Source of the DNA: Acetofilamentum sp.
Lineage (GTDB): Bacteria > Hydrothermota > 32-111
DNA: 43,515 bases
NCBI GenBank assembly: GCA_020721805.1
Contig: DYMB01000004.1
Coordinates: forward strand, 1 to 43,515
Direction: 5' to 3'
Shown here: positions 1 through 43,515 of the stretch, piece after piece
Position numbering within the stretch: the stretch's first letter is position 1
Layout of the letters: each line of letters opens with the position of its first letter
The notes under the pieces: model-generated
What the model saw: the letters and a program-made list of their open reading frames with translations, nothing else
Told to the model about the DNA's origin: nothing
Databases searched by the model: none
Translations under genes and position numbers: made by a program

Positions 1-132
1 GACAGCGATTATTTAGAAAATTCCACAAAGCAAGCTAAAGTCAAAGAATACGAACGCCAAATTGACCAGATGGTTTATAAATTGTATGGGTTAACAGAAG
101 AGGAAATAAAAATTGTAGAGAAGGAGAATTGA
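1..132 (+). CDS. C-terminal tail of a type IIG-like restriction-modification protein (5' partial)
   Basis: The window opens inside a reading frame that ends at a TGA at 130-132. The 43 visible residues are charged and helical, and end with the stretch QIDQMVYKLYGLTEEEIKIV. This kind of ending is common at the C-terminus of Eco57I/TaqI-like restriction enzymes that fuse methylase, nuclease and target-recognition domains. No catalytic domain is visible, so the assignment rests on the tail only and is tentative. The next frame starts inside its last codons, which places the mobile transposase fragment directly against this gene and marks the left edge as accessory DNA. Confidence 0.5.
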   Translation, partial: DSDYLENSTKQAKVKEYERQIDQMVYKLYGLTEEEIKIVEKEN

Positions 133-414
133 GATACAATCCAGAGATCCATCATCGTCGTTCCATTCGGTTGAAGAGATACGATTATTCACAGGGAGGG
201 GCATATTTTGTGACCATCTGCACGCAAAACCGTGAAATATTGTTCGGTGATGTTGTGGATGGAAAAATGATATTGAATGATGCAGGGCGAATGGTTACGA
301 AATGGTTTTACAAATTGGGTAACAAATTTTTAGAGATCCAACCGGATGTATTTATATGTATGCCAAACCACATCCATTTTATTTTGATAAACACCGGCAT
401 ACCCAAAACCGTAG

Positions 415-436
415 GGGCAGACCTGCGTGTCTGCCC
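415..436. repeat. REP-like palindrome inside the transposase fragment
   Basis: A perfect 8-bp inverted repeat, GGGCAGAC and GTCTGCCC, encloses a 6-base loop (CTGCGT). RAYT enzymes recognise short palindromes of this type near their own genes, so this is probably a REP-like unit inserted in frame in the coding sequence (protein segment VGADLRVCPD). Confidence 0.65.
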
Positions 437-443
437 TGATATT

Positions 444-491
444 AATATGGGCGAACACAAAGATAATATGGATGAACACATAGGTTTGCCC
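444..491. repeat. Second imperfect palindrome expanded by a 21-bp tandem duplication
   Basis: GGGCGAAC at 449-456 can pair with GTTTGCCC at 484-491, with one G-T pair. Between the arms lies an in-frame near-duplication with a 21-base period: 444-464 and 465-485 both begin AATATGG and share GAACACA. In the protein this gives NMGEHKD followed by NMDEHIG. It lies next to the palindrome at 415-436 and probably forms the other half of the same REP unit. Confidence 0.5.
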
Positions 492-513
492 ATAACGAAA
501 AATTTCATACTTA

Positions 514-542
514 TTGATTTTTTTTATTGATAAGTGTATAAT
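514..542 (+). promoter_or_regulatory. Sigma-70-type promoter for the divIVA operon
   Basis: TTGATT at 514-519 and a perfect TATAAT at 537-542 are separated by 17 bases. They sit 22 bases before the divIVA ATG, which has a strong AAAGGAGG at 553-560. The promoter overlaps the end of the truncated transposase frame. Confidence 0.75.
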
Positions 543-564
543 AAAATTTTTTAAAGGAGGTAAA

Positions 565-1146
565 ATGGATTTAACTCCTCTTGAAATAAAAAAACAGGAA
601 TTTAAGAGATCTTTAAAGGGATATGATATACATGAAGTTGATAGTTTTCTGGATACTGTTTCTTCACAGTATGAAGAACTGATAAAGAAAAACTATGAAT
701 TAAAAGAGCAGGTTGAAAACCTTACAAATGAGATAGAAAGATATAAAAATCTTGAGAAGGTATTACAGGATACTCTTACCGCTGCCACAAAAAGTTCTTC
801 CGATATAAGAACCAATGCGGTGAAGGAGGCTGAACTGATAAAAAAGAATGCTCAACTTGAGGCTGAAACATATCTTCAAACTTCAAGAACAGAACTGAAC
901 AATCTGAAAAATGAAATAAAAAATCTGATCACTTTGAAAAACAACTTTTTATCAAGATTCAGGGGAATTCTCGAATCTTATTTCAAAGCACTCGATCAGG
1001 AAATAGTAGAACAGAAAATAGAAATTAACGAGATAAATAAAGTTTTAAGAGAGCAACCAGAAAAAATTGTAAACCTCGGCTCTCTTTTTAACCAAATAAA
1101 GAAAGAAGGAGAAAAGAATGATAGAGAAAATAAAAAAGACATCTGA
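565..1146 (+). CDS. DivIVA-family cell-division/polarity protein
   Basis: The first 60 residues are a classic DivIVA lipid-binding N-terminus: LTPLEIKKQEFKRSLKGYD followed by HEVDSFLDTV. The rest is a long coiled coil to about residue 165 and a charged tail. In the cell such proteins bind curved membrane at poles or septa and recruit partners. The ATG at 565 is chosen because AAAGGAGG lies four bases upstream and the DivIVA motif starts right there; the frame is open further up, but that part is promoter. The length, 193 residues, is normal. The gene is first in an operon and overlaps pnp by 29 bases. The divIVA-pnp arrangement has no obvious mechanistic explanation. Confidence 0.9.
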   Translation: MDLTPLEIKKQEFKRSLKGYDIHEVDSFLDTVSSQYEELIKKNYELKEQVENLTNEIERYKNLEKVLQDTLTAATKSSSDIRTNAVKEAELIKKNAQLEAETYLQTSRTELNNLKNEIKNLITLKNNFLSRFRGILESYFKALDQEIVEQKIEINEINKVLREQPEKIVNLGSLFNQIKKEGEKNDRENKKDI

Positions 1147-1936
1147 ATTTTTGAAAGGAAAAGGATTCAAAGATCCTGAAATTGCCATAATACTTGGAAC
1201 CGGGATGTCTGAACTTGCCAAAATAATAAATGTTAAAGCAAAATTATCATATAAAGATATACCAGATTTTCCAATATCAACCGTGGAAAGTCATGCAGGT
1301 GAACTCATATATGGAGAACTTGCAGGTAAAAGGATCATAGCGATGGCTGGAAGGTTTCATTATTATGAAGGATACGATTTTCAAACTATAACTTTCCCTG
1401 TCAGAGTAATGCTTTATCTTGGTGCGAAACTTCTTATTGTTTCTAATGCTGCTGGTGGTGTCAATCCTCTTTTCAAAGCAGGTGAAATAATGTTGATAAC
1501 CGATCATATAAACTTCTTACCTGGACATCCTTTAAGAGGTAAAAACCTCGATGAACTTGGACCCAGATTTCCAGATGGATATGAAGTTTATCCTAAAAAA
1601 TTTCAGGAAATAGCTGAAGAATCAGCCCTTGAAGTGAAAATTGCTTTAAGAAAAGGTGTTTACCTTGCCATACAGGGACCAAGCCTTGAAACAGGTGCAG
1701 AATACAGAATGATAAGGGTCCTTGGTGCTGATGCTGTTGGAATGTCAACAGTCCCTGAGGCTCTTGTCGCAAAACATATGAACATTCCTGTGGTTGGTTT
1801 TTCAGTTATAACCGATATGGGGCTTCCAGATCATATGGAACCTGTATCCTTTGAATATGTAGTTAACAATGCCAGAAGGGCTGAAGAGAATCTTAAAAAA
1901 CTTATTACAAAATTTCTTGAAAAAGTAACCCTATGA
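1118..1936 (+). CDS. Trimeric-type purine-nucleoside phosphorylase
   Basis: Phosphorolysis of purine nucleosides to base and ribose-1-phosphate, for purine salvage in the cytoplasm. Family signatures are in order: ILGTGMSELA (phosphate loop), GRFHYYEGY (the usual His-containing motif), SNAAGGVNP, GPSLETGAEYRM, and VGMSTVPEALVAKH. At 272 residues it is the usual size for the PNP/MTAP superfamily. At the base-recognition site the family often has Asn, but here residue 233 is Asp (VITDM), which may shift preference toward 6-aminopurines. The start ATG at 1118 follows GAAGGAG and lies inside the end of divIVA. The downstream gene begins at an ATGA overlap. Confidence 0.92.
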   Translation: MIEKIKKTSEFLKGKGFKDPEIAIILGTGMSELAKIINVKAKLSYKDIPDFPISTVESHAGELIYGELAGKRIIAMAGRFHYYEGYDFQTITFPVRVMLYLGAKLLIVSNAAGGVNPLFKAGEIMLITDHINFLPGHPLRGKNLDELGPRFPDGYEVYPKKFQEIAEESALEVKIALRKGVYLAIQGPSLETGAEYRMIRVLGADAVGMSTVPEALVAKHMNIPVVGFSVITDMGLPDHMEPVSFEYVVNNARRAEENLKKLITKFLEKVTL

Positions 1937-2850
1937 TGAAAAAATTTTTATATATCTTTTTTGCGATATTTTTTCTAATTTTTCTCTTATCATTCTCATC
2001 CTGTTTTAAAAGTAACGAAGAGAAGATAGAGAAGATGCTCGCTGAAAAAAAATATTATGAAGTGATAAATATTCTTGAAAATAAAAGCAAAAAGAATGGA
2101 ATAGATTATTTCAATCTTGCTGAAGCATATAAGGATTTAAGAAAACTTTCCATATCGGATTCATTTTACTTTCTCGCATTGTCTAAAGATCCCTCTTTGA
2201 AAAATAAGGTTATTAAATCCTATTCTACTATCGCTATGACAGATTTTATGAAAGGATATACCGCAAACTCTATAAAATACTGGTTAAAAGTTATAGAACT
2301 TGACCCACATTATGATATAAATATAGGATTCTATCATCTTGGAAAATATTTTTATGATGGTGGTGATCATCAGAAAGCAAAAACGATGCTTTTAAATGCC
2401 ATCACTTTGAATTTGACATCAACTGAAAAGATGAATACATATATAATGTTGATAGATATATACAAGAATGAATCGAAACTCGATACAGCAATAATTTATG
2501 CTGATAAGGCTGTGGAAGAATTTTCAAGTGAAAAAACTAACAAAGAGGTGGATTTTAAGGTTATTTCTGGTGAATTAAAGTTTAACATCGCTAAGGATAA
2601 ATACCTGAAAAAGGATTATGACCAATCTTTGAATCTTTTACTCTCCTTTATAAACGATCCTGTTCCTTTATCGCTCCTTGATGATGCTCATCTTCTTGTG
2701 GGAAACATTTATTTTGAAATTGGTGATTATGAAAAAGCGATATACCATTATAATAAAGTGAAAGAATTGTCCGATGTAAAAATGTATGATGCTGGAGAAA
2801 ATTTTGAAGAGGCAAACAAAAAATTAAAAGAGATACTGATGAAAAAATGA
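1933..2850 (+). CDS. TPR-repeat lipoprotein
   Basis: A hydrophobic signal peptide ends in a lipobox-like FSSC, with Cys24 as the probable lipidated residue. The rest is helical, with degenerate tetratricopeptide units; the clearest is the C-terminal one (LVGNIYFEIGDYEKAIYHYN). I do not recognise a specific family. The next gene is a BamD-like TPR lipoprotein, so this one may also serve outer-membrane biogenesis, as a partner or a duplicated relative; that is inference. It shares four bases (ATGA) with genes on both sides, indicating translational coupling. Confidence 0.75.
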   Translation: MMKKFLYIFFAIFFLIFLLSFSSCFKSNEEKIEKMLAEKKYYEVINILENKSKKNGIDYFNLAEAYKDLRKLSISDSFYFLALSKDPSLKNKVIKSYSTIAMTDFMKGYTANSIKYWLKVIELDPHYDINIGFYHLGKYFYDGGDHQKAKTMLLNAITLNLTSTEKMNTYIMLIDIYKNESKLDTAIIYADKAVEEFSSEKTNKEVDFKVISGELKFNIAKDKYLKKDYDQSLNLLLSFINDPVPLSLLDDAHLLVGNIYFEIGDYEKAIYHYNKVKELSDVKMYDAGENFEEANKKLKEILMKK

Positions 2851-3599
2851 AAACTTTAAAACAAATTTTATTATTACTTTTTGTAGTTATTTTAATAACT
2901 TCCTGTGCAAAAAAAGAAAGTTTAGTTGAAACTGATTTAGCAGAGGATCTTCTTTATAAAAAAGCGATAGATTATTACAATGATAGAAAATGGGATAAGG
3001 CCGTTGAATTTTTCCAAAAATATATTTTTACCTATCCAGCCAACAGAAATACAGAATATGCTCAATACTATCTTGCCGATGCTTATTTCAACAAAAAAGC
3101 GTTCACTGAAGCGATCGTCGAATTTGAATATTTTGTAAAAAATTATAACACCTATAATTTGAAAAAGGATGCGACATATAAACTCTGTATCTCCTATTAT
3201 AAATTATCGCCTTCATACCAATTCGATCAGACCCTTACGATTAACGCCATATCTTTTATGAGAGATTTTTTGTCTACCTATTATGAGGATGAGAAAAAGA
3301 ATGAGATAGATTCCCTTCATTCGATACTTGTTTCAAGACTTGAAGAGAAGAAACTTCATACAGGTGATTTTTATAATAGAATCAAAAAATATCGTGCTGC
3401 TGAAATATATTACAGTTTGATAACCCCTGAAAATCTTTTGCCGCAATATATAGATAGATATTATTTTTCACTTGGAAAGGTTTTATTTAACCTTGGAGAA
3501 TACAAAAGAGCGTTAGAAAATTTAACAAAGGTTAAAGAGAATAGCAAATATTATAAAAATTCCCGGAAGATGATCTTGAAGATAACTAAAATGTTATGA
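2847..3599 (+). CDS. bamD: BamD/YfiO-like outer-membrane assembly lipoprotein
   Basis: BamD scaffolds the BAM complex that inserts beta-barrel proteins in the outer membrane. The sequence has a signal peptide with lipobox LITSC (Cys20) and then TPR units: YKKAIDYYNDRKWDKAVEFFQ, AQYYLADAYFNKKAFTEAIV and a third after it. It carries the family-typical loop LSPSYQFDQTLTINAI, comparable to the SPRYDLDQ..T..AI region of BamD. Length, 250 residues, is right. No bamA is adjacent; the Omp85 gene in this window is about 36 kb away and looks more like TamA. The gene is tightly coupled to its neighbours. An alternative is a general tol-pal-type TPR lipoprotein. Confidence 0.75.
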   Translation: MKTLKQILLLLFVVILITSCAKKESLVETDLAEDLLYKKAIDYYNDRKWDKAVEFFQKYIFTYPANRNTEYAQYYLADAYFNKKAFTEAIVEFEYFVKNYNTYNLKKDATYKLCISYYKLSPSYQFDQTLTINAISFMRDFLSTYYEDEKKNEIDSLHSILVSRLEEKKLHTGDFYNRIKKYRAAEIYYSLITPENLLPQYIDRYYFSLGKVLFNLGEYKRALENLTKVKENSKYYKNSRKMILKITKML

Positions 3600-4168
3600 A
3601 CATAGCAATTTATGGTGGAGGGTTTGATCCTGTTCACATAGGGCATATTTTCCCTGTGCAGTACATACTCGATAAAAAATATGTTGAAAAGGTAATAATA
3701 ATACCTACCTACAGACAGCCTTTAAAGGAAGAATATTCTACCCCTTTTGGAATAAGGCTCAGAATGGTTGTAGAGGCTTTCAGAAAAATAGATAATGTTA
3801 TCGTTTCTGATATCGAGAGCAGGATGCCTTTACCATCCTATACGATCTATACTCTGAAAAAATTAAAAGAAGAACACAAAAATGAGAATTTTTATCTTAT
3901 AGTTGGAGATGATGAGGCTAAAAATATAAAAAAATGGCATAGGTATGATGAGTTGAAAAAATACACAAATTTTATCATCCTTAGAAGAGGTTATGAAATG
4001 TCAGAAAAGGAGAAAGAGTTTTTTAAAGATGCATTGTTTTGTGATAATCCTTTGATAGATATTTCTTCCTCTTTGTTGAGAGATTACATAAGAAAAGGTA
4101 TAAGGGTTGATCACCTGATACCAAATAATGTGGTCGATATAATAAAAACTGAAAAACTTTACATATGA
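3596..4168 (+). CDS. nadD: Nicotinate-nucleotide adenylyltransferase
   Basis: Transfers AMP from ATP to nicotinate mononucleotide in NAD synthesis. The nucleotidyltransferase signature GGGFDPVHIGH occupies residues 7-17 and contains both histidines of the HxGH motif. The other ATP-binding motif, ISSSLLRDYIR, lies near residue 160, and YLIVGDDEAKNIKKWHRYDE is the usual NadD substrate region. The length of 190 residues is typical. It overlaps the genes on both sides by ATGA, and no ribosome-silencing factor or obgE gene, frequent partners elsewhere, is present. Confidence 0.95.
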   Translation: MNIAIYGGGFDPVHIGHIFPVQYILDKKYVEKVIIIPTYRQPLKEEYSTPFGIRLRMVVEAFRKIDNVIVSDIESRMPLPSYTIYTLKKLKEEHKNENFYLIVGDDEAKNIKKWHRYDELKKYTNFIILRRGYEMSEKEKEFFKDALFCDNPLIDISSSLLRDYIRKGIRVDHLIPNNVVDIIKTEKLYI

Positions 4169-6639
4169 AAAAAGATCTGTTTCTTGTTGATCTGACAAAT
4201 ATTATTTATAGAAATTTTTTTGCTTTTATGAGAAATCCACTTAGGAATTCTAAAGGTATCAATACCTCTGCAATTTTTGGAACTTCAAATTTTTTACTTG
4301 AATTGATGGATTCCAATAAAATTGAATATATCGCCTGCACGATTGATTTAAAGGAACCAACATTCAGACATCAACTGTATCACGATTACAAATCTGGGAG
4401 GGAAAAAGCACCTGACGAACTTTTAACTCAGATACCGGTTATCTACGAAATAGTTGAAAATCTTGGTATAAAAATATTTTCACAGAAAGGTTATGAATCG
4501 GATGATATACTTGCAAGTCTAACCGCAAGATTCTATGATGATTTTGGAAATATATATCTTGTTACAAGCGATAAGGATATGGGACAATTGATAGACCAAA
4601 AGGTGAAAATTCTCTATCCAAAAAAAGAGAACGGTCTTTATCCTATACTTGATGTAAAAGGCATTCAGGAAAGATTGAACATAAAAAAAGAACAGATAAT
4701 AGACTATTTTTCTTTGATCGGTGATAGTATAGATAATGTGCCGGGGATAGAAGGGATAGGACCAAAAACAGCGGAGAGATTATTATCAGAGATGGATTCT
4801 CTTGATAATTTTTTCACCAATCCTTCAGTTGTGAAAAATGAAAAAATAAGGGAAAAACTTTTAAACAATGTAGAGAATCTTAAAAAATATAGAGAACTCA
4901 TCAGATTGAAAAAAGATGCGAATCTAAAGGCTGATCTGGATGATCTGAAAACTGGAAGAGTGAATGAAAAAAGACTCAAAGAGATTTTTAAAGAATATGA
5001 AATTTTCTCCCTTATGAAAAGATTCGAGGAAAAGAAAGTTGAACAGAAGGATGATATTGTTAAAACTGATTCTTTTGAGAAACTTCTTGATGATGATTCA
5101 ATATTCGTTATAAAGGTTGAAAAGAGAGTTTTTTTTGGTTCAAAAAAATTTTTATTTGAAACCGATTTTGATAAACTTGATTTTAAAATTTTTGAAAAAC
5201 TGACCCATAAGATTTTAATATTTGAAAATTTTAAAGATTTTGTAGAACTTCTGGAAAATCTTTCAGATTATGAGATATTAGATATAAACACTTTAAGCCA
5301 GATTCAGGGAAAGAATGCTAACTTAAAAAGAATCGTTGAGGAATTGTATGGAGAAAATTTTGATACACTCTCTATAGTTGATCTTGTGAAAAAATTTCTT
5401 TCAACAAAGGAAAAATTTGTAAATAACTGTAAGGATGATTTAAATTTCCCTGTATACAATAGTATAGAACTTCCCATAATACCATCAATAGTGAAGATGG
5501 AGAAGAATGGTATAAAGGTTGATGTTGAGTTTTTCAAAAATAAGGAGGAGCAACTTGTAAAAGGGATAGAGGATATAGAAAAAAGGATTTATGAGATAAC
5601 CAAAATAAGATTCAACATAAATTCTTCAAAGCAGGTTTCCGAAGTCCTTTTTGAAAAAATGAATCTAAAGCCGTTTAAAAAAGGGAAGACTGGTTTTTCT
5701 ACCGATTATGAGACTCTTCTAAATCTTAGAGGGACAAGCCCTGTTATTGATCTTATATTACAACATAGAGAATTCTCAAAACTTTTAAAAGGTTATGTTC
5801 AACCGATTTTAAACTTAACGGTAGATAACGACATAATCCACACAACTTTTGAACAATCGTATGCTGCTACCGGAAGGTTTTCATCAAGAAATCCAAACTT
5901 GCAGAATGTTCCAGAAGATATAAGGGAAGGGTTCATAGTTAGAAATAAAAATAATTTCTTTGTTTCAATGGATTACTCACAGATCGAGTTAAGGGTTCTT
6001 GCCTTTCTTTCACAGGATAAAAATTTGAATAAAGCCTTTGAAGAGGGAAGGGATATCCATTCTGAAACGGCAAAACATATTTTTGGAGTTGAAAATGATC
6101 TGATAGATGAGAGGATGAGAAGTCTTGCTAAGATAATAAATTTTTCAGTTATATATGGCAAAACTTCCTATGGTTTGAGTCAGGAATTGAACATTCCCAA
6201 AAAGGACGCAGAAAATTTTATAAAAAGATATTTTCAAGAATTTTTTGAAGTTAGAAAATGGATAGATGAAACCATTAAGGAAGCAAAAAAGAGTGGATAT
6301 GTAAAAACTTTTTTTGGTAGATGCAGATATATTCCAGAAATCTTGTCTTCAAACAAAACTGTAAGAAGTAGCGGAGAAAGGATGGCGGTTAATACTCCGA
6401 TTCAGGGAACGGCAGCAGACATAATGAAAATGGCTATAAAAAATGTTTATTCAAAAATTAAAAATAAAAACGATATTATGATGATTCTTACGATACATGA
6501 TGAACTTGTATTTGAGATAGATGAAAGATCTCTTGATAGATACATGGAACTCTGTGAAAAAGCGATGGTTGACATAAAACCTTTTGATAAGATCTTAAAG
6601 GTTAATGTAAAAAAAGGTAAAAACTGGAAAGAAATTTAA
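4165..6639 (+). CDS. polA: DNA polymerase I, proofreading domain degenerate
   Basis: Replication and repair polymerase. Residues 1 to about 275 are the 5'-3' flap exonuclease (FLVDLTNIIYRNFF, GYESDDILA, LVTSDKDMGQL, GDSIDNVPGIEGIGPKTA). Residues about 430-824 are the family A polymerase: motif A VSMDYSQIELR with Asp603, O-helix RSLAKIINFSVIYG, and motif C IHDELVFEI with Asp779. The middle region (about 290-420) is short, and I find none of the Asp/Glu motifs of a 3'-5' exonuclease. The architecture is therefore like Taq polymerase, with 824 residues against 832. It ends the first operon. Confidence 0.96.
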   Translation: MKKDLFLVDLTNIIYRNFFAFMRNPLRNSKGINTSAIFGTSNFLLELMDSNKIEYIACTIDLKEPTFRHQLYHDYKSGREKAPDELLTQIPVIYEIVENLGIKIFSQKGYESDDILASLTARFYDDFGNIYLVTSDKDMGQLIDQKVKILYPKKENGLYPILDVKGIQERLNIKKEQIIDYFSLIGDSIDNVPGIEGIGPKTAERLLSEMDSLDNFFTNPSVVKNEKIREKLLNNVENLKKYRELIRLKKDANLKADLDDLKTGRVNEKRLKEIFKEYEIFSLMKRFEEKKVEQKDDIVKTDSFEKLLDDDSIFVIKVEKRVFFGSKKFLFETDFDKLDFKIFEKLTHKILIFENFKDFVELLENLSDYEILDINTLSQIQGKNANLKRIVEELYGENFDTLSIVDLVKKFLSTKEKFVNNCKDDLNFPVYNSIELPIIPSIVKMEKNGIKVDVEFFKNKEEQLVKGIEDIEKRIYEITKIRFNINSSKQVSEVLFEKMNLKPFKKGKTGFSTDYETLLNLRGTSPVIDLILQHREFSKLLKGYVQPILNLTVDNDIIHTTFEQSYAATGRFSSRNPNLQNVPEDIREGFIVRNKNNFFVSMDYSQIELRVLAFLSQDKNLNKAFEEGRDIHSETAKHIFGVENDLIDERMRSLAKIINFSVIYGKTSYGLSQELNIPKKDAENFIKRYFQEFFEVRKWIDETIKEAKKSGYVKTFFGRCRYIPEILSSNKTVRSSGERMAVNTPIQGTAADIMKMAIKNVYSKIKNKNDIMMILTIHDELVFEIDERSLDRYMELCEKAMVDIKPFDKILKVNVKKGKNWKEI

Positions 6640-6640
6640 T

Positions 6641-6668
6641 TTGATTTTTTTATAATTTTTTCTATAAT
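6641..6668 (+). promoter_or_regulatory. Promoter for the second operon, probably leaderless
   Basis: TTGATT at 6641-6646 and a perfect TATAAT at 6663-6668 are 16 bases apart. Only six bases (CATAGT) separate the -10 box from the ATG at 6675, so transcription would start at or beside the A of the ATG. No Shine-Dalgarno sequence fits in the gap. Confidence 0.65.
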
Positions 6669-6674
6669 CATAGT

Positions 6675-9125
6675 ATGGGAGAGGAATATCCGTTAAAAGG
6701 ATTTGAACTCATATATTATGATGATCTTACAGGACTTTTCAATAAAAGATTTTTAAACAGTTTAAAAAATTTTATCTCTGGTAAAATATTATTGACAATT
6801 TTTGACATAGATGATTTCAAAAGTATAAACGATATTTATGGTCACCAAACGGGTGATCATATGATAAAAAAAGTTTCCGATATTTTAATAAAATATACTA
6901 AAAAGGGAGAATTCCCGATAAGATATGGGGGAGATGAGTTTGTTTTGATATCATCTTTTACTGATCTGGAAAATTTTGTTAAAAAACTTGAAGATATGAA
7001 AAATTTTATCCAAACAACACCCTTTGTTTATAACAACAACATAATAAGGTTAACATTATCTTTTGGTGTTAGCGATGGCGATATTGAAAACATTCATTCG
7101 ATTCTTGAAAATGCTGACAGCGCTTTATATCTTTCAAAAGGAAAAGGAAAGAATTGTGTAACAGTTTATAAACCTGATGAAGATGAAACGATAAAACTTC
7201 CCTTCAGGTTTGAAAGAGAAGTTAAAAACTGCCTTGTATCAGGTAAAAATGTCTTAATAAAAGGTGGCGTAAAATCTGGTAAAACATATTTTAAAAATAT
7301 CCTGCAAAAAAATTTTAAAAATGTTAATTTTATCGAATATAAAAAAGATATATCCTCCATTCCTTCAAAAAATGTATGTTTCTTCTATGATCCGCTTTTA
7401 TATGAAAATGATCAAAATTTGAAAAATATTATAACTAAATTGAAATCAAAAGATTATAAAGAGTTCTCAATGGATAACCTATCATTTCAAGAATTTATTA
7501 GGGTGTTTGAGTTATCTTTTAAAGAAAAATCAATATTTCTTTTGAACTTTGCATATGACCTCACATGTGGAAACAGGTTTTTAACTTTAAAATTTTTAAA
7601 GGAAAAGAATAGAATATGGGAAATAGACATATTTGATTTTTTTGATGATCTTTTATATTATGATTCGAATTTTGAAAATTGCATCAAAAAAATAATAGAT
7701 TATGGATTTTTAATAGATCCTAAGAGAGTGAAATCAAAAAATGATTTAGAGACCATAGAAAAACTTTTAAACCGACAGGTCCTTTTCAAAGAGAAAGATT
7801 TTTTTAGATATTCTTATCCATCTTTATATTTCTATTATGCAAAAAAATTTAAAAGAGAATTAAAGTTGCCAGAAAATTTTAAAATATTTCAAAATATAAG
7901 ATTAGGATTTATTTCAAACGATATGAAAAAATATTTGAAAAATGCTTCGAATCTTTATTATTACGGTGATCTGGATCTATCCGAAAAACTTCTTTCTAAA
8001 GTTGAAACTTTTGATGACAAAAAAAATGCTCTTATTGGGAAAATATATCTGGCAAGGAGAGAATTTACAAATGCGGAAAGATGTTGCGAAAAGATTAAAA
8101 ATAAGAATGAAAGGGAGGATTTAAAATTTCTCGTCCAATATTTTAAAAATCAAAACATTTTTGAGAACGAATGTAAAACTATAACACAAAAATTGTGCTA
8201 TCTGGGCTATCTGTATCATAATATGAATTTTAAGCGTTTTATCGAATACTCGAAAAGTTTTGATTACAACAAACTGGATAAGAGAGAAAAAATAACTTAT
8301 GATTTTTTACTCGGGAATTTTAAAATACTTCAAGAAAAATACTCTGAATCTGAAATTTATCTTAACAGATGCGAAAAGTTATGCCGGAAATATAATTTTT
8401 ACGTGGATCTTGGCAAGGTTTATATGTCATATGGTATAATGTATGATGAGATAGAGGAGTTTGAAAAATCTCTTGAAAATTATAACAGGGCTCTTGATAT
8501 TTTCAGGTATTCCAACTCAAAAAATGCTTTGAAAAGCCTTTTGATGAATCTTGCCATCCTCTATTCAAAATTTGGAGATTTTTCTACATCGTTTGATATC
8601 TTTTCAACGCTTTTAAACGAAGAAAAACCTGATAACATATTTTTTAAACGGACTATCTTTAACAATCTTTCATTTGTCTATTTTAACATTTTTGATTTTG
8701 AAAAATCAAGATACTATTTGAACCAACTTAAAAATATGTACGATAAAAAGGATGTTATACCGGATTATGTTATTTTACATGAAATCAAATTGAAAATTGT
8801 AGAGGGTAGAATAGAGTTGGTAAAACTTGATAATTTAAATAAAAATGATATAATAAATAAATTAGAAATTGAATGTATTAGTTTTATTTTAAAAGAGTTT
8901 AAAGATGTCAATCTTGAAAAGATAGAAAGATTCATGAACAGTTTTATGAAGATAAGTCCTGGTAAAAATATTCTTGTAAAGAATGAACTTTTAATTTTTC
9001 TATGTTATATTTTTAAAAACAATGATCCTATAAAAAAATATCTCTCTGAAAAAATAATTGATAATTTTAAATTTTTAAGACTTAACACAAGGATAGAGTT
9101 TTTCAGAGAAAAAATGGAGGTATAA
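6675..9125 (+). CDS. Diguanylate cyclase (GGDEF) fused to a P-loop ATPase-like domain and TPR repeats
   Basis: Residues about 12-165 form a GGDEF domain with the opening motif DDLTGLFNKR, FDIDDFKSINDIYGHQTGD and an intact GGDEF at 85-89, so c-di-GMP synthesis is plausible. There is no RxxD inhibitory site upstream of the motif and no N-terminal sensor domain. Residues about 175-400 carry a Walker A loop, GGVKSGKT (197-204), and a possible Walker B, VCFFYDP (234-240), as in STAND-type signalling ATPases. From about residue 420 to the end the protein is helical, with recognisable TPRs near 580-680. It has no membrane segment. It leads the large operon, and its stop overlaps the start of hslV. 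Domain roles are inferred from motifs; the ligand is unknown. Confidence 0.82.
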   Translation: MGEEYPLKGFELIYYDDLTGLFNKRFLNSLKNFISGKILLTIFDIDDFKSINDIYGHQTGDHMIKKVSDILIKYTKKGEFPIRYGGDEFVLISSFTDLENFVKKLEDMKNFIQTTPFVYNNNIIRLTLSFGVSDGDIENIHSILENADSALYLSKGKGKNCVTVYKPDEDETIKLPFRFEREVKNCLVSGKNVLIKGGVKSGKTYFKNILQKNFKNVNFIEYKKDISSIPSKNVCFFYDPLLYENDQNLKNIITKLKSKDYKEFSMDNLSFQEFIRVFELSFKEKSIFLLNFAYDLTCGNRFLTLKFLKEKNRIWEIDIFDFFDDLLYYDSNFENCIKKIIDYGFLIDPKRVKSKNDLETIEKLLNRQVLFKEKDFFRYSYPSLYFYYAKKFKRELKLPENFKIFQNIRLGFISNDMKKYLKNASNLYYYGDLDLSEKLLSKVETFDDKKNALIGKIYLARREFTNAERCCEKIKNKNEREDLKFLVQYFKNQNIFENECKTITQKLCYLGYLYHNMNFKRFIEYSKSFDYNKLDKREKITYDFLLGNFKILQEKYSESEIYLNRCEKLCRKYNFYVDLGKVYMSYGIMYDEIEEFEKSLENYNRALDIFRYSNSKNALKSLLMNLAILYSKFGDFSTSFDIFSTLLNEEKPDNIFFKRTIFNNLSFVYFNIFDFEKSRYYLNQLKNMYDKKDVIPDYVILHEIKLKIVEGRIELVKLDNLNKNDIINKLEIECISFILKEFKDVNLEKIERFMNSFMKISPGKNILVKNELLIFLCYIFKNNDPIKKYLSEKIIDNFKFLRLNTRIEFFREKMEV

Positions 9126-9655
9126 TGTTTCGTTCAACTACGATTCTTGGATTAAGAAAAAACGGAATAACTGTTATGGGTGGTGATGGACAGGTCACAT
9201 TTGGAGAGACCATAGTAAAGAAAGGTGCAAAAAAGGTGAAAAGACTTTACGATGGAAAGGTTCTTGCAGGTTTTGCAGGCTCTGTAGCGGATGCTTTAAC
9301 ACTTTTTGATAAATTTGAAAGATATTTGATAAATGCAAAGGGAGATATTATAAAAGCATCTACGGATCTTACAAAGGAATGGAGACAGGATAAAATTTTA
9401 AGACAACTCGAGGCTATGCTTGTTGTTATGGACGAAGAGCATTCTCTGATAATCTCTGGAAAAGGTGATATAGTGGAACCTGATGATGGCATAGTCTCCA
9501 TAGGAAGCGGAAGTTCCTATGCTTATGCCGCCTCAAGAGCTTTGATGAGATATTCAAACCTTTCTGCTGAGGAGATCGTTATAAATTCTTTAAAAATAGT
9601 TTCCGATATATGTATATACACAAACGATAATTTAACCATAGAGATATTGAAATGA
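9125..9655 (+). CDS. hslV: HslV (ClpQ) proteasome-like peptidase subunit
   Basis: Peptidase ring of the HslUV ATP-dependent protease. It shows TTILGLRKNG, GGDGQVTFG, VLAGFAGSVADALTLF and EPDDGIVSIGSGSSYA, all hallmark HslV stretches. The catalytic nucleophile is expected to be Thr5, exposed after removal of the four-residue propeptide MFRS, similar to other HslV proteins with a short leader. At 176 residues the length is normal. The ATG shares one base with the TAA of the upstream gene, and GGAGG lies just before that stop. Confidence 0.95.
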   Translation: MFRSTTILGLRKNGITVMGGDGQVTFGETIVKKGAKKVKRLYDGKVLAGFAGSVADALTLFDKFERYLINAKGDIIKASTDLTKEWRQDKILRQLEAMLVVMDEEHSLIISGKGDIVEPDDGIVSIGSGSSYAYAASRALMRYSNLSAEEIVINSLKIVSDICIYTNDNLTIEILK

Positions 9656-10965
9656 AAGAAGAGTTTAATCTTAAACCTAAAGATATTGTAAACGAACTGG
9701 ACAAGTATATTGTAAGTCAGGATGAAGCGAAAAAACAGGTTGCCATAGCGGTTAGAAACAGGATAAGAAGAAAACTTGTGAATTCAAAGATAAGGGAGGA
9801 TATTTTTTTAAGTAATATAATTATGATAGGTCCAACAGGTGTTGGGAAAACTGAAATAGCAAGAAGATTATCCACAATACTTAAAGCACCCTTTATAAAA
9901 GTTGAAGCAACTAAGTTTACAGAGATAGGCTATGTTGGAAAGGATGTTGAATCTATGATAAGAGATCTTATGAACATTGGATATGATATGGTATTCAAGG
10001 AAATGTATAATGAACTTGAAAAAGAGGTTGATGATATAGTTAAAAAGCAGATTCTTGAAATAGTTTTTCCCGGAATAGAATCTTATGATGAAATTTCAAA
10101 AGAAAAATTCACAAAATTTTATGAAGATGGAACGCTTGATGAAAGGGAAGTCGAAATAACAGTTCAGGAGAGTGATAGGCCTTTTTTTGATGTTTTTGCC
10201 ATCCCCGGTCTTGAATCTATGGAAAATGTTCAAGATATGTTGAAGGAACTTTCTCCTAAAAAAACAAAAAAGAGAAAAGTCAAAATAAAACAGGCAAAAG
10301 AAATTTTAAAGGATAAAGAGATATCAAAAAAAATAGACAAGGAAAAGGTTATAGAAATAGCAAAGGAAAGGGTCGAAAATTTTGGTATAGTTTTTATAGA
10401 TGAGATAGATAAGATAATAGCACTCGATAAAGGACCAGGGATAGATGTTTCAAGAAGTGGGGTTCAACGAGATCTTTTACCAATAGTTGAGGGAACAACC
10501 GTTATGACGAAATATGGCTCCATAAAGACGGATCATATACTTTTTATAGCATCCGGAGCATTTTCAAACTGTTCCGTATCAGATCTGATGCCAGAATTGC
10601 AGGGCAGATTCCCTGTAAGGGTGGAACTCGATAGCCTTGATAAAAACAGTTTTATAAGAATACTCAAAGAGCCTGATAATTCTATTCTAAAACAGTATAA
10701 AGAACTTTTAAAAGTGGATAATGTTGAAATTGATTTTACCGATGATGCTATAAAAACCATAGCAAATATAGCATACGAGTATAACCAGAGACTTGAAGAT
10801 ATTGGTGCAAGAAGGTTAAGAACCATAACGAACAAAGTTCTTGAGGATATAATGTTTGAAAGTGAAAAATATACTTCAAAAAAAGTTATGATTGACGAAA
10901 CTTTTGTAAAAAGTAAGATAAAGGATGTTACCCCAACTTCCGACAGGAAAAAATATATACTATGA
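9652..10965 (+). CDS. hslU: HslU (ClpY) unfoldase ATPase subunit
   Basis: AAA+ ring that unfolds substrates and feeds them to HslV. It starts with the family-typical LKPKDIVNELDKYIVSQDEA. Walker A GPTGVGKT is at 60-67, the pore loop is GYVG in EIGYVGKDVES, and the Walker B is VFIDEID near 247-253. The I-domain insertion lies between, and the sensor/arginine region is GARRLRT. The C-terminus KKYIL has the hydrophobic tail that docks in HslV. It has 437 residues and is coupled to hslV through an ATGA overlap. Confidence 0.96.
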   Translation: MKEEFNLKPKDIVNELDKYIVSQDEAKKQVAIAVRNRIRRKLVNSKIREDIFLSNIIMIGPTGVGKTEIARRLSTILKAPFIKVEATKFTEIGYVGKDVESMIRDLMNIGYDMVFKEMYNELEKEVDDIVKKQILEIVFPGIESYDEISKEKFTKFYEDGTLDEREVEITVQESDRPFFDVFAIPGLESMENVQDMLKELSPKKTKKRKVKIKQAKEILKDKEISKKIDKEKVIEIAKERVENFGIVFIDEIDKIIALDKGPGIDVSRSGVQRDLLPIVEGTTVMTKYGSIKTDHILFIASGAFSNCSVSDLMPELQGRFPVRVELDSLDKNSFIRILKEPDNSILKQYKELLKVDNVEIDFTDDAIKTIANIAYEYNQRLEDIGARRLRTITNKVLEDIMFESEKYTSKKVMIDETFVKSKIKDVTPTSDRKKYIL

Positions 10966-11405
10966 AAAATGACGAACTTGAAACTTTTGTTAAAATTTTA
11001 AATGTTAAAGATTTAAAAGAATCGGTCAGGATTCTATTGAATGAGAAATATTCTGATAAAGTGATGGTAGATGATTTTTTAAAAATCATATTTGATAGGG
11101 ACTCATCCCTTACAAAACTTCCCTTTAACGATTTTATATTTTTGAAAATTGAAAACGAGAATGAAAAGAACTTAAACATCTTTCTGGGAATTTTAAATGA
11201 TCCTTTGATACTTAACGATGAACGATTGAATGGCTTATTCCTTCTGGTTTTCCCTGATTCTTTTAGACAAAAATATTTAGAAATTACAAGTTATCTTAAA
11301 AGGTTAATCATATCCAAGAGTTTTAAACAAAAGCTTTTGAGTTTAAAAAACGAGAAAGAGATAAAATCTTTCATTAAAAAGGAATTACAGGATTTTGAAA
11401 GTTAA
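10962..11405 (+). CDS. Hypothetical protein, distantly PTS EIIA-like, without histidine
   Basis: The 147-residue soluble protein begins at an ATGA overlap with hslU. Its second half (VFPDSFRQKYLEITSYLKRL, then KSFKQKLLSLKNEKEIKSFI) resembles the C-terminal part of PtsN-type EIIA domains, where a long helix precedes the L..L....E....I pattern. The N-terminal half also has the right spacing. The protein contains no histidine and no cysteine, so it cannot be phosphorylated like an EIIA protein. The family link is weak and based on pattern only. It sits between a protease and a VanZ-like membrane gene and may be a regulatory remnant of that fold. Confidence 0.45.
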   Translation: MKNDELETFVKILNVKDLKESVRILLNEKYSDKVMVDDFLKIIFDRDSSLTKLPFNDFIFLKIENENEKNLNIFLGILNDPLILNDERLNGLFLLVFPDSFRQKYLEITSYLKRLIISKSFKQKLLSLKNEKEIKSFIKKELQDFES

Positions 11406-11847
11406 AAGATTCTTTTACTGGTTTCCAACGATTCTATGGACAATTTTCATATTTTTGATGGGGTCATCCCAGTTGAACGATAATGAAAAGAGTAGAAATT
11501 TTATCATTCTTTTCTTCAACAGGATAAGAAGGTATCTTATGAGAAGGGATGGGACTCTTGAAAAAATATTATACTTGAATCTTGACAAAATATATCATTT
11601 TATCCAATATTTAATTTTAACCCTTCTTGTATGTTTTTCTATCAAGAAGGATTTTAAAAAAGATGATTTTTTTAATTTAAAATTCGTTCTTTTGTTTATA
11701 CTCATAATAAGTGTGCTCGATGAGATTCATCAGGTCTTTATATCATACAGAAGTTGTTCAATGTTTGATTTTTTTGCTGATCTACTTGGAGTTTTTATGC
11801 TCTATGTTTATTTGAAATTGAAGAGAAGAGGTTTTAATGTCAATTGA
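11395..11847 (+). CDS. VanZ-like membrane protein
   Basis: Small integral membrane protein with about four hydrophobic segments. It carries the VanZ-family signature in SVLDEIHQVFISYRSCSMFD followed by FFADLLG, where the conserved Asp-Glu-x-x-Gln and Arg...Asp are all present, and an N-terminal WTIFIFLMGSSQ. Family members include the teicoplanin-resistance protein VanZ, but most have no known function. The start is TTG at 11395, giving an 11-base overlap with the previous gene; an in-frame ATT lies directly before it, so the exact start is uncertain. It ends inside the start of hisS. Confidence 0.8.
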   Translation: MKVKRFFYWFPTILWTIFIFLMGSSQLNDNEKSRNFIILFFNRIRRYLMRRDGTLEKILYLNLDKIYHFIQYLILTLLVCFSIKKDFKKDDFFNLKFVLLFILIISVLDEIHQVFISYRSCSMFDFFADLLGVFMLYVYLKLKRRGFNVN

Positions 11848-13117
11848 AAAAGAGAAGGGGACATACGATATCATCCCCGACGATTCACTTGTATTCTATA
11901 GTGTAAGGAAAAATATAGAAAAGATTTTTCAAACTTATGGATACTTTTTCTGTGAAACATCTTCAATCCAGCCAGAAGAACTTTTTAAAAGAACAATAGG
12001 AATTGCAAGCGATATAGTCACAAAAGAAATGTTTTATATCGAATCCGATAAACCAAGATTTGTTTTAAAACCTGAAGAGACAGCACCGTTGATCTTTTCG
12101 CTTTTTGAAAATCGTCTGGCCGATTCAAAAGTATATGAAAAATTTTTCTATTTCACAAAAGTTTACAGACATGAAAAGCCACAGAAAGGCAGGCTCAGAG
12201 AATTTTATCAGTACGGTGCTGAATCACTTGGAGATTTTAAGAAAGAAAGAGATGGAGAGATGATACTCCTTGCCGAAAAGATTCTTAATCAATTTGGTAT
12301 CGAAGATTATGAATTGAACATAAACAATATTGGATGCAAAAATTGCAGGGCTGGATATTTAAATCTTTTAAAGGATTATTTTAAAAAAAATCAGGATAAT
12401 CTGTGCAAAGATTGTCAGAGAAAAATAGATACCAACACTCTGAGAATTTTTGATTGCAAAAATGAAAATTGTAAAAAGGTAAGTTTGAACGCTCCTTTGA
12501 TAACAGATAACCTATGCTCTTCCTGTAAAAATGATTTTGAAGAACTTAAAGATTTTCTTAAAGAAAACGATCTTTCCTATAATGTAAATCCCTATATAGT
12601 AAGGGGACTCGATTATTATGAAAAGAATGTTTTCGAATTTGTAGAGACCGGTGGAAATTTGGGATCACAGTCCACTCTTATAGGTGGAGGTAGATACAGA
12701 TATAAAAAGGATAATGTTTTAAAAAATGATATCACAGGTGTTGGATTTGCGGGAGGTGTCGAAAGGTTGATACTCTCCATACCTGAAAATGTCAAAAAGG
12801 ATTTGAAGAGAGAAGAATCCTGTGATGTTTATGTAGCACATATGGGTGGTAAGACCTTTGAAAGATCTTTAAAGGTGGTTTATTTTTTAAGAGAAAAAGG
12901 AATAAAAACAGATATTTTTTATAACGAAGCAAGAATAAACAAAATTTTAAGTCTCGCTTCAAAGAAAAATGTAAAACTTGTTTTGATCCTTGGAGAAGAG
13001 GAGTTGTCCGAAGAAAAGATAACATTGAAGAATATGGAAACAGGTTTTCAGAAAAAGATAAAACTGGATGAAAAGATATTACTTGAAGAAATAAAAACGG
13101 AGATTTCAAATGTATAA
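11837..13117 (+). CDS. hisS: Histidyl-tRNA synthetase
   Basis: Class II synthetase that charges tRNA-His. The N-terminus GTYDIIPDDS is family-typical, followed by motif 2, VYRHEKPQKGRLREFYQYG, the HisA signature VRGLDYYEKNVFEF, and motif 3 in GVGFAGGVERLIL. A C-terminal anticodon-binding domain begins near residue 330. The insertion between motif 2 and the HisA signature (about 163-232) has four Cys pairs or pseudo-pairs (CKNC from Cys167, CKDC, a C-x5-C-type pair, and CSSC at 227-230), so it may bind zinc; Cys-containing insertions also occur in other bacterial HisRS. At 426 residues the length is normal. Confidence 0.95.
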   Translation: MSIEKEKGTYDIIPDDSLVFYSVRKNIEKIFQTYGYFFCETSSIQPEELFKRTIGIASDIVTKEMFYIESDKPRFVLKPEETAPLIFSLFENRLADSKVYEKFFYFTKVYRHEKPQKGRLREFYQYGAESLGDFKKERDGEMILLAEKILNQFGIEDYELNINNIGCKNCRAGYLNLLKDYFKKNQDNLCKDCQRKIDTNTLRIFDCKNENCKKVSLNAPLITDNLCSSCKNDFEELKDFLKENDLSYNVNPYIVRGLDYYEKNVFEFVETGGNLGSQSTLIGGGRYRYKKDNVLKNDITGVGFAGGVERLILSIPENVKKDLKREESCDVYVAHMGGKTFERSLKVVYFLREKGIKTDIFYNEARINKILSLASKKNVKLVLILGEEELSEEKITLKNMETGFQKKIKLDEKILLEEIKTEISNV

Positions 13118-14834
13118 AACGACTTTAAGAAGTATGATGTGTGGTTTTGTAAACAAAGATTTTGAAAACAGGGAGATAAAACTCGCAGGGTGGGTTAACA
13201 GGATAAGAGATCATGGAAACATTCTATTTATAGATTTAAGGGATAGAAGTGGTATGGTTCAGATTTTCACAAACAGCAAAGAAATGATTTCAAAAATTAA
13301 GGATCTAAAGAGTGAAGACGTTATCCTTGTTGATGGGATAGTTAAGAAGAGACCTGACAATATGGTAAACAGGGAGATGAAAACCGGTGAAGTTGAAATA
13401 GAGTTAAAAGAACTCTCCATTTTAAACAGATCCGAAGTTCTCCCATTTCAAATAGATGATGATGTCAAAGCACATGAGGAGTTGAGGTTAAAATATAGAT
13501 ATCTCGATTTAAGAAGAAACTCTATGAAAGAAGCCATAATACAGAGAGCAAAGATAATAAAATGTATGAGGGATTTTCTTTTTGATGAAGGTTTTATTGA
13601 AGTGGAAACCCCGGTCCTTTCAAAATCAACTCCCGAAGGGGCGAGAGATTTTCTTGTGCCATCAAGAATACATAAGGGGAAATTTTATGCGCTCGTTCAA
13701 TCTCCTCAGATTTACAAACAACTTTTGATGGTTGCAGGTTTCGATAGATATTTTCAGATCGCGAGATGCTTCAGAGATGAGGATCAGAGAGCGGATAGAC
13801 AGCCTGAGTTTACACAACTTGATATAGAGATGTCATTTGTTGAAAGGGATGATATCCTATCTCTTATAGAAAAAATGATCTATAGAATTTTTGATGAAAT
13901 TTTAAAAATAAAATTATCCGTTCCATTCAAAATTTTAACTTACGATGAGGTTGTTGAAAAATATGGGACCGATAAACCAGATTTAAGATATGACCTTATA
14001 ATAAATGATTTCACCGATATAGTTAAAGATAGTGAATTTAAAATTTTCAACGAAAACGAATATACCGGTGGAATAATTTTTGAGGGTGATCTTACCAGAA
14101 AGGAAATCGATGATTTGAATCTATTTATAAAATCGGCAGGTGGTTTGGGTTTAACATACCTGAAAATCGAAAATGAATCTTTAACAGGACCAGTAGCAAA
14201 ATTTTTCAAAAAGAATGTATTTAATTTGAAAAAAGGGCACATTCTTTTTATGAGTGGTAAAAGAAAGAGAACTCTTGAATTTCTTGGAATGTTAAGAAGG
14301 AAACTCGCATCTTTAAAAGGATTTGATAACAAGAAAGAGTTTAATTTCTTATGGGTTGTTGAGTTTCCACTCTTTGAATTCGATGAAATTGAGAATAGAT
14401 ATGTTGCAGCACATCATATGTTTACCATGCCAAAGAAGGAACACATAGGTATGCTTTCAACCGATCCTTTAAAAGTCAGATCCGACACCTATGATCTTGT
14501 ATGTAACGGTGTTGAACTTGCATCCGGAAGCATAAGAATACATGATAGAAACATACAGAAGGAAATAATGAAAATTATCGGTATGAGTGAAGATGAACTC
14601 TACTCTAAATTTGGTTTTCTACTTGATGCTTTTAAATATGGTGCTCCACCACATGGAGGAATAGCCCCGGGTATAGACAGGTTTGTTTCACTCTTACTTG
14701 AAAGAGAAAACATAAAGGATGTTATAGCGTTTCCGAAAACTCTCAATGGAGTCGGAGTGATGGAGAATACTCCAGATTATGTTTCTTCGAAACAATTAAA
14801 AGAGTTAAATATAAAGGTGGTGAATGATGAATAA
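13110..14834 (+). CDS. aspS: Aspartyl-tRNA synthetase, bacterial type
   Basis: Charges tRNA-Asp. It has an N-terminal OB-fold (LAGWVNRIRDHGNILFIDLR), class II motif 2 (RCFRDEDQRADRQPEFTQLD) and motif 3 (GGIAPGIDRFVSLLLE). A GAD insertion domain occupies about residues 285-420, which marks the bacterial type. The 574-residue length is typical. It overlaps hisS by eight bases, a common hisS-aspS pairing. Whether it also charges tRNA-Asn cannot be told from this sequence; no gatCAB or asnS is visible in the window. Confidence 0.96.
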   Translation: MYKTTLRSMMCGFVNKDFENREIKLAGWVNRIRDHGNILFIDLRDRSGMVQIFTNSKEMISKIKDLKSEDVILVDGIVKKRPDNMVNREMKTGEVEIELKELSILNRSEVLPFQIDDDVKAHEELRLKYRYLDLRRNSMKEAIIQRAKIIKCMRDFLFDEGFIEVETPVLSKSTPEGARDFLVPSRIHKGKFYALVQSPQIYKQLLMVAGFDRYFQIARCFRDEDQRADRQPEFTQLDIEMSFVERDDILSLIEKMIYRIFDEILKIKLSVPFKILTYDEVVEKYGTDKPDLRYDLIINDFTDIVKDSEFKIFNENEYTGGIIFEGDLTRKEIDDLNLFIKSAGGLGLTYLKIENESLTGPVAKFFKKNVFNLKKGHILFMSGKRKRTLEFLGMLRRKLASLKGFDNKKEFNFLWVVEFPLFEFDEIENRYVAAHHMFTMPKKEHIGMLSTDPLKVRSDTYDLVCNGVELASGSIRIHDRNIQKEIMKIIGMSEDELYSKFGFLLDAFKYGAPPHGGIAPGIDRFVSLLLERENIKDVIAFPKTLNGVGVMENTPDYVSSKQLKELNIKVVNDE

Positions 14835-15333
14835 AATAAGAAAATATCCCGATCCGGTTTTAAGAATAAAATCTGATGAAGTGAAGATTATAGATAGATC
14901 TATTTTAAATATAGTAAAATTGATGAAAGAGAATATGCTTCTTGAAGATGGTATAGGACTTGCCGCAAATCAAATAGGAATAACTAAAAGGATAATTCTA
15001 ATAGCTTTTGAAAATGAACCTGAAATTATGTTCAATCCAGAAATAATATGGAAATCTGATGATGAAGATTATATGACTGAAGGTTGCCTATCCTTTGAAA
15101 ATCTTGTAGTGGAAATCAAAAGAAAAAAATCGGTTAAAATAGCATATAAAAACCTTGAAAATCAGCCTGTTGTCAAAATTCTGGATGGTATCTATGCAAG
15201 AGTTGCTCAACACGAGATAGATCATTTGAATGGTATCCTTATAGTGGATTATCTTGAACCTATGGAAAAATTAAATTATAATATTAATATTTTAAACAAA
15301 AAGGAGAAAATTGATGAAAAAAATCGAAATTGA
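14824..15333 (+). CDS. def: Peptide deformylase
   Basis: Removes the N-terminal formyl group from nascent proteins. All three metal-site motifs are present: GIGLAANQIG, EGCLSF with the metal-ligand Cys88, and QHEIDHLNG with His130 and His134. The N-terminal IRKYPDPVLR is family-typical. At 169 residues it is normal. Two ATG codons in tandem (14824, 14827) are possible starts; both follow the GGTGGTGA of the end of aspS. It overlaps the next gene by 20 bases. Confidence 0.95.
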   Translation: MMNKIRKYPDPVLRIKSDEVKIIDRSILNIVKLMKENMLLEDGIGLAANQIGITKRIILIAFENEPEIMFNPEIIWKSDDEDYMTEGCLSFENLVVEIKRKKSVKIAYKNLENQPVVKILDGIYARVAQHEIDHLNGILIVDYLEPMEKLNYNINILNKKEKIDEKNRN

Positions 15334-15730
15334 ATGGAAGGAGAATCTTCTATTCTCTTCTAAAAAAGAGAATGCTGAAATTTTTATGAATTCAACACTT
15401 GATTCGGAAACTATGAAAAATTATTTTGCGCCTATGGAACTCCTCCTTGTTTCACTTGCAGGCTGTACCGGTATGGATGTTATGGCGATTTTAAAAAAAA
15501 TGAGGCAGAATATTACCAAATTTAAAGTTTCCATAAGTGCGGAAAGGGCTCCAGAACATCCTAAAATCTATACGAAAATAAATATTCATTACTATTTTGA
15601 AGGTAAGAATGTTGAAAAGGAAAAAGTAGAAAGAGCCATAGACCTCTCTTTTAATAAATACTGCTCAGTGACAGCAATGTTGAAGAAAAGCTCCGAAATG
15701 GGGTTTACCTATGAGATTAAAAACATTTAA
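15314..15730 (+). CDS. OsmC/Ohr-family protein
   Basis: The OsmC family comprises peroxidases that use two cysteines to reduce organic hydroperoxides. Cys51 lies in SLAGCTGMDV and Cys117 in FNKYCSVTAML, matching the conserved pair. The ATG at 15314 is used because AAGGAG is seven bases upstream; a TTG three bases earlier is also open. At 138 residues it is typical. The partner reductant is unknown. It overlaps both the preceding and the following genes. Confidence 0.88.
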   Translation: MKKIEIEWKENLLFSSKKENAEIFMNSTLDSETMKNYFAPMELLLVSLAGCTGMDVMAILKKMRQNITKFKVSISAERAPEHPKIYTKINIHYYFEGKNVEKEKVERAIDLSFNKYCSVTAMLKKSSEMGFTYEIKNI

Positions 15731-17363
15731 TATTTTTTTGTTAATTTTGTTTATCAACACTATAATTTTTTCTCAGGATATCGATAGATTGTATCTTGAA
15801 GGAAAAAAAATGATTGATGATAAAAATTTTCAGGAAAGTATTAAAATTATCGATATCTTTATTTCACAATATCCTGAAAATATAAAAACAAAGGATCTGG
15901 TAGTAGATTTTGTAAGAAAAACCCCATTGGAATTTTTTACTGAAAAACTCGTTTACTCTGAGTTTCTAACCGAAAAGTTTCCATTTGACTCAACAACTAA
16001 CAATATAAGAATTGAAATCGCAAATTTGTTGATTAACAAAAAACTCTATTTTGAATCATTCAAATGGATATATCAGGTGTATAAATTTTCAGAAGAGAAT
16101 GTTACGAACAAAAATAATGCACTAAAGAATATACAAAATCTTATTAAAGGTTATCTTAACGAGAGTGAACTTGAATACATTTACTATAATTACAACGATG
16201 ATGTGATAAATCCTGTTATATTGTTCGCTTTATATAACATTTACAGTTCAAAAAATGATCTTGAAAAAGCGGAAATATATAAACAGAAACTTATCAAAGA
16301 TTATCCAGAATCTGAAGAAACCTCAAAAGGTATATTCAAACTGAAGGAAGTAAAAAAAAGTAAGTATAAAATAGCATTACTTTTGCAACTGACAGGGGAT
16401 CTCTCAAAGTTTGGTGAGCAGATTTTAAAAGGTTGTGCCATAGCGAATGAAAATGAAAATCTTGATATTTCAATATTTGATACTGAAGGAAATTCTTTAA
16501 AAACTATACAACTTATAGATTCTATATACAAAGATAAGAGATATATCGCGGTTATTGGTCCTGTAACGAGTAATGAAACCGCACTTGTTGCCTCTTATCT
16601 CTACAGTGGCAAAATACTTCCAGTTTTCTCTCCAACGGCTACAGATGGTGAATTACTCAATCTGAACGATAATATTTTTCTATTAAACCGAACACTTGTG
16701 GAAGAGGCTATGTTTACAGCACAGGTTATGAAACAGGATTCAAAAATTGTAAATGTTGGTTTGATATATCCCGATGATTCTTTTGGAAGAAGTTTGGGAA
16801 ATGCTTTCAAAAGGGAGTCTAAAAGAGTTGGAATTAACATAATTTTTGATATACCCTATACTCCCGGGATACAGGATTTTTCAGAAACTGTAAAACTTAT
16901 TAAAAAAATGAATTTTGATGCGATATATCTCCCAACATCCTATGAGGATGCCATTTTACTCACAACGCAACTGGCATTCGGTGATATAGATTGTTATATC
17001 TATGGATCCTCATTGTGGAATAATGAAAATCTGGTGAGAATGGCAAAAGATTACTTAAATAAGACTTATTTTATATACCCCAAAATGGCTGATGATTTTT
17101 CAAGTGAAAGACAGAATTTTAAAATGGAATATTATAATAGATTCGGAGAGGAACCTGAAAGGTTTGTATATATATCGTATGATCTGATAAAATTTATTTC
17201 ACAGATGATAAAAAAAGGTATTAAGGATAGAAAATCAATAAACGATTATGTTAAAAATGTTGATGATTATAAGGGCATATCTGGAAGATTGACCTTTAAA
17301 AAGAATAGGTTGAATTTTGATGTCTATATATTTGAAAACTCAAAATTTGTTAAAAAGGAGTAG
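15711..17363 (+). CDS. Exported TPR plus type-1 periplasmic-binding protein (LpoA-like architecture)
   Basis: A signal peptide (residues 1 to about 22, ending IIFSQ) is followed by a helical region with TPR-like pairs (about 25-210). The C-terminus (about 215-545) has the fold signature of a branched-chain amino-acid binding protein: KIALLLQLTGDLSKFGEQIL, AVIGPVTSNET, VGLIYPDDSFGRSLGNAF and FDAIYLPTSYEDA. No ABC permease or ATPase is next to it. The TPR plus binding-fold order is that of LpoA, an activator of penicillin-binding proteins, so a role in cell-wall synthesis is as likely as nutrient binding. Unlike LpoA, it has no lipobox. The start overlaps the osmC end by 20 bases. Confidence 0.72.
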   Translation: MRLKTFNIFLLILFINTIIFSQDIDRLYLEGKKMIDDKNFQESIKIIDIFISQYPENIKTKDLVVDFVRKTPLEFFTEKLVYSEFLTEKFPFDSTTNNIRIEIANLLINKKLYFESFKWIYQVYKFSEENVTNKNNALKNIQNLIKGYLNESELEYIYYNYNDDVINPVILFALYNIYSSKNDLEKAEIYKQKLIKDYPESEETSKGIFKLKEVKKSKYKIALLLQLTGDLSKFGEQILKGCAIANENENLDISIFDTEGNSLKTIQLIDSIYKDKRYIAVIGPVTSNETALVASYLYSGKILPVFSPTATDGELLNLNDNIFLLNRTLVEEAMFTAQVMKQDSKIVNVGLIYPDDSFGRSLGNAFKRESKRVGINIIFDIPYTPGIQDFSETVKLIKKMNFDAIYLPTSYEDAILLTTQLAFGDIDCYIYGSSLWNNENLVRMAKDYLNKTYFIYPKMADDFSSERQNFKMEYYNRFGEEPERFVYISYDLIKFISQMIKKGIKDRKSINDYVKNVDDYKGISGRLTFKKNRLNFDVYIFENSKFVKKE

Positions 17364-17365
17364 AT

Positions 17366-17566
17366 ATGAAACTTCAAAAGGATGAAATCAAAAAAAATAA
17401 TAAGGGAATCAGATTTTCAACAACAAGTATGATTATTTTTTTTGTTGCTATAGTTTTGTTGATAATAGGATATATTTTACTTTCAAAAGGTGATCTTAAA
17501 ATCGCTCCAGTTTTACTTTCACTCTCTTATGTTGTTTTGATACCGCTTGCGATATACAAAAAATGA
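17366..17566 (+). CDS. Small two-helix membrane protein, DUF3098-like
   Basis: It has 66 residues: a charged N-terminus, then two hydrophobic helices (about 19-41 and 45-63) separated by SKGDLK. The pattern GYILLSKGD ... IAPVLLSLSYVVLIP resembles the DUF3098 family seen in Bacteroidetes-like lineages, where it sits near cell-division genes. The match is by pattern only and not strong. AAGGAG lies five bases before the ATG, and its stop overlaps the next gene's ATG. Function unknown. Confidence 0.6.
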   Translation: MKLQKDEIKKNNKGIRFSTTSMIIFFVAIVLLIIGYILLSKGDLKIAPVLLSLSYVVLIPLAIYKK

Positions 17567-19629
17567 AGAGACTAATTTTATTTTTTGTTATAGTTATAAG
17601 TCTTTCGATTTTCTCTCAGGAAGCCACTGATATTTTTAAACAGGTGCTTTTACTTGAAAATGAAGCTTTCAGCATCGCACCAGCATATGGAGATATGCTT
17701 AAAGGAGAGGGTTTAGTATCCGATATAGATTTTGACATAATGAGGGAAAAATATAAAGAGGTTCTTTCCGAAGGGGAGAAAAATCCCTTCATCTATCTGG
17801 CATACGGCTTCACATTCCATTATAAAAAAGATTATGATTCTGCCAATTTTTATTTTGAAAAGGCTTCAAACATCTCGAATTTAGATTATCTTTTGCATTT
17901 AAGACTATATCAGATATATTCTATCAATGTTGTTAAGAGAATGATGGATTACGAACTTGGGCAACTTGATAAACTTAAATATATGATAGGTGCAACATCA
18001 CTCCCTGAAATAGCAGCATATCTTAATTTTGTTGCGATCGAAAGCTATCGAAACAAAAAAACGGATGATGCTTTAACATATCTTTTACTTGCAACAAAAC
18101 TCGATCCTTTTAACATCCAAATTGTTAACAACATTCTCAATTTGAGTATTAAAGAAAAAAGATTTGAATATATTGGTTTTGCAATGGCTAAATTTAAAAA
18201 TTATTTTAAGGATGATGTGGCAAAAATTATTTTTATTTACAATATTTTGAAATTCACAAGATATTTTGTTTTAATATTCTTTCTGTTTATAGTTATAACA
18301 TTGATGATAAAAAACCTCGACAAATATTTATATTTTTTTCATAGATACATAAGAATAAAACTGCTACCAAAACAAAAGATATTTCTCGCACTTTTAATAT
18401 TATTTTTACCGTTGATTTTACAGATGAATTTAATCCTCTGGATTTTCTATGCCACAATAATAACATTTTCATTTTTTGAAAAAAAAGAAAAAATATTTTT
18501 GATAATAGTCTTATTACCAACTTTTCTCATACCTTTTATCTATAAGATCGAATCACATATAATAGGTGTATTGAATCCTGACAATAACATAAATGTGATA
18601 TTAAAGGCTGAAAATTCTTACTGGAATGCGAAACTTTTCAACAGGCTTAACACTTTACTCGAAGAGGAACCGTTCAATACAGCGCTTCTTTTTTCAAAAG
18701 CTAAACTTTACAAGAAGGGTGGTTTTTTTGAAAATGCTGAAGAAGAATATTCGAAAATACTTTTGAAAGGGGAAAGTTTTGCTGAATTATATAATAATCT
18801 TGGTAACCTTATGTTTCTTAAAGGTTTTTACAACAAGGCTATAGATTATTACAATAAATCTATTGAAATTTCTCCCGATCTTGCTGAACCCTATTATAAT
18901 CTTGGTCAGGTTTATCTTAAATTGTTGAATCTCCAGAAATCAAACGAGTATGTTGAAATAGCCAATAAGTTGAATTATGAACTTATAAGTTCTTTTCTTG
19001 AAAACACCGATGAGAACTTTTACAACACTGTTGTCATCGATTGTCCTTTACCTGAAAAATACATATGGGAAGAATTTGCGAAAAGAAAAAAAATAGAGAA
19101 TACACCTATTATGATGGGATTGAGAATAGGTATCTACAATCTACTTTCATTCTTCACGATTATATTATCTATCATTTTAAACTTTTTATCTTCACACAGA
19201 ATAAGAATATCAAGATGTTATACCTGTAATAAACCTATATCCGAAGGTGATAGGATAAAATATAATGAAAAATATATCTGTAAAGATGATTATGCCATAA
19301 TAAATGATACCATCTCTGATCTGTTGAAAGTTAGAAAATTCGAATCCTTTGTTAGAATCAAAAAAAAGAAGAATTTTATTCTAAGAAAAATATTATCTGT
19401 TATTTTTCCGGGGCTTGGTAAAATATATAAGGGAAGTTATTTTACAGGTATTATGCTTTTAGTTTTCTCTTTAAGTTTATTGATTTTGATTTTATTTAAA
19501 GATCTTTTCCTTACGAGAAATCCGAACTTTAAAATAGGTATTCAACTCTTTGATGTTAAATTTCTTTTCCTTGGAATTTTGATCTTATTCTATTTTATAA
19601 GTTTTATAACAACGAGGAAGGAAAAATGA
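17563..19629 (+). CDS. Multi-pass membrane TPR protein with a zinc-knuckle-like motif
   Basis: It begins with a signal-peptide-like helix ending SIFSQ, an external helical repeat region, and about four membrane helices near residues 228-325. A TPR block follows (about 345-475; LYNNLGNLMFLKGFYNKAID is the clearest unit), then another helix near 515-540. The next part has Cys552, Cys555, Cys573 and Asp576, spaced as one zinc finger. Two C-terminal helices follow the motif IFPGLGKIYKGSYFTGIMLL, which resembles the Gly-rich turn of TM2/DUF5683-type membrane proteins. I do not recognise the full-length family. It overlaps the PATAN gene, and both probably work at the inner membrane. Confidence 0.65.
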   Translation: MKRLILFFVIVISLSIFSQEATDIFKQVLLLENEAFSIAPAYGDMLKGEGLVSDIDFDIMREKYKEVLSEGEKNPFIYLAYGFTFHYKKDYDSANFYFEKASNISNLDYLLHLRLYQIYSINVVKRMMDYELGQLDKLKYMIGATSLPEIAAYLNFVAIESYRNKKTDDALTYLLLATKLDPFNIQIVNNILNLSIKEKRFEYIGFAMAKFKNYFKDDVAKIIFIYNILKFTRYFVLIFFLFIVITLMIKNLDKYLYFFHRYIRIKLLPKQKIFLALLILFLPLILQMNLILWIFYATIITFSFFEKKEKIFLIIVLLPTFLIPFIYKIESHIIGVLNPDNNINVILKAENSYWNAKLFNRLNTLLEEEPFNTALLFSKAKLYKKGGFFENAEEEYSKILLKGESFAELYNNLGNLMFLKGFYNKAIDYYNKSIEISPDLAEPYYNLGQVYLKLLNLQKSNEYVEIANKLNYELISSFLENTDENFYNTVVIDCPLPEKYIWEEFAKRKKIENTPIMMGLRIGIYNLLSFFTIILSIILNFLSSHRIRISRCYTCNKPISEGDRIKYNEKYICKDDYAIINDTISDLLKVRKFESFVRIKKKKNFILRKILSVIFPGLGKIYKGSYFTGIMLLVFSLSLLILILFKDLFLTRNPNFKIGIQLFDVKFLFLGILILFYFISFITTRKEK

Positions 19630-20690
19630 AAGGAGAATTGAGATCCCGTGATGACCTGCCAAACATAATAGGTTTTGTCGCACAAACGGAAAAAACCGGT
19701 GTTCTCGTGCTTAACAGAAAAAATGACAAAATTGAGATAGGTTTTATAAAAGGTAATGTAAACGGTGCTGTTTATACAAGGGGTGGTATACAGGAGTTAA
19801 TAAAGGAATACCTTGTAAACAGTGGGAAGATTTCTTTTGAAGATTTTAAAAAGATTCTTGAACTTCATAAAGAGACAAAACTTCCACTTGAAAAGATATT
19901 GGTGGATGAAAAATATGTTGATACCCAGCAGTTAAAAGAGATCATTCATTTTAAAATACAGGAAATTTTTGATGAACTCTTTTCCTGGGATAATGGTTCC
20001 TACGAATTTATAGAAGATCTTGTAATGTATCCGAATTCAACCATCAAAGTGAGTTTGAACACTCAGGGACTTATGATGGAGGGTATGAGAAGAATGGATG
20101 AATTGCCAAACATTGTAAACACATTGCCCTCATTGGATATATTCTTCAAAAGGGTCGATGATACAAAGATCCCTGAAAACCTGGGTGTAGAAGAAAAAAG
20201 AATACTTGAAATTTTAACAACTGAAAACTCTTTGGGTGATTTGATAAGATCAAGTGGACTTGGTAAATTTTTAACATATCAGGCTGTATACAACCTTTTG
20301 AGAATGAACATTATTGAAAAGACAAAAAAGATTGAAACAAAGGTAGAAGAAATAAAAGAGAGGAAAGAAAAAAAAGTTATCAATTTCTACGAGGTCTTGG
20401 TATGGTCTTTGTTGATAATTTTTCTTGTTATCATAACATCATCAGGTTTTTATATAAAAAAATTTTATCCCAGATTTCTAACCTATCAAACCATAAAAAA
20501 CAGGGCAACCGATAAATATGCTCTTGAAAATATGGATTATCTTTTAACAGTTTATTTTCTAAATTTTAAAAAATATCCTGAAAATTTAAAAGAGATATCA
20601 GATCTTAAATGGATCGATGCTCTTTCCGTAAATAGATTCTTCTATATGAAAACGGAATTCGGTTATGTTCTTAGACCACTTGAGGAGTAA
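19626..20690 (+). CDS. PATAN/DUF4388-domain membrane protein
   Basis: The N-terminal half resembles the PATAN domain (named after PatA of cyanobacteria and found in signalling proteins): LPNIIGFVAQTEKTGVLVLN, GFIKGNVNGAVYTRG and KIQEIFDELFSWDNGSYEFI. A transmembrane helix lies at about 258-280. The C-terminal 70 residues, predicted outside, look like the globular part of a minor pseudopilin-type protein (LLTVYFLNFKKYPENLKEI), but this is weak. PATAN domains often occur in gliding, type IV pilus or c-di-GMP contexts. It overlaps its upstream neighbour, which suggests a cytoplasm-to-periplasm signalling pair. Confidence 0.65.
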   Translation: MKGELRSRDDLPNIIGFVAQTEKTGVLVLNRKNDKIEIGFIKGNVNGAVYTRGGIQELIKEYLVNSGKISFEDFKKILELHKETKLPLEKILVDEKYVDTQQLKEIIHFKIQEIFDELFSWDNGSYEFIEDLVMYPNSTIKVSLNTQGLMMEGMRRMDELPNIVNTLPSLDIFFKRVDDTKIPENLGVEEKRILEILTTENSLGDLIRSSGLGKFLTYQAVYNLLRMNIIEKTKKIETKVEEIKERKEKKVINFYEVLVWSLLIIFLVIITSSGFYIKKFYPRFLTYQTIKNRATDKYALENMDYLLTVYFLNFKKYPENLKEISDLKWIDALSVNRFFYMKTEFGYVLRPLEE

Positions 20691-20694
20691 TCTT

Positions 20695-21954
20695 ATGAAA
20701 AATTTAAAACTTTTTATCGTATCAATTTTTCTATTACTTTTGTTCTTATCCTGTCAAAACAATTCATCAAAAAAGACTGAAATAACCTTCTGGCATGTAA
20801 TGGGTGGACCTACGGGAGATGCTTTAAAAGAGATAATCGATTCTTTTAACCTTTACAATCCTGAATATAGAATCGTTCCGATTTCAGTTGGCACATATGA
20901 GGCTCTTTCCACAAAATTGATGGCTTCGATGTCCAATCCACCTGTTCTCTCCCAGGTTTACGAATCCTGGACAAACGAGTTTTACAGTAATGGTATACTT
21001 ACACCTTTTGAAACTATTCTTGATGAAGATTTTAAGAAAGAGTTGATGGATGATCTTTTTGAAATCTTTATAAAAGATAACACTTTCAACGGGGTTCTCG
21101 TTTCACTTCCATTTAACAAATCGGTTCCAGCATATTTTTATAACAGGGATCTTTTTGAAAAGTTTTCTATTACAGAATTTCCAGAAAACTGGGACAAATT
21201 TTTAGAGGTTATGAAAATTTTAACCGTTGATTATGACCATGATGGAACGATAGATCAGTATGGGACAGCTTTTAACATAAATGTTTGGATGTTTGAATGC
21301 AGACTCTTTCAGTATGGAGGGGAACTCGTTGATTCAATGATTTATCCAAAATTCAACTCCGATGCTGGAGTTAAATCTTTAAGTATAGAAAAAAGAATAA
21401 TCAACGAAGATAGATCCGGATATATAACAACGGGATATCAACAACAGGATGATTTCCTTGCAAAAAAAGTAGCAGCAATCTATGGATCAATCGTATCATT
21501 ATCCTTTATCATGGATGCAAATCCGGATTTTAAATTGGGTATCGCTCCAGTTCCGATGGGTGATAAAAAAGGTGTGGTAATCTCAGGAACGAATATTGCG
21601 CTTTTTAAAAAATCTACTTTAAAACAAAAGGAGGGAGCAATCAAATTTATAAAATTCTTTTTATCACCCAATATTCAATCAAAATGGTCAAGTAGAACAG
21701 GATATATTCCCGTTAGAAAAAGTTCTCTTGAATCCGAAACGCTTAAAAGACATTTTGAAAGATTCAGTGGTTTGAAGGAAGTATATATGCAGATAGAAAA
21801 CGCTTATATGGAACCACAGGATAGGTTATGGTACCTTGGAAGGAAATATCTCGGTAATGCTCTAGAGTATGCTATCAAAGCAAATATGGATAGTAAAAAA
21901 GCACTTGATGAGGCTGCAGATAAGATAATAGATGAGATGAAGAAGAAAAGATGA
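20695..21954 (+). CDS. ABC-type solute-binding lipoprotein, family 1 (sugar/glycerol-phosphate-like)
   Basis: The signal peptide with lipobox LFLSC (Cys20) is followed by ITFWHVMGGPTGDALKEIID, the typical opening of UgpB/MalE-like binding proteins. The later segments ALSTKLMASMSNPPVLSQVYE, FNKSVPAYFYNRDLF and VVISGTNIALF fit the same family. The segment DYDHDGTID has calcium-loop spacing (D-x-D-x-D-G-x-x-D), frequent in this group. The ATG at 20695 is chosen because GAGGAG lies seven bases upstream and the signal peptide starts there. No permease or ATPase gene lies in this operon, so the transporter must be elsewhere or the protein has another role. Confidence 0.85.
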   Translation: MKNLKLFIVSIFLLLLFLSCQNNSSKKTEITFWHVMGGPTGDALKEIIDSFNLYNPEYRIVPISVGTYEALSTKLMASMSNPPVLSQVYESWTNEFYSNGILTPFETILDEDFKKELMDDLFEIFIKDNTFNGVLVSLPFNKSVPAYFYNRDLFEKFSITEFPENWDKFLEVMKILTVDYDHDGTIDQYGTAFNINVWMFECRLFQYGGELVDSMIYPKFNSDAGVKSLSIEKRIINEDRSGYITTGYQQQDDFLAKKVAAIYGSIVSLSFIMDANPDFKLGIAPVPMGDKKGVVISGTNIALFKKSTLKQKEGAIKFIKFFLSPNIQSKWSSRTGYIPVRKSSLESETLKRHFERFSGLKEVYMQIENAYMEPQDRLWYLGRKYLGNALEYAIKANMDSKKALDEAADKIIDEMKKKR

Positions 21955-22724
21955 AAAAACAAAATTTGGGAGTTATTGAAAATTTTAAGGATGTGATAGT
22001 TGTAGTGAAAACTGATAAGAGTATAGGAACAGGATTCATATTCGATCAATCTGGAATAGTTATTACAAATGCACATGTTATCGAGGATACAAGCGAATGT
22101 GAGATTCAAATGTTTGACAAAAAGAGTTATAAAGGTAAGATTATAGAATCAAATTTTGATCTTGATATTGCTTTTATAAAAATAGAGACCAATGAAAAGT
22201 TTCATAAGGCAAAGGTTGCTACGAAGAAGGATTATAAAGTTGGCGATGAGGTTTTCGCCTATGGTAATCCATTCGGTTTTGAAGATACTGTAACGAAAGG
22301 GATAATATCCGCACTTGATAGAGAGATTAACGGTTTCAACTACATACAAACCGATGTTTCAGTGAATCCCGGTAATTCCGGTGGTCCATTGATAGATACC
22401 AAGGGAAGAATAATAGGTATAAATACTTTGAAAATTGCTGATGCTTCGGGAATAGGTTTCGCGATTCCAATAGTTGATATACTTGGTTATTTAAAACTCG
22501 CCATACAGAAATTTAAATTAACACCGGATGGCATATACTGTAATGTATGTGGATACAGAAATATAAATAGTAACAAATGGTGTGAAAATTGTGGAGCTAA
22601 ACTTCCACAATTATCGGAAGAAAAAGGCAAAAAAAAATTTAAAAAATGTGTTGCATGCGGTGAAAAAAATGATGTTGATGCAATATGGTGCAAAAGATGT
22701 GGCCATAAACTTGATGCGGAGTAA
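21951..22724 (+). CDS. Cytoplasmic trypsin-like serine protease with two zinc ribbons
   Basis: Residues about 8-180 are an HtrA-like protease core with the full triad: His42 in TNAHVIE, Asp72 in FDLDIAFI and Ser143 in NPGNSGGP. It has no signal peptide and no PDZ domain. In their place the C-terminus carries two zinc ribbons, CNVCGYRNINSNKWCENCG and CVACGEKNDVDAIWCKRCG. It should therefore act in the cytoplasm, perhaps held on a partner by the ribbons. It overlaps the binding-protein gene by ATGA and is three bases from a YbjN-like gene. It is distinct from the two-PDZ periplasmic HtrA at 28.7-30.2 kb. Confidence 0.82.
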   Translation: MKKQNLGVIENFKDVIVVVKTDKSIGTGFIFDQSGIVITNAHVIEDTSECEIQMFDKKSYKGKIIESNFDLDIAFIKIETNEKFHKAKVATKKDYKVGDEVFAYGNPFGFEDTVTKGIISALDREINGFNYIQTDVSVNPGNSGGPLIDTKGRIIGINTLKIADASGIGFAIPIVDILGYLKLAIQKFKLTPDGIYCNVCGYRNINSNKWCENCGAKLPQLSEEKGKKKFKKCVACGEKNDVDAIWCKRCGHKLDAE

Positions 22725-22727
22725 AAT

Positions 22728-23204
22728 ATGGATATCTTGAATATAGTCAAAAAAATATTTGGACCGGAAAAAAATGATCAACTGGAAGATATTTTAAAAA
22801 TTATAGAAGAGATACTTTCAACTGTTGGGACAAACATGGAAGAATCGAAACTTGATACTACAGATAATAATATGTTTGGATGGCTTTTTAAAATAGGGAT
22901 CGCTCAGATTTTTCTTTATCTTATAAAAGATGAGAATAAGTTTTACATAAAAATAATCTCACCATTAACATATCTACCCAAAAACAATATATTGCCCTTT
23001 TACAGAAAATTACTTGAGGAGAACCTATTGTTGAACGATCTATCGATAGGGGTTGATAAAAATATTGCGGTTCTTTTCTGTATAAAAAATATTGAAGATA
23101 TAGATTATGAAACTTTAAAAAAATTGGTTGAAAACATAGCAGAAACACATTCACAGATGACCGAAAAATTGGTTGAGGAATTTCAAACTAAAATATTCGA
23201 ATAA
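22728..23204 (+). CDS. YbjN/secretion-chaperone-fold protein
   Basis: 158 residues, soluble. The segment FYIKIISPLTYLPKNNILPF, then YRKLLEENLLLNDLSIGVDK, then DIDYETLKKLVENIAETHSQ, matches the pattern of the YbjN family (structurally related to type III secretion chaperones), where a tryptophan-like start, a strand with a central Pro, and a final helix are conserved. Such proteins often affect other proteins by binding them, but their clients are mostly unknown. It is the last gene before a clear SD-led argF. The spacing suggests it works with the zinc-ribbon protease. Confidence 0.6.
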   Translation: MDILNIVKKIFGPEKNDQLEDILKIIEEILSTVGTNMEESKLDTTDNNMFGWLFKIGIAQIFLYLIKDENKFYIKIISPLTYLPKNNILPFYRKLLEENLLLNDLSIGVDKNIAVLFCIKNIEDIDYETLKKLVENIAETHSQMTEKLVEEFQTKIFE

Positions 23205-23221
23205 AAAATGGAGGTAATCAG

Positions 23222-24151
23222 ATGAAAAAGGATCTTGTTTCGATTCTCGATTTAACAAAAGAAGAAATTTTGGATATCTTCAAACTCGCAAAAAAGGTAA
23301 AAAAGGAAGTGAAAGCAAAAAAATATCGTAACTCTTTCAACCAGATGACCCTTGCTATGATTTTTGAGAAACCATCTCTTAGAACAAGGGTTAGTTTTGA
23401 AACAGGGTTTACACAACTTGGTGGTCATGCCATATATCTTGGTCCAAAAGATATTTCCCTTGGTTTGCGGGAGAGTGTCCCCGATATAGCGAGAAATCTT
23501 GACAGGATGGTAGATATAATTATGGCAAGAACATTTTCACATAAATCCGTAGAAGATCTTGCAAAATATTCATCAGTTCCAGTTATCAATGGCCTTTCGG
23601 ATAAGGAACATCCCTGTCAGGTGCTTGCTGATTATTTGACCATAGAGGAACATAAAGGGAAAACGAGTAATCTAAAGTTTACCTTTGTTGGTGCAGGTAA
23701 TAATATGAGTCATTCGTTAATGCTTATATCCTCTATGCTTGGTTCAGATTTTTATCTGGCATGTGCAAAAGGATATGAACCGGATGATCAATATGTTCAA
23801 AAATCTAAAGAGATGGCGGAAAGAAATGGTTCAAAAGTTGTTATAACAAACGATCCCGTTGAGGCTGTAAAAGGTGCAGATGTTGTTTATACCGATGTAT
23901 GGGCATCAATGGGTGAAGAGTCTGAAAAAGAGATAAGAGCAAAGGCTTTCAAAGATTATCAGGTGAATATGAAACTTTTTAAGAATGCAAAACCCGATGC
24001 GATCTTTATGCACTGTTTACCAGCCCATAGGGGAGAAGAGGTGACCGATGATGTTATAGATTCTAAGAATTCTGTTGTTTTCGATGAAGCGGAAAACAGA
24101 TTACATGCACAGAAGGCTGTAATGTTAACATTACTGGGGGTTAACAAATGA
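23222..24151 (+). CDS. argF: Ornithine carbamoyltransferase
   Basis: Forms citrulline from ornithine and carbamoyl phosphate. The carbamoyl-phosphate loop is EKPSLRTRVSFE, the ornithine-loop motif is VWASMGEE, and the catalytic-site motif is MHCLPAHRG. The other conserved segments GLSDKEHPCQVLADYLT and DEAENRLHAQKA are intact. At 309 residues it is normal. GGAGG lies six bases before the ATG. No other arginine-pathway gene is visible in this window, so it may serve either synthesis or fermentative arginine degradation (as ArcB); the sequence does not decide. Confidence 0.94.
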   Translation: MKKDLVSILDLTKEEILDIFKLAKKVKKEVKAKKYRNSFNQMTLAMIFEKPSLRTRVSFETGFTQLGGHAIYLGPKDISLGLRESVPDIARNLDRMVDIIMARTFSHKSVEDLAKYSSVPVINGLSDKEHPCQVLADYLTIEEHKGKTSNLKFTFVGAGNNMSHSLMLISSMLGSDFYLACAKGYEPDDQYVQKSKEMAERNGSKVVITNDPVEAVKGADVVYTDVWASMGEESEKEIRAKAFKDYQVNMKLFKNAKPDAIFMHCLPAHRGEEVTDDVIDSKNSVVFDEAENRLHAQKAVMLTLLGVNK

Positions 24152-24528
24152 AAATGATATTTAATGAAAATGCGCCAAAACCTGTTGGTCCATATAGCCA
24201 GGCGATAAAAGTAAACAATTTGCTCTTCATCTCAGGAACATTACCGATAGATCCCAAAACAGGCGATATGATAAAAGGTTCCATTGAAGAACAGACCGAT
24301 AGAGTTTTAAAAAATGTTGGTATAATACTAGAAGGTGAAAAACTTTCTTTTAAAAATCTTGTGAAAGTGACAATTTTTATAAGGAATATGGCAGATTTTC
24401 AAAGAATCAACAGTGTTTATGAAAAATATTTTAAAAATATTTTCCCATCGAGATCGGTTGTCGAAGTATCGGGGCTGCCAAAAGATAGCCCCATTGAAAT
24501 GGAGGCTATAGCATCATATGAAAATTAG
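24148..24528 (+). CDS. ridA: RidA-family enamine/imine deaminase
   Basis: Removes reactive enamines and imines made by pyridoxal enzymes. The N-terminus APKPVGPYSQAIKVNNLLFI, the middle IFIRNMADFQRINSVYEKYF and the end RSVVEVSGLPKDSPIEMEAI are family hallmarks; Arg102 is the conserved substrate-binding arginine of true RidA. At 126 residues it is typical. The gene is coupled to argF by ATGA and runs ten bases into dapF. Confidence 0.94.
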   Translation: MKMIFNENAPKPVGPYSQAIKVNNLLFISGTLPIDPKTGDMIKGSIEEQTDRVLKNVGIILEGEKLSFKNLVKVTIFIRNMADFQRINSVYEKYFKNIFPSRSVVEVSGLPKDSPIEMEAIASYEN

Positions 24529-25321
24529 ATATTTTATGAAGGTTTCTGGCAGTGGCAACGATTTTATAATAGTTGATAACAGGAATGGTCTTTTAAGACC
24601 ATCCCCTGAATACATACGCAAATTATGCTCACCTAAAACCGGTATAGGTGCTGATGGTTTGATACTGCTTGAAAAATCTACAAGAGGATTTAATTTCAAG
24701 ATGAAATATTACAACAACGATGGTCGCGAAGCGGATATGTGTGGTAACGGAGGGAGATCAATTGTGCTTTTTTCATATCTTATGGGGATAACAAAAAATA
24801 AAGAAATAATTTTCGAATCAAAGAAAGGTTTACATGAAGCAGAGATCAAAAATAAAAATGTCATAAAATTACAATTATCAAAGCCTCATAGTTTTAAAGA
24901 AAATATTAAAGTTGAAACCTCATATGGTAAATTGAATGGCCATTTTGTTAATACAGGTGTTCCGCACTTTATCATAGAAACAAAAAATCTTGATAGGATC
25001 GATGTAAAGACTATTGGAAGAGATATAAGATTTTCAAAAATATTTAAACCAGAGGGGACAAATGTAGATTTTGTTAATTATGATAAAAATCTTTTAAAGA
25101 TAAGGACATACGAAAGGGGCGTTGAAGATGAAACCCTTTCCTGCGGAACAGGTTCGGTGGCTTCTGCTCTGATCATAGCAAAAAAATATAATATAAAATC
25201 CCCTATAACTGTTCTCGCTAAATCTGGTGAAAAACTAAAAGTCTATTTTGATACGGATTATGAAAAAGTCTTTTTGGAGGGTAAGGTTACACCTGTTTTC
25301 CTCGGTTACAATCTTTTATGA
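24518..25321 (+). CDS. dapF: Diaminopimelate epimerase
   Basis: Converts LL- to meso-diaminopimelate for lysine and peptidoglycan. Both catalytic cysteines are present: Cys75 in DMCGNGGRS and Cys209 in LSCGTGSVA. The opening KVSGSGNDFIIVDNR and the loop GADGLILLE are typical. At 267 residues it is normal. The ATG at 24518 is preferred, although a second ATG six codons later is possible. Its product, meso-diaminopimelate, fits the peptidoglycan enzymes nearby. Confidence 0.95.
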   Translation: MKIRYFMKVSGSGNDFIIVDNRNGLLRPSPEYIRKLCSPKTGIGADGLILLEKSTRGFNFKMKYYNNDGREADMCGNGGRSIVLFSYLMGITKNKEIIFESKKGLHEAEIKNKNVIKLQLSKPHSFKENIKVETSYGKLNGHFVNTGVPHFIIETKNLDRIDVKTIGRDIRFSKIFKPEGTNVDFVNYDKNLLKIRTYERGVEDETLSCGTGSVASALIIAKKYNIKSPITVLAKSGEKLKVYFDTDYEKVFLEGKVTPVFLGYNLL

Positions 25322-26997
25322 GAATACTCTTTTACATAATATTACTTTTACCTTTACTGATAAATTCTTTTAACATACTCTCCCAAAGAGATCTTCTTCT
25401 GGTAGAAAATTTTTTTGCTTCAGAACTAAATGACTATAAAATGCTTGATTCGATAGGTGATATATATTTAAAAAATGTTTTAAAGAAAATTGCCATAAAT
25501 GAATTTTTAAAAAGAAAAGAATTTGAAAAAATTGTAGATATAGAGTTTGAGTTAAAAGAGACCTACTTAAACATTCTTTTAAAAAACCAGACGGATACAA
25601 CAATTTTGAACTATTTTAATGCAAGAGGTATAAAGATTCAAAATTATACTCTTGATTTAAAATATGCTCTTACTGATAAAAAAAATATAAAATCTTTCGT
25701 CTTGAAGTATCCTATGGATAAAATCTCAATAAAATTTTTTAAAGAGAACCCTTCATTGTTCGATTTTAATGATTCCATCCTTATTTTTAAAAAAAATTTT
25801 TTAAGTGAAAATTTTTTTGATCTTGTGGACACATTAAGAATCTCCACGCTGGAAAATTTTTTTGTAATTTTTAAAAAAGATGATACTCTGGAGATTAAAA
25901 AGGTAATAAATTCAAATTTTGATCTATTCGATAGAATTGAGAGTAAAAGTTTTAAAATAAAATACTCTAAATTTTTAAATGAACAGAATTTAAAAGGTAA
26001 TTATATTTATTTTCTTGGAAGATATTATGAAAAAAACAGAGAATACAAAAAGGCACTTGAACTATACCGTAAAGTTAAAGATGATGAAGCGATCTTAAGG
26101 ATAATCGCTATTTTAAGAAATGAGAATGTTGTTGGAATATATGATTCCATAATAAGAAATTATAATGGAAATGATCTAAATTTTCTTTATCATAAGGCTA
26201 AATATTTATATAATGTTGATAAAAAAATATCAGATTCAATTTTTGAAATCGTCTCCAAAAATTTCCCATTTTCTCTTTACTCTGTTCGTTCATTTATACA
26301 TTTAAACAAAAAAATTGAATTTTTGGATGTAAAATATTCAAAAGATTCTTTACTTTTAAAACTTTTTCAACTTTTTGCAGAAAATGGTTATTCTAACTTT
26401 TTCAAAGATTATCTCAACGAACTTTACAAAGCGAATACTGTTGATAGAGATTATTTGATCTATCTTTTTGATAAATTTGGATTTTATAACTATTCTATTT
26501 ATTATTCAGAAAATATGATCAAATCGGGTAAAAATTATAAAAAATATTTAAAATTTTTATTTCCAACACCCTATCTTGATATCTTTAAAAAGATTGGAAA
26601 AGAGGAAGATATGGATTATTCTTTACTTCTTGCATTAGCCAGAGAAGAATCCTCATTTTCTAAAGATGCCATCTCTTCAGCTTCTGCAAAGGGAATAATG
26701 CAACTTATGGATTTTGTTTATGATTCATTTTATAAGGATAAAGATTATTTTAATGAAGAAAAGAATATTCGAGTTGGAGCCAAACATTTAAAAAGTTATT
26801 TAAAGGAGTTTCCCGATTCACCCGTTGAAGCTATCATGGCATATAATGGTGGTGTGAATACTGTAAAAAGATGGAAGAGAAAATACTCCGATTGGGAACT
26901 TTTTATTGAAAGTATTCCATATCTGGAAACTAAAAATTTTGTAAAAAAGGTTTTACGATCCTATTATTTTTATAAATTTGTGCTTAAAGTATCATAG
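25318..26997 (+). CDS. slt: Slt70-like soluble lytic transglycosylase
   Basis: Cleaves the glycan strands of peptidoglycan with release of anhydro-muropeptides. It has a signal-peptide-like N-terminus, then about 400 residues of helical superhelix (with TPR-like parts) and a C-terminal SLT domain (about 425-555). The catalytic acid is Glu444 in LAREESSFSKDAISSASAKG, followed by the conserved IMQL, AKHLKSYL and AIMAYNGGVNTVKRW. The 559-residue length fits the family. It ends the large operon and its 3' end overlaps that of the minus-strand M23 gene by 28 bases. Confidence 0.9.
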   Translation: MRILFYIILLLPLLINSFNILSQRDLLLVENFFASELNDYKMLDSIGDIYLKNVLKKIAINEFLKRKEFEKIVDIEFELKETYLNILLKNQTDTTILNYFNARGIKIQNYTLDLKYALTDKKNIKSFVLKYPMDKISIKFFKENPSLFDFNDSILIFKKNFLSENFFDLVDTLRISTLENFFVIFKKDDTLEIKKVINSNFDLFDRIESKSFKIKYSKFLNEQNLKGNYIYFLGRYYEKNREYKKALELYRKVKDDEAILRIIAILRNENVVGIYDSIIRNYNGNDLNFLYHKAKYLYNVDKKISDSIFEIVSKNFPFSLYSVRSFIHLNKKIEFLDVKYSKDSLLLKLFQLFAENGYSNFFKDYLNELYKANTVDRDYLIYLFDKFGFYNYSIYYSENMIKSGKNYKKYLKFLFPTPYLDIFKKIGKEEDMDYSLLLALAREESSFSKDAISSASAKGIMQLMDFVYDSFYKDKDYFNEEKNIRVGAKHLKSYLKEFPDSPVEAIMAYNGGVNTVKRWKRKYSDWELFIESIPYLETKNFVKKVLRSYYFYKFVLKVS

Positions 26998-27857
26998 AAA
27001 AAGTAAATTGGAATTAAAAAAGAATTTTCGGGATCAATGGGTTCATTATTTCTTGTGATTTTGTAAAATACGGATGAGGTTAAGGTTCTTCCCGTTTTTC
27101 CCGCGATTCCAATTTTTTGACCTTTTTTCACATACTCTCCACCTCTAACATTTATTATCGAAAGATGGGAAAACTCTACTTCATAAAGTCCGCTATCTAT
27201 TATAACCGTATTACCATTTTTTTTGTTTTTTATACCTGCGAATTTGACAACTCCTGAAACTGTTGAGAATACATCACTGTTGGGATCTGCTACAAAAAGT
27301 ATACCTTTTGAAATTTTTTCATTCTCAGTAAAAGGATCCAGAATTTTTCCATATCTTCTTAAAACCCATCCATTTATGGGAACAAGGGAAGGTATTCTTT
27401 CATTGTTTTTTCTATTTTTTATAAAATTTAATGCCGAATCAGAAACCTGTTTAAAATATTCAACAACAAATAAAAGTGTATCAAGATTTGAAGTTAATTC
27501 TATATCATAAGTCTTTTTTTCAATTTCACCCGAAAAGAAATTAACAAAAGGAACTAAAAGTTTTATATTCTGTTTTAAATCCGTTATCTGAGATTTTACA
27601 GAGTCTATATTACTTTTTATTTCTTTATTTTTTTGTGAAAGTATTTCGATTTCCTGTTTTGTTTTTTTTACCTGTGAAAATTTATTGATGTTTCTTAAAT
27701 TTCGAATTGTTATAAAAGTAAGTATACTCAACAAAAAGATCGTTAACAGAATAATCAAAGGAATAAGAACGGAATATGTTTTTATCTCCCTCGGTTTGGA
27801 TGAATCGTGGGGGATAATTGATATATTGATTTTTCTTTTTTTAAGAGATTTATCCAT
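26970..27857 (-). CDS. Membrane-anchored M23/LytM-like protein, active site degenerate
   Basis: One membrane helix (about 29-51), a coiled coil (about 58-105) and a C-terminal LytM fold (about 155-275). The motif that should read H-x-G-x-D reads S183-K-G-I-L187, and the last H-x-H reads S262-V-F264. Only the middle His (His231, in FSHLS) remains. Without the zinc ligands it should not cut peptidoglycan. Such inactive LytM proteins (EnvC and NlpD type) activate amidases or bind wall partners, so this role is inferred here. Its ATG overlaps the sigma-factor stop by eight bases, making it the third gene of the htrA-sigma operon. Confidence 0.8.
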   Translation of the reverse strand: MDKSLKKRKINISIIPHDSSKPREIKTYSVLIPLIILLTIFLLSILTFITIRNLRNINKFSQVKKTKQEIEILSQKNKEIKSNIDSVKSQITDLKQNIKLLVPFVNFFSGEIEKKTYDIELTSNLDTLLFVVEYFKQVSDSALNFIKNRKNNERIPSLVPINGWVLRRYGKILDPFTENEKISKGILFVADPNSDVFSTVSGVVKFAGIKNKKNGNTVIIDSGLYEVEFSHLSIINVRGGEYVKKGQKIGIAGKTGRTLTSSVFYKITRNNEPIDPENSFLIPIYFFYDTLSTNL

Positions 27858-28683
27858 TGTATGGCTCCAGTATATTTTTGGTCATATCTTTCAACTTGTT
27901 TATAGCACGTTCCTTTATCTGTCTTACCCGTTCTCTTGAGATGTTAAGTTCTTTCCCTATCTCTTCAAGAGTATGTGGACGATACCCTTCAAGACCAAAA
28001 TATTTTTTTAATACATAGGATTCCTTCTCTGATAACTTTTCAAGTTGATTTTTCAATGTCTCCTTATATCTTTTTCTTAAAAGAACTTCTTCAGGTGAAA
28101 GGTCGTTTTCTTTAACAATGGTATCACCAAGGTAAAGGTTATCGGTTCCCTCTAAAGGATCGGATAAAGATAATTCGATTTTATTCATATTTACAATATT
28201 TTTAACCTCATTTTCAGAAATCCCGAGTTTATCTGAAATTTCCTTAAAGGTCGGTATCCTATTCTCTTTGTCGATAATTTCATTTTGCACTCTGTTAACA
28301 TTGTTTATTTTTGTTATCTGTGATAAAGGTATCCTTATATTGCTGTTGTTTTCGAGGATAGCCTTTATGATGGATTGTCTTATCCACCAAACTGCATATG
28401 AAATGAATTTAACATTTTTGTCAGGATCGAATTTTTGTGCCGCCTTTATCAATCCAAAATTTCCTTCATTGATCAGTTCGAATAGAGAGAGTCCTTTCCC
28501 CTGATACTCTTTAGCCACATTTACAACAAACCTTAAATTTCCGAGTAAAAGTTTTTCCAATGCCTTCTTATCTCCATTTTTAATTTTCCGTGCAAGTTCC
28601 TTTTCCTCTTTTTCAGAAAGTAAGGGATACTTTTTAATTTCCCTTAAATATATCTCAAGCGAGTTATCGTTAAACTCTTTTAT
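27850..28683 (-). CDS. rpoD: RNA polymerase sigma factor, RpoD/SigA family, without region 1.1
   Basis: Carries regions 1.2 (NSLEIYLREIKKYPLLSEKE), 2 (LRFVVNVAKEYQGKGLSLFE and FISYAVWWIRQSIIKAIL), 3 (IPTFKEISDKLGISENEVKN) and 4 (LEEIGKELNISRERVRQIKE). Architecture and size (277 residues) resemble the short primary sigma factors of Bacteroidetes-like bacteria. The first ATG/GTG/TTG in frame (TTG, codon starting at 28560) would delete region 1.2. Upstream there is no ordinary start; AAGGAAGG (28689-28696) is followed after five bases by ATA at 28681-28683, which I take as the start. It lies 20 bases after htrA and may be co-transcribed with it. Whether it is the main sigma factor or a stress sigma is not decided by sequence. 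Confidence 0.82.
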   Translation of the reverse strand: MKEFNDNSLEIYLREIKKYPLLSEKEEKELARKIKNGDKKALEKLLLGNLRFVVNVAKEYQGKGLSLFELINEGNFGLIKAAQKFDPDKNVKFISYAVWWIRQSIIKAILENNSNIRIPLSQITKINNVNRVQNEIIDKENRIPTFKEISDKLGISENEVKNIVNMNKIELSLSDPLEGTDNLYLGDTIVKENDLSPEEVLLRKRYKETLKNQLEKLSEKESYVLKKYFGLEGYRPHTLEEIGKELNISRERVRQIKERAINKLKDMTKNILEPYNG

Positions 28684-28703
28684 CTCTACCTTCCTTAAAA
28701 AAA

Positions 28704-30161
28704 CTATTTAATTTTTATGACAACCCATATGTTAATGTTGCCTCTTTTAACGGTAAACAGAAGATCCTGATTATTTTTAAATTTGTTTTGAACATTTTTA
28801 AAATCGTTAACATTGTCTATTAAAATATTTTCAATCTTAGTTATCACATCTCCTATCTGTAAACCAGCTTCAATAACAGGTGATGTTTGATCTATTGAAG
28901 TTATCACAACACCATTTTTAACTTTTATATCAAATTTCTGTTTATTTTCAGGTGTAATATTTTCGACCTCTATTCCAAGCCAGTTATCTTTTAAATCTTT
29001 GTTTTCTTCTGTGGATGAGATATTTTCTACAAGTTCACCGATCTTTACATTCAAATTTATTCTTTTTTTGTCTCTTATGATTACTATTTTAACATCTTTT
29101 CCAACCTTTGTTTGAGCCACAAGAATTCTAAATTTGTTGACATTTTCTACAACCTTACCATCATATTCAACTATCACATCACCTTCTTTTAATCCAGATT
29201 TTGATGCCGGTGAATTATCCTCTACCTGAGAAACCAGTATACCAGTTTGATCCTCTTTTAAACCAAATTTCTTTTTTAATTCCGATGTAAGTTCCTGTGG
29301 GTATATACCAAGATAACCTCTAGAAACAACTCCTTTATCTTTCAATTGATTCACTATCATGACAACAAGGTTTGAGGGTATTGCAAAACCGATTCCAACA
29401 TTCCCACCAGATGGGGATGCGATAGCAGTGTTTACACCTATAACATTCCCATAGATATCTACAAGTGGTCCGCCTGAATTACCAGGGTTTATCGAAGCAT
29501 CGGTTTGAATAAAATCTTGATAAACCGGGCCCTCTCCCAGGTTTATGTTTGATCTGTTTTTTGCTGAAATTACACCGACGGTTATTGTTCCATCAAAACC
29601 AAATGGATTACCTGCAGCCATAACCCAATCACCAACCTGTATACTATCTGAATCACCAAAATTTAGATATGGTGTGTTTTTTACATTTTTTAATTTCAAC
29701 AACGCTATATCGGTTCTTTCATCTTTTCCAACAATCTCTATTTCTTTATCTTTAAAGACTCTTCCATCTATCAGTTTAACGGTAATATTTTTTGCATTTC
29801 TTATCACATGGTTATTTGTTACTATATATCCATCTGATGTGATTAAAAATCCTGTTCCAAGTGAAGTGTTTCTATTTTCAAGTTGAGGAAAATCTTTGAA
29901 AAATTCTCTAAAAAAAGGATCATCAAAAGGGAAAAAGGGGGAAACTTTTACAACCGTTTCAGAAGAAATATGAACCACAGCAGGGCTGACTTTTTTGGCT
30001 AATTCTCTAAAATTGGGATACGCTGAGTTTGAATAATCTGCTGATATTATTTTAACCTCTCCGGAAGTTTGTGCTTCAACCCTATCCACTATTTTTGCGA
30101 AAACTATGCCAAGCATAAAGACAGAAACTATTGTAAAAAGAATAAGTAAAACTCTTTTCAT
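28704..30161 (-). CDS. htrA: Periplasmic Do/HtrA-type serine protease with two PDZ domains
   Basis: Envelope quality-control protease and chaperone. A single N-terminal helix (about 4-24) acts as signal or anchor. The triad is visible: TNNHVI (His), RTDIALLK (Asp) and NPGNSGGP (Ser). Two PDZ domains follow, at about 290-385 (RGYLGIYPQELT ... GLKEGDVIVEYDG) and about 395-485 (GLQIGDVITKIEN). At 485 residues it fits DegP/DegQ. AAAGGAGG lies four bases before the ATG. It leads an operon with a sigma factor and a LytM-like protein, which suggests an envelope-stress unit. Confidence 0.95.
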   Translation of the reverse strand: MKRVLLILFTIVSVFMLGIVFAKIVDRVEAQTSGEVKIISADYSNSAYPNFRELAKKVSPAVVHISSETVVKVSPFFPFDDPFFREFFKDFPQLENRNTSLGTGFLITSDGYIVTNNHVIRNAKNITVKLIDGRVFKDKEIEIVGKDERTDIALLKLKNVKNTPYLNFGDSDSIQVGDWVMAAGNPFGFDGTITVGVISAKNRSNINLGEGPVYQDFIQTDASINPGNSGGPLVDIYGNVIGVNTAIASPSGGNVGIGFAIPSNLVVMIVNQLKDKGVVSRGYLGIYPQELTSELKKKFGLKEDQTGILVSQVEDNSPASKSGLKEGDVIVEYDGKVVENVNKFRILVAQTKVGKDVKIVIIRDKKRINLNVKIGELVENISSTEENKDLKDNWLGIEVENITPENKQKFDIKVKNGVVITSIDQTSPVIEAGLQIGDVITKIENILIDNVNDFKNVQNKFKNNQDLLFTVKRGNINIWVVIKIK

Positions 30162-30195
30162 AATTCCTCCTTTAGATCAAATCTTTTAATTTTTC

Positions 30196-30223
30196 ATTTT
30201 ATAATATAATTTATAATTGTCAA
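30196..30223 (-). promoter_or_regulatory. Promoter for htrA-sigma-M23 operon
   Basis: On the minus strand a consensus TTGACA (30218-30223) is followed after 16 bases by TAAAAT (30196-30201). The distance to the htrA ATG allows a leader of about 30 bases with the strong ribosome site. Confidence 0.65.
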
Positions 30224-30240
30224 GTAAATAATGGTAATAC

Positions 30241-30268
30241 TTGACTTGAAATTAGCATAATATATTAT
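30241..30268 (+). promoter_or_regulatory. Promoter for the CDF transporter, probably leaderless
   Basis: TTGACT (30241-30246) and TATTAT (30263-30268) are 16 bases apart. The -10 box ends six bases before the ATG at 30275, so no room is left for a leader or Shine-Dalgarno site. It is divergent from the htrA promoter; their -35 boxes are 17 bases apart. Confidence 0.6.
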
Positions 30269-30274
30269 AAAAAG

Positions 30275-31177
30275 ATGGAATCTGAAAGAAACATTAGGGA
30301 TGGTTTTAAAGTTACAATCGTTGGAATTTTTATAAATATAATTCTTATTTTTCTAAAATTGTTTCTTGGATTTTTAGGAAAAAGTAAGGCTCTTATGGCG
30401 GATGGTTTACATTCTCTATCGGATCTGGTAACAGATATTTTTGTCATCATCGGGTTAAAATTTTCATCTATTCCAAAAGATGAATCTCATGACTATGGAC
30501 ATGGTAAAATAGAAACTTTTATTGTAATGGTTATTGGAGCGATTCTATTTTCTGCAGGCATTATCATACTATTTTCATCGATAAAATCTATAGTCTTAAT
30601 TTTTAAAGGTGTTGATTTAAAACAGCCGGATCCTGCAACTTTTTTAATCGCTTTATTATCGATAGTGTTAAAAGAATGGCTTTATAGATATACCATGGTT
30701 GTTGCTGAAAAATTCAAGAATCAATCTTTGAAAGCTAATGCCTGGCATCATAGGAGTGATGCATTCTCATCGATCGCTGTAACTTTTGGTATACTCTTTT
30801 CAATCGTTAACAAAAAATTGGTAATTATGGAATCTTTTGCAGCAATTGTAGTTGTATTTTTTATATTGAAAGTCTCCATAAACATTTTAAAAGCATCATT
30901 TGAAGAGTTAACTGAAAAATCCTTAAAAGAGGAAGAAGAAAAAGAGATTATAGAAATTATAGGTTCTGTTGAGGGAGTAAAGAACCCCCATGAAATTCAA
31001 ACCAGAAGGATAGGACAATATATCGCTGTGGATATTCACATTGAAGTTGATAAGGATATTTCTGTTGAAAATTCACATCGGATAACTGAAAAAATTGAAG
31101 AAAAATTATTGGAAAGATTCAAAAACAAGATATATATAAATATACATGTTGAACCATTTTTAGAAGGGGAGGGATAG
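30275..31177 (+). CDS. Cation diffusion facilitator (zinc-type) efflux transporter
   Basis: Six-helix inner-membrane antiporter with a cytoplasmic C-terminal domain. The transport-site motif is DGLHSLSD (His46, Asp50) in helix 2 and WHHRSDAFSS (His158, Asp162) in helix 5. The His-x3-Asp pair in both places is the pattern of Zn/Cd/Co carriers; manganese carriers usually have Asp-x3-Asp. The motif HDYGHGKIE after helix 2 and the C-terminal VEGVKNPHEIQTRRIGQYIA are also typical. At 300 residues it is normal. It has no ribosome-binding site but sits directly downstream of a promoter. Confidence 0.92.
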   Translation: MESERNIRDGFKVTIVGIFINIILIFLKLFLGFLGKSKALMADGLHSLSDLVTDIFVIIGLKFSSIPKDESHDYGHGKIETFIVMVIGAILFSAGIIILFSSIKSIVLIFKGVDLKQPDPATFLIALLSIVLKEWLYRYTMVVAEKFKNQSLKANAWHHRSDAFSSIAVTFGILFSIVNKKLVIMESFAAIVVVFFILKVSINILKASFEELTEKSLKEEEEKEIIEIIGSVEGVKNPHEIQTRRIGQYIAVDIHIEVDKDISVENSHRITEKIEEKLLERFKNKIYINIHVEPFLEGEG

Positions 31178-31187
31178 ACTCTCCCCT
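31165..31187. terminator. Hairpin between convergent genes, possible terminator
   Basis: AGGGGAG at 31165-31171 and CTCCCCT at 31181-31187 can form a 7-bp GC-rich stem. It overlaps the stop codon of the CDF gene and lies 16 bases from the stop of the minus-strand lipoprotein gene. There is no T-run on either side, so it may act as a 3'-end-stabilising structure rather than an intrinsic terminator. Confidence 0.4.
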
Positions 31188-31202
31188 GTAAAGAAGAAAA
31201 TA

Positions 31203-31874
31203 TTATTTAGTAATGGGAAATTGAGATTCAGAGACAAGATTTATTTTGTTGACAGAATCCGAAAGGATTTCGGTTGAAACCGTTAAAGTATAAAATTTTC
31301 CAGTTTCCAGTAGTTTATCACCAGAATATGTTATCTGTGTATCCGCAGTTTCCATATTCCATATAGGATTATATGTATTATCGAGAAGTGTAACAACATA
31401 TTTTGTAGCCTGATCGACTTTTTTAAAATAGAACGTTAGACCCTTTGCCGAAACATTTGTATCTTTTGGTGTTGGATAATATATGAAGAAGTCTGGGATA
31501 TTTATTGAATATTTATATAAGAATGTTTCATCTTTTGAAATTTTAAAGAAATATTGTCCACTTTTTTGAACCTGATCGGTGTAGAAATCACTCTTTTTAA
31601 GTTCAATAGCAAGAGGTTGCTGATATGAGGAATCGTTACCTTCAGATTTTTCAATAAGTATATACTTGCCTTGAGGTTCTTCTTTTAATTCCCAGTAGAG
31701 TGTTATTTCACCTGAAGAATAATTCTTAAACTCTTTTTGAGAGTTTTTTAAATCGGTAAATATGATCTTATTGCTGTAATTTACATCGTACTTATATTTC
31801 CCTTCTATAACAGGGGCTTTGGAACATGATATCAACAACATACCAAGAAAAAGAAATGCGAAAAATTTTTTCAT
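31203..31874 (-). CDS. Lipoprotein with fibronectin-III-like region
   Basis: The signal peptide ends in the lipobox LLISC (Cys17). The rest is beta-rich, and residues about 130-223 have the pattern of an Fn3-type domain (GLTFYFKKVDQATKYVVTLL). I do not recognise a family. A GGAGG eight bases before the ATG and a consensus promoter (31904-31932) show an independent single-gene unit. It is convergent with the CDF gene. Its role on the cell surface is unknown. Confidence 0.72.
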   Translation of the reverse strand: MKKFFAFLFLGMLLISCSKAPVIEGKYKYDVNYSNKIIFTDLKNSQKEFKNYSSGEITLYWELKEEPQGKYILIEKSEGNDSSYQQPLAIELKKSDFYTDQVQKSGQYFFKISKDETFLYKYSINIPDFFIYYPTPKDTNVSAKGLTFYFKKVDQATKYVVTLLDNTYNPIWNMETADTQITYSGDKLLETGKFYTLTVSTEILSDSVNKINLVSESQFPITK

Positions 31875-31903
31875 CTTTTATACCTCCATTTTTAATTCGA
31901 GGA

Positions 31904-31932
31904 ATTATATTTCTAATTTATAAAAATGTCAA
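31904..31932 (-). promoter_or_regulatory. Consensus sigma-70 promoter for the lipoprotein gene
   Basis: On the minus strand TTGACA (31927-31932) and TATAAT (31904-31909) are both perfect and separated by 17 bases. GGAGG (31883-31887) and the ATG follow. The -35 box lies eight bases from the left end of the decayed insertion element. Confidence 0.85.
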
Positions 31933-31940
31933 TACATAAT

Positions 31941-32462
31941 GGTTATATGCCAAATGAAAGCGGACCAGATAATGGTTAACTTTTATGAGAGGAAAGAGTA
32001 TAATAGAGGGAAGCAAAAAAAATTATTCAGATTATGTGAGAAAGTAAATGAAATGTATTTTAAGTATGGAAATGCAAAGAATCAGAGAGAGAGGAAGGAA
32101 CGAAAGATCAAAATTTTGTAACAAGATGGATACAATCTCCCTCTCTTTGTGAGTGAAACTGAGCAATCTCTTTACTGTGGTAAATACTGTTTGTAAAACA
32201 AATGAATAGTCAAAAAACGGATTGCAGACTCAGAAGTATGAAAGCCAAGCAGGACTCTCATAATGACAGAAGAAAGGCGTTCGCAATGATAGAAAATATT
32301 CATAAATGATAAATCATATGAAAAATAATTTACCAAAATCCTGTCTCTTGACAGAGAGCCATTATAAGGAATCAGCAGTAATAAAAGAAATGGAGTTCAA
32401 AATAAATGAAAGATCTAAGAAAAAGTATAAAAAGGCGGTTAACTTTTATTTGTCATATAACC
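31941..32462. mobile_element. Decayed insertion element with 20-bp inverted ends, no intact transposase
   Basis: This fills most of the 665-base gap between the lipoprotein and the alcohol dehydrogenase. The left end GGTTATATGCCAAATGAAAG (31941-31960) matches the reverse complement of the right end, GGTTATATGACAAATAAAAG (32443-32462), at 18 of 20 positions. ATAAT occurs on both flanks (31936-31940 and 32464-32468, the latter one base outside), a possible target duplication. GGTTAACTTTTAT is repeated in direct orientation at 31974-31986 and 32437-32449. Inside, I see no long reading frame or recognised transposase. It could be a deletion derivative of an IS or a MITE-like element; its family is not known to me. 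Confidence 0.55.
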
Positions 32463-32493
32463 TATAATTTAATACTTAATAGTTTATAATATG

Positions 32494-32521
32494 TTGAAAA
32501 TTTGAAAAATCAAATTATAAT
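32494..32521 (+). promoter_or_regulatory. Promoter for alcohol dehydrogenase gene
   Basis: TTGAAA (32494-32499) and TATAAT (32516-32521) with 16 bases between. AAAGGGG (32528-32534) and the ATG at 32540 follow. It lies just outside the right end of the decayed element. Confidence 0.65.
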
Positions 32522-32539
32522 CTAAAAAAAGGGGTTTTT

Positions 32540-33691
32540 ATGAAAAATTTTGTTTTTTATAATCCGGTAAAGATCGTTTTTGGTGTTGATTCTTTTTTTA
32601 AAACTGGTGAATACATTAATCAAATAGGTAGAAAACATCTGATAGTAATAGGTAAGGGATCTGTAAAAAAGAATGGCTTACTTGAAAGACTTCAACAAAT
32701 ATTGGATAAAAATAATTCAGAATATTTTATTCTGGAGGGTGTTAAACCTAACCCTGTGATTGAAAAAGTCAAAGAAGGGATTGAACTTGCACAAGAAAAT
32801 GGCATAGATTCCATAATCGCTTTTGGAGGTGGAAGTGTCATAGATACCGCAAAAGCCATAAGTGCAGGTTTTTATTATAAAAATGATCCATGGGATCTTT
32901 TTGAAAAGAATGTGAATATTCAAAAGGCTTTACCGATTATGGTGATACTTACAGTTTCTGCAACCGGAAGTGAGTTCAATCCGATCTCGGTCGTACAGAA
33001 TGATAGTTTAAAACATAAGATAAGATTTCAAAGTGAAAAGATTTTTCCAAAAATCTCAATACTCGATCCGGTTTTAACAACCACTTTACCTGCAAATTAT
33101 ACAGCCTTTGCTTCTGTTGATATCATATCACATGTTGTTGAAGGTTACTTTACTTCTGAAGATTTTAATACTCCGATACAGGATGGATTTGTTGAAACCA
33201 TAGTTAAAACTGTTATAAATTCAACATATAAAGTTTTAAATGATCCTGATAATGTAGAAGAGAGAGCGAATATAATGTGGGCAGCGGCTCTTGCTTTGAG
33301 TGGAATAACAACCTCCGGTATTGGGAAATTCAGATTTGAAAATCATCTTATAGAACATGCTTTAAGTGCAATATACGATATACCCCATGGCGCTGGACTC
33401 TCAATAGTTATTCCAGCATGGATGAAAGTGAATAAAAAAAGATTATCTAAAAAATTTTCTCTTTTTGGAAAAAATGTTTTCGGGATCGAAGGGAATGAAG
33501 AATATGTGGTTGATGAAACCATAAATACTCTTGAATCGTTTTTTGATAAGATAAAGTCTCCAACAAGACTTTCCAGTTATAACATAACGGATTTTGAAGA
33601 AATAAAGAAAAATGTTATCGAATGTGCTCCTTCACGGAATTTAAAAATTGATTATGAATATATTTCCGAAATTTTAGAATTTATGAGGTGA
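32540..33691 (+). CDS. Iron-type alcohol dehydrogenase (YqhD/BdhA-like)
   Basis: NAD(P)H-dependent reduction of aldehydes to alcohols. The family N-terminus FYNPVKIVFG and the nucleotide-binding GGGSVIDTAKAI are present. Four metal ligands can be placed by comparison with YqhD: Asp194 and His198 in SVDIISHVVE, His269 and His283 in ENHLIEHALSAIYDIPHGAG. At 383 residues it is normal. It is transcribed alone from its own promoter and is followed by a 700-base gap, so it could be an acquired gene; its codon use is not obviously different. The natural substrate is not determined. Confidence 0.9.
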   Translation: MKNFVFYNPVKIVFGVDSFFKTGEYINQIGRKHLIVIGKGSVKKNGLLERLQQILDKNNSEYFILEGVKPNPVIEKVKEGIELAQENGIDSIIAFGGGSVIDTAKAISAGFYYKNDPWDLFEKNVNIQKALPIMVILTVSATGSEFNPISVVQNDSLKHKIRFQSEKIFPKISILDPVLTTTLPANYTAFASVDIISHVVEGYFTSEDFNTPIQDGFVETIVKTVINSTYKVLNDPDNVEERANIMWAAALALSGITTSGIGKFRFENHLIEHALSAIYDIPHGAGLSIVIPAWMKVNKKRLSKKFSLFGKNVFGIEGNEEYVVDETINTLESFFDKIKSPTRLSSYNITDFEEIKKNVIECAPSRNLKIDYEYISEILEFMR

Positions 33692-34067
33692 TCTTTTACT
33701 TTAAGATTTGTGTGATATTTTCAAATTTTTTAAATAAAAGCAATAAGATTTTGAAATAGTAAATTTCTGAAAGATTTTAAAAGCCAACTTCATAATTTAG
33801 TTAATATGTTAATAAACTTTTTTTATATTTACCTATAATGAAAAGTTCAAGGTTTTTAAAATTTTCATTTAGCATAGAGAACCCTAAATTCTTTAGATCA
33901 ATTTATTTTATATTTAAAAAACAAGATCCTTTTTTTAATTGATCTTTTAAAATTTATAATTTAAAAAAATTATTATCTCATAAAAATATAATTTTCAACC
34001 GAACATTTTTATTCCCGAGTTTTTCCAGTTACGATATTTTTATCATTCTCTTTTTTGGTTATTATTT

Positions 34068-34276
34068 TTATAGTTTAAGTTGTCTCTTTCTATCTTTAGT
34101 CAAGACTATATTTTTTTTACTTTTTACATTTATAATTTTTACTATGGAATCTATTGAAAGATCTAATTTATACATAGTTTCAGGAAAATTTCTCTTTTAT
34201 CCATCATAATACTTTTTAATAACATTATACGGTTTCAATCACATAGATGTAAAATCTTGATATCTGGATAATGGTT
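34068..34276 (-). pseudogene. Possible decayed coding remnant
   Basis: On the minus strand a readable segment NHYPDIKILHLCD is followed by a frameshift, the piece LKPYNVIKKYYDG, one TAA, and then an open stretch of about 40 codons (KRNFPETMYKLDLSIDSIVK and further) to a TAA at 34068-34070. It looks like eroded protein-coding sequence, but I cannot name a family and the AT-rich context makes chance possible. Confidence 0.2.
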
Positions 34277-34344
34277 AAAAAAATAATTTTTTTTAATTTA
34301 TCACTCATTTTATAATAACTTACCGAAATTTTTATTCAATATAC

Positions 34345-34372
34345 TTGATTTTTCAGATAAATAGAATAAAAT
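34345..34372 (+). promoter_or_regulatory. Promoter for ppdK operon
   Basis: TTGATT (34345-34350) and TAAAAT (34367-34372) are 16 bases apart. AGGAGG (34397-34402) follows, eight bases before the ATG. Confidence 0.55.
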
Positions 34373-34410
34373 AAAAATCTAAAAATTTCGAAAATCAGGA
34401 GGTTTTAAAA

Positions 34411-37065
34411 ATGAAAAAGATGATCTACTTCTTTGGTAAAAATATGACGGAAGGAAACGCTTCTATGAGAATGTTACTTGGCGGAAAAGGAGCGAACCTC
34501 GCCGAAATGGCTTCAATCGGTTTACCTGTTCCTCCAGGATTTACAATAACTACAGAAGTTTGTGCTTATTTCTCAAAAAACAATGGAGTTTATCCTGATG
34601 GACTTAAAGAGAATGTTGAAGAGAATATGAAAAAATTGGAAAATGTCCTCAGGAAAAATTTTGGAAATAAAGATAATCCTTTGCTTGTTTCGGTAAGATC
34701 AGGCGCACCTGCATCAATGCCAGGAATGATGGATACGATATTGAATCTTGGATTGAACGACCAGACTGTTAAAGGTCTTTCAAAATCAACAAATAACGAA
34801 AGGTTCGCCTACGATGCTTATAGAAGATTTATACAGATGTATGGAGATGTGGTTCTTCATGTTGAACATAAACTTTTCGAAAAAGTTTTAAATTCGGTGA
34901 AATCTGAGAGAAAGATAAAATTTGATATAGAGCTCAATGTTGATGATTTGAAAAGAGTGGTTAAACTGTATAAAGAACTTGTAAAAGAAAAGACAGGAAA
35001 AGATTTTCCAGAGGATGTTCAAATTCAACTCTGGGGTGCTATAGAAGCCGTTTTCAAATCATGGAACAATGAAAGGGCGATAGCATACAGAAAAATAGAA
35101 AAGATTCCACAAGATTGGGGAACAGCCGTTAATGTTCAATCTATGGTTTTTGGAAATATGGGAAATGATTCCGCAACCGGAGTCGCATTCACAAGGAATC
35201 CATCGACAGGTGAAAATTATTTTTATGGTGAATATCTTGTCAACGCACAGGGTGAAGATGTTGTCGCTGGGATAAGAACTCCACAACCTATAAACATAAA
35301 TTCAAAAACAGATGAAACTCAAAAGACTCTTGAAGAGATTATGCCACAACTTTATAAAGAACTTGAGAGTTATAGAAATATACTTGAAAAACATTATAAA
35401 GATATGCAGGATGTGGAGTTTACCATAGAAAAGGGTAAACTGTGGATGCTTCAAACAAGAAATGGTAAAAGGACACCTCAGGCTTCCATAAAAATAGCTA
35501 TAAATCTTTTTGAAGAAGGGTTGATCGATAAAAAGACTGTCGTTCTAAGGGTTACCACCAAAGATGTTGATGGTATGTTACACCCGATGATAGATCCAAA
35601 AGTGAAAATAAATGTTCTTGCGAAAGGATTACCCGCTTCACCGGGAGCAGCGAGTGGAAGAATAGTATTCAGCGCGAAGGATGCTGTCGTGAGAAAAAAG
35701 GATGAAAATGATCTTATTCTTGTAAGAGAGGAAACTTCTCCTGAGGATATAGTTGGAATGAATCTTTGTAACGGTATACTTACAGCAAGAGGTGGAATGA
35801 CATCGCACGCTGCGGTTGTTGCAAGGGGATTGGGTAAACCATGTGTTGTGGGCTGCTCGGATCTTGAAATAGATTTTGAAAAAAGAATAATGAAGATAAA
35901 AGATAGAGTTTTAAAGGATGGAGATTACATAACAATAGATGGTTCAACTGGAAGAGTTATAGAAGGTAATGTAAACAAGGTTAAACCTGAGTTGAAAAAT
36001 GAATTTCAAAAACTAATGGAGTTCACTGATGAGTTTAAGAAACTTGAGATCAGAGCAAACGCTGACACCCCAAATGATGCTATGATAGCAAGGAATTTCG
36101 GAGCAAAGGGGATAGGACTCTGCAGGACCGAACATATGTTTTTTGGAGAAGATAGAATTGAGGCGATGAGGTATATGATACTTTCTTCAACATCCGAAGA
36201 GAGAAGAAAAGCACTGGAAAAAATACTACCTATGCAAAGAGAAGATTTTGTTGGTATATTTAGAGCGATGGATGGGTATCCTGTTGTTATAAGAACACTC
36301 GATCCACCATTACATGAATTTTTACCAAAGGAAGAAACTCAAATAAAAATACTCGCTTCAAAGATGGGCATTTCTGTTGATACCTTACAGCAGAAGATAG
36401 ATAGTTTGAAAGAAACAAATCCCATGCTTGGACATAGAGGATGCAGATTGGGAATCTCATATCCTGAAATTACAGAAATGCAGGCAAGAGCCATAATAGA
36501 GGCAGCATGCATTGTTACAAGAGAAGGCAAAAAGGTTATTCCCGAAATTATGATACCACTTGTCGGTAATATAAAAGAATTGAAGTTACAAAAGGATTTG
36601 GTTGTTGAAACTATGAAAAAAGTGTTTAAAGAATATGGTATGGAGATAAAAGTTTTAATTGGAACTATGATAGAGTTACCGAGAGCAGCCCTGACAGCTT
36701 TTGAGATAGCAAAAGAAGCTGACTTCTTCTCCTTCGGTACTAACGATCTTACACAGACAACACTTGGATTTTCAAGAGATGATGTTGGCCCCATACTGAG
36801 AACCTATATAGATGAGAAAAAGATTTTAGATAACGATCCTTTCCAGACCCTTGATCAGGTTGGGGTTGGAAGGTTGATAAAAATTGCGATTGAGGATGCC
36901 AAGAAAGTCAATCCAGAAATTGAAATTGGAGTATGCGGCGAACATGGTGGAGATCCAGCATCGATAGAATTTTTCAATAAGAATGGATTTGATTATGTTT
37001 CCTGTTCACCATTCAGGGTCCCGGTGGCAAGACTTGCGGCAGCTCAAAGTGAATTGAGAAAATAG
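34411..37065 (+). CDS. ppdK: Pyruvate, phosphate dikinase
   Basis: Interconverts pyruvate, ATP and Pi with phosphoenolpyruvate, AMP and PPi. The N-terminal ATP-grasp domain starts FFGKNMTEGNAS... with GGKGANLAEMASIGLPVPPG. The swivel-domain phosphohistidine is His466 in GGMTSHAAVVARGLG. The C-terminal PEP-binding barrel has the FGTNDLTQTTLGFSRDD and GVCGEHGGDP signatures. At 884 residues it is full length. It is first in an operon and only eight bases from serS. It points to PPi-linked glycolysis or gluconeogenesis. Confidence 0.97.
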   Translation: MKKMIYFFGKNMTEGNASMRMLLGGKGANLAEMASIGLPVPPGFTITTEVCAYFSKNNGVYPDGLKENVEENMKKLENVLRKNFGNKDNPLLVSVRSGAPASMPGMMDTILNLGLNDQTVKGLSKSTNNERFAYDAYRRFIQMYGDVVLHVEHKLFEKVLNSVKSERKIKFDIELNVDDLKRVVKLYKELVKEKTGKDFPEDVQIQLWGAIEAVFKSWNNERAIAYRKIEKIPQDWGTAVNVQSMVFGNMGNDSATGVAFTRNPSTGENYFYGEYLVNAQGEDVVAGIRTPQPININSKTDETQKTLEEIMPQLYKELESYRNILEKHYKDMQDVEFTIEKGKLWMLQTRNGKRTPQASIKIAINLFEEGLIDKKTVVLRVTTKDVDGMLHPMIDPKVKINVLAKGLPASPGAASGRIVFSAKDAVVRKKDENDLILVREETSPEDIVGMNLCNGILTARGGMTSHAAVVARGLGKPCVVGCSDLEIDFEKRIMKIKDRVLKDGDYITIDGSTGRVIEGNVNKVKPELKNEFQKLMEFTDEFKKLEIRANADTPNDAMIARNFGAKGIGLCRTEHMFFGEDRIEAMRYMILSSTSEERRKALEKILPMQREDFVGIFRAMDGYPVVIRTLDPPLHEFLPKEETQIKILASKMGISVDTLQQKIDSLKETNPMLGHRGCRLGISYPEITEMQARAIIEAACIVTREGKKVIPEIMIPLVGNIKELKLQKDLVVETMKKVFKEYGMEIKVLIGTMIELPRAALTAFEIAKEADFFSFGTNDLTQTTLGFSRDDVGPILRTYIDEKKILDNDPFQTLDQVGVGRLIKIAIEDAKKVNPEIEIGVCGEHGGDPASIEFFNKNGFDYVSCSPFRVPVARLAAAQSELRK

Positions 37066-37073
37066 GAGAAAAA

Positions 37074-38339
37074 ATGCTTGATAGGGAGTTTATAATTAAA
37101 AATAGAGAACTCGTTGAAAAAACATGTTATGCCAAAAAAGTAAAAATAGATTTTAACAATTTGTTTTCATTGTTTGATAAAAGGAAAAATCTACTAAACT
37201 CCCTTAACCTTTTAAGAGAAGAAAAAAACAAAAACAGTTTTGAAGTTGCAAATAGACGAAAAAATGGAGAGGATGTAAATCCTCTCCTTGAAAAGGGAAA
37301 AGAAATCTCCCAGAAAATAAAAAAAATAGAGGATGGTTTATCCGGGGTCGAAATACAGGAATTTGAAATTTTAAAATGGATTCCAAACATTCTTGATCCT
37401 GAAGTCCCAACAGGGGAAAATTCCACTTTTAAAATTGTAAAAGAGCAGGGAGATTTTTCGAAAAAGGGATTTTCATATTTTGATATTCTCCAAAATAGCG
37501 GTAGTGTTGATTTTAAAAGGGGGACAAAGATATCGGCATCCCATTTCCCTCTCTATATCGGTAAAGCCGCATATCTGGAAAGGATTCTGATAAATTTTAT
37601 GCTCGATCTGCATACAACAAAACATAACTATACTGAAGTTTTTCCACCATTTCTTGTAAACTATGATACACTCTTTTCGACAGGACAATTACCTAAACTT
37701 GAGGAGGATATGTATAAACTCAAAGATGATGAATTCTTCCTCATACCAACAGCCGAGGTTCCGGTCACAAATATCTATAAGGATGAAATTTTAACTGAAA
37801 AAAGTTTGCCCATAAAATTTGTAGCATATTCCGCATGTTTTAGAAGAGAAGCAGGCTCTTACGGAAAGGATACCAAAGGTTTAAAAAGATTACATCAGTT
37901 TAACAAGGTTGAACTTGTTAGATTTACAAAACCTCAGGATTCTAAAAAAGAACATCAAGAGATGCTAAAAGAAGCCGAAAAGGTTCTTAAACTTCTTGAT
38001 CTATCATATCGTGTGATACTTTTACCTGATTACGATACTTCTTTTTCCTCCTCCAAAACTTATGATATTGAAGTATGGGCTGAAGGGTCAGGTGAGTTTC
38101 TTGAAGTTTCTTCGGTTAGCAATTTTCTCGATTTTCAGGCTCGTAGAGGAAAGATTAGGTTTAAAAATAAAGAGGGAAAAAATGTTTTTGTGCATACACT
38201 GAACGGATCAGGTCTTGCAACGCCAAGGACGGTTATCGCGATCATCGAAAAATATCAGATTTCTGATGATGATTTTGATTTTCCCCCCATTCTTAAAGAT
38301 TACATAAAATTTGGGAAAGAAATTTTTAAAGAGGTTTGA
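37074..38339 (+). CDS. serS: Seryl-tRNA synthetase
   Basis: Charges tRNA-Ser. An N-terminal coiled-coil arm (about 30-110) binds the tRNA. The class II core has the serine-site FFLIPTAEVPVTN, motif 2 AYSACFRREAGSYGKDTKGL followed by LHQFNKVELV, and motif 3 NGSGLATPRTVIAIIE. At 421 residues it is normal. AGGAG lies just before the ATG, and its TGA shares one base with the start of spoIID. Confidence 0.96.
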   Translation: MLDREFIIKNRELVEKTCYAKKVKIDFNNLFSLFDKRKNLLNSLNLLREEKNKNSFEVANRRKNGEDVNPLLEKGKEISQKIKKIEDGLSGVEIQEFEILKWIPNILDPEVPTGENSTFKIVKEQGDFSKKGFSYFDILQNSGSVDFKRGTKISASHFPLYIGKAAYLERILINFMLDLHTTKHNYTEVFPPFLVNYDTLFSTGQLPKLEEDMYKLKDDEFFLIPTAEVPVTNIYKDEILTEKSLPIKFVAYSACFRREAGSYGKDTKGLKRLHQFNKVELVRFTKPQDSKKEHQEMLKEAEKVLKLLDLSYRVILLPDYDTSFSSSKTYDIEVWAEGSGEFLEVSSVSNFLDFQARRGKIRFKNKEGKNVFVHTLNGSGLATPRTVIAIIEKYQISDDDFDFPPILKDYIKFGKEIFKEV

Positions 38340-39571
38340 TGAAAAAAAGATTCTTTCTCTTTTTTTCATATTTAATCATTCTTTTTATAGGATGTTCAAA
38401 AAACTATAATATAGAATCTAATAAAAATGAACCTGTTTTGAGGGTTGCACTTAAACATAAAGTAAAGGATACATTCATAACTTCCACAGGTGAATACAAA
38501 ATTTCTACCCAGACAGGTGAACTCATTTTAACACCTGATGATACCTGTTTTATTTATTCTTTAGGGTCCTCACCTCAAGTTTATATAAACCGTTCAAAAA
38601 AAATAATGATAAAAAATTATCCTTTAAAATTTATCCCTTTACAAAGAAAAAATTTTATAATCTATGAAGGGATGGTTTACAGAGGTCAAATACAGATCAT
38701 AAAGGATGTCGATGGTTTTATACTCCCCATCAATATAGTTTACCTTGAAGATTATTTGAAAGGCGTTGTTCCATCGGAGATAGGTAAACTTGATAAAAAA
38801 AGGTTTGAAGCCTTAAAAGCACAGGCTGTTGCAGCAAGAACTTATGCTATAAAGAATCTAAACAGATATTATGATATGGGATACGATCTCGAATCAACCA
38901 TTTCAGATCAGGTTTACAGAGGTGTTCTTGTTGAGGATACGCTCGTAAATCTTGCTGTTGAGTTTACAAAAGGAGAAATAATAACATATAAAGATAAACC
39001 AATAGAAGCAAAATATCATTCCACCTGTGGAGGTTATACGAGTAATAATGAAGATGAATGGGGTGGAACCCCTCAACCATATCTAAGATCTGTGAAAGAT
39101 TCTCCCGGTGGATGTCTTTGGATTTCTTCTAAACCATACTGTAAAGATTCGAAACATTTCTTATGGACATATCAATTCGAAAGGGGAACTTTTTATAAAA
39201 TTGTTTCAAAGAACGCATCAAACATTTTTAATGCTGATCTTGATGTTGTTAAATTTAAAATAAATAAAAAGGATAAACATAAAAGAGTGGTTGAGGTTGA
39301 ACTTAAAACTAAAGATGGTAAAAAATATTATGTTAAAGGACTGAACATAAGAAAGTTGATAACTTTTGAAGAGTATTATGGCGGATTTTTGAAAAGCCGT
39401 TTATTTGAAATAAAAGAGGATAAAGAAAAAATAGTGATATCTGGAAAGGGATTCGGACATGGTGTTGGTATGTGTCAGTATGGTGCTATGGAGATGGCAA
39501 AAAGAGGTAAAAATTACAAAGAAATCTTAAAGCACTATTACAGGGGGACCAAATTAAAAAAGTTGTACTGA
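38339..39571 (+). CDS. SpoIID/LytB-family lipoprotein, probable lytic transglycosylase
   Basis: The signal peptide ends in the lipobox LFIGC (Cys19). The SpoIID domain has the segments YLKGVVPSEI (with the Glu expected to be catalytic), LKAQAVAARTYAI, the CGGYTSNNEDEWGGTPQPYL region, and the C-terminal GKGFGHGVGMCQYGAMEMAK. In spore-formers SpoIID digests septal peptidoglycan; in non-sporulating bacteria SpoIID-like proteins act in wall turnover or division. The ATG at 38339 is used; a TTG just upstream is also open. It lies inside a serS operon and leads into the tamA/tamB genes. It has 410 residues. Confidence 0.88.
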   Translation: MKKRFFLFFSYLIILFIGCSKNYNIESNKNEPVLRVALKHKVKDTFITSTGEYKISTQTGELILTPDDTCFIYSLGSSPQVYINRSKKIMIKNYPLKFIPLQRKNFIIYEGMVYRGQIQIIKDVDGFILPINIVYLEDYLKGVVPSEIGKLDKKRFEALKAQAVAARTYAIKNLNRYYDMGYDLESTISDQVYRGVLVEDTLVNLAVEFTKGEIITYKDKPIEAKYHSTCGGYTSNNEDEWGGTPQPYLRSVKDSPGGCLWISSKPYCKDSKHFLWTYQFERGTFYKIVSKNASNIFNADLDVVKFKINKKDKHKRVVEVELKTKDGKKYYVKGLNIRKLITFEEYYGGFLKSRLFEIKEDKEKIVISGKGFGHGVGMCQYGAMEMAKRGKNYKEILKHYYRGTKLKKLY

Positions 39572-41319
39572 TTTTTTTTTATCTGATATTTTCTATATCC
39601 ATATTTTCTGAAAAAATCAGGAACATTTTAATCGAAGGGAATATATATTATTCAGAAAAAGAGATAATAAAAGTTTTAAAAATAAAACAGGGGTTGAATA
39701 TAAGCAAAGTGGATTTCAATAAAAGAAAGAATCTACTTATTTCTTTCTATAGATCAAAAGGTTTTCTCGATGTGGTTATTGAAAATTTTGAAATGCGTAC
39801 CATTTTAGGTTATACTGATGTTTACATAAAGATTCAGGAAGGATTTTTAACAACTTTAAAAGACATTAAAGTTTTTGGTAATACCATATTTGATGATGAA
39901 ACGATTCTATCAGTATTTGAATTTAAAGAAAATTCACCTTTGGATTTGAATAGAGTATATCAAAAGGAGATAACTATTCTTGATATGTATGCTTCTGTTG
40001 GGTACATTTATGCAAAAGTTAATTTTGATTTTATATCACAGGAAAATAGGTATAGGAAAGTTTTATATGTCAACATTGATGAAGGGCAAAAAACTTTTTT
40101 AAGAAACATTTATTTTGATTCGGTTAATTTTAAAAACACGAAAAAAATTTTTGAAATAGAAACAAAAAATTTTAAAAATAAAGATTACAAACCTGAGGAT
40201 ATATACTTTTTACAGAGAAAAATTTTTTCAACAAATCTTTTTAACTCTTTAAATTTTAAAATAGATGGTATTCCCGATGAAAAGGAGACTCTTGATGTAT
40301 TTTTCTTTGGAGAGGAGAAAAAGAAAAATTGGATATCTTTATCATTTTTATACCAGTTTCCAAACAAGATTAAAATATCCACAGGGATTGGCAACGATAA
40401 TCTTTTTAACGGTGCGGAAAAATTATCTCTTGAAACTTCTGTTTCAGCCTCATTTTTGTTTGATCAAAATTTTTTATACGATAAATGGTTTTATACTATT
40501 TTTAAGTATAATATTCCATATATTTATAATACACTTTTCTCTTTGAATTTGCTCACCGGGTTCAACATTGAGAGCAATCCAAATTTCCTAAAAAGGGATC
40601 TCGTTACCAATTTGGGAGTTAGTAGAATGTTAGGATCTTTTTCTTTTTCCAACAACTGGTATTATAGATATTCTTTGATAGATACTTTTTATGAAGATAA
40701 AAGTTTCAGATATGAAAAAACTACAACCAATTTGGTTAACTTCAACATCATTTTCAATTCAAGGGACGAGCTGATTTTCCCAAGAAAAGGAAATTACACT
40801 TCGACAAAAATTGAGTATGCTGGAGGTATTTTAAGAGGTTATAACAATTTTTATAGATTCGTTTATGAAAATATTTACTACATAGGATATAGAAATCTTA
40901 TAGTAAACTCTTTCAGAATGAGAACTGGAATAATTTTCCCATATGGGGCTTCATTGAAAAATGGAATTTCCATAAATGAACAATTTACATTGGGAGGGAT
41001 ATCAAGTATAAGGGGAGTTGAACAGGATTCAATAGGACCTTTGAATGATCTGGGAACCCATTCTGGAAACTTTCTGGTGAATTTAAACTATGAGTTAAGA
41101 GTCATAGCATACCATTCCTTTGGTATGGTTTATTTTTTTGATAGTGGATTTTTAAAAGAAGATTTCAATTTTCAGATGAATATAAAAGATTTTGTTTTTG
41201 CCGGAGGTATTGGATTATTTTATAATACATTTCTTGGTACTATAAGATTTGATATTGCCAGACCTTTGAATGCTCAGGGAAACACAAAGTATTATTTTAA
41301 TTTAGGAAATCCTTTTTAA
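39553..41319 (+). CDS. tamA: Omp85-family outer-membrane protein with POTRA domains, TamA-like
   Basis: The first ATG/GTG/TTG in frame is a TTG at 39694, which would leave a protein without signal peptide and with half of the first POTRA. The frame is open upstream to 39511. Its peptide, starting at an ATT at 39553, reads KKVVLIFFYLIFSISIFS after the initiator, a perfect signal peptide. AGGGGG lies five bases before the ATT, so I take this as the start. About three POTRA domains follow (roughly 20-250), then a 16-strand barrel with IRGV in the loop 6 position and a C-terminal Phe (KYYFNLGNPF). Three POTRAs and the downstream tamB-like gene favour TamA over BamA. It overlaps spoIID by 19 bases. 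Confidence 0.8.
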   Translation: MKKVVLIFFYLIFSISIFSEKIRNILIEGNIYYSEKEIIKVLKIKQGLNISKVDFNKRKNLLISFYRSKGFLDVVIENFEMRTILGYTDVYIKIQEGFLTTLKDIKVFGNTIFDDETILSVFEFKENSPLDLNRVYQKEITILDMYASVGYIYAKVNFDFISQENRYRKVLYVNIDEGQKTFLRNIYFDSVNFKNTKKIFEIETKNFKNKDYKPEDIYFLQRKIFSTNLFNSLNFKIDGIPDEKETLDVFFFGEEKKKNWISLSFLYQFPNKIKISTGIGNDNLFNGAEKLSLETSVSASFLFDQNFLYDKWFYTIFKYNIPYIYNTLFSLNLLTGFNIESNPNFLKRDLVTNLGVSRMLGSFSFSNNWYYRYSLIDTFYEDKSFRYEKTTTNLVNFNIIFNSRDELIFPRKGNYTSTKIEYAGGILRGYNNFYRFVYENIYYIGYRNLIVNSFRMRTGIIFPYGASLKNGISINEQFTLGGISSIRGVEQDSIGPLNDLGTHSGNFLVNLNYELRVIAYHSFGMVYFFDSGFLKEDFNFQMNIKDFVFAGGIGLFYNTFLGTIRFDIARPLNAQGNTKYYFNLGNPF

Positions 41320-43515
41320 TGGAAAAGCAGAAAAAATTTTTATTCATTTTCACATTGCTCATACTTATACTTTATCTAATTTCTTTAATACTTGTCAATG
41401 TTGGACTATTCAACAAAATCATAAAGATGATGGTTGAAAAAAATATTTCCAATCTTTTAAAAGGAGAATGCAGGATAGAATCCTTGCGTGGGAGTCTTAA
41501 TCGATTCCAGTTTAAAAATGTCTATTTTAAAAACAAGGATTATAATTTTTGTTCAAGAAAAATTAATCTATCTTTGAGTTTATTTTCAATTCTATTCAAA
41601 AAAATAATAATAAGCAAAATCTATATTGATGAAATTTATGTAGAAAAAGATGGAAAAGTTAAAACTGCAGATAATACCATAAAAGTTCGTGATCAAAATA
41701 TATTGGATTTAGAAAAGATTAAATTCGATTTTCTGATTCCCCATTTAAGTAATAATTTTAGAATGGACATAAACAAAATAGAAATTTCAAATATTAGAGT
41801 TAAATATGATGATTTTACTTTTAAAGGTTCAAAATCTATCGGTTCCTTTGTTCTGGATAAAAATTCAATTTTCTCCTATTTCAAGTTTATAGATTTTAAT
41901 CTTGATACATTAAAATTCGATACACTTCAAATGAATATCGCGTTGGAAGATTCTTTAATAGTTAACACATCATGTGTTTCAAAATTATTTTCAATCAAAT
42001 TGATCTCCGTGGTAAAAGATTCATCTCTTGCTGTTAGAGATTGTAAAATTGATTTTAAGGGAGAGGAATTTTTTTTGAACAAAAAAAGTTTTTTACTTTC
42101 AGGAAATTTATCTTTGAATTTTAAACTAACATCATCCTTAGAATATTTAGATCTCTATTACGATTTTGAAAAAATTTTATATGACAAATATTCTTTAAAA
42201 TCTGTTAATGGAAAAATAATTTTTGAGGATGGTGGTTTAAAAATGGAAAGATTTGAGTGTAACGATGATAATCTCTCTCTTTCTGGAACAGGATATATGG
42301 ATCTTAAGGATAATTTTAATTCTGAATTCAATTTCAATATACAATCTTTTTCACTAGATTCAATTTTTAAAACATCCAAATTTCAAAATAACAGTTTCAA
42401 CGGAAAGATTATAGTTAAAACCGATTTTACAAAATATTTTACTTTGAATCTGGATTCAATTAAAGGTCATTATGGAGAAAAAGAAATAAAACTGAATGGT
42501 ATTTTAACTTATAGAGAAAAGCAATTTCTGATAAAAAATTTTGATTTCTCAATTTCAGGCGGTGATATATCTATAAATGGTAGAATGGGTAAAAAGGTGG
42601 ATGATCTGAGAGTTAATTTTAACAATTTCCCGATAAGTTTTTTATCTGAAATTTTTAATAGAACGGATTTGGGTGGTGAACTCAATGGAAATTTATTGGT
42701 TAATGGAATGTTGGATGATTTTAAGGGAAAAGCATCTCTTGAGATCACGAATTTTTCTTATAAAAACAATTTTTTAAGTTTTCTTAATTTTAATGGATCA
42801 TTTGAATATGGTAAAAAAAGAATCAAGACTCTTGTCGGAAGTCTGTATGGATTGAATGGTAATATTTTCAACAAAAATATAAATATATTTTATGCTGAAT
42901 TTAAAAAGGAGAATGAAAATTTTTACTGTGATATCGATGCGCTCTCTGAGGTCATATCTTTAAGGGTTATAGTTGATGGACTATTTGATGATGTTAATTA
43001 TGAATTCAAGGGGAATCTTAACACTTTTGATTTTTTCACAGATGTTGATTCACTTTCTTTAAAACAAAAAACCTTTATAGATTTATCACCTGAAAAAATA
43101 AAAATAGAGAAACTCTCCCTTGAAGGTAAAAAAAGCCTAGTTTATCTTAACCTGAATAAAACAAAAACTGTACTTGAGTTTGATTTTAAACTATCCGATA
43201 AGAATTTAGTGTTAACTAAATATTTTTTGGAAAAAGATATATCCGGAGATGCGTTGATATATGGTGAAGGTATTTTTACAAGCGATTCAAAAAAATGTAA
43301 AATATACGGTAAAGGAAAAAATTTAAACTTTTATGAAATTAAAGTTGATTCTTTTGATTTCCACGCCGATCTTTTAAATGATACTTTTCAAATAGATCAG
43401 TTTAACATTTACAATGATAATTCCCTCTCTTATCTTTTTGGTAATATATTTTTGAAAAAATCTATATCCTCTTCAAGTTTAAATTTAAAGGTTAACTTTG
43501 AAAATATAGGGGAAA
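41319..43515 (+). CDS. tamB: TamB/AsmA-like inner-membrane anchored protein (3' partial)
   Basis: It starts with an ATG that shares one base with the tamA stop, has one membrane helix (about 7-30), then a long series of beta-strand repeats typical of TamB/AsmA-type proteins (for example NRFQFKNVYFKNKDY; many runs of alternating hydrophobic residues). About 730 residues are seen, and the gene runs off the window. TamB-like proteins bridge the periplasm and carry lipids or help TamA in outer-membrane protein insertion. The C-terminal DUF490 domain, which would confirm the family, lies outside the window. Confidence 0.72.
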   Translation, partial: MEKQKKFLFIFTLLILILYLISLILVNVGLFNKIIKMMVEKNISNLLKGECRIESLRGSLNRFQFKNVYFKNKDYNFCSRKINLSLSLFSILFKKIIISKIYIDEIYVEKDGKVKTADNTIKVRDQNILDLEKIKFDFLIPHLSNNFRMDINKIEISNIRVKYDDFTFKGSKSIGSFVLDKNSIFSYFKFIDFNLDTLKFDTLQMNIALEDSLIVNTSCVSKLFSIKLISVVKDSSLAVRDCKIDFKGEEFFLNKKSFLLSGNLSLNFKLTSSLEYLDLYYDFEKILYDKYSLKSVNGKIIFEDGGLKMERFECNDDNLSLSGTGYMDLKDNFNSEFNFNIQSFSLDSIFKTSKFQNNSFNGKIIVKTDFTKYFTLNLDSIKGHYGEKEIKLNGILTYREKQFLIKNFDFSISGGDISINGRMGKKVDDLRVNFNNFPISFLSEIFNRTDLGGELNGNLLVNGMLDDFKGKASLEITNFSYKNNFLSFLNFNGSFEYGKKRIKTLVGSLYGLNGNIFNKNINIFYAEFKKENENFYCDIDALSEVISLRVIVDGLFDDVNYEFKGNLNTFDFFTDVDSLSLKQKTFIDLSPEKIKIEKLSLEGKKSLVYLNLNKTKTVLEFDFKLSDKNLVLTKYFLEKDISGDALIYGEGIFTSDSKKCKIYGKGKNLNFYEIKVDSFDFHADLLNDTFQIDQFNIYNDNSLSYLFGNIFLKKSISSSSLNLKVNFENIGE

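Follow-up and report, generated by a model that had tools for sequence, protein, structure and literature searches.

Against AUA or AUU, the initiator tRNA(CAU) forms just two base pairs, at the first and second codon positions. For infC, a non-canonical start is usual among bacteria. In a reconstituted system IF3 disfavours weak pairs at the third base (PMC10158994), and in reporters AUA and AUU starts of Staphylococcus aureus yield about 10-30% of AUG (PMC13009471). Two precedents concern sigma factors. The Streptomyces sigR start is repressed by IF3; it is GTC in 32 of 34 species and GTT in two, and never canonical (PMC5472188). In E. coli, an rpoS allele changed from ATG to ATA still makes RpoS, up to 5-fold less of it (PMC12864459). 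Here we analyse a sigma-factor gene for which the original prediction had proposed an ATA start, in a window of 43,515 nucleotides (the whole stretch of DNA that was analysed).

The sigma-factor gene and its start site

The gene occupies 27850-28683 on the reverse strand and encodes a protein of 277 aa in which Pfam regions 1.2, 2, 3 and 4 were all found while region 1.1 is absent. SigA and RpoS are the closest solved structures among its PDB matches. Its best NCBIfam match, rpoS_proteo (TIGR02394), scores 244.8 bits against a curated cut-off of 378.7, which places it outside RpoS sensu stricto. Because the same genome holds a second, larger sigma factor, a separate primary one with a 590-aa frame, the gene is best termed a group-2 (RpoS/SigA-like) sigma factor.

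Upstream in the operon lies htrA (28704-30161, reverse strand), named from its sequence as an HtrA/DegP-type periplasmic protease, and a putative M23-type peptidase gene (26970-27857, reverse strand) overlaps the sigma stop by 8 nt. With these two neighbours and no anti-sigma gene adjoining, the locus is not a SigR-type sigma/anti-sigma operon. This gene order, seen here at 26970-30161 (-), recurs in every one of the five available family genomes and in most of the phylum; it is somewhat like the proteobacterial nlpD-rpoS arrangement, with the M23-type gene on the opposite side.

The htrA stop codon TAG is at 28706-28704 (-). Open reading in the sigma frame begins at 28707, with ATA GTT TTT TTA AGG AAG GTA GAG ATA AAA GAG TTT AAC GAT AAC TCG CTT GAG. 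The original prediction held that this frame offers no ATG, GTG or TTG between the htrA stop and region 1.2, and the codon listing agrees: none occurs among the 49 sense codons that separate the in-frame stop at 28710 from a TTG at 28560, the first ordinary in-frame start codon of the gene. The putative start is the ATA at 28683-28681 (-), 20 nt past the htrA stop. A Shine-Dalgarno (SD) sequence, AAGGAAGG at 28696-28689, precedes it by the five bases that had been predicted, the spacer TAGAG at 28688-28684. The organism's own 16S gene ends GGATCACCTCCTTTC, and the SD pairs with this tail at -9.4 kcal/mol. If formyl-Met is read at the ATA, the predicted N-terminus of the product is (f)M-KEFNDNSLEIYLR. 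Around the starts of the five family sigma genes, mRNA folding did not stand out clearly from shuffled controls (z -1.5 to 0.7).

Translation might instead begin at TTG 28560, where the frame has its first ordinary start, with the upstream part left untranslated. That would remove all of region 1.2, which lies entirely upstream of the TTG and is complete at residues 8-39 of the ATA-started protein (Pfam PF00140, E 2.4e-13). The TTG is also poorly spaced from an SD. Its codon is not conserved, being TTG in the own genome and in its congener G001, TTA in G003 and CTT in G004 and G002, and the five sigma genes share no canonical codon further downstream. In addition, dN upstream of the TTG is 0.17-0.49 while dS is above 1.2 or saturated, which indicates purifying selection on the N-terminal codons. 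Initiation at the TTG is thus highly improbable, and no ATG, GTG or TTG is plausible as the sigma start. We consider it almost certain that the gene starts at a genuine near-cognate ATA. Gene finders limited to ATG, GTG and TTG would trim the protein by 41 residues, with the loss of region 1.2.

Conservation of the rare codon in the family and the phylum

The comparison of this codon across related genomes, suggested with the original prediction, found either ATA or ATT in each of the four relatives. The five available family genomes read ATA (own), ATT (G001, same genus), ATA (G003), ATA (G004) and ATT (G002). The corresponding start regions are AAGGAAGG-TAGAG-ATA (own), AAGGAAGG-TATAT-ATT (G001), AAGGAG-CAAAAA-ATA (G003), AAGGAG-TATGCG-ATA (G004) and GTGAGG-CACACTT-ATT (G002), and in each the SD pairs with the 16S tail (-6.4 to -9.4 kcal/mol). 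Two genomes have ordinary in-frame codons nearby that might still serve as starts, although they are badly placed for the SD: a TTG five codons past the ATA in G003 and an ATG inside region 1.2 in G001. A base-calling or assembly error hiding a true ATG at 28683 might be imagined, since one base decides and the genome is a draft of 74 contigs. The occurrence of two different rare codons in five separately assembled genomes shows that the ATA is no sequencing slip, and we regard the chance of such an error as negligible.

Family dS ranges from 1.3 to above 2.4 where computable and is otherwise saturated. With silent sites at or near saturation, ATG, only one base away, had ample opportunity to appear. 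These data suggest that the weak start is quite probably under selection.

Another possibility is that the codon is tolerated and not selected, with coupling to htrA feeding re-initiating ribosomes to a start whose identity matters little. The gap between the htrA stop and the sigma start is indeed just 10-20 nt in all five genomes, with the SD directly behind or overlapping the stop. However, genes often lie close together in this gene-dense window, and the other genes still keep NTG. Nor is coupled re-initiation exempt from IF3: in E. coli it requires initiator tRNA and IF2 and drops as IF3 rises (PMC2268962), so coupling to htrA would leave the sigma gene IF3-sensitive. We therefore consider mere tolerance unlikely and selection for the weak start the better account.

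At 105 of 110 homologous loci in the phylum, the open frame offers an ordinary start codon ahead of the residue that aligns with Ser8. The five loci without one are four members of the sigma's own family and G023; the fifth family member, G003, has just a TTG, which stands four codons ahead of that residue and at the wrong distance from the SD. Another family, f5, is mixed at the aligned start: G017, G038 and G042 have ATG, G034 has GTG, and G011 and G023 have ATA. The last two make up one genus, g8, with ATA in both genomes and the same htrA-sigma-M23 operon; the sister genera use ATG or GTG. In G011 a TTG directly abuts the SD, which weakens this outgroup case. From the aligned sequences, it appears that this sigma gene acquired a rare start on two or more occasions within the phylum. 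As most of the phylum uses ATG, GTG or TTG for the same gene, the sigma factor can do without a weak start.

Start codons in the rest of the genome

Relaxed start selection had been offered as one explanation: the lineage would initiate freely at ATA and ATT, and the sigma start would have no regulatory meaning. Two rare starts in one window fit this idea, as does one more candidate, an unshared ACG in G001. To survey start codons, 635 kb of the own 1,703 kb (37%) were compared with 1,085 kb of G001 in 397 reciprocal best ortholog pairs of at least 45% identity. An aligned canonical start was common to 384 pairs. Of the 13 pairs without a shared start, only the sigma gene and a TamA-like gene lack a canonical codon in both genomes when in-frame codons are considered as far as the start of conservation; within the 37% covered, the search for further rare starts that the original prediction called for yielded no other shared case apart from infC. 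Its central claim, an ATA start in the sigma gene, is borne out by this rarity (2 of 397 pairs) together with ATA or ATT in five of five family genomes.

Ortholog pairs were used because a scan of a single genome for an SD before non-canonical codons was too noisy: among 1005 codons that lie ahead of the first canonical starts of 402 genes, 42 are preceded by an equally strong SD, so that an SD match in one genome is weak evidence. Of 208 own genes whose canonical start follows a strong SD, 200 are matched by a canonical codon at the aligned position in the congener; the remaining eight are mostly alignment shifts at double starts. Some survey candidates dissolved on a shared ATG further in. 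The candidate at L229 (own C3, - strand, 3983-4691 of the reverse complement) was shifted by a run of twelve A, and those at C18 29306 and 361410 are truncated or frameshifted genes. The congener gene of L229 is in frame further upstream, and the frameshift is either real or due to assembly. At G001:C14, the ortholog of the L231 gene (own C5, - strand) reads AAAAGGAG-TAATTT-ACG where the own genome has ATG; with no ordinary start nearby, this is a possible ACG start or a point error. An ORF at L122 ~17478-18077 (+) (own C18 217478-218077) lies right behind a terminator-like hairpin and runs for 48 codons free of ATG, GTG and TTG.

A tRNA scan of sampled stretches turned up neither tRNA-Ile(UAU) nor any further unusual tRNA. 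The infC gene, whose inspection had also been proposed, starts with ATC in the own genome and ATT in the four relatives (read by eye); it was missed by the automatic start test because chance GTG and TTG codons occur in an upstream hairpin. It lies at L001 1460-2010 (-), with the ATC behind AAAGGAGG, and the hairpin with its T run is a possible attenuator or terminator. This is the third case, and a rare infC start is commonplace and is what autoregulation of IF3 would lead one to expect. IF3 itself is not degenerate, being full length with a PDB match across residues 4-167. Given 384 of 397 shared canonical starts in the 37% of the genome surveyed, relaxed selection is quite improbable.

The second rare start belongs to a TamA-like Omp85 gene (39553-41319, forward strand) with POTRA and Omp85 domains. 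Its ATT is at 39553-39555, and the codon listing has no canonical in-frame start before the TTG at 39694. The SD, AGGGGGA at 39542-39548, lies four bases upstream and not five, contrary to the claim that its spacing is identical to that of the sigma gene. The ATT is kept in all four family genomes that hold the gene, behind SD cores AGGGGGA, AAGGGGA or AGGGGA at four bases. In the own genome (39542-39556, +), G001 and G003 it lies within the end of a SpoIID gene and the next base is A, so that any NTG there makes a TGA stop in the SpoIID frame. Judging from these sequences, this constraint may explain the ATT without any regulation. In G002 the SpoIID stop precedes the ATT and the constraint is absent; the ATT is nevertheless kept. 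Because of the overlap the two rare starts need not share one cause, and common IF3 control of the two genes is possible.

Proposed control by IF3 and comparison with known systems

We favour, with a probability of roughly 0.7, the reading that a near-cognate start discriminated by IF3 throttles this RpoS/SigA-like sigma factor; the IF3 control is inferred. The two-base pairing of tRNA(CAU) with AUA would lead IF3 to reject most sigma initiation complexes. A small, steady yield would still be allowed by the good SD and perhaps by ribosomes that come from htrA. Such a low, IF3-sensitive supply would keep the regulon silent until the operon is transcribed more strongly or free IF3 declines. The original prediction that the rare start lowers the sigma level and ties it to IF3 agrees with the conserved codon class, the intact IF3, the ATC of infC and the precedents. 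By the same reasoning, AUA would give a low yield and IF3 is likely to be the factor that discriminates against it. It could also be that low yield is itself the aim, without IF3 as the signal. The neighbouring htrA and M23-type peptidase genes suggest a role in envelope stress.

It could be speculated that the family has a small IF3-sensitive regulon comprising infC, the envelope-linked sigma factor and the TamA-like outer-membrane assembly protein. We give this a low probability; if it were true, the state of translation initiation, as free IF3 per 30S, would set both outer-membrane biogenesis and the transcription that answers envelope stress.

The locus resembles infC autoregulation (AUU in E. 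coli, AUA in S. aureus, ATC in Streptomyces and in the own genome) in its conserved near-cognate class and strong SD. That feedback acts on IF3 itself, whereas the sigma factor would be a target outside the loop. A conserved AUA or AUU start with a strong SD is likewise found in ccpN of S. aureus and B. subtilis (AUA) and in S. aureus cvfC1 (AUU), one of which is a transcription regulator; unlike the gene described here, these encode a Firmicutes repressor and a small protein, and no sigma factors are among them (PMC13009471). The E. coli rpoS ATA allele shares an AUA start on an RpoS-type sigma factor and, in contrast to the present case, is a recent laboratory mutation and no conserved feature (PMC12864459).

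The sigma gene is most like sigR of Streptomyces: both encode sigma factors whose non-NTG start is conserved, follows a strong SD and changes from one rare codon to another. On the other hand, the SigR operon includes the anti-sigma factor RsrA, while the group-2 sigma gene here is flanked by htrA and an M23-type gene; the codons are AUA and AUU and not GTC; and the control by IF3 that was shown there is inferred here. Drift among rare codons that never reaches NTG provides a simple comparative test by which more cases may be found. Beside sigR, this is a second and phylogenetically distant sigma factor with a conserved near-cognate start, which suggests that throttling of sigma factors by IF3 proofreading recurs.
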